Origin: an uncultured Dehalococcoidia bacterium
GTDB lineage: Bacteria > Chloroflexota > Dehalococcoidia > Lucifugimonadales > GCA-2712585
DNA: 64,000 bases
Direction: 5' to 3'
Assembly: GCA_951812825.1 (NCBI GenBank)
Contig: OX638324.1
Span: forward strand, 1,673,141-1,737,140
The position numbers were made by a program, and so were the translations under genes. The notes below the pieces were generated by a model. That model saw only the letters and a program-made list of their open reading frames with translations. It did no database searches and was not told the DNA's origin. Shown here in pieces: positions 1 through 64,000 of the stretch (the stretch's first letter is position 1; each line of letters begins with the position of its first letter).

Positions 1-2
1 AC

Positions 3-260
3 CACCTGACGGCCAAGGGTATTGGCGAGACTATCTCGTTGCTGGGCTTCGCCACGCCCTCGGACTTCATGCGGGTCTACCCCATTTCCAGAGAGCGACC
101 GCCGTTGCCCATCCACAGGATAGAGGCTGCGGCCTGGGTCTACCGACTTGCAGTCTCGATGCCCTTCGGCATCGAGGGTCTGGCTTCCACGTGGAAGTCC
201 ACCCAACTGGGCTGGTATTCATTAGAAGACAACAGAGAGAAGAAGGCAGCCTTTGATTGA
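3..260 (+). CDS. Possible 3' end of an unrecognised gene (cut by window edge)
   Basis: An open frame runs from the left edge of the window to a TGA at 258-260, about 85 residues. It has no cysteine or catalytic signature that I recognise. Its base use is less GC-biased at the third codon position than in the neighbouring genes, and the following 390 bases look non-coding. It may be the tail of a real gene that begins outside the window, or chance. I cannot name a function. Confidence 0.25.
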   Translation, partial: HLTAKGIGETISLLGFATPSDFMRVYPISRERPPLPIHRIEAAAWVYRLAVSMPFGIEGLASTWKSTQLGWYSLEDNREKKAAFD

Positions 261-650
261 ATAAGTTAGAATCGCCCCTATGAATGGTGGGAACAATTGT
301 CAAGCCAATTATACAAGCAAGAATTGACTCCCCACCCCCCAAGGCTTTCGTCCACAGGGACCTTTTGCCCTGCATCCCCAGGCCCAACCCGTGGTGGTGG
401 CACATTGCCAGTGGTACAGGAATTTAGGGGCGGTCACTTCGGCAAAGTTGCCCAGCAAAACCTTGGAACCTGTGGGGTAAAATGTGGGGAAACTTGAAAA
501 ACGTCCCTGATTTAGCTACAAATTCGAATCCAGGCCGGGCAGCTTTTCCTTAACCTCCCCTTAACGCATCCCAACCCACGCACGTTATCCTCCCCTCATC
601 AGCACCCCTCGGCGGAAGTTAGGTGGTGTCCCGATTTGAAAAACCGAAAC
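261..650. other. Intergenic stretch without a recognisable gene
   Basis: Short frames exist here on both strands, but none has protein-like composition or a ribosome binding site. I see no tRNA, hairpin repeat or clear promoter. It lies between the truncated frame at the left edge and the 3' end of the VOC gene on the minus strand. Confidence 0.5.
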
Positions 651-1013
651 TCACGACGCGGGTTCCCAAAGCTCGATCGCGTTCCCTTCAGGGTCGTGAA
701 TGCGGGCGAAGCGGCCTATGCCCTCCATCTCGCTTTCGTGGCTGACCTCGATATCCGCCGACCTGAGCTGCGCGACCATCGCGTCCAGGTCCGCCACGCG
801 GAAGTTCAGCATGAAGGCCTTGTCCACCGCGAAATAATCCGTGTCGGCATCGAAGGGGGAGAAGACCGTGACCCCGGACTCCGTCACCCACGGCTCCATC
901 TCCATGCTCGTCGGAGCGGGATTGATCCCAAGATGCTCCTGGTACCATTTCGTAAGCTCCTCCGGGTCCTTCGCCCGAAAGAAGAACCCGCCGAATCCCT
1001 GAACCTTCTGCAT
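651..1013 (-). CDS. VOC (glyoxalase/bleomycin-resistance) family protein
   Basis: A 120-residue single vicinal-oxygen-chelate domain. The N-terminal half reads GGFFFRAKDPEELTKWYQ, the usual first beta-alpha unit. The C-terminal half ends HDPEGNAIELWEP, the signature metal-proximal strand of the superfamily, whose last acidic residue normally binds the metal. The ATG at 1013 is chosen because GAGAGG lies just upstream; a longer reading to about 1040 lacks such a site. The family covers glyoxalases, dioxygenases and resistance proteins, so the substrate is unknown. It is divergently transcribed from the aquaporin gene and shares a 115-base promoter region with it. Confidence 0.85.
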   Translation of the reverse strand: MQKVQGFGGFFFRAKDPEELTKWYQEHLGINPAPTSMEMEPWVTESGVTVFSPFDADTDYFAVDKAFMLNFRVADLDAMVAQLRSADIEVSHESEMEGIGRFARIHDPEGNAIELWEPAS

Positions 1014-1080
1014 GCAACACCTCTCATCGCACTGAATCATCCTCTCCCTTCCACCATGATGGCGGAAGGTTAGAGCCTGC

Positions 1081-1096
1081 CCCCGCGAAGGCGGGG
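1081..1096. repeat. Hairpin repeat, family A (CCCCGC-GAAG-GCGGGG)
   Basis: A perfect 6-bp GC stem closed by a GAAG tetraloop. The same hairpin recurs at 32709-32728, 36301-36316 and 61149-61166, so it is a dispersed intergenic repeat and not a local terminator. Here it lies in the divergent region between the VOC and aquaporin genes. Confidence 0.7.
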
Positions 1097-1128
1097 GATG
1101 CGGCTGAGGATACTCCTTCAACGTTAAA

Positions 1129-1794
1129 ATGCACAAAACCCTCCCCATCAAACCCCTCGCAGCAGAATTCGTCGGCACCTTCCTGCTGGTCCTCGTGGCC
1201 ACCGGCGTCATCATGGCCGACGAATTGGCTGGCGGCCAGGTGTCACACCTCGGCATAGGCATCGCAACCGGCCTCGCCGTCTCCGTCATCATCTTCGCCC
1301 TCGGCCACGTCTCCGGCGCCCACATCAACCCCGCCGTCACCATCGGCTTCGCCCTTGGCGGCCACTTCCCCTGGCGCACCGTCCCCGCCTACGTCGCCAC
1401 CCAGCTGGCCGGCGGCATCCTCGCCAGCGCCGTCCTTCTGGCCCTCCTCGGCTCCGTAGCCAACCAGGGCGCAAACCTCCCCGGCGTGGGCACGTCCCAG
1501 GCTCTCGGCTTCGAAGTCATGCTCACCTTCCTGCTCATGCTGGTCATCGTCGCCGTGGCCACCGACTCGAAAGCCCGCGGCAACCTCGCCGCCATCGCCA
1601 TCGGCTCAACCATAGCCCTGGAAATCATCTTTGCTGGCCCCCTCTCCGGCGCCTCCATGAACCCTGCCCGCTCCCTCAGCCCCGCCCTTGTCGGCTGGAC
1701 CTGGACGGCCCAGTGGATCTACGTCGTCGGCCCCCCCATCGGCGCCGCCCTTGCCGCCTTCTTCTACGGCTGGATTCGAGACGGTGCAGACTAG
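1129..1794 (+). CDS. MIP-family aquaporin, NIP-like
   Basis: A 221-residue channel with six hydrophobic segments and both pore motifs, N67-P68-A69 (HINPAVT) and N178-P179-A180 (SMNPARS). The serine after the second NPAR, where glycerol facilitators carry aspartate, argues against a GlpF-type glycerol channel. The stretch ATDSKARGNLAAIAIG followed by IFAGPLSGASMNPARS resembles the NIP subgroup (known from plants for metalloid and small-solute passage) more than E. coli AqpZ. The membrane location is certain; the solute (water, glycerol, metalloid acids) is not. The length matches the family. The ATG start is taken although the Shine-Dalgarno sequence is weak. Confidence 0.9.
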   Translation: MHKTLPIKPLAAEFVGTFLLVLVATGVIMADELAGGQVSHLGIGIATGLAVSVIIFALGHVSGAHINPAVTIGFALGGHFPWRTVPAYVATQLAGGILASAVLLALLGSVANQGANLPGVGTSQALGFEVMLTFLLMLVIVAVATDSKARGNLAAIAIGSTIALEIIFAGPLSGASMNPARSLSPALVGWTWTAQWIYVVGPPIGAALAAFFYGWIRDGAD

Positions 1795-1962
1795 CCCTCC
1801 TCCCCCGTCTTCACATTTCCTTAGACTTTCTCATCCATAGTTGTCCCGGCGACCATGGAACGAAGCTCCACCTTTTGTCGTATTATCTATTGACGCAACC
1901 ATCCCAATGGTCGAAATAACCCGGCAGTCCACCCTCGCGGAAAGCACAACAGGAGTAACGGT

Positions 1963-4089
1963 TTGGGAGACGCAATAATCAACACCTTCAAGGCCCTCGG
2001 TTTCTGGCGAATCAGCTTCCTCGTGCTCCTGCTCCTGGCATCCGGGAGCGCAGTCTACGGCATCTATATCTGGGTAGGCCGGGAAGACTCCGACGCTCTG
2101 GAGGAGGACCAGCAGATAGTCGCCGTTGCTGAGGGCAATCTGGTCAACCAGGTCGTCATAAGCGGCAGCCTCCAGTTTCCCACCCGCGAGACCCTAAAGT
2201 TCGGCGCCGCCGGCGTTGTGGAGGAACTTCGCGTCGAGGAGGGCGACTACGTCGAGGCCGGGCAGGTCATCGCCGCCCTCGACGTTGAGACCATCGCCGA
2301 ACTCCGTGAGGAGATCGACGGCGCCCGCGTAAATATTCAGGACGCCGAAGACGCCATCGAAGACCTCAACAACCCCTATACCGCCCTCGACGTGGTGACC
2401 GCCGAAGAGAAGGTCGTCACCGCCAGGGTCGCTCTCCGCGACGCCGAGGAGGCTCTGGAAGACCTTCTCGCCCTCCCCGACTTGGAGGACGACATAGCCA
2501 ATGCGGAATGGGATATAGAGAAAGCCAAGCTGGACATCGCCAAGGCCGAGGACGCACTGGCCAAGCTGACCGCGGATGCGGACCCCGACGACGTAGAGAA
2601 GGCTGCGGCCAAGATCGACTCCATCGAAGTTTCCCTGCAAAACGCCCGGCAGGACCTTGAACTGCTGGACGAAGAATGGGAAGCCAAGCTCGATGCCGCC
2701 CGGGAAACGGAAGAGGAAGCGTTCTTGGCATATCAGGACGTTGTCTTACGGTATCTGGGCGCAGAGGTTAGTGATGAGGAGTCCCGCCTTCCGCCCCGGG
2801 AGATGATATCCGCCTGGGGAACCAGCCTGGAAACCCTCTTCACCCCTCCGGACGTGGATTCTTTTGACCTCGCCCGACAGTTGCAGTTGCAGGACGATCC
2901 GGATACTCCCTGGAGCGAAATTACAATTCAGGGCTGGACCATCTTCTCCTTAGGCTCCGTCATCCCTGTCTGCGAAGAAGAGACGCCCCTTCCGCGGTGG
3001 CAGATCTGCGTTAGCCGCGAGCTTGAGCCGCCCTGGGAGAAGCTTGACGAGGCCCGCGATCCCCTGGACGATCTTCAGAATCAGTACGACGCTGCCCGCG
3101 ACAAGTCTGAGGCAAACATAAGCGACATCCAACAGTCCCTGAAGGAAGCTCAGACGGCTCTCGGCGACCTCTTCGAAGCTGCCGATCCCATAGATGTGCA
3201 GAACGCCCAGTTCAACATATCTCAGGCCTGGAAGGCCTTGTCGGACGCAGAACAAGTCTACGATGACCTGATTGAGCAGCTCCTTGAGAAGCCCGACCCC
3301 GTTGACGTGGATGCCAAATCCAAGGCTATTGAGTCCGCCCGGGCGTCCCTCGCCCAGGCCGAGGAAGACCTCGGCGCCCTCTTTGACCCCCCGGACCCGC
3401 TGCAGATGGCCCTGCGGGAAAGTCAGATGGTCTCCGCCCAATTGGCCCTCGAAGCCGCCGAAGCTCGTTTGGAATCCGCCGTCGTCGTTGCCCCCTGGAG
3501 CGGCCTCGTGGCCGGCGTATCCCTTGAGCAGGGCGACGAAGTCAACCGCAACGCCGGCATCGTGGAAATCGTCGACCCCCTGGACGTGGAGTTGGACGGC
3601 ATCATCGACGAGATAGACGTGCTCTCCGTTCAGGTTGGCGACCAGGCCGTCGTCAGCATGGACGCCCTGCCCGGCGAAAGCCTGACAGGCGTCGTCTCCA
3701 GCATCGACGCCGGCGCTACCAACCAGCAGGGCGTCGTCACCTACCCCATCCGCGTCCGCATGACCGTTCCCCCGGACCTCAACCTCATCGAGGGTCTCAG
3801 CGCCGTTGCGGAAGTTGTCATTCAGGAAGAACGCGGCCTGCTTATTCCCGTGCAGGCCGTCATGGGCCGCTTCGATGCCCCCGTCGTGCAGGTCATGGAA
3901 GACGGCAAGATTCAGCAGCGGGCCGTTACCCTCGGCATCAGCGACGACTTCTGGGTCATAGTTACCTCCGGCCTCATCGAAGGCGAGCAGGTGGTGTTCC
4001 AGGCCCCCGAGTCCTCTGGCTTCGACTTCGGCGGATTCCGGGGCGGCCCCGGCGGCGGTTTCATAATTCGCGGCGGTCCCGGCCGCTAG
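1963..4089 (+). CDS. HlyD/MacA-type efflux adaptor with long repeat-bearing coiled coil
   Basis: A 708-residue membrane-fusion (adaptor) subunit of an ABC efflux system. It has one N-terminal membrane segment (about residues 14-36), then a biotinyl-lipoyl-like half (about 83-107, [18 protein letters not shown]) whose partner half is near residues 510-540 ([19 protein letters not shown]). Beta-barrel and membrane-proximal domains follow, and the tail is glycine-rich. The helical region between the lipoyl halves is far longer than in a typical 350-450-residue MacA. It contains DP-x-D/L-motif heptad repeats near residues 206, 407, 444 and 476, plus a non-coiled insert (about 265-365) with two cysteines (C337, C349). 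The start is TTG, with AGGAG seven bases upstream at 1951-1955. It is first in an operon with the ATPase and permease. Confidence 0.9.
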
Positions 4090-4106
4090 CCTGCGGGAAG
4101 TCTGCC

Positions 4107-4793
4107 ATGATAGTCCTTGAAGGTGTAACCAAGGTCTACAGCCTGGGAGCCGTGCAAGTCAGGGCCCTGGACGGTGTCGATCTCTCTATCAACCGGGGCG
4201 AAATCGTGGCCGTCATGGGCGTCTCCGGCTCCGGCAAGTCTACCCTGATGAATATCCTCGGCTGCCTGGACGTTCCCACTTCCGGCTCCTATTCCCTGGA
4301 TGGCGAAGACGTGGGTTCCCTGGACGACGATAAGCTGGCTTACATCCGCAACAGGAAAGTCGGCTTCGTCTTCCAGACCTACAACCTGCTGCCCCGCCTC
4401 ACCGCCCTCGCAAACGTCGAGCTGCCCCTCCTCTACGGTCGTGGTCGGCGTCAAAGACGTCAACGGGCGCAGGAAGCCCTGGAGCGCGTCGGCCTCGCCG
4501 ACCGCATGCGCCACAAGCCCGCCGAACTCTCCGGCGGTCAGCAGCAGCGCGTCGGCATAGCTCGCGCCCTCGTAAAGGACCCTGCCATCCTCCTCGCCGA
4601 CGAGCCAACCGGCAATCTCGACAGCCGCTCCAGCGAGGAGATAATCAGTATGCTCATACGCCTGAATCGGGATGAGGGCATCACTGTCGTTGTCGTCACC
4701 CACTCCCCCGAGATAGCCGCCCGCACCGATCGCGTCATCTCCATGCTGGACGGCCGCATCGTCGACGACACTCCCGTGGACCGGGACCGCTAG
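4107..4793 (+). CDS. ABC transporter ATP-binding protein (MacB/LolD type)
   Basis: A 228-residue cytoplasmic nucleotide-binding subunit. Walker A is GVSGSGKST (about residues 35-43), the Q-loop lies in FVFQTYNLL, the ABC signature is LSGGQQQR, Walker B is [12 protein letters not shown] and the switch histidine is in VVTHS. GNLDS after Walker B is typical of the MacB/LolD/FtsE class, which couples ATP hydrolysis to mechanical work across the membrane instead of substrate import. It starts 18 bases after the adaptor gene, and its TAG stop abuts the ATG of the permease, so the three genes form one transcription unit. Confidence 0.95.
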
Positions 4794-6038
4794 ATGAACC
4801 TCCTGGACATCGCCAACTCCGCTCTTACGTCCCTTTGGGCAAACAAGCTGCGCTCCAGCCTCACCGTTCTTGGCATCGTCATCGGCGTTGCCGCCGTAAT
4901 CTCCCTCATGTCCATCGGCCGCGGCGCCCAGGCGTCCATCACCGAGCGGATCCAGTCCCTAGGCACCAACCTTCTCTTCGTTCAACCCGGCGCGACCAGC
5001 TTTGGCGGCATCTTCTTCGGCCAGGGTTCCGCTTCCACCCTGACCCTCGACGACGCCTACGCCATCTCCGACCCGACCGCAATTCCATCCGTGTCCGCCG
5101 TGGCCCCGGAACTGAGCACCTTCGGCGACATTGTCTTCGGCCGTGAAAACACCTCCACCCAGGTGCTTGGCGTCACCACCGAGTATCTGGACGTGCGCAA
5201 CCTGGAACTCTCCACCGGAGGCTTCATCTCCCAGGGCCACGTGACCAACCGGTCTGAGGTGGCTGTTCTGGGCTCCTTCACCTCCGAAACCCTTTTTGGA
5301 CTGCGAGACCCCGTCGGCCAGACAATCAGGATTAACGACCGCCGCTTCACCGTCATAGGCGTGCTGGATTCTGAGGGCGGCGGCCCCTTTGGCCAGTTAG
5401 ACGACCAGATTCTGGTGCCCATCACCACCGCCTACTACCGGCTGGCATCCGAGCGCACCACCCAGGGCGATGTCACCGTCAACCTGATCAGCGTTCAGGT
5501 GGAGGACGAGGACCTCATGGACCAGGCCGAAGGGGAGATAGCCACCCTCCTCCGCCTGCGCCACCGCCTGACGAGTGAAGACGACTTCACCATCAACAAT
5601 CAGCAGGACACCCTCGAAACTCTGGAGGAGACCACTGACACCTTTGTCATGTTCCTCGGCGCCATCGCCGGCATCTCCCTGCTGGTCGGCGGCATCGGAA
5701 TAATGAATATAATGCTCGTCTCCGTCACGGAGCGTACCCGGGAAATCGGCATCCGCAAAGCCATGGGGGCCACCCGCCGGGACATCCTCGTCCAGTTCAT
5801 GTCGGAGGCCATCGTCCTCAGCATTGGCGGCGGCGGTATCGGCGTCCTCGCCGGCATTGCCCTCTCCCGGCTCATCGACGGTCGCACCCTCTTAGGCCAG
5901 AACTTCGAGACAGTCTTCAGCGGAGATATCGTCGTCCTCGCCCTGTTCGTCTCCGCCGCCATCGGTCTCTTCTTCGGCATCTACCCCGCCGTCCGTGCGG
6001 CGCGTCAGCACCCCATAGACGCCCTCAGGTACGAATAG
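4794..6038 (+). CDS. MacB/FtsX-type ABC permease
   Basis: A 414-residue permease with the MacB layout: one N-terminal membrane helix (SLTVLGIVIGVAAVISL), a large extracytoplasmic domain (about residues 45-280), then three C-terminal helices. The signature TERTREIGIRKAMGA, just before the second helix of the FtsX domain, is conserved in this family. It works with the preceding ATPase and adaptor as a tripartite-like exporter; substrates in the family include macrolides, peptides and lipoproteins, and nothing here identifies one. The ATG directly follows the stop of the ATPase gene, implying translational coupling. Confidence 0.95.
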   Translation: MNLLDIANSALTSLWANKLRSSLTVLGIVIGVAAVISLMSIGRGAQASITERIQSLGTNLLFVQPGATSFGGIFFGQGSASTLTLDDAYAISDPTAIPSVSAVAPELSTFGDIVFGRENTSTQVLGVTTEYLDVRNLELSTGGFISQGHVTNRSEVAVLGSFTSETLFGLRDPVGQTIRINDRRFTVIGVLDSEGGGPFGQLDDQILVPITTAYYRLASERTTQGDVTVNLISVQVEDEDLMDQAEGEIATLLRLRHRLTSEDDFTINNQQDTLETLEETTDTFVMFLGAIAGISLLVGGIGIMNIMLVSVTERTREIGIRKAMGATRRDILVQFMSEAIVLSIGGGGIGVLAGIALSRLIDGRTLLGQNFETVFSGDIVVLALFVSAAIGLFFGIYPAVRAARQHPIDALRYE

Positions 6039-6091
6039 ACGATGCCCCCCACGTCATCCCAAACAACGCCCCCCACATGTACGCTGAACGC

Positions 6092-6126
6092 CCCCCACAC
6101 GTCATTCTGAACGCAGTGAAGAATCT
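6092..6126. repeat. Dispersed repeat, family C (GTCATTCTGAA...GAAGAATCT)
   Basis: A 35-base intergenic unit of the form GTCATTCTGA-(A/G)-x-GAAGAATCT. Other copies lie near 6889-6924, 8316-8346, 9271-9311, 26904-26946, 36045-36079 and 36919-36962. The outer parts are weakly inverted (ATTCT...AGAAT), so each copy can fold. All copies are intergenic. Confidence 0.6.
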
Positions 6127-6159
6127 ATCCCCACCCCCTCTAAAGGAGAATAGAAAATC

Positions 6160-6864
6160 ATGACAAAATCATTCGTGGTAATGGCGGCAATATTCGTCCT
6201 GGTGGGAGGCAGCATCGGAGGGGCCTTCATCGGCGGTATGATTGTCGGCGAAAATCGGGCGGAGAGCGAAACCCCGGCCACCGCTCAGTTGACCCTTCCC
6301 GGAGGACAGGCGGGTCAGGCCGCAGCCCTTCAGCAAGCCGCAGGGCAGGTCCCTCTCGACGAAGACGGCAACCCCGATTTCGCCGCCCTGCGACAGATGG
6401 CCCAGACCCAGGGCCGCGGCCTCCCCGCGCCCCAGGGCCAACCTCAAACTGCGCCCACCGACACAGATATGGAAGAGACCGTTTCCACCACGAACACCGA
6501 AGAAGCGGACGAGGCCGGTGGTGACGGCTCTGCGCTGCCGGGGTTCGGACGTGGACTGGGCCTCTTCGGCGGCGGCGCAACCTTCGGCACCATCGAATCC
6601 ATAAGCGATGGCGTCATTGTCATCAACACTCCCCAGGGCCCCGTCGAAGCCGCCATTGGCGCAGACACCGCAATCCAGGTCTTCACAAACGGAGAACTCG
6701 CCGACCTGACCGAGGGCATGTCCGTCACCGTAATGGGCCAGCGGGATGACGAAAGCGGCAAGCTGGACGCTGTGACCATCATCGCCGCGCCGGAAGGCGC
6801 CGGAGCCTTTCCCGGCCTTGGCGGCGAGTTCCAAAATCGTCCCCAGGGAGGCCGCGGCCCCTAA
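6160..6864 (+). CDS. Membrane-anchored protein with DUF5666-like C-terminal domain
   Basis: 234 residues. Residues 5-30 form a signal-anchor helix. A low-complexity Gln/Pro/Thr/Glu linker follows (about 40-125), then a compact beta-rich domain (about 140-225) beginning FGTIESISDGVIVINTPQG and containing the TVMGQRDDESGKLDAVTI strand pattern typical of DUF5666/OB-like domains. The domain's function is not established. It follows the MacAB-like operon on the same strand after a 121-base gap with repeats and could be an extracytoplasmic accessory of that exporter, but the gap argues for its own promoter. Confidence 0.75.
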   Translation: MTKSFVVMAAIFVLVGGSIGGAFIGGMIVGENRAESETPATAQLTLPGGQAGQAAALQQAAGQVPLDEDGNPDFAALRQMAQTQGRGLPAPQGQPQTAPTDTDMEETVSTTNTEEADEAGGDGSALPGFGRGLGLFGGGATFGTIESISDGVIVINTPQGPVEAAIGADTAIQVFTNGELADLTEGMSVTVMGQRDDESGKLDAVTIIAAPEGAGAFPGLGGEFQNRPQGGRGP

Positions 6865-6885
6865 CCCCTCACCCCATCCCTCCGC

Positions 6886-7061
6886 TGACATGTCATTCTG
6901 AGGAGGCCCTGCGACGAAGAATCTGGTAGCGGGGGGTGCTCTTTCCCCTCCCCTCCTCCCCCTCGATGGGAAGAGGGGAGCCTGCCCTGAGCTTGCCGAA
7001 GGGATGTGGGTGCACGCCGTCCCGCCTAAACCTCCCCCGTCGAGGCGGTTCGCGAACCGCC
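6886..7061. repeat. Cluster of three dispersed repeat types
   Basis: Three repeats sit side by side between convergent genes. A family C copy lies at about 6889-6924. A family D unit at about 6979-7011 (CCTGAGCTTGCCGAAGGGAT core) is matched near 45608-45642. A perfect 18-bp palindrome, GGCGGTTCGCGAACCGCC, lies at 7044-7061 and has a near-identical copy at 59177-59194. The palindrome could act as a bidirectional terminator, but its recurrence marks it as a repeat. Confidence 0.65.
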
Positions 7062-7075
7062 CGCTCCCCTCCCCC

Positions 7076-8167
7076 TCAGTCCCCCTTCGCCCCCGCCACG
7101 TCCCGACTCTCGAAGCGCCAGAAGGCTGCTGCGCATAACGCCAGCGTGTAAGCCGCAATCACCAGGAAGAAATGGAGTGCGCCCAAGTCCCCGTCCGCTT
7201 GGATTCCCAGGGTCACCTGTATCACGTCATCATGGGCCAGCCAGGCTGACACGTTCGGCCCCAGGATGAAATTCGCCACCGACTCGAACCAGTCGAACAA
7301 CCCGGACATGATGCCTACCGCAATCGCTTCCACCATGTAATACCCCATCGCCAAGGCGATCCCCACCCCCGTTGACGACGTCAAAACTGCAAAGAATACC
7401 GCCAGCATCAGGTACGGCACCAGCGCGTAAGACACCTTGCCGAACATGATGAACACCGTGCTCCAGTCTCCAGTGTCCGCCCAACCGCCTCCCACGTGCC
7501 GCACCAGCAGCGTAAACAGCATGCTCGTAAGCGCCAGGGTCAAGGTTGTCACCAAAAGACCCCCCGCCGCGACTCCCAGCAGCGTCACAACTTTGGAAGC
7601 AAGGAACTTCCTCCGCGCCACGCTGCTCACAAGATTGGTGCGCAGCGTCCCCCAGGCATACTCCGTGCCTATCAGCGAGGTGGCCAGCACCATCGCCACG
7701 ACGATGCCAATGAAGGACGCCGCCGATAGTCCATTGGCAAGGCTCGCCGGCATCACGAAGAAGTCGCGGCTGTCGCTCGTCAACACGTCCTCCTCATCCT
7801 CACAGACCGACCTGCTATAGTCCGAGATCATCGCCATAGCCTGTGCCCGTTCCTCTGGGGGTAGGGTCTCTATTTCCTTCGCTATCGACGGGGGCAGATC
7901 CCCATTTTGGAAGGCATCGCAGGTAAACTGCACCTCTATGGTGCGACCCTCCGAGTCCGTAGTTTCAAACCCATAGCTGACCTCGCCTCCGAGAGCGTCC
8001 CCGGATATGTCTCCCCGGTAGATAAAATAGCTGCTCACCAGCCCGATCTGCGGGAACAGGACGAGTATGGCCAGCAGGGCCCACGGCATCCACCGCCGCC
8101 GCAACTTGAACCACTCCCATCGAGTGAGGCTCAAGATGCTAAAGGTCCAATCCGAAACTGCTCTCAA
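7076..8167 (-). CDS. ABC-2 type transporter permease
   Basis: A 363-residue membrane protein. The first helix follows a cytoplasmic W-E-W-F-K-L-R-R-R segment, then comes an extracytoplasmic loop of about 110 residues with two cysteines, then five further hydrophobic segments containing SLIGTEYAWGTLRTNL, the hallmark of ABC-2 permeases (the E-x-x-x-G-T-L turn after helix 2). The TTG at 8167 is chosen because GGAGGG lies six to nine bases upstream; an earlier TTG at 8236 has no such site. No ATPase gene accompanies it here, so its partner must be encoded elsewhere. Substrate unknown. Confidence 0.85.
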   Translation of the reverse strand: MRAVSDWTFSILSLTRWEWFKLRRRWMPWALLAILVLFPQIGLVSSYFIYRGDISGDALGGEVSYGFETTDSEGRTIEVQFTCDAFQNGDLPPSIAKEIETLPPEERAQAMAMISDYSRSVCEDEEDVLTSDSRDFFVMPASLANGLSAASFIGIVVAMVLATSLIGTEYAWGTLRTNLVSSVARRKFLASKVVTLLGVAAGGLLVTTLTLALTSMLFTLLVRHVGGGWADTGDWSTVFIMFGKVSYALVPYLMLAVFFAVLTSSTGVGIALAMGYYMVEAIAVGIMSGLFDWFESVANFILGPNVSAWLAHDDVIQVTLGIQADGDLGALHFFLVIAAYTLALCAAAFWRFESRDVAGAKGD

Positions 8168-8553
8168 GGACGCCCTCCAATGCAAACTCTTTCTAATGGC
8201 CCGACACACTATGCCATATTCCCGCCAGGCAGACAAACGTCAGGCCGGACTTCTCCCACTGACAACTTTCCCTTGCCTTAACTCTCCCTCCCTTGCTACC
8301 ATTCCCTCGCATCTCATGTCATTCTTAGCGAAGTCGAGGAATCTCGCCCAAGGCACAACCACCACCCGGCCCTGTTTGCCCAACTTTTTTGAAACGAATA
8401 CTTACGCCTGAAACGAATAAGCTCAGGCACAAACTGATACCCAGTCGATTGTCAAATCGAATCTAATTCACGCCTGCCGCTCCGAAAACGAATCACCCCT
8501 CTCCCCAACGGCCAACACCCTGATAAAATAGAAGCCTACCAAGCAGCGTTGCC
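8168..8553. other. Divergent intergenic region
   Basis: 386 bases between the ABC-2 permease (minus) and the SRPBCC gene (plus). It contains a family C repeat at about 8316-8346, an AT-richer tract (8385-8480) and a candidate -10 element at 8521-8529. Short frames crossing it are not protein-like. Confidence 0.5.
8521..8529 (+). promoter_or_regulatory. Candidate extended -10 element
   Basis: TGATAAAAT fits an extended -10 box, with start of transcription expected near 8536, about 18 bases before the ATG of the SRPBCC gene. Similar TAAAAT motifs precede the aquaporin gene (about 1124) and metF (about 49306). No convincing -35 box is visible, so confidence is low. Confidence 0.35.
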
Positions 8554-9240
8554 ATGAATGAACAGGAATCCCCAATGAAGATAATCCCCCTCGGCGAGCT
8601 CCAGTGGTGGTCCCTGGAGGTCATCAGCGGCACCATCCTGGCCGTGGGTGTGGGCATCTACGCTGGCCAGCAGGCCCTTGGGTTGCTAGTAACTTTTCTT
8701 GCCGCCGCCGCCGTTCTCCTCGGCGTCTTTCTCCTCGGAGCCTTGCTTCGCAGAGTGGGGCATCGACGCTCCATCATTCTGGCGGTGCCGCCGGAGAAGG
8801 TCTTCGACGTAGTGCTTACCATCGCCGGGCGCGGCGCCTTCCTCCGCTCCCTCTGGGGCATCGCCCTGACCGTTGAACGTCCCGCAAACGCCATCTCCCC
8901 CGACACCACCCTGTCGTCCACCTATTCCGTCGGCGCCGACCCCATCAGCCTCGCCTCATCCCGACATGGGGAAATCTCCCTGACCGTCGACGACGTCGAC
9001 CCTCCCCACAAGCTAGTCCAGCACGCCGTCAACAAGTTCCGGGGCAGGACTACCCGCAGCGTAGGCGTTATTACCCTGGAGTCCCACGAAGGAGGAACGC
9101 GAGTAACCGAACGGACGCGGCTCATCCTCCCATTGAACGCCTCCCACTTCATCGGCGCCGTCTACTCCCGCCTGGTCCTCCGCCGCGCCACCGCCAACTT
9201 CCTCGAAGAACTCCGTCGTGAGGTGGAACGCAGCGGCTAG
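8554..9240 (+). CDS. Membrane-anchored SRPBCC-like protein
   Basis: 228 residues. Two N-terminal hydrophobic helices (about 20-40 and 43-66) are followed by RRSIILAVPPEKVFDVVLTI, which opens an SRPBCC (START/Bet v1-like) helix-grip domain running to the C-terminus, including the long terminal helix ATANFLEELRREVERSG. The family binds hydrophobic ligands or acts as cyclases/dehydratases; no specific activity can be read. The alternative ATG at 8575 has a better Shine-Dalgarno (AGGA, seven bases off) and would remove only seven residues. Confidence 0.7.
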   Translation: MNEQESPMKIIPLGELQWWSLEVISGTILAVGVGIYAGQQALGLLVTFLAAAAVLLGVFLLGALLRRVGHRRSIILAVPPEKVFDVVLTIAGRGAFLRSLWGIALTVERPANAISPDTTLSSTYSVGADPISLASSRHGEISLTVDDVDPPHKLVQHAVNKFRGRTTRSVGVITLESHEGGTRVTERTRLILPLNASHFIGAVYSRLVLRRATANFLEELRREVERSG

Positions 9241-9270
9241 CCTCTAAACCCCTTCCCCTTCCCCTTCCTC

Positions 9271-9311
9271 ACATGCCATTCTGAACGTAGCGCAGCGAAG
9301 TGAAGAATCTC
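9271..9311. repeat. Dispersed repeat, family C copy
   Basis: CATGCCATTCTGAACGTAGC followed by a short spacer and GTGAAGAATCT. It lies between the convergent SRPBCC and Nudix genes. Confidence 0.6.
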
Positions 9312-9318
9312 CGTTGCC

Positions 9319-9849
9319 TCAGATCTCTTCCCTTCCCACCTCCCCAGCCCGCCGCAGCGCCGCCAACGCCAACTGCCGCACGTCCTCCGGCAGCGTGACC
9401 TCCACCCCGCCGCCCAGTGAAACGGCGTCCCCGGCAATCAGCGTCTCCTCCGATACCCACCGCCAACCCTTCCGAAGTCTCGCTATCCCATCCCCTTCCC
9501 CCTCCCGAAGCCGGCAAAAGTAGATAAGGTCAACGTGCTCGTGGGGCCCGGCCATCGGGTCGTCGATGTCCTCCACCATTATCGTCTCCGGTGGTGGAAG
9601 CTGACGGGGATACGCAACGTCCACAGGCATCTCCCTGGGGATGACCTCCGCGACAAGCCCCGTCTCCTCCCGGATCTCCCGCAGCACGGCAGTCACCGGG
9701 TCCTCGCCCGCTTCAATGTGTCCGCCCGGCGGAAGCATTGCCTTCACCTTCGCGTGCCAGTGGAGCAGCACCCGCCCCGTATGGACCACGTAGCCGGTGG
9801 CGGTGAAGTGGCGTTCTACGGAACCCCCTCCCGATCGGGCGCTACACAA
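9319..9849 (-). CDS. Nudix hydrolase
   Basis: A 176-residue protein with a perfect Nudix box starting at G43: G-x5-E-x7-R-E-I-R-E-E-T-G-L. This forms the metal-binding helix that hydrolyses nucleoside diphosphates linked to another moiety. The N-terminal strand FTATGYVVHTGRVLLHWHAK is the usual start of the fold. The substrate (mutagenic dNTP, NADH, ADP-ribose and so on) is not determinable. The start is TTG, overlapping the stop of the upstream aminotransferase gene by eight bases, which implies translational coupling. Confidence 0.9.
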   Translation of the reverse strand: MCSARSGGGSVERHFTATGYVVHTGRVLLHWHAKVKAMLPPGGHIEAGEDPVTAVLREIREETGLVAEVIPREMPVDVAYPRQLPPPETIMVEDIDDPMAGPHEHVDLIYFCRLREGEGDGIARLRKGWRWVSEETLIAGDAVSLGGGVEVTLPEDVRQLALAALRRAGEVGREEI

Positions 9850-11179
9850 TCCCGTCTTCCCGCAACTCCCGCAGAGAGTCCTCGAAGGCCTGGATCGTCC
9901 TGTCGATATGCTCTTCCGTGTGAGCCGCCGACACCATGAACACCTGCCCGCCCATTACGTGGACCCCGTGGGTCAGCATGGCCTTGGTCAGGAACCCCTT
10001 GCGCTTGCCCGTCATGTGGGCCCGCCGGTCTTCGTAGCTGATGACGGGAGTCTCGTAGTCGCCCGTGGGTTCCATCCCGATCATTGGGTTGACCAGCGAT
10101 GCGATTCCGTAGGCAAAGCCGGGCACTTCCGCCCGTACGAACGCCTCGTTCAGTCCCGCCTTCAGGCGGGCCGCCAGCGCGTCGGCCCGCTCGTTAACGG
10201 GCCGCTCCTCTATCATCTTCAGTCCCACGATGCCCGCTATGGCCGTGGGAGGGTTGGCGTTGAAGGTGCCCCCCTGCCCGATTCGGCGATGGTTGTCCCA
10301 GTCCGGCTCTCCCCTGAAGGACATCATCTCCATTATCTCCGCCTTGCCTCCTATGGCGGCCCCGGGCATCCCGCCGGCCACAATCTTGCCGAAGGTGGTC
10401 AGGTCCGGCTCAACGTTGTACCGCACCTGCGCCCCGCCCTTGGATATGCGGAATCCGGTTATGGTCTCGTCGAATAGAAGCACCACGCCATATCTGGCCG
10501 TCACTTCGCGAAGCTGCTGTAGGAAGGGGTCCGGTTGGAGGGGGAAGCAGCTGTAGTGGGCGCCCGTTGGCTCCAGAATCACCACCCCCACCTCCGGGTC
10601 CTTCGCCAGGACCTCTTCCACCTCCTCGATGTTGGGCCGGACCACTATCACCATGTCCATAATAGCCTGTGGTACGGAAGCGGGTGGAGCGTTCCCCTGG
10701 GATGGCAGCGCATACTCGTGCCAGCCGTGGAAGTGCTCTTCGAACTTCAGTATCTTCGGCTTACCGTTGAATGCCCTGGCGAGACGGATGGCCAGGTACG
10801 TGGACTCGGTGCCCGAGTTGGTAAGCCTCACCTGCTCCACGGATGGCACCAATCGCATAATCGCGTCGGCCCACTCCATCTCGAATGGGGTGTTGCCCCC
10901 CAGGTGCGTCCCTTGGGCCACCTGTGACGAGATGGCGGCCACTATCTCAGGGTGGCTGTGACCGTGTATTAGCGACCCGTTGCCCATCACGTAGTCAATG
11001 ACCTCGTTGCCGTCCAGGTCGTACTTGACCCCGCCGTTAGCCCTGTTGAAGTAGATCGGAAAGGGCTCGGCGAACCGGTTCTGATGGGTTATTCCGCTTG
11101 GAAAGTAACCCACGGCCTTCTCATACATCCGCGCCGAGGCCGGAAACTTCTCTTCGTAACGCTGGTCAATGATGGACAC
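9842..11179 (-). CDS. Class III aminotransferase, glutamate-1-semialdehyde aminomutase-like
   Basis: A 445-residue PLP enzyme of fold type I. LTNSGTEST binds the phosphate, FDETITGFR carries the aspartate that contacts the pyridine nitrogen, and TTFGKIVAGGMPGAA contains the Schiff-base lysine. The arrangement matches HemL-like enzymes, but the loop sequences differ from canonical HemL and no other haem genes are near, so a different amino substrate is equally possible. The start is GTG at 11179, supported by GAGAGGTG just upstream; the TTG at 11200 has no such site. It is co-transcribed with the Nudix gene. Confidence 0.85.
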   Translation of the reverse strand: MSIIDQRYEEKFPASARMYEKAVGYFPSGITHQNRFAEPFPIYFNRANGGVKYDLDGNEVIDYVMGNGSLIHGHSHPEIVAAISSQVAQGTHLGGNTPFEMEWADAIMRLVPSVEQVRLTNSGTESTYLAIRLARAFNGKPKILKFEEHFHGWHEYALPSQGNAPPASVPQAIMDMVIVVRPNIEEVEEVLAKDPEVGVVILEPTGAHYSCFPLQPDPFLQQLREVTARYGVVLLFDETITGFRISKGGAQVRYNVEPDLTTFGKIVAGGMPGAAIGGKAEIMEMMSFRGEPDWDNHRRIGQGGTFNANPPTAIAGIVGLKMIEERPVNERADALAARLKAGLNEAFVRAEVPGFAYGIASLVNPMIGMEPTGDYETPVISYEDRRAHMTGKRKGFLTKAMLTHGVHVMGGQVFMVSAAHTEEHIDRTIQAFEDSLRELREDGIV

Positions 11180-11263
11180 GATGCACCTCTCAACCTTCAA
11201 CTAGGCCAATAGCTTACACCCAACTTCCCCACAGGGAAAGTGCCCCGCGGCTACGTCCAATCA

Positions 11264-11686
11264 CTACGGGATATATTCCCAAGGATTGACTGTATCAACT
11301 TCAAGGTGGTCGAAGTCCGCAGTATTCCTGGTTGCTATCATCAGGTCGTGTGACTTGGCTATCCCCGCAATCAGGGTATCCCCCAAGTCGATGGCGCGCT
11401 CGGCGGATCGCGCCTGATCCCTGAACTTAGCAGACCATTCTGCTGCTACCCTATCGAGGGCCAAGATCCTATCTGAATAGGTCTCAAGGATCCCCGCATG
11501 TATTCTGAGCAAGCGGTTCCGACGTCGACCTTGGGGAAGCAGATGTAGACCATATTCAATCTCGTGAACAAGAATCACCGAAAGCCACAGGTCTTCATTC
11601 TCCGAGAGGAAAGTGACAACCGCTGGATTTGGCCTCGATTTCGTTAACTCTGAGACTACGTTTGTGTCCAGCAGAAAGCCGGTCAT
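11264..11686 (-). CDS. vapC: PIN-domain ribonuclease toxin, VapC family
   Basis: A 140-residue PIN domain. Conserved acids: D7 in FLLDTNVVSEL, glutamate in VHEIEYGL, aspartates in AIDLGDTLIAGIA and the C-terminal TADFDHL. These bind Mg2+ for RNA cleavage. The family usually cuts tRNA or rRNA to stop growth when the antitoxin is lost. The ATG overlaps the stop of the antitoxin gene by four bases (ATGA arrangement), the usual antitoxin-first order. Confidence 0.9.
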   Translation of the reverse strand: MTGFLLDTNVVSELTKSRPNPAVVTFLSENEDLWLSVILVHEIEYGLHLLPQGRRRNRLLRIHAGILETYSDRILALDRVAAEWSAKFRDQARSAERAIDLGDTLIAGIAKSHDLMIATRNTADFDHLEVDTVNPWEYIP

Positions 11687-11958
11687 TCGCCCATTTCGTC
11701 CAGGAAGGGAATTGGGCGGTTGGACTTCCTGTCAGGTACTTCCAGATTCGTGCCCCTGGGCATGTTCTCCACCAGCCACTGGCCCAAAGGTTTGCGGGGA
11801 TTAACCTTTGACTCCCACTCTGCAGCAGGGACTACTACAAATGGACGACGTCTTCCGATGCGTTGCGGTCCAACGGTCTCCGCAAGTCGTAGGATTTCCG
11901 ATAATTTCGCCTTCGCCTCGGCAACGGTCCATATTCGATTAGGTTGGGAGGTGACCAC
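11683..11958 (-). CDS. Phd/YefM-type antitoxin
   Basis: 91 residues. The N-terminal half (IWTVAEAKAKLSEILRLAE) is the Phd/YefM DNA-binding/dimerisation fold with the typical V-A-E-A-K-x-x-L-S-E motif. FVVVPAAEWES closes the domain. The basic-to-acidic C-terminal tail would wrap and block the PIN toxin. The GTG start at 11958 has a perfect AGGAGG six bases upstream. A palindrome just upstream probably serves as its autoregulatory operator. Confidence 0.85.
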   Translation of the reverse strand: MVTSQPNRIWTVAEAKAKLSEILRLAETVGPQRIGRRRPFVVVPAAEWESKVNPRKPLGQWLVENMPRGTNLEVPDRKSNRPIPFLDEMGE

Positions 11959-11982
11959 AGCTCGCCTCCTGAGACTCACAAA

Positions 11983-11998
11983 TCTAGTCTATACTAGA
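11983..11998. promoter_or_regulatory. Palindromic operator/-10 region of the toxin-antitoxin operon
   Basis: TCTAGT-CTAT-ACTAGA, a perfect 6-bp inverted repeat with a 4-bp centre, ends 25 bases before the antitoxin start codon. On the minus strand it contains TATAGA, a candidate -10 box. A palindrome overlapping the promoter is the expected target for Phd-type autorepression. Confidence 0.5.
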
Positions 11999-12033
11999 CC
12001 ATGAGACAGTATCGAACAAGACACGTCCCTCCC

Positions 12034-13581
12034 CTACCGCGCGTTATAAACCGAAAACGGCCGCAACTCCTCCAACACCGATCCCTCGTAGTACGCCTTC
12101 AGGTGGGGCCCCACCTCCTGCGCCATCGCCTCCAGCTCCCGCTCCTGCTCCGTTAGCGGCCTGTCCAGGTTGGCTCGAATCTCGCTGTACACCTCCGCCT
12201 TGTTCACCCGCGTCACCCGGCCTTCCCGCATCACCACCTCCCCGTCGACGATTGTCACGTCCACGTCCACACCCCGCGCGCGATGCACCAGCGCGTCTAG
12301 CACCGACACGTCCGGGTTCAGGTACGGCTGGTCCAGCCGGGCCAGACGCACCAGCGTCATGTCTGCCCTGCGGCCCGCCTCCAGCGTTCCGACGTGGCCG
12401 CCGAACCCGCTGGCGTCGGCCCCGTTCTCCGTGGCCATCTTGAATACCTGCGCCGGCGTTATCGGGTCGAACTCCACCATCGGCAGACGGTGAATCTTCA
12501 GTGCCAGCCGCATCTCCTGAAACATGTCCTTGTCGTCGTTCATCCCCATGTCGTCCGTGCCGATTGCCACCGGAATCCCCTCCTCCACGAACCGGTGCAC
12601 CGGCGCAATGCCGGAAAGCAGCCGGAAGTTGGAGCTGGCGTTGTGGCACACCGCAGCCCCCGATTCCTTGAACACCTCCATGTCCTCGTCCGTCACCCAA
12701 ACGCTGTGACCGCACACCACGTCCGACCCCAGAAATCCGATGTCCCGCAGGTGCTGCAACGGCGTCGTCCCGTAGATGCGCTGGCCAAAGAGCCGCTGGT
12801 AAACCGTCTCCGCCAGGTGAATGTGGCTCGTGGTCTCGTACTTCTCCGACAGCGCCTTTAGCCCCATCAGCAGATCGTCGGAGCATCGCTGCACGTTGGT
12901 GGGCGAGGTGTTGATGATAGTCCGCGCCCCGGGCCCACCGTTGTATTTCTTGAACAGGTCCTCCGATTGTCCAACCATCTCGTCAACCGGCACGTAGCTC
13001 TTCCCCATGAACGCCTCGAAACGACGGCCCAGTTCCGCCGGCAGCCGCCCAAGAAACTCCTTCTCACCACCCCTCGGACCCGCAATCATCGAGTTCTGGT
13101 CCTGCAGGTTCGGCGCGTACGAAAGCCTAACCCCCGCATCCTGATAGGCGCGGATGACCTTGTCCGTCGACACCTCGTCTATGGGCGCTGTTCCCCTCCC
13201 CGGCGTGTACATTATCTGCACCGTCGTCGTGCCCGTCTCCAGCATGTCAATCGCCCCGTGCAGGTGCTCCAGGTACGGGTCCAGCTGCCGCGAGCCGATG
13301 CGGCCTATGCCGGATAGCTCCAGCGGCGCGTGGGGCACCCCCAGCTGAATGGCAGAAAATCCCACGTGGTCGTGGTCGTTCACCAGGCCCGGAATAACCA
13401 CGTGGTCCGAAGAACCCACCACCTCCGCCGACGGATGCTTCTCCCGCAACGATTGGTAATCCCCAACCTCGACGATGCACCCATCTTCCGCGTACACCGC
13501 CCCGTCGGTGATGATTTCGGCGTCGTCCCGACCGACCACTTTCGTGATGACGTACTTGCCCCTGACCAATAGAGAATTCAT
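12034..13581 (-). CDS. Amidohydrolase-family metal hydrolase (deaminase-like)
   Basis: A 515-residue cytosine-deaminase/MTA-SAH-deaminase-type amidohydrolase. Metal ligands are visible in order: VNDHDHVG (H-x-H), SHIHLAE (third His and the catalytic Glu), CGHSVWV (fourth His) and IGTDDMGMN (Asp). GTLEAGRRADMTLV is the typical return to the small beta-sandwich domain. The H-x-H is preceded by N-D, as in atrazine/guanine deaminase relatives. Substrate unknown. It is last in the four-gene run hyuA-hyuB-ThDP enzyme-amidohydrolase, separated from the third gene by 40 bases, so it probably serves the same degradation pathway. Confidence 0.9.
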   Translation of the reverse strand: MNSLLVRGKYVITKVVGRDDAEIITDGAVYAEDGCIVEVGDYQSLREKHPSAEVVGSSDHVVIPGLVNDHDHVGFSAIQLGVPHAPLELSGIGRIGSRQLDPYLEHLHGAIDMLETGTTTVQIMYTPGRGTAPIDEVSTDKVIRAYQDAGVRLSYAPNLQDQNSMIAGPRGGEKEFLGRLPAELGRRFEAFMGKSYVPVDEMVGQSEDLFKKYNGGPGARTIINTSPTNVQRCSDDLLMGLKALSEKYETTSHIHLAETVYQRLFGQRIYGTTPLQHLRDIGFLGSDVVCGHSVWVTDEDMEVFKESGAAVCHNASSNFRLLSGIAPVHRFVEEGIPVAIGTDDMGMNDDKDMFQEMRLALKIHRLPMVEFDPITPAQVFKMATENGADASGFGGHVGTLEAGRRADMTLVRLARLDQPYLNPDVSVLDALVHRARGVDVDVTIVDGEVVMREGRVTRVNKAEVYSEIRANLDRPLTEQERELEAMAQEVGPHLKAYYEGSVLEELRPFSVYNAR

Positions 13582-13621
13582 GCTTTGACACCCCCCGTTG
13601 AATTGTAGCCCAGGGAGAATA

Positions 13622-15334
13622 CTATCTCCCCTCCCACCACCTGCCCCAAGCCCCCTGAATAGCCTCCGGGTCGAAATCGTCGTTCAGAATTGCGTCGATC
13701 AACCGCGGCTCCCCGGACTCCAGCGCCTCCTTGAGCTCCGGCCCCAACTCTTCAGGACGCTCCACCCGTATCCCCTTCACCCCAAACGACTTCGCCATCG
13801 CGGCGAAATCCAATGGATGGTCGTAAAAGTCCATCCCGATGTACTTGCTCTCCCGCTCCCGTCCCGTCAGATAGCGGGCCATGTTCTCCCGCAGCACCTT
13901 GTAGCTGCCGTTGTTGCAAATCACCCACACAACCGGAATCCCGTAATTCGCCGCCGTCCACAGTGCCTGGATGGTGAACATCGCGGTCCCGTCTCCAATA
14001 ATCCCCACCACCGGACGGTCCGGCGCTGCCAGCTTCATTCCCAACGTCGCGCCCATGCCGAAACCCAGACTCCCGCCGCGGCCCCCCACCAGCGAGCCGG
14101 GTTCGTCAAAGTTCAACGCCCCCATCAACGCGCTGCGCACCGTGATAGAGTCGTCGCACACCAGCACGTCCGGCGGCAAAGCCCTTCGAAGCTCCACCGC
14201 AAATCGTTCTGGCGAGGTGGGCGACTCATCCCATCGCCGGTTCACCAACGCGTCAAACGACTCTCGTCGACGCAGCTTCTCTTCCTCCACGGCCCTTCTT
14301 CTCTCGCGGGCCGCTTCTGTATCCGATGCCGTCATCCTTTCCGAGAGGGTCTGCGAAAGCTGTTCCAGGCTCCCGGCAATGTCTCCCAACACCCCCGCCG
14401 CCACCGGATAGGAACGCTGCATGTCCCAGTCGCTGCAGTCCACGTGCACCAGCTTGGGCGGCCCGCTGAAGGGAGGCTCCGGCGTGGGAATCGACTGCAC
14501 CATAACCTCCGTGCCTATGGCCAGAATCAGGTCCGCGGCGTCGAACCTCTCCTTCATGTTCCGGTGTAGCCAACTTGTATCGAAGGTTCCCATATAGTGG
14601 GGGTGCGAGCTTGGCAGATGCACCTCCGAAAAGCTCGTGGCAAACACCGGCGCGCCAATCTGCTCCGCCAGCCGGGCAACCAACGCCGGCGCTCCCGGCG
14701 ATTGCGACACCCGGTCGCCCACCAGCATCAGCGGACGTTGCGCGCCAGATAGCAGCCGAGCCGCCCTTTCCACCGCTCTTGGGTCCGGCAGCACCCGGAA
14801 GTAGTGGTCGACGGAAGGAGCTATGTCCATCTCCGCTTCTCTGTTCATCGAGTCCCACGCAAAGGACACGAAAACCGGCCCCGTTGGAGGCGTTGCCGCC
14901 ACCTTGAAAGCCCGTCGAACAATAGCCGGTACGTCTTCCGGCGTGGCCACCTCTCCCGCCCACTTGGTGTACTCCCGCATCACGTTGACCATGTTGGAGT
15001 AAAGCGTCGGGTTGTGAAGCTGCAAGCTGGCGGCCGTCTGCCCCGCCGTTATCACCATTGGCGTCCCGCCCCGCCACGAGTTGTACATGACGGCAATGCT
15101 GTTGGACACCCCCACGGAAATGTGGAAATTCATGAAGGAAGGTCGTTGGGTTATGCGAGCGTAACCGTCGGCCATCCCCGCCGCCACCCCCTCGAACAAG
15201 CTGGTCACGTACTGAATCTCCGGCGCGTCCTGCAAGGCGTCCAAGAAGGGCAGCTCCGTCGTCCCCGGATTCCCGAAAACGTACCGCACACCTTCGGCAC
15301 GCAGCATCTCCACCAGCGCCCGCTGACCCGTCAT
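13622..15334 (-). CDS. Thiamine-diphosphate-dependent enzyme (benzoylformate decarboxylase/acetolactate synthase family)
   Basis: A 570-residue three-domain ThDP enzyme. The PYR domain has glutamate E48 (SLFEGVAAG), which activates the cofactor. The middle domain follows at about 190-320. The PP domain has GDGTAMFTIQALW...ICNN, the complete Mg-ThDP motif. Sequence style (FGNPGTTELPF near the N-terminus) is closest to benzoylformate decarboxylase, so a 2-oxo-acid decarboxylase is likely. The ATG at 15334 is taken; a GTG at 15343 with AGGGG four bases upstream is a good alternative. Coding begins within 20 bases of the hyuB stop, so the genes are coupled. Confidence 0.9.
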   Translation of the reverse strand: MTGQRALVEMLRAEGVRYVFGNPGTTELPFLDALQDAPEIQYVTSLFEGVAAGMADGYARITQRPSFMNFHISVGVSNSIAVMYNSWRGGTPMVITAGQTAASLQLHNPTLYSNMVNVMREYTKWAGEVATPEDVPAIVRRAFKVAATPPTGPVFVSFAWDSMNREAEMDIAPSVDHYFRVLPDPRAVERAARLLSGAQRPLMLVGDRVSQSPGAPALVARLAEQIGAPVFATSFSEVHLPSSHPHYMGTFDTSWLHRNMKERFDAADLILAIGTEVMVQSIPTPEPPFSGPPKLVHVDCSDWDMQRSYPVAAGVLGDIAGSLEQLSQTLSERMTASDTEAARERRRAVEEEKLRRRESFDALVNRRWDESPTSPERFAVELRRALPPDVLVCDDSITVRSALMGALNFDEPGSLVGGRGGSLGFGMGATLGMKLAAPDRPVVGIIGDGTAMFTIQALWTAANYGIPVVWVICNNGSYKVLRENMARYLTGRERESKYIGMDFYDHPLDFAAMAKSFGVKGIRVERPEELGPELKEALESGEPRLIDAILNDDFDPEAIQGAWGRWWEGR

Positions 15335-15350
15335 CCGCGCCACGCCGCCC

Positions 15351-17075
15351 CTAACCCCTCTCCCGCCGCAGCGCAGCCGTCGCTTCTTCATCCACCACCC
15401 CCGCGGCCTCGTCCATCACCACCCCGTAGGCCTCGCGGGCGTGCGCCGACGTCACTTTCCCGTTGCGCCAGTCCCACCACACCGCCTGCGGCTCCCGCTC
15501 CAGCGGGTTGCCGTAGCCTCCTCCCCCGGGCGACTGGTGACGGAACACGTCCCCCTGCTTAAGCACCGTGTTGATCTTCGTCGGCAGCAACTCTTCACCA
15601 TCGTCGCGCTTGAGAATGTTTGACGACCCTTTGCCTGCGCCGCCTCCCTCCAGCCCGTAGGGCGGAAAGGCACGACGGTCCGACCTCCACGTAATAGTCG
15701 CCTCCGGCGTCAGCACCTCCCACTCCCGCGCAAGGGCCAGCCCGCCCCGGTGTCGCCCAGGTCCTCCCGAGTCGGGTACGTATCCGTAGCTTCTCAACCG
15801 CAATGGCACCTGCGATTCGATGATCTCCACCGAAACGTTGGAGACGTTCGCGCCCACGCTGGCCACACCGCCCCGGCCGTCGCCGCTGTTCCACGCACCG
15901 CGTATGCCGAAAACGTTGTCGTAGAAGACCCGGATAGTCCCGTCCGGCTGTCGGAAGCCGAAGCGCCCCGTGGACGTTCCGCCCTCCGGCGCGGCTGCCA
16001 CCCGCTCCGGCACCACTTGGGCCAGCGCCCCCAACACCGCGTCCACTAGACGAAACGACGTCACGCCGCGGGCGGCGCACGATGCCGGATGCTGCATGTT
16101 CGTAATCGTCCCCTCCGGCGCAACCACCTCCACCGGACGGAAGCAGCCGGAGTTGTTCGGCATGTCCTCGCCAATGGCGCATCGGATGGCGCAATAGGCC
16201 ATCGCCTTGCTCTGGCTCAACACGCAGTTGATGGCCCCGCGAGTCTGCGGCGACGTTCCCGTGAAGTCCACAAGCGCCGAATCGCCCTTTATGTGCAGCG
16301 CAACCTGAATAGGGATGGGGTCATCGCTCAACCCGTCCTCGTCCAGATAGTCGGTGAAGTGATAGACTCCGTCGGGCCATTCAGATATGCCCTGACGTGT
16401 AATCCGCTCGCTATAGTCCATCAGCTGCCGCAGGTAGAACTTCAACGTTTCCGTGCCGTACTCCTCAACCAGGTCCAGAATGCCCCGGCTCCCCATCCCG
16501 TTGGCAGAAATCTGGCTGGCGAAATCCCCCATCACCACCTCCGGCGTGCGGACGTTAAGCTGAATCATCTCTGCCAGCGTCTCGTTCAGCTTGCCCCTGT
16601 CGTACAGCTTCATGGGTGGGATGCGGATCCCCTCCTGGTAAATCTCCGTCGAGTCGTGGGCCATGCTCCCCGCAGCCCGGCCTCCCACGTCCATGTGGTG
16701 CACCACCGTCACCGCATATCCGAAAATCTCATCCTCCACGATTATCGGCGTCACGAGAAAAATATCCGGCAGATGCAGCCCCCCGGAGTAAGGGTCGTTC
16801 AGAATCATCACGTCCCCGGGATGAATATCCCCGCCAAACCTGTTCAGCACGGCCTGCACTGTCTCGGGGATGCCCCCCATGTGAATCGGAATGGCCAATC
16901 CCTGGTCCAAGACGTCCCCGTTGGTGTCGCACAACGCCGCCGAGAAGTCGAAGGCCTGCGTCGTGGTCGGAGACCTGCCTGTCCTCTGAACCGTCAACAT
17001 CATCTCGTCGGTGATGGACTGGAGCGCGTTTCGAATGACCTCGAACGTAATAGGGTCGAAGGTATGCTCTCTCAA
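15351..17075 (-). CDS. hyuB: Hydantoinase B/oxoprolinase family protein
   Basis: A 574-residue HyuB-type subunit (DPITFEVIRNAL at the N-terminus, DVMILNDPYSGGLHLPDI and SPGGGGYGNP further on). With HyuA it forms ATP-dependent hydantoinase, 5-oxoprolinase or acetone/acetophenone-carboxylase type enzymes. A TTG start at 17075 is assigned because it overlaps the hyuA stop as TTGA (4 bp), with GGGGGCAAGAG upstream; the upstream ATG at 17108 would force a longer overlap and adds unconserved residues. The length is normal for HyuB. Confidence 0.92.
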   Translation of the reverse strand: MREHTFDPITFEVIRNALQSITDEMMLTVQRTGRSPTTTQAFDFSAALCDTNGDVLDQGLAIPIHMGGIPETVQAVLNRFGGDIHPGDVMILNDPYSGGLHLPDIFLVTPIIVEDEIFGYAVTVVHHMDVGGRAAGSMAHDSTEIYQEGIRIPPMKLYDRGKLNETLAEMIQLNVRTPEVVMGDFASQISANGMGSRGILDLVEEYGTETLKFYLRQLMDYSERITRQGISEWPDGVYHFTDYLDEDGLSDDPIPIQVALHIKGDSALVDFTGTSPQTRGAINCVLSQSKAMAYCAIRCAIGEDMPNNSGCFRPVEVVAPEGTITNMQHPASCAARGVTSFRLVDAVLGALAQVVPERVAAAPEGGTSTGRFGFRQPDGTIRVFYDNVFGIRGAWNSGDGRGGVASVGANVSNVSVEIIESQVPLRLRSYGYVPDSGGPGRHRGGLALAREWEVLTPEATITWRSDRRAFPPYGLEGGGAGKGSSNILKRDDGEELLPTKINTVLKQGDVFRHQSPGGGGYGNPLEREPQAVWWDWRNGKVTSAHAREAYGVVMDEAAGVVDEEATAALRRERG

Positions 17076-19180
17076 GACTCTTGCCCCCAACTCAAAATTA
17101 CATTCCATCCCTCGTCCCGCCTGACGCTGCACCCTGGAGGAACGACAATAGTCGTGTCGTATTCCTCCACGATTACAGGTCCGGGAATCGCCTCCGACGA
17201 CAGATGCCCCCGTGTGATTATCTCCGTCTCCACAAGGCCCAACTCCCGGCCGAAATAGGCCTTGCGCCGTCCCCTGGCTCCGCCGGCGTCATAGAGGGCC
17301 GCGCCCATGGACTCCATTTCCAACTCGGACGATGCATCAACGTCGGGCCGCCCGACAACGCGAATGTTGGTCACCTCTATCGCCTCGCTGTCGGAGCGAT
17401 AACCATAGGTGCGCTGATGCTCCTGCCCGAAGGCTTCCTTCAGTTCCTGCACGGAGTCGGAGTCCGGCACGGGCACCGTCAACTCGTGTATCTGCGCCGC
17501 ATAGTGTAGGTCTGCATACCGCTGGAACGTAAGCCGTTTTGGGTCGTACCCTTCCCGGCGCAATACCTGCGCCGCCTCATCCTCCAACGCACTGAACCCT
17601 GACACCAACCCATCGACCGCCCCATCTCCCGTCACCATCATCAAACTGCGGACGAACTCATATTCCTGTGCCGCAGCCAGAAGGCCCAGGCTGCTGAACA
17701 ACCCCGGCGCCGTTGGCACAATGACCCTGTTGATACCCATCTGCCGCGCCAAGGCCGCCGCGTGGCACGGCCCGCTCCCCCCGAATGCAACCAGCGAAAA
17801 GTTCCGCGCGTCCCGGCCCCGCTCCGTGGTCACCGAACGCATCGCCCGCGCCATCGCCGCGTTGGCTACTACGTGCACCCCATAGGCCGCATCCAGCACT
17901 GATAACCCCAGCGGTCGGGCCACCTTTTCGTCAAATATTCGCCGCGTCTTCTCCAGATTCACCTTCAGAGATCCGCCCAGCAGGTGCTCCGGGTTCAGGT
18001 ATCCCAGTAGCATGTTCGCGTCGCTCGTCGTCGGCTCTTTCCCACCCCGGTCGTAGCAGATGGGACCCGGTTCCGCCCCTGCGCTCTGAGGCCCCACGTG
18101 GAAGGAACCGGCAGCGTCCAACGACACCAGGCTACCTCCGCCGGCCCCCACCTCCGCCACGTCCACCGCCCGCACCATCAGCAGATATCCGCCTCCCTTG
18201 AGAAGCCGGCTCCCCTTGGAGATTGGCGCGCCAATCTCGTACTCCATCGACTTGAGGGGGTCTCCCTCCTCGATGACCGCTGCCTTGGTTGTAGTGCCCC
18301 CCATGTCGAAAGTCAGCAGGTTTGGCATCGACAGCTTCTTCGACAGGTGTAGGGCCCCCGACACGCCCGCAACCGGCCCCGATTCCAACGAGAAAACGGG
18401 TCGTTCCCCCGCCCTGTGCGACGTCATCATCCCCCCGCTGGACTGCATCACCAGAATCGGCGCGTCTATCCCCATCGCCGACACCCGGTCCCGCAGCGAC
18501 CTCAGGTACGTGTTCATCACCGGCATCAGGTAGGCGTTTGCGACGGTGGTGCTGGTCCGTTCGTACTCCCGAATGGCGCTCACCACCTCATGAGAGAGAC
18601 TGACGAATAATTCGGGGGACTCTGCCTGCACCACCTCCCGGATGGCCCGTTCGTGTACCGGATTGCGATAGGCGTTGATGAGGCACACCGCCAACGATTC
18701 CACTCCCTCCGCCAGAAGCTCTTCAATCCTCTGTCGCACTTCGTCCGGGTCCAGTGCTGTCAGCACCTGCCCTCCGGCGTCCAACCGTTCGTCAACTTCC
18801 AGCCGCAGGTAGCGTGGCACCAAAGGGTCCGGCGGCTCGTAGAAAAGGTCGTACAGGGTTGGCGTCCGAAGACGGCGAACCTCCAGCACGTCCCGAAACC
18901 CCTTGGTGGTGATGAGGCCGACCTTCGCCCCTTTGCGCTCCAGCACTGCGTTGGTAGCGGCAGTGGTGCTGTGGCACACCTCCACCACGTCTGAAGCCGT
19001 CACCCCCGCCTCCTCCAAGGCCTCGCCAATACCCCTGATGATTCCCTCGTCATACCGCCCGGGCGTGGACGAAACTTTTCGCACCGACATCCGTCCGTCC
19101 GGCCCCGTCAGCACCACGTCGGTGAACGTGCCCCCCACGTCGACGCCAAGCCGATATCTTCTATGTTCAAGCGTAGTCAT
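17072..19180 (-). CDS. hyuA: Hydantoinase A/oxoprolinase family protein
   Basis: A 702-residue ATPase subunit of the ASKHA fold. The N-terminal phosphate-binding loop is LGVDVGGTFTDVVL. Other family signatures include CHSTTAATNAVLERKGAK, TFDMGGTTTKAAVI (second phosphate loop) and FGGSGPCHAAALA. It activates an amide or carbonyl with ATP for the HyuB subunit. The ATG at 19180 is chosen because homology begins right after it; the upstream frame is unconserved. It is first in the catabolic operon. The neighbouring ThDP decarboxylase and amidohydrolase suggest degradation of a cyclic amide or a related oxo-acid, not glutathione recycling, but this is inference. Confidence 0.93.
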   Translation of the reverse strand: MTTLEHRRYRLGVDVGGTFTDVVLTGPDGRMSVRKVSSTPGRYDEGIIRGIGEALEEAGVTASDVVEVCHSTTAATNAVLERKGAKVGLITTKGFRDVLEVRRLRTPTLYDLFYEPPDPLVPRYLRLEVDERLDAGGQVLTALDPDEVRQRIEELLAEGVESLAVCLINAYRNPVHERAIREVVQAESPELFVSLSHEVVSAIREYERTSTTVANAYLMPVMNTYLRSLRDRVSAMGIDAPILVMQSSGGMMTSHRAGERPVFSLESGPVAGVSGALHLSKKLSMPNLLTFDMGGTTTKAAVIEEGDPLKSMEYEIGAPISKGSRLLKGGGYLLMVRAVDVAEVGAGGGSLVSLDAAGSFHVGPQSAGAEPGPICYDRGGKEPTTSDANMLLGYLNPEHLLGGSLKVNLEKTRRIFDEKVARPLGLSVLDAAYGVHVVANAAMARAMRSVTTERGRDARNFSLVAFGGSGPCHAAALARQMGINRVIVPTAPGLFSSLGLLAAAQEYEFVRSLMMVTGDGAVDGLVSGFSALEDEAAQVLRREGYDPKRLTFQRYADLHYAAQIHELTVPVPDSDSVQELKEAFGQEHQRTYGYRSDSEAIEVTNIRVVGRPDVDASSELEMESMGAALYDAGGARGRRKAYFGRELGLVETEIITRGHLSSEAIPGPVIVEEYDTTIVVPPGCSVRRDEGWNVILSWGQES

Positions 19181-19325
19181 AAGCCGCAAACCGACGCTTA
19201 TTATACAGCGTTGGGAGAACCACGGCGGCATTTCGGCTGTCGGCTGGAAAGGGAGAGGCATGGGTTTGAATTGCATATGGCAATGGTGTTGGGCTGTCTC
19301 TCTCTCAATCGTCTATAATTCGCCA

Positions 19326-19624
19326 ATGGCCACGAAGAAGCAGGAAGACTTCAAGAATCGCGCCCTCTCTGTGCTGCTGAGGAAGCGAGGGGTCGACTGC
19401 GACTACGAACGGAGGATTGGTCGCAAGAAGCTGGATATTGTGGCCAATGTTGAGGGACTCCGAGTCGTGTTGGAAGCTGAGACCGGTTTCCACAAACATA
19501 TAATTCCCTTAAGAAATCATTTCTAGGCCATAGAGACCGCGTTGACAGACTAAATCTCGATAGAATCGTCGTTGAAATCAGCGGGGATAGAGTGATAGTC
19601 TACGGGCACAAGATGAGAGCTTAA
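19326..19624 (+). pseudogene. Small nuclease-like gene, apparently frameshifted
   Basis: The frame opens with ATG at 19326 and reads KKLDIVANVEGLRVVLEAETG, a D-x(n)-E-x-E pattern like a PD-(D/E)XK nuclease core. It then meets a stop at 19524-19526. In the -1 frame, coherent protein continues (GHRDRVDRLNLDRIVVEIS...) to a TAA at 19622-19624, two bases before the ATG of the restriction-modification gene. A single frameshift near 19490-19510 would join both parts into a protein of about 100 residues. Composition is lower in GC than in the flanking genes. It may have been an accessory of the restriction system; no family assignment is possible. Confidence 0.45.
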
Positions 19625-19626
19625 AC

Positions 19627-19921
19627 ATGACATATCCAACACGGCTAGAAGCTTCTGTGGTTCACTCCATTTGTAATCAGCTGGAGAACTTGGGTTGGGT
19701 GGTTGATGAAAAGGACCCGTCGAATAACGTGACCCAGCAACGCACAAAGTCGGACGCCGAGAAACGAAAGATAATAGAGGCAAATGGGACCCTGACCTTC
19801 CCTGATTTTGTGCTGTATGAGAAGGGAACGAAGAGACCAATTGCGGTCATAGAGGCTAAGAGACCTGGAGCGTCGTTGGAGAAAGCCCTAAACCAAGCCG
19901 AAGATAGGTATGCAAAGCCCC
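19627..19921 (+). pseudogene. 5' part of a single-chain restriction-modification gene (nuclease domain), cut by IS
   Basis: The first 98 codons encode an HsdR_N-like restriction nuclease domain: P59-D60, then E76-A77-K78 (PD-x(n)-EAK), followed by Q90-x(4)-Y95, the QxxxY-type motif of Type I/IIG nucleases. The frame is broken at 19921 by the insertion sequence. Past the IS it would run out after a few element-encoded codons. When the element and one 6-bp target copy are removed (969 bases, a multiple of three), it continues in frame as A-K-P-L-E-A-P into the methyltransferase part, giving a protein of about 761 residues. Confidence 0.8.
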
Positions 19922-19922
19922 C

Positions 19923-19951
19923 CTTATTCTCTCAAGACTTAAGGTACAGGG
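19923..19951. repeat. Left terminal inverted repeat of the IS
   Basis: Starts CTTATTCTCTCA and ends GGTACAGGG. The first 12 bases are the exact reverse complement of the right end, and GTACAGG is also shared further in. The transposase stop codon lies inside this end. Confidence 0.85.
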
Positions 19952-20840
19952 AGATAGCCTCCTTGGGAGTAAGCATATTGATGCCCATGTGAGGGCGGAT
20001 GTTATTGTAGGTGTAGAGGAAGCTCTGGTACCAGGAGTTCAGTTGGCCATAGTCACGGGGAGGATTTTCCAGCCAGAAGAAGAACTCCTCCTCGTCGGTG
20101 CGGAAGCTGCGCTCCACCACTGCGTTCTCATTGGGAGAACTCTTGTGGATGTAGAAGTGTTCCACACCGATCTCCTGGCACTTGGCATGAAACCGCCTCT
20201 GAAACTCCAAGCCATTGTCCGTCTGCACGTAGCACACAGGGAAAGGCAGGTTCCCGGTAGCGTGGTACAGAGCCAGGAGAGCACTTGACTCATCCACTTT
20301 GGGGAGAATGAGGCCCACCTTGTAGCGGGTGGAGATGTCCAGGGCCGCATACAGGTAGCAGGTGTAGGGCAACCCGGAAAGCTCCGGCGTAACATACTTC
20401 ACGTCCATCTGTAGATAGCCCAATCCTGGACAGTTACTGGGCCTCATGACCATACCGTTCTGGTATCGGGGACGGCGTCTCTTGGTGCTGGGCCGGATCA
20501 AACCCTTCCGAAGCAGGTACCTGTGAATGGTAGACGCCGATGCTTTTACCCCCTCCCTTTGGGCTATGACCGCCAGCTTCTCCCGGCAGAAGCCCGTCCT
20601 TTCCCTTAATCTGCGTACCCAAAGGGCAGCTTCGCCCACCAGTGCCCGCCTGGGACGCTTGGGCGCCGTGGACCGGCGCTCTACCCCTTTCCACCGAACG
20701 TATCCCCAGGGTTGTCGTCCCCGGTCCACCCACCTTTTTACCGTCCTCCGGTCTATACCCAGTTCCCGAGCTGTCGCCGATAGATTCTCTCCCTTTGCCT
20801 TCCATGTCTCTATGATCGTTCGTATTGCTATTCTTCTCAT
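19932..20840 (-). CDS. DDE (rve) transposase of the insertion sequence
   Basis: 302 residues. A helix-turn-helix (about 19-40, SATARELGIDRRTVKRWVDR) is followed by a second DNA-binding segment, then the integrase core with catalytic D146 (QMDVKYV), D208 (QTDNGLEF) and E243 (ENAVVERSF), with the D-x34-E spacing of the IS3/IS481 group. The C-terminus has YTYNNIRPHMGINMLTPKEA, the typical end of such transposases. It is one uninterrupted frame, as in IS481 and unlike the two-frame IS3 layout. It looks intact, so the element may still be mobile. Confidence 0.92.
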   Translation of the reverse strand: MRRIAIRTIIETWKAKGENLSATARELGIDRRTVKRWVDRGRQPWGYVRWKGVERRSTAPKRPRRALVGEAALWVRRLRERTGFCREKLAVIAQREGVKASASTIHRYLLRKGLIRPSTKRRRPRYQNGMVMRPSNCPGLGYLQMDVKYVTPELSGLPYTCYLYAALDISTRYKVGLILPKVDESSALLALYHATGNLPFPVCYVQTDNGLEFQRRFHAKCQEIGVEHFYIHKSSPNENAVVERSFRTDEEEFFFWLENPPRDYGQLNSWYQSFLYTYNNIRPHMGINMLTPKEAISLYLKS

Positions 20841-20855
20841 CCATCATTCTACACA

Positions 20856-20884
20856 ACCTGTACTATATGTTGTGAGAGAATAAG
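20856..20884. repeat. Right terminal inverted repeat of the IS
   Basis: Ends TGAGAGAATAAG, the exact reverse complement of the left outer 12 bases. It is followed directly by the second AGCCCC target copy. The transposase start codon lies 16 bases inside. Confidence 0.85.
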
Positions 20885-22881
20885 AGCCCCTAGAAGCTCC
20901 TCTCATTTTTGGTTACAACGATACTTTTGTCGCGACACGTTATCTCCATAATGGACGAGCACTGAAAGTTGACGGTGAGGATGTCCGCCAGTTCATTGAC
21001 CACTATACAGCCCTCCGCTTCGTCAATGAGGGGCCTGAGATACTCTCAGCGCCGGAACACATTCAGTTATCGCGTGAGGCGTTACTCCGTATTTTCAAGC
21101 GGCAAGCCAATTATCTCCGAGAAGCGGGGTTGCAAGCTGGGTTAGAACGGTTCGGCGCCTTTTCCGACATATTGTTTCTCAAATTAATGGATGAACTATC
21201 ACAACTTAGGGAACAGTCTGGAACGGAGTCCAAAATACCCCGCCACATACGATGGTCGGTATTTTCAGAGATGTTACCAAGGGACCGACTAACCTACGTC
21301 AATGACGTGGTTTGGCCGACCATGAATCAACTATATGGTGGGATTTTTGGCCACAGTTTTCCCATCTCCTCCCCAGAAATTTTTGATGACATTGTCGCAG
21401 ACCTGTCGTTGCTTAATTTCAGTGGCGCGGACGCTGACGTCAAAGGGGATGCTTTCGAATATTTCTTAAAAAATGCCTACCAAGGGATAACAATCAAGGA
21501 TCTCGGGGAATACTTTACTCCGCGCAATATAGTCCGAATGATGGTTAGTATGGTAGACCCAAAGATTGGGGAGAAGGTCTACGACCCGTTCTGTGGCACC
21601 GGAGGATTCTTGATTGAAGCATTCCGCTACATAGCTCTACGCACCAAATTGACGCCTGAACTCTCAAGTATTTTGGAAGAACGCACAATCTATGGCTCAG
21701 AAATCACAGTAACGGCACGAGTCGCGCGAATGAATATGATCCTGTATGGAGATGGGCACAGTAATGTTGTCCAGCAAGACAGTTTTGCTCATCCAAAAGA
21801 CAGTAAGTACGATGTTCTACTGACCAATCCTCCATATTCTCAATCGACTAGGCATGGCAACCTGTATGGAATACCATCAAAGAATGGCGACGCGATCGCG
21901 ATTCAGCACTGTCTGAGAGCACTCAATCCAGGTGGTAGAGCGGCCTTCTTGGTCAAGGAGGATTTCCTGACTAAAAGTGGGGATGTTGGCAACGTTCGTG
22001 AAATCCTGTTGAACTCCGTTAAGAATCTTACTGTGATTTCTCTGCCACGCAGATTGTTTGAACCATATACGCCAACCAAGACCAGCATCATATACTTCAA
22101 GAAAGATGGTAGTCGGACAAAGGCCTTCTTTTTTGTCGTGAGGAAGGTAGGCCACACTCTAGGAGCAAGGAAAGTGTCACGCCCTGAAAATGATCTGCCC
22201 AAGGTTCTTGAAGTTTTCGATGAAGAAGAACTAAGTCAGATCCCGCCAACCGATACAGCCATCATCCCGCTAAACGAGGTCAAGAACAAAAGCAACTCGC
22301 TATGGCTATACGACTATATCGATGCAACTCCCCAAATTGAAGAAGGGGTTCTTCTAGGACAACACGTTGAACGAAGTGGGAACCGCTTTAGACCTTCCGA
22401 CTACCCAGATGAGACTTTTTCTATTCTAGGCGTGAGTAACACTATTGGAGTTTTTCTCAACGAAGCACGCCTAGGCAGTGACATAAAGCAGTCGTATATC
22501 GAAGTAATGGCCGGCGATTTGGTATACAACCCGCATCGAGTAAATGTTGGGTCCTTGGGGCTTGTCACTGAGGAACTAGAAGGCGGCATCGTAAGTGGTA
22601 TCTATGTCGTATTTCGCCCAAAGTGCCCGTCTCGTCTACCGCCTGAGTATCTTTACCATATCCTTAAGAGAAAGCCTTACTTGCAGCTAATCAATGCCTA
22701 TGATTCGAAACATGGTGCGGTCAGATCGAACCTTAATTTTGAACAGCTTTCAAGAATCAAGATCAGGTTGCCCAGTCCTGAACAGCTGGAGCAATTTAGA
22801 AAAGTTCACGCCAGATATCAGCAAGCTAATGAGGAAATGCGGATAGCACAAGAGGAGCTTTCTAGTGTGGTGAAAATATAG
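20885..22881 (+). pseudogene. 3' part of the split restriction-modification gene (N6-adenine methyltransferase and specificity domain)
   Basis: In frame from the right IS border to a TAG at 22881. It begins with a linker (ending RQANYLREAG), then an HsdM-like helical region, then the SAM-binding motif DPFCGTGGFL and catalytic NPPY (adenine-N6 type). The C-terminal part (about 22330-22881) is an HsdS-like target-recognition domain ending IKIRLPSPEQLEQF and a coiled coil. The whole gene thus had the Type IIG order nuclease-methylase-specificity. The fragment could restart internally (TTG at 21130 or ATG at 21187) and survive as a solitary methyltransferase. Third-position GC is clearly lower than in the surrounding genes, suggesting transfer. 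Confidence 0.82.
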
Positions 22882-23121
22882 AGAGACTGGAAGCTTGGGT
22901 CAGTGTGCTAGTCAAATCGTCAGTCAGGACAGAGGCTGTTCGCCTATTGCCAAGGGACTGATTTGCCGAACTGCTCTGCTAAGTTGGCAACTCCCCCCTC
23001 ACCACCCAACGGGAACCGGCCATAACTGCATCCTCCCTGGCGTCGTAAATGCACCGGAGATACTGTGTTACAGTTCGCTCTCTCCATCTCTTCCCACCTG
23101 ATGGACTTGGGCAAGGAGTGA

Positions 23122-24006
23122 ATGACCTTGGGAATCTCACGCTGGACTTGGGCAAGAAATCTCCCCATCCGACTGCTATTGTCGGTTGCAGCTTCGATGC
23201 TCTTGGCCACTCTGATTGGTGCCTCAGTAGCCCGGGCGCAGGATCTTGAAACGGCGGAGTTCAACTTCACATTTGAGGCTGACGCCGAGGGCTGGACTCC
23301 AGGTTTCGCAGACCTACCCGTGGACTACGAACAGTCCATCTTCGAGCTTGACCACGGCCATCGTCCCCTTCCCGATGGGCTGGAAGGGAACGCCTACTAC
23401 CTTCGCGGACACAACCGGAGCGACGACCTATTCATGTACCTCAAGACCCAGGTCGGAGGCTTGCGTGGGAATGCTACTTACCTGGTGGAGGTTTCGGTCG
23501 ACCTGGCAACCAACGTCGCCGCCGGTTCCTTTGGCATTGGAGGCTCCCCCGGAGAGAGCGTCTTCGTTAAGGCGGGAGCGTCGGCAATCGAACCCGAAGC
23601 GGGACCGGACAGCAATCAGTATCTGAGAATGAACATTGACAAGGGTAACCAGTCCGGCGAAGGCGAGGCTATGCTGGTAATTGGAAACGTCGCCCACCCC
23701 GACGTTATGGGAAACGAGTATCGCATCAAGTCAATGGACAATGCAGGTCGGCCCTTGCCCGTAAAAACGGACAGTGAAGGACGGATGTGGCTCATAGTGG
23801 GTACCGATTCCGGATTTGAGGGTCTGACAACTCTATACTTTGACCGCATTTCCTACACGCTGCAGACCATGAAGCCCCCCAACACGGGTGGCTTGTCGCC
23901 GCCCCTTTGGGCGATGGCGCTTCTGGTGGCACTGGGCGCGTTGCTGATTGCACTGGGGCTAATGCTTCTGCGAGGATCGGGCTTCAGGGGGCTGCGCGGC
24001 GCTTAG
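23122..24006 (+). CDS. Secreted/anchored protein of unknown function
   Basis: 294 residues. The signal peptide has a hydrophobic core LLLSVAASMLLATLIGASVA and a likely cleavage after ARA. A beta-rich exported domain follows (about 35-255) and resembles jelly-roll or carbohydrate-binding modules (FTFEADAEGWTPGF at the start, LYFDRISYTLQ at the end). One C-terminal helix (LWAMALLVALGALLIALGLML) with a basic tail anchors it to the membrane. AGGAG lies three bases before the ATG. A 13-base direct repeat, GGACTTGGGCAAG, flanks the start codon region (about 23104 and 23142). I do not recognise the family. Confidence 0.75.
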   Translation: MTLGISRWTWARNLPIRLLLSVAASMLLATLIGASVARAQDLETAEFNFTFEADAEGWTPGFADLPVDYEQSIFELDHGHRPLPDGLEGNAYYLRGHNRSDDLFMYLKTQVGGLRGNATYLVEVSVDLATNVAAGSFGIGGSPGESVFVKAGASAIEPEAGPDSNQYLRMNIDKGNQSGEGEAMLVIGNVAHPDVMGNEYRIKSMDNAGRPLPVKTDSEGRMWLIVGTDSGFEGLTTLYFDRISYTLQTMKPPNTGGLSPPLWAMALLVALGALLIALGLMLLRGSGFRGLRGA

Positions 24007-24018
24007 TCGCCGAAGACC

Positions 24019-25161
24019 CTAATACCCCGGTATCGGCTCCTTCACCCCGAACCCAGTCAGCGGCAGCAGCACGCTGTCCGAAGGCTTAACGTCCCCGCTG
24101 GCAAGCAGGTTTTCCAGCCCTCCCAGCACGATGGCCGACGTGGGTTCGACGATGATCCCCTCCATCGACGCCAACAGCCGTTGCCAGTCAAGGATCTTCT
24201 CCTCCGTCACCGCCACGAACTTCCCGCCCGACTCCTCGGCCGCCTCCAGCAGGGCTTTCGGTCGCGGCGGGTTCGTCACCCCGATGCCGTTCGCCCGGCT
24301 CGCGGCCTCCCCCTCGTAGGGCGTCCACACCCGCCCCTCGAACGCCGCCACCACCGGCTGCGTCTCGACCGTCTGCGCCCCGTGCAACCTGGGCATTCGC
24401 GCAACCCGACCGTCCTCCAGCATCTCCCGGAAGCCCCGCCACATTCCCTGGTAGATGGAGCCGTTGCCAATGGGCACAATGATGTGGTCCGGCAGCGGGT
24501 CCATCTGCTCCGCGATCTCGTAGGCCAGCGTTTTCAGGCCCTCGATGAAGTAGATATTCTGGCCGTAGTTCATGAAGAGAATCCCGGCGTCCTCCGCGAA
24601 TCGCCGCGCCCCTTCGCTGCGCGCCGTCTTCCCCGCCCCCACCCAGTGAATGTCCGTCCCGTGCAGGCCGATGGCGTGCACCTTCCGGCTGTCGGCGTTC
24701 GTCTCGTTGGCGATGCCGTGGAACCGTATGCCCGCCCTCGCGCAGTAGGCGGCAAACGAATGCCCCGCGTTGCCGCCCGTGGCGTCCGCCACCTCGCCGA
24801 CGCCCGTGTCCTTCAACACCGACACCTGCACCGTGTTCCCCCGGTCCTTGAAGGAACCCGTGGGATTGAAATACTCCATCTTGGCGTTCAGGTTCGCCAC
24901 GCCCAGCTGTGCCCCCACCCTCGGCAGCGGCACCACCGGGGTGTTCCCCTCCCCCATGGTCACCAGGTTGGCAGCGTCGTTTATGGGCAGCGTCGGCAGA
25001 AAGCGGGCGGTGCCCTGCGCTCCCGACACAACCCGCGCCTCCACCGTGGCCGGCGTGTCGTATTTAGCATCCAGCAGCCCCCCACACAACCCGCAGTTTA
25101 GACGGTACTTGCTGCCGTCGTATTGGGCTTCACACTCTACGCAAACAAGAAAATACGCCAT
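24019..25161 (-). CDS. thrC: Threonine synthase-like PLP enzyme
   Basis: A 380-residue fold-type II PLP enzyme. The N-terminal zinc-ribbon-like segment has cysteine pairs CVECEAQYD and CGLCGG, as in many ThrC proteins. GSFKDRG contains the Schiff-base lysine, ATGGNAGHSFAAY is the phosphate/substrate loop, and PIGNGSIYQG lies further on. Threonine synthase converts O-phosphohomoserine to threonine. Closely related enzymes act on other beta- or gamma-substituted amino acids, and no other threonine genes are adjacent. The ATG at 25161 has AAGGAG six bases upstream. Confidence 0.85.
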   Translation of the reverse strand: MAYFLVCVECEAQYDGSKYRLNCGLCGGLLDAKYDTPATVEARVVSGAQGTARFLPTLPINDAANLVTMGEGNTPVVPLPRVGAQLGVANLNAKMEYFNPTGSFKDRGNTVQVSVLKDTGVGEVADATGGNAGHSFAAYCARAGIRFHGIANETNADSRKVHAIGLHGTDIHWVGAGKTARSEGARRFAEDAGILFMNYGQNIYFIEGLKTLAYEIAEQMDPLPDHIIVPIGNGSIYQGMWRGFREMLEDGRVARMPRLHGAQTVETQPVVAAFEGRVWTPYEGEAASRANGIGVTNPPRPKALLEAAEESGGKFVAVTEEKILDWQRLLASMEGIIVEPTSAIVLGGLENLLASGDVKPSDSVLLPLTGFGVKEPIPGY

Positions 25162-25261
25162 GGTCTCTCCTTCATTTGACACGCATTATGATCCGCTTTC
25201 CCGGCAATCGCCGGACCGGTCGCTGTGGAACTGGGCGAGGAACCGTTGCGAGATTAGACGC

Positions 25262-25657
25262 TTACAGGCAGGCAATCCCCGCCTGGGAGCACTCCTGGTC
25301 CTCCTCGCCCGTGCCGCCGCCCACGCCGCAGGCGCCAATGGGCCTTCCGTCTCGAATTATCGGTACGCCGCCCAGGCTCATAATCATGTGTCCGCCCTCA
25401 GCTGCGGCAATCCCGGTCATGATGGGATCGGCGGCTCTCTTCCCCAGCGCCCCGCTGGTCTGACCGAAGGCCACCGACGCTATCGCCTTGCCCTGGGAAC
25501 CGTAGGCGCTGGCCCATGTCGCGTCCTCCATCCGCTGGAAGGCGAGTAAACGGCCTCCGGCGTCCACCACGGCACAGCTGATTTTGATATCGAATTCAGA
25601 AGCCTTGGCAAAGGCTCCCGCAATAATCCGGTTGGCATCCGCAAGGGTTAAAGACAT
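25262..25657 (-). CDS. GlcG/HbpS heme-binding-like protein
   Basis: A 131-residue single-domain protein. It begins with TLADANRIIAGAFAKASE, continues CAVVDAGGRLLAFQRMEDA, and carries the family-typical GGVPIIRDGRPIGACGVGGGTGEEDQ near the C-terminus. Members bind haem or corrinoid-like ligands or accompany glycolate and diol metabolism. The biochemical role is unsettled. AGGAGG lies seven bases before the ATG. It is on the same strand as the threonine synthase-like gene, 100 bases apart. Confidence 0.88.
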   Translation of the reverse strand: MSLTLADANRIIAGAFAKASEFDIKISCAVVDAGGRLLAFQRMEDATWASAYGSQGKAIASVAFGQTSGALGKRAADPIMTGIAAAEGGHMIMSLGGVPIIRDGRPIGACGVGGGTGEEDQECSQAGIACL

Positions 25658-25766
25658 ACTACGTCCTCCTAAATTGAACGATAAAACGACCGCTAAAGGC
25701 CGTGTCTGGGATGCTCGCAGTCTAAGCCCCGCCCAACAACGCCGTCAACCTGCGAGTGGATTGCCC

Positions 25767-26825
<1,059 letters not shown>

Positions 26826-26903
26826 CTACCGGGGCACTACTGTTGAAGTTCCATCCTCTATTCTATAAAAGCAGCGTGGGTCTTTCCACTGCCCCCCTAC
26901 CCA

Positions 26904-26946
26904 CATGTCACCCTGAGCGCAGCGCAGCGGAGCCGAAGGGTCTCGT
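26904..26946. repeat. Dispersed repeat, family C variant
   Basis: CATGTCACCCTGAGCGCAGC followed by GCAGCGGAGCCGAAGGGTCT. It is a GC-richer variant of the ATTCTGA-type unit, closest to the copy at 36919-36962. It lies between gap and argC. Confidence 0.55.
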
Positions 26947-26979
26947 TGCAGGAACACCACCCTTCCGCCCAATGATCCG

Positions 26980-28020
26980 CTACGGCCAGAGAGCCAGCGA
27001 CTCCAACCCCATCGTTTCCGGCAGTCCCAGCATCAGGTTCATGTTCTGCACCGCCTGCCCCGCCGCTCCTTTGACCAGATTGTCCAGGCAGCTGACCACA
27101 ATCAGCCTCCCCGTACGCGGGTCCACCGTGGGGTATACCAGGCACAGGTTGGAGCCCGTCGTCTGTTTCGTCCGTGGCGGTGAGGCGGTCACGTGGGTGA
27201 ACGGTTCGCCGGCGTAGAACTCCTGGTACGTCGCCTGCACCGCCTCCCGCGTCGTCGATGGGTCCGTCAGCGGCGCGTAGCAGGTGGCGAAGATTCCACG
27301 CGTCATTGGAATCAGGTGGGGCACGAACGTCACCTTCGCCGAGTCCGACCCACCCAGCGACGCCAGCTCCTGCGCAATCTCCGGCTGGTGACCGTGTCCC
27401 TCCAGCCCGTAGGCTAGCACGTTCTCGTTGGACTCGGCGAAGTGGTACATGGGGTTGGATGTGATGCTGCCCCGTCCCGCACCCGAAATCCCCGACTTGG
27501 CGTCGATGATCGCGTCCAACTCCACCAGCCCCGTCTGCACCGCTGGCGCCAGCGCCAGAATCGACGCCTCCGGGTAGCATCCCGGGTTGGCTATCAGCGA
27601 CGCGCCCGAGATGCGACTCCGGTTGATCTCCGGCAGTCCGTAGACCGCCCGCTTCAGCAGATGCGGCGCCGGATGGTCAATCTTGTATGCCGCCTTGAAC
27701 CCCTCCGCGCTCCGAATTCGAAAGTCGGCGGCAATGTCCACCGCCTTCACTCCCCCGTCCACCAGGGGCGCGAGGGCTTCCGCGCTGGCCCCGCTCGGCA
27801 GGCTGGAGAATACGAAGTCCACAGACTCCTCCACCGTGGAGGTAATTGGCAGGTCGATGTCCCACAGGTGGGGCACCGCCTCCGGCAGCCGCTGGCCCGC
27901 CGCGCTGCGTCCCGTCACGGAGGCAATCGTCACCTCCGGGTGGTTGCGTAGAATTCGGGCCAGCTCCGAGCCGGCGTATCCGGTGACGTTGATGATTCCT
28001 ATCTTAGTCACTGCAGTCAC
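26980..28020 (-). CDS. argC: N-acetyl-gamma-glutamyl-phosphate reductase
   Basis: 346 residues, the usual length. It catalyses the NADPH-dependent third step of arginine biosynthesis. The N-terminal nucleotide loop is IINVTGYAGSELARIL. The catalytic cysteine is in IANPGCYPEASILAL, and HLIPMTRGIFATCYA and GSNLCLVYPTVD are conserved further on. The start is GTG at 28020 with GAGG eight bases upstream; a second in-frame GTG is nine bases later. A longer open frame to 28488 covers repeats and part of the next gene and is rejected. No other arg genes are adjacent. Confidence 0.95.
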   Translation of the reverse strand: MTAVTKIGIINVTGYAGSELARILRNHPEVTIASVTGRSAAGQRLPEAVPHLWDIDLPITSTVEESVDFVFSSLPSGASAEALAPLVDGGVKAVDIAADFRIRSAEGFKAAYKIDHPAPHLLKRAVYGLPEINRSRISGASLIANPGCYPEASILALAPAVQTGLVELDAIIDAKSGISGAGRGSITSNPMYHFAESNENVLAYGLEGHGHQPEIAQELASLGGSDSAKVTFVPHLIPMTRGIFATCYAPLTDPSTTREAVQATYQEFYAGEPFTHVTASPPRTKQTTGSNLCLVYPTVDPRTGRLIVVSCLDNLVKGAAGQAVQNMNLMLGLPETMGLESLALWP

Positions 28021-28096
28021 TGCTGAACCTCGTTTGGGGGTGACGCAAAGTATAAGCCGCCCCTGCCCACGGGGTAAAGCTGCTGACTCATTGCCT

Positions 28097-28117
28097 CTTC
28101 CCCCTTGACGGGGGAAG
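28097..28117. repeat. Hairpin repeat, family F (CTTCCCCC-GGGGGAAG)
   Basis: An 8-bp stem with loop TTGAC, followed by GATTGAGATGGGGGTGAAGG. The same stem plus a similar GGGATGGGGGT tail recurs at 62847-62880. It lies between the argC start and the 3' end of the endonuclease III gene. Confidence 0.6.
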
Positions 28118-28169
28118 ATTGAGATGGGGGTGAAGGGAAAGACGGGGGCGGGCGGTTTGTAACTTACCC

Positions 28170-28916
28170 TTAATTCGCCACCGTTGGCAGCTGGCTGGAG
28201 GGACAGCCAAAAGCGAGAACGCACTCGTCGCACCTGGGTCGGGGGGCCTTGCAGGTCCGTCGGCCGTGGGTGATCAGCGCCGTATGAAAGGCGTAGACCT
28301 GGTCCGGCTCCACCATCACCTCCAGCAGGTCGTGGGCGGCATCCGCTCCCACCTTCGGGCCTATGAGACCCAGCCGTATCGCCACCCGGTGCACGTGGGT
28401 GTCCACCGCCATCGCGGGCATCCCCAGAGAGAAGCAGAGAATCACCCCCGCAGACTTCGGCCCGATGCCGGGCAGTTCCCGCAGCCACGCCTTTGCGTCG
28501 GCCAGCGGCATCTCGGCCAGAAAATTCAGGTCCAGGTTGCCCCGCTTCTCCAGGATGATGTTCAGGATGGTCTTGATTCGAGGCGCCTTAATGCGCGCCA
28601 GACCGCCGCTGCTGATGGCTTTGGAGATGCGCTCGATGCTCCCCGCGGCCACCGCCTCCAACGTCCCAAATTCCTCTATCAACTGACGAAAGGCCCTCCC
28701 GGAGTTGATGTCCGAGGTGTGCTGCGAAAGTATAGTGAAGACCAGCTCTTCGGCAGGGTCGATCTGTCGGGCGTGCTCGAAGGGGCCGTAGTCGCCCCCC
28801 AGCCTGTCAATTATCCCTTGCGCGCTGAGATGCTTGAGTATCGACTTCCTGGGACGTCTCTTGCCCACATTCCGTCGTTTCCTGGGCTTGGGCTTGGCGT
28901 TGCTGCTTCGTGCCAC
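28170..28916 (-). CDS. nth: Endonuclease III family DNA glycosylase/AP lyase
   Basis: 248 residues. The helix-hairpin-helix LPGIGPKSAGVIL includes the catalytic lysine, AVDTHVHRVAIRLGL contains the catalytic aspartate, and the C-terminal cluster C-x6-C-x2-C-x5-C binds [4Fe-4S]. Having both K and D predicts a bifunctional enzyme that removes oxidised pyrimidines and nicks the abasic site. The N-terminal 30 residues are an unusually basic Lys/Arg tail, absent from E. coli Nth. An ATG start is used. Confidence 0.93.
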   Translation of the reverse strand: MARSSNAKPKPRKRRNVGKRRPRKSILKHLSAQGIIDRLGGDYGPFEHARQIDPAEELVFTILSQHTSDINSGRAFRQLIEEFGTLEAVAAGSIERISKAISSGGLARIKAPRIKTILNIILEKRGNLDLNFLAEMPLADAKAWLRELPGIGPKSAGVILCFSLGMPAMAVDTHVHRVAIRLGLIGPKVGADAAHDLLEVMVEPDQVYAFHTALITHGRRTCKAPRPRCDECVLAFGCPSSQLPTVAN

Positions 28917-29080
28917 AATGGCCGGATTCTAGCACCCCCCACCAAACGCCTCAAGGGGTGGGTTCTAATCTGAGTTACATGGCATTCAGAACCCCGTGTG
29001 TCACCTCTCTATGTCCGTCCCCAAACCCTTGTGGTATAGTCTTACCCCACCCTCTATCCTCGGAAGAACGGACACCAAAC

Positions 29081-30451
29081 ATGAACCACCATCTGCATGA
29101 CCTCGTCGCCGACGCTCTCATGGGCCACGACGCCCAATACATAGAACTGCGCGTCGACCAGAACCAGTCCTCCCATCTCCGCTACCGTGGGCGAGAGCTG
29201 GAGGAAGTCAATCGCACCACCACCGGCGGCGGCTGCGTCCGCGCTCTCGCGGGCGGCGGCTGGGGCTTCGTTTCCTTCAACAGCCTCGAAGGTCTGCGAG
29301 ACAAAGTCAGCTCCGCCGTCACCAACGCCCGCCTCGTCGGCGGCGAACCCGTTACCCTCGCCCCCGTTGACCCCGTCGTCGATTGCGTCACCCCCACCGT
29401 CAAGAAAGACCCCTCCCAAATCTCCCTCCAGGACAAGAAAGCGCTGCTGGACCAGTACGTGGAGGAAATCTGGCGCGCCCCCGGCATCTCCACCTCCACC
29501 GTCGGCTACGGCGACGCCAAGCGCCGCCGCGTCTTCGCCACCTCCGAGGGCACCTATCTTGACCAGACGGTCCTCGACGTGGTCATGCGTCTCAACGCCG
29601 TGGCTCGCGACGGCGCGGAAGTCCAGCAGTCCGGCGTCAGCCTCGGCGCCGCCGGCGACTTCTCCGAGGTCGAAGGCCTCCACGAGGAAGCCGCCCAGGT
29701 GGGCCGCCGCGCCGTGGAGCTACTGAAAGCCCCCCAGGTCAAGGGCGGCGAGTACACCGTCGTCCTCGAACCCGTCCTCGCCGGTGTCTTCATCCACGAA
29801 GCCTTCGGTCACCTATCCGAGGCCGACCACGTCTACGAAGACGATCGGATGAAGGAGCTCATGGTCCTCGGCAAGCGTTTCGGCGGCCAACACCTGAACG
29901 TCGTCGACGGCGCCGCCGTCCCCAACCTTCGCGGCAGCTACGGCTACGACGACGAAGGCGTGCCCGCCACCCGCAGCTATCTGCTGCAGGAAGGCGTCCT
30001 GGTGGGACGACTCCACTCCCGCGAGACCGCCGCCAAGATGGGCGAAGCCCCCACCGGAAACGCCCGAGCCATCGGTCCCCAGTTCCCCCCCATCGTCCGC
30101 ATGACCAACACCTTCATCGAAGGCGGCAGCGCCTCCCCCGAAGAGATAATAGGCGACGTCAAAGACGGCCTCTACGTCGGCAACTGGTACGGCGGCATGA
30201 CCAGCATGGAGCAGTTCACCTTCTCCGCCGGTGAGGCCTGGAAAATCCGCAACGGCAAGGTGGAAGAGCTCTGCCGCCCCGTGCTCCTCACCGGCAACCT
30301 CTTCACCACCCTCGAAAGCCTGGACGCCGTCGCCAACGACCTGAGCATGAACCAGGGCGGCGGCTGCGGCAAGGGCGGCCAGTCCCCCCTGCCCGTCTCC
30401 AACGGCAGCCCCCACATCCGAATTCAGAGGTGCCTCATTGGCGGAAGTTAA
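29081..30451 (+). CDS. tldD: TldD metalloprotease subunit
   Basis: 456 residues. The TldD subunit of the TldD/TldE peptidase carries the zinc-site motif H239-E-A-F-G-H244. With TldE it forms a cytoplasmic barrel that degrades unfolded short peptides and matures some microcins. GNARAIGPQFPPIVRMTN and GGMTSMEQFTFSAGEAW are typical late motifs. The ATG at 29081 begins the conserved region; the frame remains open upstream but is not protein-like. Its 3' end overlaps tldE by 14 bases. Confidence 0.95.
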   Translation: MNHHLHDLVADALMGHDAQYIELRVDQNQSSHLRYRGRELEEVNRTTTGGGCVRALAGGGWGFVSFNSLEGLRDKVSSAVTNARLVGGEPVTLAPVDPVVDCVTPTVKKDPSQISLQDKKALLDQYVEEIWRAPGISTSTVGYGDAKRRRVFATSEGTYLDQTVLDVVMRLNAVARDGAEVQQSGVSLGAAGDFSEVEGLHEEAAQVGRRAVELLKAPQVKGGEYTVVLEPVLAGVFIHEAFGHLSEADHVYEDDRMKELMVLGKRFGGQHLNVVDGAAVPNLRGSYGYDDEGVPATRSYLLQEGVLVGRLHSRETAAKMGEAPTGNARAIGPQFPPIVRMTNTFIEGGSASPEEIIGDVKDGLYVGNWYGGMTSMEQFTFSAGEAWKIRNGKVEELCRPVLLTGNLFTTLESLDAVANDLSMNQGGGCGKGGQSPLPVSNGSPHIRIQRCLIGGS

Positions 30452-31763
30452 CGAAATTCTCCAGCAGGTGTTGGAGCGCGCCAAAGCCGTATCCGACCAG
30501 GCGGAGGTCTTCCACATCTCCGGTTGGAGTCGCCCCGTGGTCTTCGAAGCCAACCGGCTCAAGTCCCTCGTGGGCCGGGACTCTTCCGGCATGGCCCTGC
30601 GCCTCATCAAGGACGGAAGAATAGGCTTCTCCTCCACCACCCATTGGGACGGCGCCGATTCCCTGGTAGAAAATGCCCTGGAGACCGTCCCCTTCGGCCC
30701 CAAGGCCGCCATGGACTTTCCCGGCCCCGGCGACTTCACCCCGATCCCCCTCTACGACAACGCCGTGGAGTCCCAGTCCCTCGAGGACATGATCCAGCTG
30801 GGCCAGCGCCTCATAGACGGCGTCCGCGCAGTGGAACCGGAGTTGCTCTGCGACGCAAGCGTTTCCCGCAGCGTCTCCACCCTCAGGCTGCTCAACTCCA
30901 ACGGCGCCTCCGCCGAATACACCCGCAGCGGCTTCTCTGCCTACGTGGGCGGCGCCCTCATCAAAGGCACCGACATGCTCTTCCTCGGCGATGGCGACCG
31001 CTCCTGCAGCCCCTTAACCGACCCGGACCCCCTCGTCGATTCCGTCCTCACCCAGCTGGAACGTGGACGCGACATCGCCTCCCCCGCCTCCGGCGAACTC
31101 CCCGTGGTTTTCACCCCCCGGGGCGTGGGCGGCGCCCTCCTCTCTCCCCTCCTTGCCGGTTTCAACGGCAAGTCCATCCTCCAGGGTTCCTCTCCCCTTG
31201 TCGACAAGCTGGGCGAAAAGCTCCTGGACGAAGGGTTCAGCCTCTGGGACGACCCCACCATGTCCATGGTCCCCGGCAGTCGCGCCTTTGACGACGAAGC
31301 CGTTCCCTCCTCCAGAATGCCCCTCATCGAAAACGGCGTCATCCGCAACTTCCTCTACGACCTCCAGACCGCCGGACAGGCCGGAACCCACAGCACCGGC
31401 AGCGCCCACCGCGGCCTCAACTCCCTCCCCTCCCCCGGCGTCAGCGTCGGCATCGTTCCTCCCGGGGACGTGGCCTTCGACGACATGATTGCCGACATTC
31501 AGGATGGCATCGTCGTCGAACGCCTCCTTGGCGCGGGTCAGAGCAACATCCTCGCCGGAGAATTCAACGCCAACGTCCTTCTCGGCTACCGCATCGAAAA
31601 GGGCAAAATCACGGGCCGCCTCAAGAACACCGTCATAAACGGAAACGTCTACACAGTCCTCAAGGAGCTGCGCGGATTGGGCAGCGATGCTACCTGGTTG
31701 GGAGGGTCCTTCAAGACCCCCAGCATCTATTGCGGCGGCGTTTCCGTGGCCACCACAAACTAG
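30438..31763 (+). CDS. tldE: TldE/PmbA subunit
   Basis: 441 residues, the non-metal partner of TldD (no HExxxH). GVGGALLSPLLAGFNGKSILQG and GMVP-type surroundings (MSMVPGSRAFDDEAVPS) are characteristic, and the C-terminus holds GNVYTVLKEL and the TWLGGSFKTPSI tail. The start is TTG, with AGAGGTG six bases upstream, inside the tldD 3' end. The 14-bp overlap fits equimolar expression of both subunits of one complex. Confidence 0.93.
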   Translation: MAEVNEILQQVLERAKAVSDQAEVFHISGWSRPVVFEANRLKSLVGRDSSGMALRLIKDGRIGFSSTTHWDGADSLVENALETVPFGPKAAMDFPGPGDFTPIPLYDNAVESQSLEDMIQLGQRLIDGVRAVEPELLCDASVSRSVSTLRLLNSNGASAEYTRSGFSAYVGGALIKGTDMLFLGDGDRSCSPLTDPDPLVDSVLTQLERGRDIASPASGELPVVFTPRGVGGALLSPLLAGFNGKSILQGSSPLVDKLGEKLLDEGFSLWDDPTMSMVPGSRAFDDEAVPSSRMPLIENGVIRNFLYDLQTAGQAGTHSTGSAHRGLNSLPSPGVSVGIVPPGDVAFDDMIADIQDGIVVERLLGAGQSNILAGEFNANVLLGYRIEKGKITGRLKNTVINGNVYTVLKELRGLGSDATWLGGSFKTPSIYCGGVSVATTN

Positions 31764-31777
31764 AGGGTTAGCAAGCC

Positions 31778-32701
31778 ATGTCCCTGGAACTTTGTCTGGA
31801 AGCCATCAGGTCTGCCGAAGAAGACCCAACCGCCTCCCATCTGGAGCACCTGAGCGACCTGTCCGCTTCTGAAATCGTCGACTTCGCCTCGGCCTGGAAA
31901 ACCGTCACTCCGGATAGAAAGCTCCCTATGCTGGACCGCCTCGTGGACATGAGCCAGGATAGAACGGAGTTGGACTTCAGCGCTGTCTTCCGTCGCTGCC
32001 TTCGAGACGATGAAAAAGGAGTCCGTCAGCGGGCCATCGAAGGTCTCTGGGAGCACGAAGAACGTCGGCTCATTGTCCCCCTCTGCGACCTGCTGGCCAA
32101 CGACCCCTCGTCGTCCGTTCGCGCTGCCGCCGCCGTGGCACTCAGCAAATTCTCCGAACTCGCTCAGCAAGGCAAGCTGCTCCCCAAGGACGGCCCTGTC
32201 ATTGAGGAGTGTCTCCTTGCAGCCCTGCAGGACGAGGAGGAGGACATGACGGTCCGTCGCCGCGCCCTGGAGTCTGCCGCCGCTCTGAACTCCCCCAAAG
32301 TGAACGAGTACATACACTGGGCCTACGCCAGCGACGACATCGCCTTGAAGGGCAGCGCCCTCTACGCCATGGGTCGCACCGGAGACCCCCACTGGCTGGA
32401 GTGTCTGGTGAAAGAGACCAAAAATTCCAGCCCGCCCCTTCGATTCGAAGCCGCCAACGCCTGCGCCCAACTGGAGGAAGAAGGCGCAGTCCCCCACCTC
32501 ATACCTCTGATGGATGACGACGACTTGCAGGTGCAGCTCTCAGCCATCAGGGCCGTGGGAACCATCGGCGGCTCGCTGGCCAAGAAGGCCCTCCGCCGGT
32601 GTATCAAGGAAGGTGACGCCGCCGTCGAGGACGCCGCCCGGGAATCCCTGGAAGTGGTGGAAGCAATGGAAGACGTCTACCGCTTCAACTACCTCCGCTA
32701 A
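31778..32701 (+). CDS. HEAT-repeat protein
   Basis: 307 residues made of consecutive two-helix repeats (examples: VRQRAIEGLWEHEERRLIVP, VRAAAAVALSKFSE, VRRRALESAAALNSPKV, LRFEAANACAQLEEEGAVPH, VQLSAIRAVGTIGG). These form a HEAT/PBS-lyase-type solenoid. Such proteins scaffold partners or serve lyases; no catalytic residues are visible. It starts 14 bases after tldE, so it belongs to the same operon and could be an adaptor of the TldDE peptidase. That link is inferred from position only. Confidence 0.88.
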   Translation: MSLELCLEAIRSAEEDPTASHLEHLSDLSASEIVDFASAWKTVTPDRKLPMLDRLVDMSQDRTELDFSAVFRRCLRDDEKGVRQRAIEGLWEHEERRLIVPLCDLLANDPSSSVRAAAAVALSKFSELAQQGKLLPKDGPVIEECLLAALQDEEEDMTVRRRALESAAALNSPKVNEYIHWAYASDDIALKGSALYAMGRTGDPHWLECLVKETKNSSPPLRFEAANACAQLEEEGAVPHLIPLMDDDDLQVQLSAIRAVGTIGGSLAKKALRRCIKEGDAAVEDAARESLEVVEAMEDVYRFNYLR

Positions 32702-32708
32702 CCTTGCT

Positions 32709-32728
32709 ATCCCCGCGAAGGCGGGGAT
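32709..32728. repeat. Hairpin repeat, family A; possible bidirectional terminator
   Basis: ATCCCCGC-GAAG-GCGGGGAT, an 8-bp perfect stem between convergent HEAT and phosphofructokinase genes, where a terminator is expected. No U-tract follows on either side, and the same element occurs elsewhere in the window. Confidence 0.6.
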
Positions 32729-32781
32729 CCATCTTCCTCGCCACATCCAACCCTTCCCCAGTTGCCAGCCTCCCATCCTTC

Positions 32782-33810
32782 CTAATAAAACAAATCTGTC
32801 AGCCCGTACAACTCCATATCCAAGTCGTGGGTTCTCCCCCGGATTTCTTGCAGATTCGTCGTCGTGATTCGCCCACCCTGCAAGCCGACCATCACGCCGA
32901 AATTCTCCCCCTGCACCTGCTTCACCGCCTCTACCCCAAGCCTCGTCGCCAACACCCTGTCGAAGGCCGAGGGGCTGCCTCCCCTCTGCAAGTGACCCAA
33001 CACCACCTCCCGCGTCTCGAATCCCGTGCGGGCCTCCATCTCCACGGCCAGCCGGTGTCCGATGCCGCCCAGCCGCACGTGTCCGAACTCGTCCACCTGG
33101 TCGCTGCCGGTCACCTCCGCACCCCAATCGGAGCACTTGGCGCCCTCCGACACCACCACCAGGCTGAACATCTTCCCAAGTTCTTCGTGCCGTCTCCGGA
33201 TTCGCTGGAGCAGGTCCGTCAACGAGAAAGGCTGCTCGGGAATGAGCACCGCGTGCGCCGCTCCTGCAAGGCCCCCAACGGTGGCGAGCCATCCCGCGTG
33301 CCTGCCCATCACCTCCACCACCATAATCCTGTCGTGGGCCTCCGCCGTCGGATGCAGCTTGTCCAGCGAGTCCCTGACCACCTCCACCGCCGTATCGAAC
33401 CCAATGGAAAATTCGGTGCCGTAAAGGTCGTTGTCTATGGTCTTGGGCACCCCTACCAGCTTCACACCCTCCGCAGACAGTTGCGCCGCCACCCCCAGCG
33501 TATCCTCGCCGCCAATGGGCACCATCGCATCCACCCCAAGCTCCTCCAACTGCCTCTTCACCGTTGCCGGACCATCCTCTCTCGTATAGGGGTTGGTGCG
33601 AGAGGATCCCAGAATCGTCCCGGCCCGTGGGAGAATCCCGGTGACTGCCTGGATGTTCAGGGGCAACCATGAACCTGTTAGAGCACCTAGCCACCCGTTG
33701 CGAAACCCGATGACCTCTATCCTCTCCGCAACTGCCTTCCTGGTAATGGCGCGGATAGCCGCATTCAAGCCCGGGGCGTCGCCCCCTCCCGTCAATACTC
33801 CGATACGCAT
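32782..33810 (-). CDS. pfkA: 6-phosphofructokinase family, PPi-type active site
   Basis: 342 residues. It phosphorylates fructose-6-phosphate. GVLTGGGDAPGLNAAIR is the phosphodonor loop, PKTIDNDL the catalytic loop with the general base Asp, and EVMGRHAGWLA the sugar-phosphate site. Two residues separate ATP from PPi enzymes: here the GGEDT motif puts Asp where ATP enzymes have Gly, and VPKTID puts Lys where they have Gly. Both match pyrophosphate-dependent enzymes, so reversible PPi use is predicted. The ATG has GGGGAGG seven bases upstream. It would support the glycolysis/gluconeogenesis branch with GAPDH. Confidence 0.9.
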   Translation of the reverse strand: MRIGVLTGGGDAPGLNAAIRAITRKAVAERIEVIGFRNGWLGALTGSWLPLNIQAVTGILPRAGTILGSSRTNPYTREDGPATVKRQLEELGVDAMVPIGGEDTLGVAAQLSAEGVKLVGVPKTIDNDLYGTEFSIGFDTAVEVVRDSLDKLHPTAEAHDRIMVVEVMGRHAGWLATVGGLAGAAHAVLIPEQPFSLTDLLQRIRRRHEELGKMFSLVVVSEGAKCSDWGAEVTGSDQVDEFGHVRLGGIGHRLAVEMEARTGFETREVVLGHLQRGGSPSAFDRVLATRLGVEAVKQVQGENFGVMVGLQGGRITTTNLQEIRGRTHDLDMELYGLTDLFY

Positions 33811-34021
33811 GGCAGACCTCCCCGGCGGGTGTTGAAGTTGGAACAACAAGACTGCGCCCCACACCTCCGATGATAGGCGATACAGCTGGGGAAATTCCAG
33901 GCTGGAGGTGGTAGAAACTGAAGAACTAGCTGTCTTTGTTGACCCACGCCATCCCCCTTGGTAGTATGAGCAAAATCCCGTATTGTTTATCTTGAACCCC
34001 ACCACCGCAGGAGAAAAAGCC

Positions 34022-34528
34022 ATGGAGCAGGCCGAAACAGTCCTTCACCCCCACGCCATACTCTCGGAACTCAGGAAGAACGACGTCACCCACGTGGTGT
34101 GGCTCCCTGACAGCGAGACCAACTTCATGTACGAACAGCTTATGGCGGACCCCACCCTTGAGCTGGTGCCCGTTTCCAGAGAGGGCGAGACCATGGCCAT
34201 CGCCGCCGGCCTCTGGGTGGGCGGTAAAAAGCCTGTGGCCCTCATCCAGAACACCGGCATCTTCGAGTCGGGCGACTCCATCCGTGGCCTGGGCCTCGAC
34301 GTAGATCAGCCCCTGGTCATGCTTATTGGCTATAGGGGCTGGGACCGTCACGGCATCGTTCGCGACTCCGCCGCCAAGTTCACCGAGCACATCATCCACG
34401 CCTGGGGCATCAACTACTACCTGGTTGAAACCGACGACGATGCGGACCGCATCTCCCTGGCCATGAACGAGGCCCAGCGAGATTCCAAGCCCGTCGCCGT
34501 TCTGGTCGGCACCGAATTCGGCGCTTAG
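34022..34528 (+). CDS. ThDP enzyme alpha subunit (PYR domain; sulfopyruvate/phosphonopyruvate decarboxylase-like)
   Basis: A 168-residue free-standing PYR domain. It contains VSREGETMAIAAGL with the cofactor-activating glutamate, and IQNTGIFESGDSIRGL, typical of ComD-like subunits of sulfopyruvate decarboxylase and of phosphonopyruvate decarboxylase. The active site forms with the beta subunit encoded 127 bases downstream. The ATG at 34022 has AGGAG eight bases upstream. The reaction is a non-oxidative decarboxylation of a 3-substituted pyruvate by family analogy; the actual acid is unknown. Confidence 0.85.
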   Translation: MEQAETVLHPHAILSELRKNDVTHVVWLPDSETNFMYEQLMADPTLELVPVSREGETMAIAAGLWVGGKKPVALIQNTGIFESGDSIRGLGLDVDQPLVMLIGYRGWDRHGIVRDSAAKFTEHIIHAWGINYYLVETDDDADRISLAMNEAQRDSKPVAVLVGTEFGA

Positions 34529-34655
34529 ATTTTGGGCCTGAACCGGAGCGCCTCTTTGGCGAAGGCATTGTAGGAAAGTTTCCGGGGGTTCATTACCAGG
34601 CCCTGCAGGCAGAGGCGCTGACCGGCGCCAAATTTGGCTCCCAAGGGGAAAAAGA

Positions 34656-35243
34656 ATGATTGACAACTTAGACGCCTGCCGCGTTATTGAGCGGAATCGA
34701 AACGACGCCATAGTCGTCACCACCATGGGCGCCGGCAACCCCCGTTTCGGCTGGCCCATCGTCTCCCGGGACGAGACTATGGACGTGCCTGTGGGCGGAG
34801 CCATGGGCAAGGCCTCCTCCTTCGCCCTGGGCCTCGCCCTCGCCCAGCCTGGCCGCAATGTCCTCATCCTCGACGGCGACGGCAGCTTGGTCATGAACCT
34901 CGGCACCCTGACCACCATCAGCGAAAGGGCGCCGGCCAATCTCTATCATTTCGTCTTCGACAACGGCTGCTACGCCGTCACCGGCGGCCAGCCTATCCCC
35001 GCCGATGGCAAAGTCAGCTTCAAAGAGATGGCCTCGGGCGCGGGCTACTCCGCCACCTACGAGTTCGACAACCTGGAAGACCTCGCCAGTGGCATAGGCG
35101 AAATTCTCCAGAAGCAGGGGCCGGTTCTTGTCAACCTGAAGATCACCCCTGAGATCGAAAACACCCCCATCGGCCAAAGGCCCAGGCCCACGCGAAATAC
35201 CTACGCGGCGGTTCAGGAACTGCGTCAGGCCCTCTCCGAATAA
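34656..35243 (+). CDS. ThDP enzyme beta subunit (PP domain)
   Basis: A 195-residue free-standing PP domain with a complete Mg-ThDP motif: LILDGDGSLVMN, then about 25 residues later VFDNGCYAVTGGQP. The GGAMGKASSFALGLALA segment preceding it is also standard (ComE-like). With the alpha subunit it makes one catalytic unit. The gap between the two genes (34529-34655) holds no recognisable gene. A small membrane protein and a degenerate beta-like copy follow in the same direction. Confidence 0.87.
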   Translation: MIDNLDACRVIERNRNDAIVVTTMGAGNPRFGWPIVSRDETMDVPVGGAMGKASSFALGLALAQPGRNVLILDGDGSLVMNLGTLTTISERAPANLYHFVFDNGCYAVTGGQPIPADGKVSFKEMASGAGYSATYEFDNLEDLASGIGEILQKQGPVLVNLKITPEIENTPIGQRPRPTRNTYAAVQELRQALSE

Positions 35244-35259
35244 AAGGCTGCCAGACCCT

Positions 35260-35454
35260 ATGCTCAAGTCCGTGCTGAACGCCGTCTTTGCCCCTATTCT
35301 GGGCATCCTGACCATGGGCGCAGGCTTCTACCTCCTCTACCTGGCCTTCCTCGACGGGCGCCCCCTCCCCGGCTTCGGCGGCGGCATTCTCATCCTTCTT
35401 GGGGCATGGCTCATGGCGCGAGCCCGTCGAGGCCCCGATACACCAACCCCTTGA
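35260..35454 (+). CDS. Small membrane protein
   Basis: 64 residues with two hydrophobic helices (LNAVFAPILGILTMGAGFYL and GGGILILLGAWLMA) and a basic C-terminus (ARARRG). It starts 16 bases after the beta subunit, and its stop overlaps the next gene as TTGA. No family is recognised. It might dock the ThDP proteins at the membrane, but only the position suggests this. Confidence 0.65.
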   Translation: MLKSVLNAVFAPILGILTMGAGFYLLYLAFLDGRPLPGFGGGILILLGAWLMARARRGPDTPTP

Positions 35455-36017
35455 TTCCCGCCCCTGAGGCCGCCCGGCTGATCAATAGCCGCCGTCGCGA
35501 CGCCGTCGTCGTCTCCGCCTCCGCCGCCCTCCGCCACTGGAGCGCCCTATCTGAACGCCGCGACCTGGACGTGGACCTGACCGACTGCCAGGACAAAGCC
35601 GCCGACGTTGCCCTCGGCATCTCCCTCGCCCGTCCCGACGCCAAAGTGCTCATCCTGGATACCGACGCTGCTCTCCGGACCAACCCCGGCGCTCTCCTGA
35701 CCACCGCTGCCTCCGCGCCGCCCAACCTGGTCCACTTCCTTCTGGAGGATGCAGGCCACCGCTCCACCGGCGGCTCACCCATCCCCGGCATCAGCGACAT
35801 CAACTTCGCCGCCTTGGCGGAAGAGGCGGGTTATCCCTCGGTGCACCGCATAGAAGACCTGGAAGACCTTGCCCTCTCCCTTGAGGATATTCTGATGGAA
35901 ACTGGCCCCGTCTTCGTCTCCATAAAGGTCATCCACCCCGTCGACCCTCCCCCCTTCCCGTTCCGCACCATGGCCGAGTCCCTCGCCGAAGTCCAAGAAA
36001 CCCTCGCCACCCGCTGA
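35451..36017 (+). CDS. Degenerate ThDP PP-domain protein (beta-subunit paralogue)
   Basis: 188 residues that align along their whole length with the beta subunit, two genes upstream. The cofactor motif is lost: GDGS became TDAA, the downstream D-N is E-D, and GGAMGKASS became DCQDKAADV. Structural positions are kept (VLILD, GALLTTAA, STGGSPIPG, GPVFVSIKV), so it should still fold. The TTG at 35451 is chosen because it forms a 4-bp TTGA overlap and makes the N-terminus (M-I-x4-A-x-R) match the beta subunit; an ATG at 35406 would overlap the previous gene by 49 bases. It is probably non-catalytic, perhaps regulatory or structural. Confidence 0.78.
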   Translation: MIPAPEAARLINSRRRDAVVVSASAALRHWSALSERRDLDVDLTDCQDKAADVALGISLARPDAKVLILDTDAALRTNPGALLTTAASAPPNLVHFLLEDAGHRSTGGSPIPGISDINFAALAEEAGYPSVHRIEDLEDLALSLEDILMETGPVFVSIKVIHPVDPPPFPFRTMAESLAEVQETLATR

Positions 36018-36440
36018 CCCCCACCCTCTTCCATGCTCACCTACATGTCATTCTGAGGAGGCTCCGCGACGAAGAATCTCGTTGCCCTTTACGCCTGATT
36101 CTGCCACTCCCTACCGCACGCGCCGCTTCACGACCCACCCCACCCCGCAGAACTGACAACATTCCCTTGTCACAAAGCCCCCTCCTCTGCTATCATCTCC
36201 CCACTAGCACAAATGGACGCCCTTCTCTGCCCAGGTCCAGCATTCGATTCCACAATAAAAAACAACGAATCCCCCAAAACGAATAATCCCCCTCCCCGTT
36301 CCCCGCGAAAGCGGGGACCACTCTTCATCCCTTACCCAACTGCCCAACCCCCGTTACCCATCTCCTCAAGAATCTCCCGGTAGGGCGCAATTATGGTAGC
36401 ATTAAACTAACAAAATCGCTTAATCTGAAGGGGGTCTGCC
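36018..36440. other. Repeat-rich intergenic region
   Basis: 423 bases without a credible gene. It holds a family C repeat (about 36045-36079), a family A hairpin (36301-36316) and an AT-richer tract near 36390-36425 (GGTAGCATTAAACT), which may contain the promoter of the zinc-ribbon gene. GGGGGTC lies six bases before that gene's ATG. Confidence 0.55.
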
Positions 36441-36893
36441 ATGGAATGTCCACGCTGCAAGGGCCACCACCTGATGGTAAAAGACCACATGGGCATAGAG
36501 GTGGACGCCTGTCGAAACTGCCAGGGCATGTGGCTGGACTACCACGAGTTGGACGAACTCGAAGACCGGGTCCTGGCCGACGACTCCGTCAAGGGCAGCA
36601 TGGTCTACGCCGAGCGGGCCAGCGTCATCTCCTGCCCCAAGTGCGCCAAGCGTATGACCACCTTCAACTACCGCGCCTACGACCTGCCCATCGACTTCTG
36701 TGTTGATGGCCACGGCTTCTGGCTAGACGCCGGCGAGGAGAAACGTGTGCTGGATCTTATGAAAAAGCGCATCAAGGACCTGAAACGCGTCCACTCCGCC
36801 GAGAGCGAGTGGGCCGGGTTCCTGAAGGGCCTCGCATCCGGCAAGTCCACCTCCGGAGGGCTCATGGGCAAAATCAAAGGCCTGCTGGAGTAA
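36441..36893 (+). CDS. Zinc-ribbon protein (zf-TFIIB type)
   Basis: 150 residues with two related zinc-ribbon units. The first is MECPRCKGH...DACRNCQGMWLDYHEL (two C-x2-C pairs, then the W-L-D signature). The second is ISCPKCAKRM...DFCVDGHGFWLDAGE, where the second pair has become C-x3-H. The pattern C-x2-C...C-x2-C-x-G-x-W-L-D is that of the zf-TFIIB family. A basic helical C-terminus ends in GGLMGKIKGLLE. Members may be nucleic-acid or protein binding; the role is not known. Confidence 0.85.
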   Translation: MECPRCKGHHLMVKDHMGIEVDACRNCQGMWLDYHELDELEDRVLADDSVKGSMVYAERASVISCPKCAKRMTTFNYRAYDLPIDFCVDGHGFWLDAGEEKRVLDLMKKRIKDLKRVHSAESEWAGFLKGLASGKSTSGGLMGKIKGLLE

Positions 36894-36918
36894 CCCCTCC
36901 CCTCTCCATCCCCATCCC

Positions 36919-36962
36919 GCATGTCATCCTGAGCGAAGCGCAGCGTAGTTGAAGGACCTTGC
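36919..36962. repeat. Dispersed repeat, family C variant
   Basis: CATGTCATCCTGAGCGAAGC followed by GCAGCGTAGTTGAAGGACCT, matching the copy at 26904-26946 in arrangement. It lies between the convergent zinc-ribbon and uracil-DNA glycosylase genes. Confidence 0.55.
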
Positions 36963-36989
36963 CGCCGCAGCAACACTACGCCCCCACCC

Positions 36990-37676
36990 TCACCCCTCTC
37001 CCAAAATCCCCCGCACCTTCCTGAACACCCCGTCAAACATCTCCTGGGTGAGCCGACCTGTCTGCGTATTCTGCTGGCTGGGGTGATAGGAGCAAACCAG
37101 CAGCCGTCCATCCGGCATCTCGTGTACGATTCCGTGCCCGAACTTGGGCCGCGGCGTAGGTAACGAATGCCCCTGTTCCCGTAACAGCCGCAAGTAGGCG
37201 TCGAAGGCTATCCGCCCCAGCGCCACCACCACCCGCACTCTATCCAGCAACTCCAACTCCCTCAGCAGGTACGGCTGGCAGTTGGCTAACTCCTCCCGAA
37301 GGGGCTTGTTCTGTGGCGGCGCACACCGGAGCGCCGCTGTGATGTACGCCCCCTTCAACGATTGTCCGTCCTCCCGGTGCGTTGATTCGGGCTGACTTGC
37401 AAACCCAAACCGGTGCAGCGTGCCGAATACCCAATCCCCGCTCCGGTCTCCCGTAAACATCCGCCCCGTGCGGTTGCCCCCGTGGGCCGCAGGCGCAAGC
37501 CCCAGCAGCAGCACCCGCGCCTCCGGGTCGCCGAAGGCAGGCAGCGGCCTCCCCCAATACTCCCATTCGATGTACATCCGCCGCTTCTTCCGCGCTACTT
37601 CTTGGCGATACTCCGTCAACCGTGGGCACCGAGTGCAATTGATTATCTTCTGTTGCAGCTTCTCTATTTCTGTCAT
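36990..37676 (-). CDS. Uracil-DNA glycosylase, family 5 (UDGb) type
   Basis: 228 residues. An N-terminal C-x2-C (INCTRCPRL) plus later cysteines (RCAPPQ, ANCQPY) form the [4Fe-4S] site of family 4/5 enzymes. Motif A, LGLAPAAHGGNRTGRMFTGD, has Ala where family 4 has Glu/Asn-type residues, and motif B, HPSQQNTQTGRLT, is the family 5 signature. It removes uracil (and hypoxanthine in this family) from DNA. It starts with an ATG and is monocistronic by spacing. Confidence 0.9.
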   Translation of the reverse strand: MTEIEKLQQKIINCTRCPRLTEYRQEVARKKRRMYIEWEYWGRPLPAFGDPEARVLLLGLAPAAHGGNRTGRMFTGDRSGDWVFGTLHRFGFASQPESTHREDGQSLKGAYITAALRCAPPQNKPLREELANCQPYLLRELELLDRVRVVVALGRIAFDAYLRLLREQGHSLPTPRPKFGHGIVHEMPDGRLLVCSYHPSQQNTQTGRLTQEMFDGVFRKVRGILGEG

Positions 37677-37809
37677 GCCATTCGCGATTGACTATACTTG
37701 CCCGTATATCGGCGAGCAAGGGTTCACCGCAGTGGGGCGGCTTTCAGAGGGGCATCCCCTGTGGATGCCCGCCGCCGGACTATAGATGAAACGAATGGAG
37801 GAAACGGAA

Positions 37810-38187
37810 ATGACCATGCAGGAGAAGAAAGAATACCTGGAAGAGATGGGGCGAAAGCGGGGCTACGTCCTGGAGATGCACCGCATTATGGCCGCCGTCG
37901 ACTTTGAATGGGTGAAGAAGTACGATCCCTTCCTCGAGTACACCTACACCAGCCAGCGCCTCCTCGACAGGAAGACCAAGGAGCTGCTGCAAATTGCCGT
38001 CGAAGCCGCCCTCCGGGCCGATGTGGAGCAGATTCAGGCCCACGTTGAGGTGGCGCTGAAGGAAGGCGCGACGCCCGAGGAAATCCTGGAGGCGCTGCAG
38101 GCCGTCGTCATGCCCATGGGAATGCTCGCATTCCGTCGGGGGCTGCAGGCCTGGGCGGCGGCAGTGAAGCCGGAAATGGTGGAGTAA
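37810..38187 (+). CDS. Carboxymuconolactone decarboxylase-family (AhpD-like) protein lacking the Cys pair
   Basis: 125 residues, all-helical, with DRKTKELLQIAVEAALRADVEQIQAHVEVALKEGATPEEILEAL-type organisation (the CMD fold). Active AhpD-type members have C-x2-C-x3-H in this helix; here it reads A-D-V-E-Q-I-Q-A-H, so only the histidine remains and thiol peroxidase activity is unlikely. The ATG at 37810 has GGAGG eight bases upstream. Substrate unknown. Confidence 0.82.
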   Translation: MTMQEKKEYLEEMGRKRGYVLEMHRIMAAVDFEWVKKYDPFLEYTYTSQRLLDRKTKELLQIAVEAALRADVEQIQAHVEVALKEGATPEEILEALQAVVMPMGMLAFRRGLQAWAAAVKPEMVE

Positions 38188-38193
38188 CTGCCC

Positions 38194-39513
38194 CTACCTT
38201 GTCCTCAGGGTTCCCACCCCCGGCTGGCAAACCCCGCACCCTCCCAAGTCTTCTGCGCGGGTTTGCAACGCCTGCTCTATGGCCGCATCTGTAGTCGTGA
38301 AAGGCCCATACCAGCGACCCGTTGGCGCCGTCGAATCGTGAAGCCCCTGGCCATCGTTGCAGAACGAGCAACTGGCCAAGTGGATGCGTCCCCGCCGCCT
38401 TGGTAAATTCTCGTACACCCACCATATCCTTGGAACGCCGTTGTTTCGCCCATTGAGCGCCTGCAGCACCGCATCGCCCACTTCCTCCGTAGACGCTTTG
38501 CCCCCCAGGTCCGGCGTGAGCGCGTCCCCGGCTTCCAGCGTCTGGACCACCGCCGCTTCGAGGGCGTCGGCGGCCTCCTCCTGCCCCAGATGCCGCACCA
38601 TCATCGCCCCCGAAAGTATCGCCGCCAGCGGATTGGCCAGCCCCTCGCCCGTGATGTCCGGCGCGCTGCCGTGCACCGGCTCAAACATGGACGGAAAACG
38701 CCGCTCCGGGTCTATGTTGCCGCTGGACGCCAGCCCCATGCTGCCCGTTATCATTGCGGCTATGTCCGTCAGTATGTCCCCGAACAGGTTGCTCGCCACC
38801 ACCACGTCGAAGTCCTCCGGCCGGCGTATGAAGTCCATGCAGGCGGCGTCCACCAACAGCGACTCCGTTGCCACGTCCGGAAACTCCGCCGAAACCTCTT
38901 CAAACACCCTGTCCCATAGCACCATCCCGTAGCCCATGGCGTTGGACTTGGTGACGGACGTCACCTTCCTCCGTCGGTCCGACCGCCGGGCCAGCTCGAA
39001 GGCGAATCGGATAACCCGCTCGCAGCCGTGCCGGGTGAACACCGACGTCTGCGCCGCCATCTCCTGGGGCGTCCCCTCGTAGTGGAAGCCGCCCACGTTG
39101 GCGTACTCCCCCTCCGTATTCTCCCTGATCACCACCATGTCGATGTCCCTGGCCTTCTTCCCGTTTAGTGGCGACTTCACCCCCGGATACAAAAGGCCTG
39201 GCCTCATGCACACGTACTGGTCGAATCCGCGGCGAATGGGCAGCAGCAGGTTGTTCAACGTCACGTGATCGTGGATCTCGGGATGCCCCACCGCGCCGAA
39301 ATAGATCGCGTCGAAGGGCCGAAGCGTTTCCAACCCGCCTTCCGGCATCATCCGTCCGTGCTTGAAATAGTAGTCGGAACCCCAGGGCAGGCTCCTGAAC
39401 TTCCAGCCGAAGTCGAAACGCCTTCCCAGCCCCTTCAAAACGTGCAGACCCTGGTCGATGACCTCAGGGCCGATGCCATCACCGGGAATGACTGCAATTC
39501 GATAAGTGGTCAA
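38194..39513 (-). CDS. Isopropylmalate/tartrate dehydrogenase-family enzyme with C-terminal four-cysteine domain
   Basis: 439 residues. The body (about 1-350) is a beta-decarboxylating dehydrogenase: IAVIPGDGIGPEV at the N-terminus, VVIRENTEGEY for substrate, and DACMDFIRRPEDFDVVVASNLFGDILTD and HGSAPDITGEGLANP for metal and NAD. The closest type is tartrate dehydrogenase/D-malate dehydrogenase or LeuB. Residues 377-439 are an extra domain with C382-S-F-C385, a G-x-H and G-R-W-Y-G-P-F core, and C426-G-V-C429, which looks like a zinc ribbon. The TTG at 39513 has GGAG six bases upstream. It lies downstream of the aminotransferase and hydantoinase genes. Confidence 0.88.
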   Translation of the reverse strand: MTTYRIAVIPGDGIGPEVIDQGLHVLKGLGRRFDFGWKFRSLPWGSDYYFKHGRMMPEGGLETLRPFDAIYFGAVGHPEIHDHVTLNNLLLPIRRGFDQYVCMRPGLLYPGVKSPLNGKKARDIDMVVIRENTEGEYANVGGFHYEGTPQEMAAQTSVFTRHGCERVIRFAFELARRSDRRRKVTSVTKSNAMGYGMVLWDRVFEEVSAEFPDVATESLLVDAACMDFIRRPEDFDVVVASNLFGDILTDIAAMITGSMGLASSGNIDPERRFPSMFEPVHGSAPDITGEGLANPLAAILSGAMMVRHLGQEEAADALEAAVVQTLEAGDALTPDLGGKASTEEVGDAVLQALNGRNNGVPRIWWVYENLPRRRGRIHLASCSFCNDGQGLHDSTAPTGRWYGPFTTTDAAIEQALQTRAEDLGGCGVCQPGVGTLRTR

Positions 39514-39593
39514 CCAATGCTCCAACTATTACGGATGCCGGGCGATCTTGGACGGGGCACCGTCCCTTGCAAAGATGCCGTTAACCCTGGTCT

Positions 39594-40781
39594 CTAGGAA
39601 CCGGCGAGGGCCTTGCTTGCGGCGGCTACCCCGGCCCCGGCCGGGACCTCGTAGCCCTCCTTGGGCAGAATCTCCTCCAGCGCTGAGAGCAGCAGCAGCA
39701 GATTTGCGCCCGTGCTGGCCTCTCCCATCAGCCCGACGCGCCAGATCTTGCCGGCGAACTGGCCCAGCCCGCGGGAGATTTCAATGAGATAGTCGTTAGC
39801 CAGCCGCGCCCGCACCCGGGCCTCGTCCACGCCTTCGGGAACGGCCACTGGGGTAATCTGTGCCAGCCGGTGATTCTCGTCGGAGATCACTGAAAGCCCC
39901 AGCGCCTCCAGACCGGCGCGAAGAGCCGCGGCATTCCGCTGGTGCCGCTCATAACGGGGGCCCAGCCCCTCGTCCAGTATCACTCGCAGCCCTTCGTAGA
40001 GGGCGTAAAGACTGCTGATTGGCACAGTGTGATGATAAACGTGGTCTTTGCCCCAGTAATCGGCGATCTGGGGAATGTTCAGGTACCAGGTGGAAGGCGA
40101 GGTGCTCCGATTGTTCATCGTCTCTAGTGCGTTCTGGCTGACCGCCACGGGCGCAAGCCCCGGCGGACAGCTCAGGCACTTCTGCGATGCGCTGGAAATG
40201 TAGTCGATTCCCCACTCGTCCACGGCCACCTCGCTGCCCCCGAAGGACGTAACCGCGTCCACAAACATGAGAGCGCCGTGCTCCTTTGCCATCCTGGATA
40301 TCTCTGCCAAAGGCTGGCTGACTCCCGTGGAGGTCTCGGCGTGGACCATCCCGACGAGCTTCACCGACTTGTGCTTCTTGAGTTCAGCCTCCATTGCCGC
40401 CGGGTCCAGCGGCTTTGCCCACTCCCCATCCACGGTGATAACTTCCGCGCCCTGTCGACGCGCCATCTCAATCATCCGCTCGCAAAAGAAGCCGTAGTTG
40501 CCGATGACCGCCACGTCTCCCGGTTCCAACACGCTCGCCATCCCCGCTTCTATGCCCGCCGAACCCGTGGCCGAGAGAGCCATTGTCAGCGACTCTTTGG
40601 TCTGAAACACCTCCGCAAGCATTGCGGCTATACCGTCGATGATGGGTATGAACACGGCCTCGCCGTATCCCACGACGGGAGTCTGCATCGCCTTGTAGAC
40701 TCTTGGATGTACGTTAACGGGGCCGGTGCTGAGAAGCACCCGGGCCGGAATGTTTAGCTCCGGATAACTATTCTGGACCAT
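39594..40781 (-). CDS. Class V aminotransferase (alanine/serine-glyoxylate type)
   Basis: A 395-residue PLP enzyme. LLSTGPVNVHPRV opens the family, ATGSAGIEAGMASVLEPGD binds the phosphate, FVDAVTSFGGSEV carries the pyridine-binding aspartate, and SASQKCLSCPPGLAPVAVS the Schiff-base lysine. It uses glyoxylate as amino acceptor by family. With the dihydropyrimidinase/allantoinase-like gene upstream, a ureidoglycine-glyoxylate type role is conceivable but not shown. GGAAGAG precedes the ATG. Confidence 0.9.
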   Translation of the reverse strand: MVQNSYPELNIPARVLLSTGPVNVHPRVYKAMQTPVVGYGEAVFIPIIDGIAAMLAEVFQTKESLTMALSATGSAGIEAGMASVLEPGDVAVIGNYGFFCERMIEMARRQGAEVITVDGEWAKPLDPAAMEAELKKHKSVKLVGMVHAETSTGVSQPLAEISRMAKEHGALMFVDAVTSFGGSEVAVDEWGIDYISSASQKCLSCPPGLAPVAVSQNALETMNNRSTSPSTWYLNIPQIADYWGKDHVYHHTVPISSLYALYEGLRVILDEGLGPRYERHQRNAAALRAGLEALGLSVISDENHRLAQITPVAVPEGVDEARVRARLANDYLIEISRGLGQFAGKIWRVGLMGEASTGANLLLLLSALEEILPKEGYEVPAGAGVAAASKALAGS

Positions 40782-40986
40782 CTGCTCTTCCTTTACGTTT
40801 TCCTTCCGCTCTCTCTATGGAGGTGAGGACTGACCCTTGCACTCACTTCTGCGAAAAAGCAGAACAACTTGGCGTTGGGAAATGGCGCTCCCGTTCCGGC
40901 AATCGACTGGGCCTCAATCCGGTGGGGCACTAGGCTTGCACAGCCTATCAGTGGGGTTTGGGGGTGTCAAGGAAAGAAGACTCCAC

Positions 40987-42423
40987 CTAGCTTATGGGAC
41001 CCTTGAGCACCGCCGAACTCAGCTTGCGCGGTATCAGTCGCCCCTGGCTCGTATCACCCATGAACTGTCCGTCCTTCACCATAACCTTGCCGCGCAGCGT
41101 CACCACCGTTGGCCATCCCTGCACCTCCCAGCCCTCCCACGGGTTGTAGTCCCCAATGTGCAGCTGCTCCATAGCGATGGTCCTCCGCTCGTTTGGATCG
41201 ATGACCACAATGTCCGCGTCGCTGCCCGCCGCTATCGCTCCCTTTTGCGGGTAGAAACCCAGCAGCTTGGCCGGGTTCGTCGAAGTGATGGCGGCGTACC
41301 TCTCAAGGGACATCCCCTGCTTCACAACTCCCTCCGAATAGGCCACTCCCATCCGAATCTCGATGCCGATGTTGCCCCCCTGCACGTCCACCACCGTGCG
41401 GCCCTTGATCTTGTCGGCGTAGCTCGTGCCGATGGCGTCCGTGGCTAGGATGTTCAGGTCTCCCCGGTGCAGCCCGTCCCACAGCCGCAGCCTGGAGTCC
41501 TCAGATTTGGTCGAGGGATAGGTGTGGTACTTCATCCCGTCGTGTTCCTTGTAGTTCTCGGAGTTGAAGGAGCAGTAGAGAAGAATAGTCTCTCCGTCCA
41601 CGGGATGACCCTTGGCCCTCGACTCGGCGATGGCGTCCACCCCCTCCCGGGCGCTGGTGTGCACGATGTACATCGCCGCGCCCGTATGCTCCGCCACGAT
41701 GATGGCCCGCCTCACCGCCAGGTCCTCCGAAAGGTTTGACCTGATCTTCGGCAGGTAGTACCAGGCCCACTCCTCCTGCTCCCGCGCCAGCTCGTAGTTC
41801 CACTGCACAACTTCGTCGTCCTCGGCGTGAATGGCCACGATGCCCCCGTGCTCCGCCGCCTGCTCCATCACCGAAACCAGCTGGCCGGTGCTTATCATCG
41901 TTATAGGTCGGTTCGGCCTTGGTGCGTGGTTGGTGGTGTAGACCTTGATGCTGGGAAAGCCCGCCTCAATGAGCTCCCTGATGCGTGGAATGTTCCGCGT
42001 AGTCGTCGAAGGCCCGTGGAAACTGCAATGGAAGGAGTAGTCGATGTACATCCGCCCCGGAAACAGGTCCGCGTGGGTGTGCACTGCCGCAAGAACGTCG
42101 TCGCTGCCCGGCTGCGTTGCAATGGCGAAGTCCATCATCGTCGTCGTGCCGCCCCACAGCGCCGCCAGCGACAGGTCCTCCGGGCCCGCCGTGGTTGTGT
42201 TTCCCCAGATGTTGTCCCGGTGGGGAAATCCCACGTGGGTGTGCGCTTCGACGCCGCCGGGCGCCACTATCTTCCCCGTTGCGTCTATGACTTCAGCCGC
42301 CTCGCTGCCCAGAGAGCCGGGCAGCACCACGCCGACTATCTTCTCCCCCTGAACGGCCACGTCCCACTGGCCCACGCCCGTGGGAGTGACTACCTGTCCG
42401 CCTCGAATTAGCAGGTCTAGCAT
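40987..42423 (-). CDS. Dihydropyrimidinase/D-hydantoinase-like amidohydrolase
   Basis: A 478-residue cyclic amidohydrolase. Metal and catalytic positions: GGVEAHTHVGFP (H-x-H), GFPSIKVYTTN (carboxylated lysine bridging two metals), IVAIHAED, MYIVHTSARE and NILATDAIG (Asp). It opens cyclic ureides or amides (dihydropyrimidines, hydantoins, allantoin). The ATG at 42423 follows GAGGAGG. It is upstream of the class V aminotransferase with a 205-base gap, so co-transcription is possible but not certain. Confidence 0.9.
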   Translation of the reverse strand: MLDLLIRGGQVVTPTGVGQWDVAVQGEKIVGVVLPGSLGSEAAEVIDATGKIVAPGGVEAHTHVGFPHRDNIWGNTTTAGPEDLSLAALWGGTTTMMDFAIATQPGSDDVLAAVHTHADLFPGRMYIDYSFHCSFHGPSTTTRNIPRIRELIEAGFPSIKVYTTNHAPRPNRPITMISTGQLVSVMEQAAEHGGIVAIHAEDDEVVQWNYELAREQEEWAWYYLPKIRSNLSEDLAVRRAIIVAEHTGAAMYIVHTSAREGVDAIAESRAKGHPVDGETILLYCSFNSENYKEHDGMKYHTYPSTKSEDSRLRLWDGLHRGDLNILATDAIGTSYADKIKGRTVVDVQGGNIGIEIRMGVAYSEGVVKQGMSLERYAAITSTNPAKLLGFYPQKGAIAAGSDADIVVIDPNERRTIAMEQLHIGDYNPWEGWEVQGWPTVVTLRGKVMVKDGQFMGDTSQGRLIPRKLSSAVLKGPIS

Positions 42424-42485
42424 TGATGCCTCCTCGCTGCGCGCAGTCTTGGCCTCGCGCAACGGGGCAATGCTGCTGTCCCGGT

Positions 42486-43187
42486 CTAGAACTCTCCCGA
42501 CCTGAAGCTCACGGACATTTCCTGCTGAGCATTCTCGTCGAAGCCCACCCCGTCGGCGATCCTCAAGCTAGTGTACACCATAATGTGCGTGCTGAAGTGC
42601 TCCTCCCGTACCTTCGCGGAATCGGGAAATATCGGCATGTAGCTGCCCACCGTGTCCAGCATGTCGCGACGAAGTGCGGCGGTCCGTTTGGGAGAAAGGA
42701 GCCAATCCCGCTCCTCGAAGTCTCCGTTGCCGTTTGCCATGCGCTCCTGCGGCTCCAGGTCTACCCGCACGTTGGCGGTCAGTACCAGCGACTCCCCGGA
42801 CTGCTTGATGTCCATCTCCAGCCTTCGACGGTCCACCGGAACAAAGTTGGCCAGTAGCACAATTATATGGTTCCGCAGGTCCATCAGGGCATCGGCGGTC
42901 ATCGTAGTCCTGTCCTGGAGCATGACTGCCTTCAGGCGACTGTGCGCGTTCTGCCTGCTCGCCTCTTTCCTCTCGAAGACCTGCTTGACCATGCCCCCCA
43001 CGTTGTCCAGGGTCTTGGACTGCTTCACCTTATCCCGCAATTCCGCGATTGAGGGAGCTTTCTTGGCAATCTCCTTCAGATCGTCCATGGAAGGGGACTT
43101 CTTGACCAGGTCCTTTAGAGCTTCAAGCTTTGGCGCCCATTGGTCTCTTGAACCCCACCATCTTTTTGATCCACGTGAAGATGCCAT
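42486..43187 (-). CDS. minE: MinE-domain protein with N- and C-terminal extensions
   Basis: 233 residues. Residues about 72-143 match MinE, the topological factor that stimulates MinD ATPase: ASRQNAHSRLKAVMLQDR (MinD-binding helix) and the beta-strand region RRLEMDIKQSGESLVLTANV. Before it are tandem amphipathic units (LKDLVKKSPS, LKEIAKKAPS, LRDKVKQSKT); after it comes a 90-residue extension without recognised fold. E. coli MinE is only 88 residues. The ATG at 43187 has GGAGG six bases upstream and overlaps minD by 65 bases in another frame. A shorter version from ATG 43088 is the alternative. Confidence 0.78.
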   Translation of the reverse strand: MASSRGSKRWWGSRDQWAPKLEALKDLVKKSPSMDDLKEIAKKAPSIAELRDKVKQSKTLDNVGGMVKQVFERKEASRQNAHSRLKAVMLQDRTTMTADALMDLRNHIIVLLANFVPVDRRRLEMDIKQSGESLVLTANVRVDLEPQERMANGNGDFEERDWLLSPKRTAALRRDMLDTVGSYMPIFPDSAKVREEHFSTHIMVYTSLRIADGVGFDENAQQEMSVSFRSGEF

Positions 43188-43941
43188 AGCTTACCTCCAG
43201 CTTGAGCATGGGGACGTCCTCTCCCTCAATTCGGGCCGCCACGCGGCGGAAAGCCTCGCCGGCGCTTGACCGGTTGTCGTGCACCACCGGCACACCCCGG
43301 TTGCCAGACACCACTATATGTTCGTCTTCCGGCACAATGCCCAGTAGAGGAACGGAGAGAAGGTCTAGAATGTCTTCCGTTGTCATCATGTCCCCGCGGC
43401 GCACCATGCCGGGGCGAACACGATTGATGATCAGCTCGGGCTTCGTCAGCCCGGCCGCTTCTATGAAACCGATTACCCTGTCGGCGTCGCGAATCGCCGC
43501 CACGTCAGGTGTTGTGACCACTATCGCCTTGTCCGCGGCCTCCATTGCGTTCTTGAACCCCTGCTCGATGCCGGCGGGGGAGTCTATGAAGATGTAGTCG
43601 AAGTCTTCCCTCAACTTGTTGCACAGTTCCTTGACCTGCTCCGACGAAATCGCGCTCTTGTCCCGCGTCTGCGCGGCGGGAATTACGTACAGGTTCTCCG
43701 TCAGCTTGTCTCGAATCATTGCTTGCTGCACCTGGCACACGCCTTCGATGACCTGAACAAGGTCATAGACAATACGGTTTTCCAAGCCCATGATTACGTC
43801 CAGGTTCCTTAAGCCGATGTCGGCGTCTATGAGAACAACCCTCTTCCCCCTGAGGGAAAGGGCCGAGCCTACGTTGGCTGTGGCCGTGGTCTTGCCCACA
43901 CCGCCCTTGCCCGAATTGACAACGTATACCTCACCTTGCAT
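43123..43941 (-). CDS. minD: Septum site-determining ATPase MinD
   Basis: 272 residues. The deviant Walker A is SGKGGVGKTT, LIDADIGLRNLDVIMGLENR is highly diagnostic, and DSPAGIEQGF is Walker B. The C-terminal amphipathic helix GIFTWIKKMVGFKRP is a membrane-targeting sequence. MinD and MinE oscillate or form gradients to place the division septum. The ATG at 43941 has AAGGAG nine bases upstream. No minC is found beside it, so the inhibitor must lie elsewhere or be absent. Confidence 0.96.
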   Translation of the reverse strand: MQGEVYVVNSGKGGVGKTTATANVGSALSLRGKRVVLIDADIGLRNLDVIMGLENRIVYDLVQVIEGVCQVQQAMIRDKLTENLYVIPAAQTRDKSAISSEQVKELCNKLREDFDYIFIDSPAGIEQGFKNAMEAADKAIVVTTPDVAAIRDADRVIGFIEAAGLTKPELIINRVRPGMVRRGDMMTTEDILDLLSVPLLGIVPEDEHIVVSGNRGVPVVHDNRSSAGEAFRRVAARIEGEDVPMLKLEVSYGIFTWIKKMVGFKRPMGAKA

Positions 43942-44518
43942 GTTAATTTCTCCTTCCTCATTTGAGCCTGGGCACGGATAAGGAAGCGGCAAGAGCCGTC
44001 GTCTACCGGTTAATGGTTCCTTCTGTGTGTGCCGTTAACACACGCAGTCGCCCCGAATTAATGGGACGTCAAAAGTGCATCCTTAGTGGTCTTCATCCGG
44101 CTTCCGGCGACGATTTAAGGAGCTTGCACGTGTACCTATCGCCTGTGCAACCTACCGCAATCTCATTCCGCACGTTTCCTTGAATTCCTCGTTTTTTCCC
44201 GTCTTGTATTCGCTCTAAAAGGCAGTCTCCCAAGGCCAACTTTCATTACCGTTTTCTATCCCGTAACTCGCCAATTTCCAAGGGTTTTCCACCTCTAGAC
44301 CTTAGAATGTATTATCGTGAATCCATGCCCGTTATTGTCAATGAAATCCGGTACGACTTGCGGTCAAAATCTAATTCAGACTACCGCAATAACGAGGAAG
44401 ATTCTCTCCCGCAATTCGCCCATATTCCACTTTGGGAGCGCTGTGAAAACGGGGCCTGATTCAAATGCATGGTGACTGCGAATATCCCATCAGCTAAGGT
44501 TGCTGGTGCAAAGCAGCG
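43942..44518. other. Intergenic region upstream of minD
   Basis: 577 bases between minD and the inositol monophosphatase-family gene, both on the minus strand. The part near 44170-44460 is distinctly AT-richer and probably contains the minD promoter. I see no tRNA, repeat of the families described here, or protein-like frame. Confidence 0.5.
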
Positions 44519-45433
44519 TCAGAACCAGCGGCGCCTCCACCGCCTGAACTTCAACGCCAGCCCCGACCGGGGCTGCAGATGCTCCGTCACGTACCGGGCC
44601 ATCTCCGTCCCCCCGAAAACCCAGGATGACCTCCACTTCTTCAACCCCTCGGCGTCCGGTTCCGCGCCCTCGGATGTGGTGAACCTCCGGAAGGCGTCCC
44701 ACCCTTTGCCGCCCCTCTGCGGGTAGAGGGCCACGCCTCCCGCCTCCGTCACCAGCGTTATTCCGGCGGCCACGTCCCACACCCACGGACTCGTAAAGAT
44801 CGCGTACTGGATGACCCCGCTTGCCGTCATCGCCAGCTCGTAGGCCACGCTGCCGGGACTCCTCAGCTCGCCAATGCGTCCCTTCAATCCCCTCTTCTGG
44901 TTGTAGAGTGCAGCGAAGGACCACGGAAACACGGTAATCTTCCCCCGTTGCGGGCTCTCCGACTCATAAACCTGGATTGCCTCCCCATCCCGAAAGGCGC
45001 CGTTGCCTCTACGCGCGTGGTACACGCTGCCGTCGCTTCGCGTGGGCGAGGGGGTGAAGATGCAGCCAAGGACCGGCTCTCCCCTGTACAACACCCCCAC
45101 GGAAACCCCGAACACGGGGAGGCCGTTAAGGTAGTTGACGGTTCCGTCCAGAGGGTCCAGCACCCAGATGAAGTCCGACGACTTCGAGTCCACCTGGGAG
45201 CCCTCCTCGGCCAGCACCCCGTGTTCGGGATACTCCGTCAGGATGGCCTCTCGCAGAAACTCCTCACTGCGTCGGTCTGCGTCGGTGACCGGATTGGTGT
45301 TGTCCTTCGACTTGTATTCGACGACCAGGGGTTTGCGAAACTGTTCCAGCAGAATGCCCCCCGCCTTTCGGGTGATCCCCACGGCAAAGGACTCCATATC
45401 CCCAAGATGCCGGTCTAGAGCCTCTTCATTCAT
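44519..45433 (-). CDS. Inositol monophosphatase-family phosphatase
   Basis: 304 residues. The Mg2+ site is built from LAEEGSQ (first Glu), VLDPLDGTVNYLNGLP (Asp-x-Leu-Asp-Gly-Thr) and SPWVWDVAAG (distal Asp). Lithium-sensitive enzymes of this family dephosphorylate inositol-1-phosphate, 3'-phosphoadenosine phosphate or fructose-1,6-bisphosphate; nothing separates these here. The last 25 residues are Arg/Trp rich and extend beyond the usual end. An ATG start with AGGA six bases upstream is used. Confidence 0.9.
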   Translation of the reverse strand: MNEEALDRHLGDMESFAVGITRKAGGILLEQFRKPLVVEYKSKDNTNPVTDADRRSEEFLREAILTEYPEHGVLAEEGSQVDSKSSDFIWVLDPLDGTVNYLNGLPVFGVSVGVLYRGEPVLGCIFTPSPTRSDGSVYHARRGNGAFRDGEAIQVYESESPQRGKITVFPWSFAALYNQKRGLKGRIGELRSPGSVAYELAMTASGVIQYAIFTSPWVWDVAAGITLVTEAGGVALYPQRGGKGWDAFRRFTTSEGAEPDAEGLKKWRSSWVFGGTEMARYVTEHLQPRSGLALKFRRWRRRWF

Positions 45434-45489
45434 GACAGATCCTATTTACAAACCCCTTCCCCCATCAAGCAGACCTTTGCATAACCGTC

Positions 45490-45642
45490 ATTCCGGCGGA
45501 AGCCGGAATCCGGAATCCCATGATTTAGCTATGAAAAGAGTATTCCCATACGGCCATTTGGATGCGTTTCGGTGGTTACGCAATGGTCTCCTTGATAGGG
45601 GAAGATTGAGCCTGTCCTGAGCTTGTCGAAGGGATGGGGGTG
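45490..45642. repeat. Repeat pair: family B hairpin and family D unit
   Basis: At 45490-45509 lies ATTCCGGC-GGAA-GCCGGAAT, an 8-bp stem, repeated at 59117-59138 with a different loop. At about 45608-45642 is CCTGTCCTGAGCTTGTCGAA with GGGATGGGGGTG, matching 6979-7011. Both are in the 289-base gap between the IMPase-family and DapA-family genes. Confidence 0.6.
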
Positions 45643-45722
45643 ATTCACACATCCGACAACATTCTCCCCCGTCTAGCGTCGTCTTCACCCTGCGAAGTAC
45701 GCTCCTCGCTTCCCAATCGCAA

Positions 45723-46622
45723 CTACCCCACCTCCCAGGGCCGCAGCTCCTCAATAAGCTGCATCAACTCGTCCCGGGTTGTCTGGTCTATGGGCCCCGC
45801 GGGATGCCGCACCTTGGCCGAAGGTATGATGCCCCGATGCTTTACCGCCTCCTTCCGGATGCTCAGGTTGATCCCCTCCTGGTTCTCGTAAAGAATCAAC
45901 GGCAGGAACTTGTTGAACACGTCCATCGCTTGTTGGTGGTTGCCCGTGTCGTACAGCTTGATGACCTCCACCAGCACTTCCGGATAGGCGAAACCCGTCA
46001 TCGCGCCGATGCCGCCGCGCCGCAGCTCGTCCAACAGCATAACGCCCCCCAGTCCTCCGAAAATCCCCAGCCTGTCCCCCGTGATGTTGCGAATGCTGGT
46101 GATCTTGTTGGGCGTCGGCGGGTCCTCCAGCTTCAGGTATTGGAAGGATGGAATGGCGTCCGCCAGTTCTCCCACGTACTGGGGCGACATGTGGACCCCC
46201 GACGCCTGCGGAAAGTCCTGTACTACCAGCGGTATGTCGATGGCGTCGGCGATGCGCTGGTAGAAGGCCGTCACCGCCGTCGGGTTGGGCTTGCCCAGAG
46301 GCGGGGGCGATACCATAACCGTCGCGGCCCCCATCCGCTCCGCTTCCTTCGCGCGCTCCACCGCCACATAGGTGCTGGCCGCCGTGGTCCCCACCGTCAC
46401 CTTCAGGTTGCCGGCCGCCTCCATCACCCGCTCCAGAACCGCCGGACGCTCGCTGTCCAGCAGCCGTCTCCACTCCCCCATTTCCCCCAGAACCACCACC
46501 CCCGTGCAGCCCGTGGAGGCGGCCTTCTCCACCACCGGGCCAACGGAATCCAGGTCCAACTCCTCGTTCTCAAAGAAGGGAGTAACCAGCATCCAATGCA
46601 TACCGCCCAAGGGGTCCTTCAT
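45723..46622 (-). CDS. Dihydrodipicolinate synthase (DapA)-family lyase/aldolase
   Basis: 299 residues. A TIM-barrel Schiff-base lyase: VLGEMGEWRRLLDSER occupies the G-T-T-G-E position, and FQYLKLEDP contains the Schiff-base lysine. The Y-N-x-P motif that supplies the proton-relay tyrosine is replaced by VQDFPQ, so it is unlikely to be true dihydrodipicolinate synthase. Related enzymes cleave 2-oxo-acid aldols. GGGAG precedes the ATG by seven bases. It is not close to other lysine genes. Confidence 0.88.
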   Translation of the reverse strand: MKDPLGGMHWMLVTPFFENEELDLDSVGPVVEKAASTGCTGVVVLGEMGEWRRLLDSERPAVLERVMEAAGNLKVTVGTTAASTYVAVERAKEAERMGAATVMVSPPPLGKPNPTAVTAFYQRIADAIDIPLVVQDFPQASGVHMSPQYVGELADAIPSFQYLKLEDPPTPNKITSIRNITGDRLGIFGGLGGVMLLDELRRGGIGAMTGFAYPEVLVEVIKLYDTGNHQQAMDVFNKFLPLILYENQEGINLSIRKEAVKHRGIIPSAKVRHPAGPIDQTTRDELMQLIEELRPWEVG

Positions 46623-46808
46623 TTCAATTCTCCCTATTCAAAACTGTGGCATTTATCAGCAATTCTCTCAATAATGCCCTTACCGTATGGGACAGAAAAT
46701 TCTCCCTACTTAATATCTATGGCGTTCACCAGCAAATTCCCAACCGATGCATATTCTGTCGAATACAGAAAAACTCCATGGCTGGTGATCTGAGGCAATC
46801 GTCGTGCC

Positions 46809-47438
46809 TTACCCGCCTATCAGGAGCGCAGCATTTGAGGAAGACGAAGCCCTGCCGGAGAGCAGGACCACTCCCTCAGCCACCTCGTCCGAACCGGCGG
46901 AACCGGCTTCTATCTGCGCAACAACCACGCCGGAGCCTTCCACTTCATCGCCCAAAGCGCTGGTAAACCCGGAAAGAGCCTGCTCTGCTGCGCCTCCTGC
47001 CGTTCCCTCACCAGCGCCGGAGACTATCGATATCACGTGACCCATCCCTCGCTCCTTCATCCCTGGCACAATCGCCTTGCTGCAGATGAAAGCGGCCCTG
47101 GCCTTGCTTATTGCCGCCTGCTCCCATTCTCCCACGCCTGCATCCTCGATGTCTTTGTCCAGGGTCATCCCGGAGGCGTTGACCAGAATGTCCACCGGCC
47201 CCAGAACGGCCTCTACGTTTGAGAGCATGTGCCGCACGTCCGACTCGTCCTGCACGTCCCCGCGGACGGGCAGGGCGTCGCCGCCAAAGGTTTCAACCGT
47301 CCGCAGCACCTTCTCCTGAACCCCGGCCACCCCTTCCACCGCTACCTTGGCCCCTGCCCGCGCCAGCGCTACCGCCACCTGGCTTCCAGGGTCCTCGCTT
47401 GCTCCCGTTATCAGTGCTACCTTGCCTTGTAGAGACAT
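46809..47438 (-). CDS. Degenerate short-chain dehydrogenase/reductase
   Basis: 209 residues. The Rossmann start is KVALITGASEDPGSQVAVALA, where the middle glycine of TGxxxGxG is replaced by Asp. ILVNASGMTLDK replaces the NNAG motif. The catalytic Y-x3-K is gone: GGAAEQALSGFTSAL stands where active enzymes have Y-x-x-x-K-A-A-L-x-G. The C-terminus is shortened. The protein should fold but probably does not reduce substrates. GGAGGAG lies directly before the ATG at 47438. The divergence could be functional (a non-enzymatic SDR) or decay. Confidence 0.78.
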   Translation of the reverse strand: MSLQGKVALITGASEDPGSQVAVALARAGAKVAVEGVAGVQEKVLRTVETFGGDALPVRGDVQDESDVRHMLSNVEAVLGPVDILVNASGMTLDKDIEDAGVGEWEQAAISKARAAFICSKAIVPGMKERGMGHVISIVSGAGEGTAGGAAEQALSGFTSALGDEVEGSGVVVAQIEAGSAGSDEVAEGVVLLSGRASSSSNAALLIGG

Positions 47439-47553
47439 CTCTCCTCCCATGCTTGCTTTAGATTCGCTTCTATCGAAGGTCTTCCGAGCCTCCGATTGCT
47501 GTATTGTCGATATTCTGGTTAGTGCCTTTGATGGAATGAGTGATGCGAAGGGG

Positions 47554-49152
47554 TCACCACCCCACCGCGCCTCCATCCTTCCGCGGGTCCGACCCTCCAG
47601 TCAGCACTCCCGATTCCGCGTCTCGCTGTATGATCTGTCCTCCGCCAAAGAAAACCCCCGCTCCTCCGCTCTCCGGCGTTATCCGGTGCCCCATAGATCG
47701 CAGACTCTCCAAGGCCTTCCTTGGAACGTCCTGCTCCAGCGTCGTCGTGTCATCCAGGTTCACGTTGAAACGCCGCGCGTCCAGGGCCGATTGTGGGTCC
47801 AGGCCGAAGTCCACCATACTTGTTATCACCTGCAAATGTCCTTGGGCCTGGTGGAATCCCCCCATTACGCCGTAACTCAGCCAGAGTTCCCCGCCACGCG
47901 TGGCCATGCCCGGAATAATGGTATGGAAGGGGCGTTTCCCCGGCGCCAGTGCGTTTGGATGGTCCGGCTCCAGGAAGAAGTTGCTCCCCCGGTTCTGAAG
48001 CGCAATGCCCGTACCTGGAGCCACCAGCCCGGTGCCGAAGCCGTGGAACAGGCTGTTTATCAGGGAGCACCCGTTGCCCTGCCCGTCCACGCACGTCACG
48101 TAAACGGTGTCAGATCCCCCTAGGCTGGAGTCGTAGCCCATCGATGCCATCGCCCGGTCCGACGAAATCAGGTCCCGGCGACCCTTCGCCCTTTCCTTGG
48201 AAAGCATGCCGTCGATCGGCACGTCCACCCGGCGAGGGTCCGCCACGTACCGGAAGCCGTCGGCGAAGGCCAGCCGCATAGACTCGATCAGATGATGATA
48301 GGTCGCCGTCGACTGGAATCCCATGCCAGGCAGGTCGAACCCCTCGGCTATGTTCAGGGCCATCAGAGCGTTGATCCCCTGTCCGTTCGGTGGGCACTCC
48401 CAGCACGTCACGTCGTCCCGGTACGTTGTGCTGATGGGTTCGTCCCACGTCGACGTGTGGCCGGCAAAGTCCTCTTTTGTCAGCCATCCCCCACGCTCCT
48501 GCACGTAAGCCGCTATCCGGCGGGCAGATTCCCCCAGGTAAAAAGCGTCCCGTCCCCCCTCTGCGATGGCTTCTAGAGAGCGTCCCAGTTCGGGTAGACG
48601 GATAACCTCTCCCATCCGTGGCGCTCGGCCGTCAAGCAGAAGCTCGCTCCCGGAAGGGAATCTGGTAAGCTTCGGCAGCCCGGCGGCAAACGCAGCGGCG
48701 ATGACCGGCGAAACCGGATAGCCCGTTGTCGCATACTCAATGGCCGGCGCTAAAACCTCCGAAAGGGGCATCCCTCCGCACTCTGCAATCAGCGTATCCC
48801 AACCGTCCACGCACCCGGGCACGGTTACGGCATATGGCGAAAGGCTGGAAATGTAAGTATGTCCCTGGCCGCGCAGTTCCTCAAGGCTGGCTGCGGCGGG
48901 CGCACGGCCGCTGGCGTTCAGCGCCCTAATGCTCTTGTCGGAAGCGTCCCACACCAGCGCGAACAGGTCCCCGCCGATGCCCGTGGACATCGGCTCCACC
49001 ACGTTCAACGCCGCCGCCGCCGCCACCGCCCCGTCCACGGCGTTGCCACCCTTCATCAGCATCTGCAGCCCCGCCATGGCCGCCAGAGGCTGGCTTGTGG
49101 CCACCATTCCATTGGTGGCCAGGACTGACGAACGACGGGAATTGAACTGCAA
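47554..49152 (-). CDS. ggt: Gamma-glutamyltransferase
   Basis: 532 residues, an Ntn-hydrolase made as one chain that cleaves itself. Cleavage should occur before the nucleophile threonine in GGSDTVYVTCVDGQGNGCSL; canonical enzymes read T-T-H here. VEPMSTGIGGDLFALVW and ECPPNGQGINALMAL are family motifs. No signal peptide is visible, so a cytoplasmic glutathione-like hydrolase or a cephalosporin-acylase-type relative is possible. The start is TTG with CGGAGG about ten bases upstream. Confidence 0.9.
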   Translation of the reverse strand: MQFNSRRSSVLATNGMVATSQPLAAMAGLQMLMKGGNAVDGAVAAAAALNVVEPMSTGIGGDLFALVWDASDKSIRALNASGRAPAAASLEELRGQGHTYISSLSPYAVTVPGCVDGWDTLIAECGGMPLSEVLAPAIEYATTGYPVSPVIAAAFAAGLPKLTRFPSGSELLLDGRAPRMGEVIRLPELGRSLEAIAEGGRDAFYLGESARRIAAYVQERGGWLTKEDFAGHTSTWDEPISTTYRDDVTCWECPPNGQGINALMALNIAEGFDLPGMGFQSTATYHHLIESMRLAFADGFRYVADPRRVDVPIDGMLSKERAKGRRDLISSDRAMASMGYDSSLGGSDTVYVTCVDGQGNGCSLINSLFHGFGTGLVAPGTGIALQNRGSNFFLEPDHPNALAPGKRPFHTIIPGMATRGGELWLSYGVMGGFHQAQGHLQVITSMVDFGLDPQSALDARRFNVNLDDTTTLEQDVPRKALESLRSMGHRITPESGGAGVFFGGGQIIQRDAESGVLTGGSDPRKDGGAVGW

Positions 49153-49352
49153 AGGCTCTGGCCTCCGAGGTTTGTGTGCTGGGCGAAAGTCTCGGCTCTC
49201 GCTTCATGGACCAAGACGTGATACGCCGCTACAGATTATCACACAGCCCCCCCGCTAAGAAAAGAGCCGCCCCCGTGATCATCCACCTGAGACCCCCGCC
49301 AATGCTAAAATAGACTCCGGCGCTTCCAAAGAGAGCGCGGCGGAGGCTACAC

Positions 49353-50237
49353 ATAAAAATTACCGAAATTCTGAAGGCGAAGCGTACCCTCTCCTTCGAG
49401 TTCTATCCCCCCAGGACCCGGCAGGGCATTCCCGCCGTCTTCCGGGCCATCCAGAGGCTCGCCCTCTTCAATCCAGACTTCATCTCCGTCACCTACGGCG
49501 CCGGCGGCGTTACCCAGGCCTTCACTGAGGAGATAGTCACCGGCGTTAAGGGAAAAACTAACCTGCTGCCCATGGCCCATCTCACCTGCGTCGGCCAGAC
49601 TAAGGACGAGATCCACGGCGTCCTCACTCGCCTGGAGCAGGCGGGCATCGAAAACATCATCGCCCTTCGCGGCGATCCCCCTCGAGACCAGACAAACTTT
49701 GTTCCCGTAAAGGGTGGCTTCAGTCACGCCTCGGACCTCATCCGCCATATCAGCCGTAACTTCTCCTTCGACGTTGCCGCCGCCTGCTACCCGGAGGGGC
49801 ACCAGGAGTCGCTCAACCTGGAGCGTGACCTGGAGTACACCAAGCTGAAGCTTCAGATGGGGGCGCGATTTCTCATAACCCAGCTCTTCTTCGACAACCG
49901 TTTCCTCTACTCCTTCATGGATAGGGCCAGAAAAGCGAGCATCGACGCTCCGGTTCTTGCGGGTATTCTCCCCATCCTGAACACCCAGCAGATCCGCCGG
50001 TTTACCGCCCTCTGCGGCTCAACCATCCCACCGGAAATCGACGCAAAGCTGGAAAGGCTGGCCGACGACAAAGACGCAACCCGGGAGTTGGGCATCGAGA
50101 TTGCTACCGAGCAGGTGCGCGAGCTTCTGGACTGGGGCGTCGACGGCGTGCACTTCTACGCCCTCAACCGCAGCTACTCCATATCCAAAATCCTCACCAA
50201 CTTGGGCTTCCCCAAATCTTCCCCGTACGATAGCTAG
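49353..50237 (+). CDS. metF: Methylenetetrahydrofolate reductase, non-canonical start
   Basis: 294 residues from ATA. Flavoenzyme reducing methylene-THF to methyl-THF. LSFEFYPPRT has the catalytic Glu; ISVTYGAGG, NIIALRGDPP, VAAACYPEGHQES and FLITQLFFDN are all family motifs. The conserved N-terminus lies 70 codons before the first in-frame ATG (49572), and between the upstream stop (49311) and it there is no ATG, GTG or TTG. GGAGG at 49342-49346 sits six bases before ATA (49353), making M-K-I-T-E the likely start. ATT at 49359 is the other option. It would supply methyl groups and draw on the glycine cleavage C1 pool. Confidence 0.88.
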   Translation: MKITEILKAKRTLSFEFYPPRTRQGIPAVFRAIQRLALFNPDFISVTYGAGGVTQAFTEEIVTGVKGKTNLLPMAHLTCVGQTKDEIHGVLTRLEQAGIENIIALRGDPPRDQTNFVPVKGGFSHASDLIRHISRNFSFDVAAACYPEGHQESLNLERDLEYTKLKLQMGARFLITQLFFDNRFLYSFMDRARKASIDAPVLAGILPILNTQQIRRFTALCGSTIPPEIDAKLERLADDKDATRELGIEIATEQVRELLDWGVDGVHFYALNRSYSISKILTNLGFPKSSPYDS

Positions 50238-50271
50238 GCGATGTCGTGAATCCGCCTCTAGTGGTATAGGC

Positions 50272-51486
50272 ATGGACAGAACTCTCGAAGAAGAACTCGC
50301 CCATCGGATACAGACAAAGGGCAAAATCACCTTCGCCGAATTCATGGACCTGGCCCTCTACTGGCCCAACGGCGGCTACTATCGAGGCCCGTCGCCCACC
50401 GGCGCCAGCGGCGACTTCTACACCGCTCCCGGCGCCCATCCCGCCTTCGGTGCCCTCCTGTGTCTCCAGCTATACCAGATGTGGCGGCTGCTGGAATGCC
50501 CCCATCCCCTCTGGATCGTCGAAGCGGGCGCCGGCAGCGGCCTCCTCAGCCGCGACGTAACCGGCTTTGCCACGTCCCTCCCTGATGATTTCCACCGCTC
50601 CCTCCGTTTTATTTCCCTTGACCCTTCTCCTAACCCTGATGCCGGTGGCGCAAACGTACAACCTCTTGTCACTGACGGACTCCCCCTCACCAACCTCGTT
50701 GGCTGCATCCTATCCAACGAGCTGCTCGACGCCTTCCCGGTCCACGTCGTCGAAAAACGTGACGTACAGTTTCTGGAGGTTTACGTAACCCTCAAGGACG
50801 GCAAATTCGTCGAGGAGTTGGACGAACCCTCCACCCCTGCCCTCAGCCAAAGACTTGAGAGCCTGGATATCGATCTAGCCGAAGGTCAGCGAGCCGAGAT
50901 TAACCTGGCCATGTACTTGTGGTTAAGCGAAGCCGCTCAAGCACTAAAGCAGGGCTACCTACTCACCATCGACTATGGCCGCGAAGCCGCCGAACTCTAT
51001 TCCCAAAAGCGATTCCGCGGTACCCTCACCACCTTCTACCGCCACACCCAAACCGACAATCCCTACGTCCGGCTTGGACAACAAGACATGACCGCGCAGG
51101 TGGACTTCACCACCCTGATGGCCCTTGGCGAGAAACTGGGACTGACAAACGCAGGTTACTTGACCCAAGCCCAATTTTTCTCCAACCTCGGTCTCCGACG
51201 CTGGATCGCACGCCTCCCAACCCTCGGACTCGCCCAGCAGCAGCGAGACTCCAACCGCATGGGAATGCTGCAACTCATACGCCCCAACGGCATGGGAGAC
51301 TTCAAAGTTCTCGTACAGGCAAAGAACGTGGGCGACACTCCCTTATGGGGACTTCAACCCTCCACGGAGTTGCAAGACTTGGCTCAACAACTAGCCCCAC
51401 CTCTCTTGACCGACCGCCACGTCCCCCTCCTCCAGGGTCAGTACCCCTCCTACGGCGCCGGTCCAACGAAGTTCTATCCGCTCTGA
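50272..51486 (+). CDS. MidA/NDUFAF7-type SAM-dependent methyltransferase
   Basis: 404 residues. FAEFMDLALYWPNGGYY at the N-terminus, SGDFYTAP, then VEAGAGSGLLSRD (SAM loop) and LSNELLDAFPVHVV are hallmarks of the COG1565/MidA family. The mitochondrial member methylates an arginine of a complex I subunit; bacterial targets are mostly unknown. GYLLTIDYG lies in the later half. It starts 34 bases after metF on the same strand, so both may form one unit. Confidence 0.9.
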   Translation: MDRTLEEELAHRIQTKGKITFAEFMDLALYWPNGGYYRGPSPTGASGDFYTAPGAHPAFGALLCLQLYQMWRLLECPHPLWIVEAGAGSGLLSRDVTGFATSLPDDFHRSLRFISLDPSPNPDAGGANVQPLVTDGLPLTNLVGCILSNELLDAFPVHVVEKRDVQFLEVYVTLKDGKFVEELDEPSTPALSQRLESLDIDLAEGQRAEINLAMYLWLSEAAQALKQGYLLTIDYGREAAELYSQKRFRGTLTTFYRHTQTDNPYVRLGQQDMTAQVDFTTLMALGEKLGLTNAGYLTQAQFFSNLGLRRWIARLPTLGLAQQQRDSNRMGMLQLIRPNGMGDFKVLVQAKNVGDTPLWGLQPSTELQDLAQQLAPPLLTDRHVPLLQGQYPSYGAGPTKFYPL

Positions 51487-51511
51487 ACTTCGACCGCCGC
51501 TTCCCGCAGGA

Positions 51512-52081
51512 CTACGTTTGCGATTCTGTGTGCAGACCCAACCGGTCCGCCACCGGCTTCAGGCTCTCAATGACGAAGGCGATGTGTTCGTTCAGGTTCA
51601 ACTCCATCTCCGCCGCCCCGTTGATGATGTCCTCCCGGATTACGTCCTTGGCGAACCTCTTGTCCTTGAACTTCTTCCGTACGCTGCGGGGCTTCAGGTT
51701 GTCCAAACTCTTGCCCGGTCGCACCAGCGCCACGGCGCGAATGAATCCTGAAAGCTCGTCCACCGCAAACAGCGTCTTCTCCATCAGCGAGTCCCGGGTA
51801 AGTCCCGTGTGGTCGCCGTGGGTCAGCACCGCCCTCACGATGTGCTCCGGGAAGCCGGCCTCCCGCAACAGTCCCGCCCCGAACATGGGGTGCTCCTCCG
51901 GCGTAGGACAGATCTCCCAGTCGAAGTCGTGCACCAGCCCGGCAATACCCCACTCCTCCTCGTCCTCGCCATACTTCCGAGCGTAGCCCCGCATTGCCGC
52001 CTCCACCCCCAGCAGGTGCCGCATCAACACCTCCGTCTGCACGTGCTGTCCCAGAAACTTGAGGGTGCTCTCTCTATTCAT
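51512..52081 (-). CDS. HD-domain hydrolase
   Basis: 189 residues. AGLVHDFDW is the H-D metal pair, with EEHPMFGAGLLREAG and VLTHGDHTGL completing the HD fold. The family hydrolyses phosphate esters of nucleotides. The ATG at 52081 has GGAGGG seven bases upstream; the long upstream extension is rejected. It is last in the glycine-cleavage run of genes, 41 bases after the membrane protein gene. Confidence 0.87.
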   Translation of the reverse strand: MNRESTLKFLGQHVQTEVLMRHLLGVEAAMRGYARKYGEDEEEWGIAGLVHDFDWEICPTPEEHPMFGAGLLREAGFPEHIVRAVLTHGDHTGLTRDSLMEKTLFAVDELSGFIRAVALVRPGKSLDNLKPRSVRKKFKDKRFAKDVIREDIINGAAEMELNLNEHIAFVIESLKPVADRLGLHTESQT

Positions 52082-52122
52082 CGTTATCCCTCCATGTGTC
52101 TTCTCGATATCATACATGGTAG

Positions 52123-52737
52123 TCACCTTCTTCGCCCGTGTCTCTTCCGGGAACGTGAGGATGTTATAGCCTTCATGAAGCTGAAGAATGCCCCCCCGAA
52201 TCCACTTCTTCCCACATGAAACGCAGCGTACAAGACTCCGGCTCCCAGAAGCAGGAATAGCCATCCTCTTAGTCCGGAAACCAGATGCATATACATGAGA
52301 AACAGAAATGAGAAGAATAGCATCGTTGCCCAAACCCACGAATGCACACGTGCTACGGATGCCCACAGGCTGGTTGGATGCCGGTATTCATTCTTTGTCA
52401 GTCCAGTCAACATCAAGGCCGAAAGTTGGTCAACCAGCAGCCTGACCTGCGTTGCCGCCATGTGCAGCCGAATCTGGCGAAGCAACAACTTTCCCGCTAA
52501 TACCAAAGACAGCGCCCCTAACAAGGTTAGCGAAAGGCCCACCACGTTAACTTCCCTCAATGTCTCCCGTTCCCCAACCCTTCCTATGCGGAACCCGAAG
52601 GCGAACAGCGTGAGCATCCACAGCGCGGTTACAAAGCCGCCCATATCTAAGTGTGCTTGGGCGAAGACTGCTATGCCGAAAATCAGCATCGCCGTCCAGA
52701 GTATCATTATTCCCGCATACAGTAGCTCACGTCTCAT
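52123..52737 (-). CDS. Membrane protein of unknown function
   Basis: 204 residues with about five hydrophobic helices: AGIMILWTAMLIFGIAVFA, MGGFVTALWMLTLFAFGF, VGLSLTLLGALSLVLAGKLL, WATMLFFSFLFLMYMHLV and LRGWLFLLLGAGVLYAAF. The C-terminus is basic (SRSRKRHGRRR). No family signature is recognised. It lies between trmI and the HD gene on the same strand, with gaps of 83 and 41 bases. Confidence 0.7.
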   Translation of the reverse strand: MRRELLYAGIMILWTAMLIFGIAVFAQAHLDMGGFVTALWMLTLFAFGFRIGRVGERETLREVNVVGLSLTLLGALSLVLAGKLLLRQIRLHMAATQVRLLVDQLSALMLTGLTKNEYRHPTSLWASVARVHSWVWATMLFFSFLFLMYMHLVSGLRGWLFLLLGAGVLYAAFHVGRSGFGGAFFSFMKAITSSRSRKRHGRRR

Positions 52738-52820
52738 CTTGTGCGCTTTTCGGGATATCCTGAGTTATCGCTCTTTAGATGTGTCCGTAACGCGACAGTG
52801 TGTTCCTGTCCTCATTCTCC

Positions 52821-53663
52821 TTAGGTACTGTTTGCCCCCGGCCTCGGCTCACACTTCCTTGCCGTGGTGATGAATCCCGTGTGCGCCACCATACGGTGGT
52901 CCGGTCTCATGCTCCGCTCCGAAACGTGCCACGGCCTCAGCATAAGCTCCACCGTCTCCACCAGCTGAAATCCCCCGTGCCCCTGAAGCTCCAACGTCAG
53001 CCGGTGCACCTGCAGCGTCGTCGGCAAGAAGCTGAGGAATATCCCCCCCGGCGCCAGCGCCTCAGCGGCGGAAGATACCACTCGCCACGGCTCCGGCAAG
53101 TCCAGCGTCAGCCGGTCCACCTCCCGCTCCTCTATGCCCTCGTAGATGTCCGCCTCCCGAACGTTGAAGGCCGCCCCCTTAGGCATAAGAGGCCGTATCC
53201 GACCCATCGACTTCTCCGCCTGCCCCGGCCGGTTTTCATACGATGTGACACTCCCCTCCGGCCCCACGGCCCGCAGTAGCGCCATAGTCAGCGCCCCGGA
53301 ACCGAAGCCCCCCTCCACCACCCGCGCGCCCGGGAAGATGTCCCCCAGCATCAGGATTGCCCCCACGTCCTTGGGATAGATGACCTGGGTCGCCCGCTTC
53401 ATCTCCAGGATGTAGTCGGAAAGGGTGGGCTTCAGCGCCAGAAATCGGTGTCCGCTGTTGGTCTGAAACCACTCCCCCGGCTGTCGCCCGATGATGGTCT
53501 TGTGCTCCAGATACCCCATGTGGGTGTGAAATGCGCCGTCCTCCCGCAGGTGCAGCAGGTAGCGCCGCCTCTTACGGTCGATGAGAAGGGCAAGACCTCC
53601 GTCTCGAAAGGGCCCGTGGAAGTCGTCATCTACCGCGGTCGCGCCCATGGACGTCTCAGTCAT
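52821..53663 (-). CDS. trmI: tRNA (adenine-58-N1)-methyltransferase
   Basis: 280 residues. The N-terminal beta domain is followed by VVEGGFGSGALTMALLRAVG (SAM loop) and LTLDLPEPW (catalytic motif IV of the TrmI/Trm61 family). It makes m1A58 in the T-loop of tRNA as a tetramer. The ATG at 53663 has AGGGG seven bases upstream. It is in line with the peroxiredoxin gene, 26 bases downstream of it. Confidence 0.93.
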   Translation of the reverse strand: MTETSMGATAVDDDFHGPFRDGGLALLIDRKRRRYLLHLREDGAFHTHMGYLEHKTIIGRQPGEWFQTNSGHRFLALKPTLSDYILEMKRATQVIYPKDVGAILMLGDIFPGARVVEGGFGSGALTMALLRAVGPEGSVTSYENRPGQAEKSMGRIRPLMPKGAAFNVREADIYEGIEEREVDRLTLDLPEPWRVVSSAAEALAPGGIFLSFLPTTLQVHRLTLELQGHGGFQLVETVELMLRPWHVSERSMRPDHRMVAHTGFITTARKCEPRPGANST

Positions 53664-53689
53664 CGCACATCCCCTGGGATCTGTTGGCT

Positions 53690-54151
53690 CTACAGCTTGT
53701 CCAACTCCCCGAGGATCTCCTCCGGGGTGGGCAGGGTGCCGGGCGCGTACTCCCTCCGGAACTTCACCGTTCCGCCCTTGTCCACGATGATTATCGCCCG
53801 TTTGGGCGTCCCGATAGCGTCGTTGAAAAGGCCGTATGCCCGTGACATCTCCCCGTGGGGGTGAAAATCCGCCAACAGGGGATACTGAAGGTCCCCCATG
53901 GACTCCGACCACGTGCGGTGGGAATGCTGGCTGTCGCAGCTGACGCCCAACACCTGGGCGTCTCTCTCCTCAAACTGGGCGTTCGCCCCGTTGAATGAGG
54001 AGACCTGGGTCCCTCAACCGCCTGTGAAGTCGAAGACGTAGAAGGACAGGACTATGTTCTTGTTCCCCCTGAACTGGCCGAGGGAAACCTGGTTGCCCGA
54101 CTGGTCGGGCAGGGTAAATTCCGGCGCTGATTGTCCGATTTCTGCTGCCAT
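53690..54151 (-). CDS. Peroxiredoxin with in-frame UGA at the peroxidatic cysteine (candidate selenoprotein)
   Basis: 154 codons including the TAG-type stop at the 3' end; 153 residues if UGA is read. N-terminal IGQSAPEFTLPDQSGNQVSL, then LSFYVFDFTGG-UGA-GTQV, then AQVLGVSCDSQHSH, then GTPKRAIIIVDKGGTVKF give a complete AhpE/BCP-type thioredoxin fold. Codon 46 is TGA (54014-54016), exactly where relatives have F-T-x-x-C-T-x-E with the peroxidatic Cys. C72 may act as resolving thiol. Downstream of UGA lies a 15-bp hairpin. The rest shows no decay, so selenocysteine is favoured over a nonsense mutation. It lies in the gcv operon between a cupin gene and trmI. Confidence 0.85.
53965..54003 (-). 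promoter_or_regulatory. Candidate bacterial SECIS hairpin of the peroxiredoxin mRNA
   Basis: In the mRNA, bases 11-49 after the UGA form a hairpin: outer 8-bp stem TCTCCTCA/TGAGGAGA, three unpaired bases on the 5' side, AAC/GTT, one G-A mismatch, GGGC/GCCC, loop GAAC. The loop begins 30 bases after UGA with a G first, within the published position and loop rules for bacterial SECIS elements (loop 16-37 bases downstream, G among its first two bases). It is inside coding sequence, as is usual in bacteria. Confidence 0.65.
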
Positions 54152-54248
54152 TATCTCTGTGTGCCTCCTGTAAATGTAGGGCGACGTTGCAACGTCGCCG
54201 GTGTGTAACTACTCAAATTGGGCCCGACTCCGCAGTCCCGGGGGGGAA

Positions 54249-54629
54249 TCACTTCCGATACGCTGCCGGCGGCTCCCCCTCCACGTAGGTCGTGTTCTGC
54301 ATCCCGTCGCTGCACGGGAAGAAGGCCAGCGCTACGGCGGTTCCATCTCCGGATGCCGTGAAGCTGTGGGCAATCCCCTTCGGAATCACCATCGTCTGGT
54401 TGGGCATAACTGTCGCCTTGTCGTCTCCGATCCGCCCTTCCACCTGCCCCTCCAGTACGGTAATCAATTCGTCCACCTCGTGGATATGCAGCGGTGCACC
54501 GTACCCGGGCTCGATGGTGCTGTAGTGCAGGGTGCAGTCCACCCCCTGGTCTATCCCCGCCACGGACCACACCCGGTAATTGGGCCGCCAAGGAATTTCC
54601 TCGGCTTCTCGGTGGTCGATAATCGACAT
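54249..54629 (-). CDS. Cupin-domain protein
   Basis: 126 residues. A single beta-barrel with cupin motif 1, APLHIHEVDELITVLEG (two His and a Glu), and motif 2, PKGIAHSFTASGDG (third His), so a mononuclear metal site is intact. The substrate is unknown. The ATG lies four bases after the gcvPB stop, and its GGAG is within the gcvPB 3' end, indicating tight coupling with the glycine cleavage genes. Confidence 0.88.
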   Translation of the reverse strand: MSIIDHREAEEIPWRPNYRVWSVAGIDQGVDCTLHYSTIEPGYGAPLHIHEVDELITVLEGQVEGRIGDDKATVMPNQTMVIPKGIAHSFTASGDGTAVALAFFPCSDGMQNTTYVEGEPPAAYRK

Positions 54630-54633
54630 GGCT

Positions 54634-56100
54634 CTACTCCTTTCGCTCCCATCGCAGGTCCGGCCGTCGTGCTGCCTGCGCTTCGTTCAAACGGCGCACC
54701 GGCAACGTATGGGGCGCGTTCTGCACCAGTTCCGGATTCTCCGTCGCTTCCTGGTCGATGGCTCTCATCGCCTCGATGAACTCGTCCAGCGTCTCCTTGC
54801 TTTCGGTTTCCGTCGGCTCGATGAGCAGCGCCTCGTCCACCGTCAGCGGGAAGTACATCGTCGGCGCGTGGAATCCGTAATCCAGAAGCCTCTTCGCCGT
54901 CTCCAGCCCTCGCACACCCTTGGCCTTCTGCCAGTTCGCTGAGAGCACAACCTCGTGCATGCAGGGACGATCAAAGGGCAGCAGGTACTTGTCCTTCAGC
55001 TTGGCGAGAATATAGTTGGCGTTCAAAACGGCATTCTCGCTCACCAGCTTCAGCCCTGCGTCGCCCAGCGTGCGAATGTAGGTGTACGCCCTTACCAGCA
55101 CCCCGAAGTTGCCGTGAGACGCCGAAACCTTCCCGATGGTCTTCTCCGGCGTCGAAAGCACAAATCGCTCTGGCCCCTCCTCGGCGCGCTTCTCAACCAC
55201 CGGCGCCGCCAAGTAAGGTTGTAAGTTAGGCTGGGCGCAAACGGGCCCCGCTCCCGGCCCGCCGCCGCCGTGGGGTGTGCTGAAGGTCTTGTGAAGGTTC
55301 AGGTGCATCACGTCGAAACCCAAGTCCCCCATCTTCACCCGCCCCAGCAGCGCGTTCATGTTTGCGCCGTCGGCGTACACCAGCCCCCCTGCCTCGTGGA
55401 TGAGTCGGTTGACCTCCACAATGGTCGGGTCGAACAGCCCCAGCGTGCTCGGAAGGGTTATCATCATCCCCGCCAGGTCCGGCGTGGCCTCTTTCTTGAG
55501 CGCTTCCAGGTCGCAGTTGCCGTTCTCGTCCGTGGGTATCGACACCACCCTGAAGCCCGCCATCGCTGCCGACGCAGGATTCGTCCCGTGGGCGCTGTCC
55601 GGCACCAGCATCTTCAGCCGGTCGCCGTCGCCCCTGTCCCGGTGGTACTTCTGGATCATCAGAATTCCGCACAGCTCGCCCTGCGCGCCGGCCAGCGAAG
55701 CCAGGCTTGTCGCCGCCATGCCCGTAATCTCCGCCAGGTAGTTCTGCAGGTGGTGCATCAGCTCCAACGCCCCCTGCACCTGCCCGACGGGCTGTTGCGG
55801 ATGGATGGCGGCAAATCCGGGTAGGAAGGCCGCTTCGTCGTTGATCTTGGGGTTGTACTTCATCGTACAGCTGCCAAGAGGATAGAAATGGGTGTCGATG
55901 GAGAAATTCATCCGGCTCAGGTTCGTGAAATAGCGGACTATCTCCGGCTCCGTAATCTCCGGCAAGTCCACTTCATCCCGCAACAGTTCTTGACCGGGCA
56001 GCGGCTGCTCCGGCACGTCCAGGTCCGGCAGCACCGTGCCCACCCGGCCTGGCACGCTCTGTTCCATCAACAGCTTGCGATTATTATCCACCGTGTTCAT
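54634..56100 (-). CDS. gcvPB: Glycine dehydrogenase (decarboxylating) subunit 2
   Basis: 488 residues, the PLP-bearing half of the two-chain P-protein. VMHLNLHKTFSTPHGGGGPG contains the Schiff-base lysine and the glycine-rich turn unique to P-proteins; PLGSCTMKYNPKIND is a second signature. It decarboxylates glycine and passes aminomethyl to lipoyl-GcvH. The ATG overlaps the TGA of gcvPA (ATGA), giving equal expression of both subunits. Confidence 0.96.
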   Translation of the reverse strand: MNTVDNNRKLLMEQSVPGRVGTVLPDLDVPEQPLPGQELLRDEVDLPEITEPEIVRYFTNLSRMNFSIDTHFYPLGSCTMKYNPKINDEAAFLPGFAAIHPQQPVGQVQGALELMHHLQNYLAEITGMAATSLASLAGAQGELCGILMIQKYHRDRGDGDRLKMLVPDSAHGTNPASAAMAGFRVVSIPTDENGNCDLEALKKEATPDLAGMMITLPSTLGLFDPTIVEVNRLIHEAGGLVYADGANMNALLGRVKMGDLGFDVMHLNLHKTFSTPHGGGGPGAGPVCAQPNLQPYLAAPVVEKRAEEGPERFVLSTPEKTIGKVSASHGNFGVLVRAYTYIRTLGDAGLKLVSENAVLNANYILAKLKDKYLLPFDRPCMHEVVLSANWQKAKGVRGLETAKRLLDYGFHAPTMYFPLTVDEALLIEPTETESKETLDEFIEAMRAIDQEATENPELVQNAPHTLPVRRLNEAQAARRPDLRWERKE

Positions 56101-57431
56101 CGGCTGAACTCCGAAAGCGCCCCGGCCAGGGCCTCAATCTGCCCCCGCGTGTTCATCTCCGTCACGCACAGCAGCATGCAGTCGGGCATCACGTGGCTGA
56201 TGTCCAGCCCCCCGATGATCCCGCTCTCCAGCAACCGCTCGTTGATCACGCTCGGACTCGCCGGGCACTTCACTACAAATTCCTTGAAGAACGTACCGCG
56301 TATCGGGAAGGAATACCCCGCCACCCGTCCAATGAGCGACGCTGCGTAGTGGGCCTTGTGATAGCTCAGTTCCGCCACCCTCCGAAGCCCCTGCTTGCCC
56401 AGCGCCGCTGCGCAGATGGCGCTCGCCAGGGCCAGCAGCGCCTGGCTGGTGCAGATGTTGCTTGTCGCCCGCTCCCGCCGGATGTGCTGCTCCCGCGTCT
56501 GCAGCGTCAGCACGTAGCCCGTCTTCCCCTCCGAGTCCACCGTCCGCCCCACAATGCGTCCGGGCATCTGCCTGAGGTACTTCTTCCTCGTTGCAAATAG
56601 TCCAATAAACGGCCCGCCGAAACTCATCGGCACACCTATCGCCTGCCCCTCCCCCGTCACCACGTCTGCGCCAAACTCCCCCGGTGGCCGGAACATCCCC
56701 ATCGCCACCGGGTCCGTCGAAACCACCAGCAGCGCGTCCCGCTCCTGTGCCGCCACCTTGTGCGCCTCCAGGTCCTCCATGTAGCCGTAGAAGTTCGGGT
56801 ACTGCGTCAGCAGGCAGGCGGCCCCCTCAGGGAGTCGCGGCCTCACTGCGTCCATTGTCGTCACCTTCAGCCCTTGCGGAAGCGCGTACGTCTCCACCAC
56901 CTCTCTATAGGTGGGAGACACGGTGTTCAATACGCAGATCTCCTCCCGCCCCGTCACCCTGCAAGCCATCAGCGCCGCTTCCGCCAGGCTGGACGCCCCC
57001 TCGTACATCCCGTCGTTGGCCACCTCCATCCCCATCAGGCTGCATACCATCGTCTGAAACTCGTAGGCCACCTGCAGCGTCCCCTGGCTCGCCTCCGCCT
57101 GGTAAGGCGTGTACGAGGTCAGGAACTCTCCCCGGGTTATCAGCGGCTTAACCATGCTGGGTATGAAGTGATTGTAGACCCCGGCCCCCAGGAAGGACGC
57201 GTGTGCCCCTGTGTGCCGGTTCGCCCCTGCCATCGCCTCCAGTTCCGCGCGAAGCTCCAACTCCGATGTGGGCGGTGGAATGTTCAGCGACGGGCTGCGA
57301 TGCTCCGACGGAATGTCCTCGAATAGCTGGTCTATGGAGTCCAGCCCCAACGCCTCAAGCATGACCGCGCGTTGTGCGGGTGTGTTGGGCATGTAGTGAG
57401 ACTGGAAAGGAACGGAGCCGTTGTCGCTCAC
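56097..57431 (-). CDS. gcvPA: Glycine dehydrogenase (decarboxylating) subunit 1
   Basis: 444 residues, the partner half of the P-protein. YMPNTPAQRAVMLEALG at the N-terminus, FLGAGVYNHFIPSMV, TSYTPYQAEASQGTLQ and the YEGASSLAEAALMACRVT region are conserved. The GTG start at 57431 is two bases after the gcvH stop. Starting at the ATG in YMPNT instead would remove the 13 residues before it, but coupling to gcvH favours the GTG. Confidence 0.95.
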   Translation of the reverse strand: MSDNGSVPFQSHYMPNTPAQRAVMLEALGLDSIDQLFEDIPSEHRSPSLNIPPPTSELELRAELEAMAGANRHTGAHASFLGAGVYNHFIPSMVKPLITRGEFLTSYTPYQAEASQGTLQVAYEFQTMVCSLMGMEVANDGMYEGASSLAEAALMACRVTGREEICVLNTVSPTYREVVETYALPQGLKVTTMDAVRPRLPEGAACLLTQYPNFYGYMEDLEAHKVAAQERDALLVVSTDPVAMGMFRPPGEFGADVVTGEGQAIGVPMSFGGPFIGLFATRKKYLRQMPGRIVGRTVDSEGKTGYVLTLQTREQHIRRERATSNICTSQALLALASAICAAALGKQGLRRVAELSYHKAHYAASLIGRVAGYSFPIRGTFFKEFVVKCPASPSVINERLLESGIIGGLDISHVMPDCMLLCVTEMNTRGQIEALAGALSEFSR

Positions 57432-57433
57432 CG

Positions 57434-57826
57434 CTAGTGCGCCTCAGACTCCAGGAAGGACTCGTACTCCTCCGCCGACATCAGGTTGGCCATCTCTACG
57501 TCGGCGTTTTCCGGTCCCACCTTCACCATCCAGCCGCCACCGGTGGGATCGTCGTTCACCAGTTCCGGCTGACCTTCAAGCTCTCCGTTGACCTCCACCA
57601 CCTGGCCGCCTACAGGGGCAAAAATATCCGAAACGGCCTTCACGGACTCGATCTCCCCCATCTTTCCGAACTGCTCCACCTCGGTACCGGCGTTGGGAAG
57701 CTCCACGTACACCACGTCCCCAAGCTGGTCCTGGGCGTAGTCGGTGATGCCCACCACCACCAGGCCGGAGCCGTCAACTAAGGCCCATTCGTGTTCCTTG
57801 GAGTATTTCCTGTCCCTAGGATTCAT
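57434..57826 (-). CDS. gcvH: Glycine cleavage system H protein
   Basis: A 130-residue lipoyl carrier. YSKEHEWALVDG at the N-terminus, and GEIESVKAVSDIFAPVGG with the lysine that carries lipoamide. It shuttles the aminomethyl group from GcvP to GcvT. Gene order gcvT-gcvH-gcvPA-gcvPB is that of many bacteria with split P-protein. An ATG start is used. Confidence 0.96.
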   Translation of the reverse strand: MNPRDRKYSKEHEWALVDGSGLVVVGITDYAQDQLGDVVYVELPNAGTEVEQFGKMGEIESVKAVSDIFAPVGGQVVEVNGELEGQPELVNDDPTGGGWMVKVGPENADVEMANLMSAEEYESFLESEAH

Positions 57827-57905
57827 ATCCCTTCCGTCGTTGAAATGTTGCGAAGAAGACGGGCGGAATCCGCGACGCTTCTAACTTGGTAGACCCTACT
57901 CCGTC

Positions 57906-59009
57906 TTACTTTCTCTTGTAGAAGGGAAGGCTGGTGACCATGGCTCCTGTCGGCCTTCCCCGGATGTCAATTTGAAGGCTCTGGCCCTCCTCGGATAACC
58001 GCGTTTGAACATAGCCCATGGCTATATTCCTGTCAAGAGTTGGGGAGTAGCTCCCGCTCGTAATCCGACCCACCGACTTCCCCTCTGACAGGATGGAATA
58101 ATCATGCCGGGGGATGCTGCGGCCCTCGGAGAAAAGCCCCACCAGGCTTCTCTCCACCCCCTCTTCCTTCTGGCGACGAAGCGCCTCCGACCCCGCAAAT
58201 TCCTTGCCCAGCCGAACGAACCGCCCCAACCCCGCCTCCAACGGCGTAGTAGTCAGATCGATGTCGCTTCCGTGAAGCGGCAGCCCCGCCTCCAGCCGGA
58301 GCACGTCCCTCGCCCCCAACCCGCATGGCGCCATACCGCCTTCGTGTAGGGCCTTCCAAAGGTCAGCCCCGTCCCGAGCGTCCGATACGATTTCGAACCC
58401 ATCCTCCCCCGTATACCCCGTCCTGCCCACAAACGCGCTCCGCCCCAGCACCGCCGCCTCCATGCTTGCGAAAAAGCGCAGGCTGGAGGGAGAGTCCCCA
58501 CTCATCCCGTCCACCAGCGACGCCGCGTCCGGCCCCTGCACCGCAATCATCACCGTGTCCGTTGTCACGTCCTCCAGCGTCGTCTGCGAGTACCGCTCCC
58601 TCCTCCACCGCTCCAGCCACTCAACCACTGCGGGTCGATTTGAGGCGTTGCAGATGAGCAGATACCGGTCCTCCTCCAGCCGGTACGAGACCGTGTCATC
58701 CATTATCCCCCCAGCCTCGTCGCAGATGAGCGAATACCGCGCCCGCCCTATCCTCAAATTTCCAATTCGCCCTGTCTGAATCCACTCCATCAGCTCCGTA
58801 GCCTGCGCCCCGGACACGTAGATGCGCCCCATGTGGGAAACGTCGAAGATGCCCCCCTTCGACCGAACGGCGTTAGCCTCAGCCAATATCCCCGCATACT
58901 GCACGGGCATCTCCCATCCCGCAAAAGGCACCATCCGCCCCCCCAGCCCCATGTGACTCTCATACAGAGCCGTCCTCATACCCGCTGCGCCGCCGTTCGC
59001 TTCACCCAA
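57906..59009 (-). CDS. gcvT: Aminomethyltransferase (glycine cleavage T protein)
   Basis: 367 residues. [29 protein letters not shown] (catalytic Asp region), [15 protein letters not shown] and [18 protein letters not shown] are all signature motifs. It transfers the C1 unit to tetrahydrofolate and releases ammonia, feeding methylene-THF that MetF could use. The start is TTG at 59009; the ATG at 58979 would remove ten weakly conserved residues and is the alternative. First gene of the nine-gene run. Confidence 0.95.
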
Positions 59010-59116
59010 GTCTGCTCACCCGTCCTTACTTTGATAATTGCGTTACCGATGCGTGTTGAAAGCCATTCCTATGGGGAAAAACTATTCTAGCGCGAGTAGA
59101 TCTTTGAATAGCCGTC

Positions 59117-59194
59117 ATTCCGGCCTCCGAGCCGGAATCCAGTTCCCCCGACACTAAAGGTGCCGTTTTTGGTAGGGGCGGTTCGTGAACCGCC
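59117..59194. repeat. Repeat pair: family B hairpin and GGCGGTTC palindrome
   Basis: At 59117-59138 is ATTCCGGC-CTCCGA-GCCGGAAT (copy of 45490-45509). At 59177-59194 is GGCGGTTCGTGAACCGCC, a one-base variant of the palindrome at 7044-7061. Both are upstream of gcvT in the gap to the next gene. Confidence 0.6.
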
Positions 59195-59230
59195 CGCCCG
59201 TTCAGTTTGCATTAATTCCCAACCGCCATT

Positions 59231-59578
59231 CTATCCTTCTTGCATAGCCTCCTGGGCGCCCTCGGATTCTACAGTCCATTCGGCCTCTTCAAACTCGCCC
59301 ACTAGCGAGAAGTCACCAAACTCCAGGTCCCTGCCTAAAATCTCCTTTATCATCGGATCGGGATCATTCCGTAGCTTTTGCATGGCCAAATCTCGCGCTT
59401 CCTTTGAGTCCCATTCCGCTATTGCGAGTAGCAATCCAGGATCGCCAATTGATCTATGTAGTTTTGTGCCACGCGCTCCTGCCATTCGCTGCATTATCAC
59501 GCTGCCCTGTTTCCAGGCTTCTACGTACTCCTCCAGTGTCTTGCCTTTCTTGACCCTAATCTGAAATACGAATCGCAT
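59231..59578 (-). CDS. Small dimeric alpha-beta barrel-like protein
   Basis: 115 residues. MRFVFQIRVKKGKTLEEYVEAWKQGS opens like antibiotic-biosynthesis-monooxygenase or NIPSNAP-type ferredoxin-like domains, followed by LLLAIAEWDSKEARDLAMQKL. The C-terminus is acidic (EFEEAEWTVESEGAQE). The ATG at 59578 starts the conserved portion; the upstream frame to 59641 looks unrelated. Function unknown. Confidence 0.65.
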   Translation of the reverse strand: MRFVFQIRVKKGKTLEEYVEAWKQGSVIMQRMAGARGTKLHRSIGDPGLLLAIAEWDSKEARDLAMQKLRNDPDPMIKEILGRDLEFGDFSLVGEFEEAEWTVESEGAQEAMQEG

Positions 59579-59668
59579 TGGGTACTCTGGGCATTTAATT
59601 TGCTTCTTTAGCCTCGTCTGCTCTAACGCGCTTGATTGCATTCGGAGGATGACGGAAATCTACCCACC

Positions 59669-61072
59669 TCACGCAATCGGCCTCTTTTTATAATGCCCCG
59701 CGTGCTGCTGGTACGTATACGCCGCTCGGAACACCGTCGCGTCGTCGAACACCCGCCCCGCCAGCTGCATCCCCACCGGCAGCCCTTCCTTGCTCAACCC
59801 GCACGGGATGGAAATCGCCGGCATCCCCGTCTGATTGAACGGCGCCATGAAGCTCGGGCCGTACAGGGAAGACCCCGGCTCGAAGTCCTCCAGCTTCCCC
59901 GGCACCCGGTGGCCCATGGGCAGCGCCAGCAGGTCGTAACTCTTCATCACCTCGTGGAACTCCCGCCGGATCACGCTCCGCGCCCGCTGCGCCTGGATGT
60001 AGTCGCTGGCGGAAAACAGCCCGCCCGTGTACAGGTGCTTGATGAAGTTCTCGCCGAATTTCTCAGGCTGCGTCCTCACGTTGGGAAGGTGGATGCTGTA
60101 CGCCTCGCTCATGATGATGACGATGTTCACCTGCGGCGCGTACTCCAGGCAGGGAATCGTTACCGGCTCCACGTGCGCGCCCAAACTCTCCAGGTCCTCT
60201 AGCGCCTTCTTCACCAGCGCCTCCACCTCTTCGTCCGTCCCCGACTCTTCTCCGAAGCAGTAGTGCTCCGGCACGCCGATCCTTAGCCCCTTAACGTCTT
60301 CCCGCAGCGCCTCCGAGTAGTCCGGCACCGCCACATTCGCCGAAGCCGGGTCCTTCGGGTCGTAGCCCGCGATGGCTTGCGTCATTAGCGCCGAGTCCTC
60401 CACCGTCCACGTCATCGGCCCGCAGTGGTCCAGCGACCAGCTCAGGTCCAGAACCCCGTACCTGCTCACCAGCCCGTAGGTGGGCTTGTGCCCAACGATG
60501 CCGCAGGACGACGCCGGCCCCCGAATGGACCCCCCCGTGTCGGAACCCAGCGACCCCATCGCCATCCCCGCCGCCACCGCCGTCGCCGACCCGCTGCTCG
60601 AACCCCCCGTCGCGATTTCGGCCCCGTAGGGATGCAGCGTCTGCTCGAACAGACTCGTCTCCGGCCCGCCCATGGCTAGCTCGAACATCGCCACCTTCCC
60701 CAACAGAATGCTTCCAGCGTCATTTAGGCGGGCTATGGCCGTCGAGTCCTCCGTCGGCACCCGGTGTTCGTAGAGCTTCGACTGCCCCGTCGTCAGGACA
60801 TCCTTGGTGTCGTACAAGTCCTTGTGCCCCATGGGGATGCCGTGCAGCGGCCCCCGATAGTTCCCGGCTTGAATCTCCGCTTCCGCCGCCCGCGCCTGCT
60901 CCATCGCTCCGTCTCTCAACAGGGTGATGTAGCTCTTGATATCCCCGTCTATGGCTTCGATGCGGTCCAGAAGCGCCTGGGTTAGCTCCACCGGCGAAAG
61001 CTGTTTCGACTCAATCAGCCCCGCCGCCTCCCGTATGGTCAGGTGGTATAGTTCCGTGGATGGCTGCGACAT
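59669..61072 (-). CDS. Amidase-signature family hydrolase
   Basis: 467 residues with the complete Ser-cisSer-Lys triad: Lys in GIPMGHKDLYDTKD, the Gly/Ser-rich GGSSSGSATAVAAGM, and the nucleophile Ser in GSDTGGSIRGPASSCG. It resembles GatA and AtzE. The upstream gene encodes a GatC/AtzG-like small protein, so the pair may act as a complex. No gatB is adjacent, which favours a catabolic amidase over tRNA amidation. Confidence 0.9.
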   Translation of the reverse strand: MSQPSTELYHLTIREAAGLIESKQLSPVELTQALLDRIEAIDGDIKSYITLLRDGAMEQARAAEAEIQAGNYRGPLHGIPMGHKDLYDTKDVLTTGQSKLYEHRVPTEDSTAIARLNDAGSILLGKVAMFELAMGGPETSLFEQTLHPYGAEIATGGSSSGSATAVAAGMAMGSLGSDTGGSIRGPASSCGIVGHKPTYGLVSRYGVLDLSWSLDHCGPMTWTVEDSALMTQAIAGYDPKDPASANVAVPDYSEALREDVKGLRIGVPEHYCFGEESGTDEEVEALVKKALEDLESLGAHVEPVTIPCLEYAPQVNIVIIMSEAYSIHLPNVRTQPEKFGENFIKHLYTGGLFSASDYIQAQRARSVIRREFHEVMKSYDLLALPMGHRVPGKLEDFEPGSSLYGPSFMAPFNQTGMPAISIPCGLSKEGLPVGMQLAGRVFDDATVFRAAYTYQQHAGHYKKRPIA

Positions 61073-61148
61073 ACTATTCGCTCCTCAAATTGTGTTTGGC
61101 TCAGGTAGCTAATCTTCCTCTTAACCCCTTACCCCGCTCCCTTCCTTT

Positions 61149-61166
61149 CTCCCGCGAAGGCGGGAG
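61149..61166. repeat. Hairpin repeat, family A
   Basis: CTCCCGC-GAAG-GCGGGAG, a 7-bp stem followed by TCCATCTTC. The same 3' flank (TCCATCTTC) follows the copy at 32709-32728, so the repeated unit is longer than the hairpin. Confidence 0.65.
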
Positions 61167-61240
61167 TCCATCTTCTCCCCTCTTCCCCATTGATTAGGGC
61201 AGTGCAGGGCATGCGTTGCCGAGATGCGTAAATCCCTTGC

Positions 61241-61423
61241 CTATTCCCCCGTCCATTCGGGCTGAAAAGCCCCCGCCGCCTCCACGTCGTCCACGTCCAC
61301 TTCGTAGAGCGCGTCCACCTTGGGGCGGTACATCGTCATCGTCTCGGCCAAATCCTTCAGCCGCTCCTCCGACACCGTGACCCCCGTAGCTCCCAGCAGT
61401 TTGCGTACTTCTTCGATGTCCAT
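61241..61423 (-). CDS. GatC/AtzG-like small subunit
   Basis: 60 residues. MDIEEVRKLLGATGVTVSEE (N-terminal helix), LKDLAETMTMYRPKVDAL (second helix), then an acidic linker and AGAFQPEWTG. This is the layout of GatC and of AtzG, which wrap around amidase subunits. The ATG has GGGGAGG nine bases upstream. It sits 168 bases before the amidase on the same strand, with a hairpin repeat between them. Confidence 0.75.
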   Translation of the reverse strand: MDIEEVRKLLGATGVTVSEERLKDLAETMTMYRPKVDALYEVDVDDVEAAGAFQPEWTGE

Positions 61424-61515
61424 GGGTTCTTACCTCCCCGAAATCAAGTGAAGACCTTTTCCGTCTGTAGGCCAAGTATATGAATGTGCCACTGCATGGG
61501 CAAGAAGGAAGCGAA

Positions 61516-61881
61516 TTAACCCTGTCCCCCGCCATCCCCATCGTCCAGCACCAACCCAATCTGGTTCCCCTCCAGGTCCGACATCATAGCGAAGGTCACT
61601 ACCCCCGGAATCTCCGTCGGAGACACAACAGTCTTCCCGCCCAGGCTCTCCGCCCTGTCCAGGGAAGCCCGCAAGTCCTTCACCCCCACGTAGAGCAACA
61701 CCCGCGGCGCCTCCGGGTCGGCAGTCACGCCGCCGTTGATCCCCCCTGCCTTGGTGTCCACCACTCCATAGTTCATCGGGTTGTCCGCGTTGATATCCCA
61801 GTCGAACATCTTTCGATAAAACTCCTGGGCGGTCTCCGGGTCCTTGACTTGAATCTCAAAATGAATCACGGGATTTGGCAT
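61516..61881 (-). CDS. VOC/glyoxalase-like protein
   Basis: 121 residues. VIHFEIQVKDPETAQEFYRKMFDWDI at the start and DLEGNQIGLVLDD at the end frame one VOC domain of the type near CFP-30B-like proteins (lyase/isomerase family). The first His and last residue for metal are H7 and a position occupied by Gly-Leu, so metal binding is uncertain. It is divergent from the sulfurtransferase gene. Confidence 0.88.
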   Translation of the reverse strand: MPNPVIHFEIQVKDPETAQEFYRKMFDWDINADNPMNYGVVDTKAGGINGGVTADPEAPRVLLYVGVKDLRASLDRAESLGGKTVVSPTEIPGVVTFAMMSDLEGNQIGLVLDDGDGGGQG

Positions 61882-61988
61882 TCTCTGTTGCCTCCGGCTT
61901 GGATTTGTAGCATATTGTCGGGGATGATTATACGAGATTATTCGCCCGCAGTGATTCTCATTGCGGTGGAGCGAGTCTGGAGAGCAGC

Positions 61989-62819
61989 ATGAGTGAACGG
62001 ACCGATTTTGAACATCCCGAATTCCTAACCAGCACCGAATGGCTGGCTGAGCATCTGGGAGAACCCGGCATTCGCGTCGTTGATTGCGATGTGCCCGATC
62101 AGTACCAGCGCGCCCACATCCCCGGCGCGGTCTTTCAGCAGGACCACTACCAGAAGGACCCGGACACCAACCGGCTCCACATCTTCGGCCCCGAGGGATT
62201 CAAGCAGCTGGCAGAGTCCCTCGGCATCGGCGACGACACCCTCGTCGTGGCCTACGACAACTCCCGTGGCCTCTACGCCGCCCGCCTCTGGTGGGCATTG
62301 CATCACTACGGCCACACCAACGTCAAGGTCATGGACGGCGGCTGGCGCAAGTGGCTCTCGGAAGGACGTCAAATATCCGATTTCCCAGCCGGAGATCCCC
62401 CCGCGGTAACCTTCACCCCCCGCCTGGACGACTCCATGATGGTGACCGCAGACCAGCTGATGGAGGACATGAACAAGTCTGATGCCGTCGTCTGGGACGT
62501 CAGAAGCCGAGGCGAATACGAGGGCACAACCACCCGCGGCAACCGCAGGCCGGGCCGCATCGCCGGCGCCGTTCATCTCGAGTGGCTGGAGCTAGTCGAC
62601 GGCAAGACCCACCTGCTCAAGCCCGCCTCCGAAATCCGCCGCGTTCTCGAGGACAACGGCATAACCCCCGACAAGCGCATCGACGCTCATTGACAGGCGG
62701 GAATCCGTGCGGCGCACGGCACCTTCGTCCTCAAGCTCCTCGGCTACCCCGACGCCCGCAACTACGACGGCTCATGGGCCGAATGGGGCAACCGCGACGA
62801 CACCCCCATAGAGGTTTAA
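61989..62819 (+). CDS. Tandem-rhodanese sulfurtransferase with in-frame UGA at the catalytic cysteine (candidate selenoprotein)
   Basis: 276 residues if UGA is read. Domain 1 (about 10-125) is the inactive rhodanese ([14 protein letters not shown]; no Cys). Domain 2 (about 145-270) has [13 protein letters not shown] and then [20 protein letters not shown]. Codon 235 is TGA (62691-62693), replacing the Cys of the C-x-x-G-x-R-A loop that carries the persulfide. Coding continues as [20 protein letters not shown], the normal rhodanese C-terminus, to TAA at 62817-62819. The length then equals the family's 270-285. GGAGAG lies six bases before the ATG. The truncated reading would have no active site. 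Confidence 0.87.
62694..62723 (+). promoter_or_regulatory. Candidate bacterial SECIS hairpin of the sulfurtransferase mRNA
   Basis: CCGTGC (62705-62710), loop GGC (62711-62713), GCACGG (62714-62719): a perfect 6-bp stem with two further G-C pairs below an internal loop. The loop starts 18 bases after UGA and begins with G, matching published bacterial SECIS rules. A 3-base loop is at the small end of the allowed range. Confidence 0.55.
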
Positions 62820-62846
62820 GACCCTTCTTGTCCCCACCAATTAACC

Positions 62847-62869
62847 CCTTCCCCCATGATGGGGGAAGG
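62847..62869. repeat. Hairpin repeat, family F
   Basis: CCTTCCCCC-ATGAT-GGGGGAAGG, a 9-bp stem. It is followed by GGGATGGGGGT as in the copy at 28097-28136. It lies between the convergent sulfurtransferase and the unknown gene at 62896, where it may also end transcription. Confidence 0.6.
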
Positions 62870-62895
62870 CTGGGATGGGGGTAAAATATACCCTC

Positions 62896-63243
62896 TCACC
62901 CCCGCTGAAACTGCGCCTCCTCCAGCATCCGCGCCAGAATCGGATGCGTCGCAGCCTTCCTCAAGTCCAGCGACGATATCGAAATTGCCCGAAACAACAC
63001 CCCGGTGCTCACCGCCGCCTCCACCGACTCCCCCATCCGCGGCAGTTCCACCCCAAGGGCCTCGGCCACGTAGCGAGCCGCCACCCTGCCCACCCGCGAG
63101 TTGTAGCACCGCGTCATCACCCGACCCTGGTGCAACACAACCATCCCGCTCTTCCCGTGCCGCAGCGTCACCGGCACACGCCGTTTGGGAATGTCCAGAA
63201 TCCCCTCCGCGTACTCCCACGCCTTGGTCCGGCTCACCCCCAC
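62896..63243 (-). CDS. Protein of unknown function next to HEPN/MNT pair
   Basis: 115 residues. The N-terminus (SRTKAWEYAEGIL) and RVMTRCYNSRVGRVAARYVAEALG are amphipathic or basic, and RAISISSLDLRKAATHPILARML lies at the C-terminus. The GTG at 63243 has GAGG seven bases upstream and lies 11 bases after the HEPN stop, so it belongs to the HEPN/MNT transcription unit. No family is recognised. It could be a third component or an independent gene. Confidence 0.6.
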   Translation of the reverse strand: MGVSRTKAWEYAEGILDIPKRRVPVTLRHGKSGMVVLHQGRVMTRCYNSRVGRVAARYVAEALGVELPRMGESVEAAVSTGVLFRAISISSLDLRKAATHPILARMLEEAQFQRG

Positions 63244-63253
63244 GGCTGCGCCT

Positions 63254-63664
63254 CTACTCCTCCGCCAGCCTATCCCGGACAAATCCCAGCACCTCTTCCG
63301 CCAGCTCCAACGCTCGCTCCGCCTCCAGATGGTCGAACACGTCGGCGGGAATTCCTCCCGGCAGATAGTTCGGATATCTCGTAAGGTTGTAGTACTTGTC
63401 CAGGTAGATTGCCCGCGCCTTCAGCACGTCGAACAGCATCTCGAACATCTTCGCGTCCTCGCAAAGGTCCGCCAGCGAGTGCCCCCAAACATCCTCCGCG
63501 CCCCGGGCGTACAGAAATCCCTTCATCGCCTTCTCGCCGCACTGTTGCGCCATGAAGCATGCCAGGTTGAACCGCTCGTGTTGCTGCGCCAGACGGGCGT
63601 CCGATAGGTCCCGCTCCGCCTGGGCCAGCCACCGGTCCCCTTCCGACCTCCGGTTAGGCATCAT
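63254..63664 (-). CDS. HEPN-domain protein
   Basis: 136 residues, all-helical. RFNLACFMAQQCGEKAMKGFLYARG is the classic HEPN helix (A-x-F-x-x-Q-Q-x-x-E-K-x-x-K), and LADLCEDAKMFEMLFDVL follows. YLDKYYNLTRYPNYLPGG fits the R-Y-P-type motif of the MNT-associated subclass. The classical R-x4-6-H RNase motif is not clear. The ATG at 63664 has GGAGG six bases upstream and overlaps the MNT gene's 3' end by 11 bases. Confidence 0.85.
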   Translation of the reverse strand: MMPNRRSEGDRWLAQAERDLSDARLAQQHERFNLACFMAQQCGEKAMKGFLYARGAEDVWGHSLADLCEDAKMFEMLFDVLKARAIYLDKYYNLTRYPNYLPGGIPADVFDHLEAERALELAEEVLGFVRDRLAEE

Positions 63665-63995
63665 AGACCACCTCCCCCATCTTAAGGGCCCTCCATAAAT
63701 TCGAGTCCGTAGCGCCCAACTCGTCAAACTCCTCCGGCGTGTAAGGGTAAAAGTCCACGGCCACCGAGGGCGATAGATGGCTGTAGAAGAAGTCGGGCCT
63801 ACGCACGAAAGGCCGGTCGTCCTCCATAATCATCACCAGCTTGAGCGGCGTGTCCGGCTCCACCGTCCCCGGGTAGAGCGGATTCAGCAGAATCGCCCGC
63901 CTCACCCCCAACTGCGGCAGCATGGCGATTATCTTCTCCAACTCCTCCTGCAGCAGCTTCATCCGGTACTGCACGAACCCAACCCTCATCGGCAT
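63654..63995 (-). CDS. Degenerate MNT-type nucleotidyltransferase-like protein (may continue past window edge)
   Basis: 113 residues from the last ATG in the window. The fold pattern of a minimal nucleotidyltransferase is suggested by LPQLGVRRAILLNPLYPGTV, PLKLVMIMED, then SVAVDFYPYTPEEFDEL, which is typical after the third acid. The G-S-x(8)-D-x-D metal motif is replaced by L-N-P-L-Y...P-L-K-L, so catalysis is doubtful. Its pairing with a HEPN gene by overlap is the organisation of HEPN/MNT toxin-antitoxin modules. The true start may lie beyond the window. Confidence 0.7.
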   Translation of the reverse strand: MPMRVGFVQYRMKLLQEELEKIIAMLPQLGVRRAILLNPLYPGTVEPDTPLKLVMIMEDDRPFVRRPDFFYSHLSPSVAVDFYPYTPEEFDELGATDSNLWRALKMGEVVYDA

Positions 63996-64000
63996 AAGCT

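Follow-up and report, generated by a model that had tools for sequence, protein, structure and literature searches.

The window, a 64,000-nucleotide stretch of the genome of an uncultured Dehalococcoidia bacterium, contains a four-gene cluster in which the two chains of a split ThDP decarboxylase are followed by a second module that has outlived the enzyme in some related lineages. This module comprises a membrane microprotein (micro) and beta', a homologue of the PP-domain subunit that has lost the cofactor motif and is under purifying selection. At a probability of roughly 0.5, we read beta' as a PP-domain protein without catalytic activity that is tethered to the membrane and serves the decarboxylase while also performing a separate function. 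The features of the cluster are as follows.

33939-33967, + strand: sigma-70-like promoter match upstream of alpha (TTGACC-17-TAGTAT, extended -10), a consensus match only
34022-34528, + strand: alpha, PYR-domain subunit, 168 aa, ATG start; TPP_enzyme_N match, REGE Glu
34656-35243, + strand: beta, PP-domain subunit, 195 aa, ATG start; GDGS, MGK and DNG motifs intact
35260-35454, + strand: micro, 64 aa, ATG start; two hydrophobic helices with positive charge flanking them on the N and C sides
35451-35454, + strand: TTGA, 4 bp in which the micro stop overlaps the TTG start of beta'; a 4-bp overlap also occurs in genomes G001, G002 and G004
35451-36017, + strand: beta', cofactor-dead PP-domain homologue, 188 aa, TTG start
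35583-35600, + strand: beta' loop D45-C46-Q47-D48-K49-A50, in place of the beta cofactor loop G48-A-M-G-K-A; D45 and C46 invariant, D48 98%
35655-35681, + strand: beta' LDTDAALRT versus beta LDGDGSLVM; glycines of GDG gone, Mg-type Asp72 retained, Arg76 conserved
35748-35750, + strand: beta' Asp100, invariant, at the position of the Mg-ligand Asn103 of beta

The frames of the four genes (34022-36017, + strand) match those in the initial annotation, whose description of split ThDP alpha and beta subunits, a 64-aa two-helix microprotein and a full-length TDAA homologue of beta with a 4-bp overlap agrees with the frames, the Pfam matches and the alignment. The TTG start of beta' is supported because relatives start at the equivalent aligned position with an equal 4-bp overlap, using TTG in loci L031 and L032 and ATG in L033; L031 lacks the alternative ATG that lies at 35406.

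Alpha and beta have the features of split ThDP decarboxylases of the ComDE/RhiEF kind, namely separate PYR and PP chains, a catalytic-type Glu in alpha (REGE, invariant across six aligned genomes) and a GDG-X-N motif in beta. Both exceed their Pfam cut-offs, alpha narrowly for TPP_enzyme_N (27.5 vs 26.8 bits) and beta amply for TPP_enzyme_C (68.3 vs 21.9 bits), and their nearest sequence relatives are ComDE and RhiEF. A structural model of beta has a pLDDT of 85. The equivalog cut-offs of TIGR03845, TIGR03846 and TIGR03297 were not reached (80.5 of 148, 112.2 of 221.5 and 119.7 of 312.5 bits), and with scores so far below them the substrate of alpha-beta is not inferable. The genome of the window also encodes a second live, orphan beta, with no alpha found adjoining it (L068:1795-2583, + strand; G000:C1:2137995-2138573).

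Beta and beta' align from end to end with 35% identity (E 7e-41), and beta' likewise exceeds the TPP_enzyme_C cut-off (36.7 vs 21.9 bits). The initial annotation had proposed that its fold-defining residues are retained, and the AlphaFold2 model bears this out, giving a confident PP-domain fold (pLDDT 92, pTM 0.90) for which RhiF is the best solved structural match (Foldseek; VIA-align Z 24.7 over 179 residues, rmsd 1.9). The ThDP/Mg motif, GDG(S) with an Asn ligand, is absent from beta': GDGS occurs in 0 of 47 sequences, being TDAA in the window, and the Asn is replaced by Asp. Selection on beta' is strong (dN/dS 0.02-0.1 in close pairs), similar to that on beta. Beta' thus resembles a prozyme, as a homologue of an active subunit that has lost catalytic residues and remains under purifying selection.

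A comparison of 44 betas with 47 beta' sequences identified 31 positions that are conserved and equal in the two families and 10 at which each family conserves a residue of its own. Switches from beta to beta' at the cofactor loops include G48 to D45, A49 to C46, S77 to T74 and N103 to D100, along with the less strict G51 to D48 (98%) and G74 to C71 (89%; Thr in the window); these loops show a modest enrichment of switched positions (Fisher P 0.016). The metal-binding Asp of GDG (D75 in beta, D72 in beta') is invariant in all 47 beta' proteins, as is the Asp that replaces the Asn ligand, and a hydroxyl persists at the diphosphate Ser position in 91% of them (T74). The claim that the ThDP/Mg residues are lost is therefore right only in part: it fails for the metal-binding Asp, and the Asn ligand has been replaced by Asp. 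Because the former cofactor site is conserved in a different form, with Asp45, Cys46, Asp48, Asp72 and Asp100 maintained, the alignment indicates that the pocket is re-specified, not released.

The initial annotation presented beta' as a copy beside the live gene. A recent duplication of the adjoining beta was ruled out by a tree in which 20 sampled beta' proteins form one group and 19 partner betas another, each supported at 100/97 against the other, as separate and old clades; the exact sister group of beta' is not settled by this tree. Since other genomes (G018, G029) contain live alpha-beta-beta2 tandems that have intact motifs and lack micro, beta' probably derives from a live second PP subunit. 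ThDP binding was most likely lost a single time, in an ancestor that already belonged to this SAR202/Dehalococcoidia order.

Micro contains two hydrophobic segments in all 47 sequences analyzed by hydropathy. Mean K+R counts in the same set are 2.0 on the N side, 0.9 in the loop and 3.1 in the C flank, so that by the positive-inside rule both ends are probably cytoplasmic; judged from hydropathy only, the protein has the two hydrophobic helices and positive cytoplasmic flanks of a membrane hairpin. Its sequence is loosely conserved (dN/dS 0.1-0.4 in close pairs) and matches no Pfam or NCBIfam family above cut-off, with the DMAC1/Dmo2-like family PF15055 at 15.9 bits against a gathering threshold of 27. 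That micro is a chance ORF was ruled out by its conservation and its co-occurrence with beta'. The two genes overlap in most of the 47 distinct loci that have beta' with micro upstream (by 4 bp in 13, 35 bp in 9 and 47 bp in 7). A lone micro homologue adjoins gltX in two small genomes of one family, G003 and G006, both without beta' (L132:2842-3018, - strand; L133:2825-3031, + strand).

Retention of the genes across the order is nested. Among 250 genomes, with beta' called above 230 bits and partner betas told from other betas by a score gap (clade support 100/97), micro was present in 55, beta' in 53 and alpha-beta in 50, and a partner beta without beta' was found in none of the 50. Micro is present in all 53 beta' genomes plus G003 and G006. 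The proposed link between beta' and the microprotein stood up in each of the 53, where beta' directly follows micro on the same contig and has an intact frame (hypergeometric P 2e-52 for co-occurrence, not corrected for kinship). The 50 of 53 beta' genomes with alpha-beta amount to far fewer than 50 independent observations, as they belong to one clade with vertical inheritance. The four-gene order, suggested earlier as a test, is retained in other genera and families, with alpha-beta-micro-beta' found in six genomes of three families among 40 relatives. Absence of the paralogue from relatives, interruption by stops and a lack of purifying selection were each looked at, and none spoke against the earlier account.

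A scan of 84,980 species yielded 53 named loci, all from MAGs whose titles read Dehalococcoidia, SAR202 cluster or Chloroflexi/Chloroflexota, which assigns the window to this group as well. Outside the order, 393 genomes drawn from the class gave no clear dead beta', the best score of 195 bits lying in the range of live beta2 proteins. Within the order, six loci (L082, L087, L088, L092, L101, L108) have 0.8-1.4 kb of extra DNA with other ORFs between beta and micro, and micro-beta' is still joined in each. In f40, the family with the most genomes, adjacency is partly plain synteny because the loci share a common neighborhood that includes asnS and DtxR. A DtxR-like regulator lies beyond beta' in many f40 loci (e.g., L099:4617-5378, - strand), often followed by an iron-type ABC transporter. 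These neighbors were considered as functional context and dropped; the gene after the cluster in the window encodes a zinc-ribbon protein.

In three genomes (G221, G223, G226; loci L099, L100, L123), micro-beta' lies between its usual neighbors and alpha-beta is gone from the locus. No partner-type alpha-beta was found elsewhere in these assemblies, which are MAGs of 87-91% completeness; incompleteness bears on absence elsewhere in the genome, not on the contiguous loci. In L100, a decayed C-terminal beta stump (3384-3602) remains upstream of the intact micro-beta', and alpha is gone. At least two losses of alpha-beta are required, because L099 and L100 are sisters and L123 groups elsewhere. 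The three beta' genes are intact and constrained (pN 0.09-0.12 vs pS 0.70-0.81). Because micro-beta' has persisted in certain lineages after the enzyme disappeared, beta' must also do something for which the cognate alpha-beta is not required, and a subunit role strictly dependent on that pair is disfavored. The heteromeric complex envisaged in the initial annotation is thus partly supported, though not as the whole function of an alpha-beta-beta' assembly.

In the mechanism that we propose, alpha (PYR) and beta (PP) form a split ThDP decarboxylase encoded together with a second, translationally coupled module. Micro, a predicted two-helix membrane hairpin, most likely anchors beta' to the membrane on the cytoplasmic side. 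Beta', an old PP-domain homologue that would have lost ThDP binding once and gained a new conserved acidic pocket, most likely helps to dock or regulate alpha-beta in the manner of a prozyme, without catalysis of its own, which supposes contact with alpha and a regulatory effect. Its alpha-beta-independent role might involve a ligand of its own in the remodeled pocket or service to other alpha-beta pairs. A more specific proposal, put forward tentatively, is that a single event converted a ThDP PP domain into a pseudoenzyme that is tethered to the membrane, binds a ligand and has a new conserved Asp/Cys pocket, within a layered assembly in which micro carries beta' and beta' carries alpha-beta. 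The decarboxylase would then need the dead subunit and not the reverse, and such layering would account for the nested gene retention.

The main alternative, possible although we think it rather unlikely, is that micro-beta' is an autonomous membrane-docked receptor. What was once the ThDP pocket of beta', now acidic and lined with Cys, would bind a putative ligand such as a divalent metal or cationic metabolite, and the receptor would signal by a route other than alpha-beta, which would be no more than a historical neighbor. Conservation of the Asp and Cys residues of the pocket, including Cys71 at 89%, favors such a receptor, as do the retention and constraint of micro-beta' after the loss of alpha-beta and the beta stump of L100. 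However, the failure to find cognate alpha-beta without beta' in any of 50 genomes is unexpected for a mere neighbor, a point that is weakened by kinship, and Cys71 is Thr in the window.

It is improbable that beta' is still an enzyme, either binding ThDP/Mg in an unusual manner with alpha or catalyzing another reaction. The invariant Mg-type Asp72, the invariant acidic residue at the Asn ligand position, which live relatives in the order likewise have as Asp, and the hydroxyl at the diphosphate Ser position are consistent with activity, but the two glycines of GDG and the one of MGK are gone, Asp has taken the place of Gly at two positions lining the diphosphate site, and neither Tyr106 nor Gln112 is retained. 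Loss of the cofactor motif and an identity to beta of 35% would also be expected of a functionless, decaying duplicate, which is scarcely credible for a gene that is intact in 53 genomes, strongly constrained, marked by a distinct conserved signature and confined to one ancient clade; decay to a pseudogene was rejected on this constraint and conservation.

Among solved enzymes, the closest is the heteromeric phosphonopyruvate decarboxylase RhiEF (PDB 9iz3/9iz4): it has split PYR and PP chains, alpha and beta match RhiE and RhiF in sequence, and beta' has the RhiF fold. It differs in consisting of two chains only, with no dead PP paralogue or membrane microprotein described (PMC12141560), and beta', for its part, has no ThDP motif. 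ComDE sulfopyruvate decarboxylase also has adjacent split subunits, and its group holds the best NCBIfam match of alpha and the second-best of beta, although these scores are far below the equivalog cut-offs (80.5/148 and 112/221.5 bits). The TPP-dependent alpha-imino acid decarboxylase AzcBC (PDB 9u8q) is another two-chain ThDP enzyme, to whose PP chain beta' aligns (Z 21.3); it is distant (20% identity), and the entry description mentions no dead PP copy or membrane protein.

Yeast Thi3 is a full-length homologue of ThDP decarboxylases that binds ThDP. It is comparable to beta' as a regulatory relative of these enzymes, whereas beta' is a bare PP domain without the ThDP motif; Thi3 is described as a decarboxylase-like thiamine sensor with a regulatory use (PMC4299793). 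The nearest functional analogy is to the prozymes, paralogues of trypanosomatid AdoMetDC and deoxyhypusine synthase that are catalytically dead and act as activators (PMC5201418, PMC3663545). Like beta', these are dead paralogues of an active subunit under selection; they differ in having unrelated folds, in being eukaryotic and in lacking a membrane microprotein, and activation is proven for them and only putative for beta'.

Dead paralogues that regulate live enzymes are already known. No description of one in a split ThDP decarboxylase with a dedicated membrane microprotein was found in the open-access literature searched, a minority of all papers, and the SAR202 papers among it contained nothing on this locus. 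Paralogue expansions in SAR202-related bacteria have been read as catabolic diversification (PMC6946804). The micro-beta' system, found widely among marine and sponge bacteria related to SAR202, shows that a paralogue of this kind need not be an enzyme. Relatives that lack the enzyme and keep the dead subunit make a stand-alone role of the pseudoenzyme directly testable.

Several other arrangements of PP-domain genes were observed in the order. In G017, the gene after alpha-beta is another dead PP paralogue, far more divergent and unaccompanied by micro (L044:3034-3639, + strand), perhaps an independent loss. In G034, alpha is followed by three copies of beta, the second of which has a partly degraded motif, TDGG for GDGS (L037:3658-4338, + strand). 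Orphan live PP subunits of the beta2 type without an adjacent alpha are common (L042, L045, L048, L051, L056, L059 and others) and often have an MTPNRYW signature. Elsewhere in the window (13622-19276, - strand), a single-chain ThDP enzyme adjoins two large ORFs that by eye resemble hydantoinase/oxoprolinase A and B.
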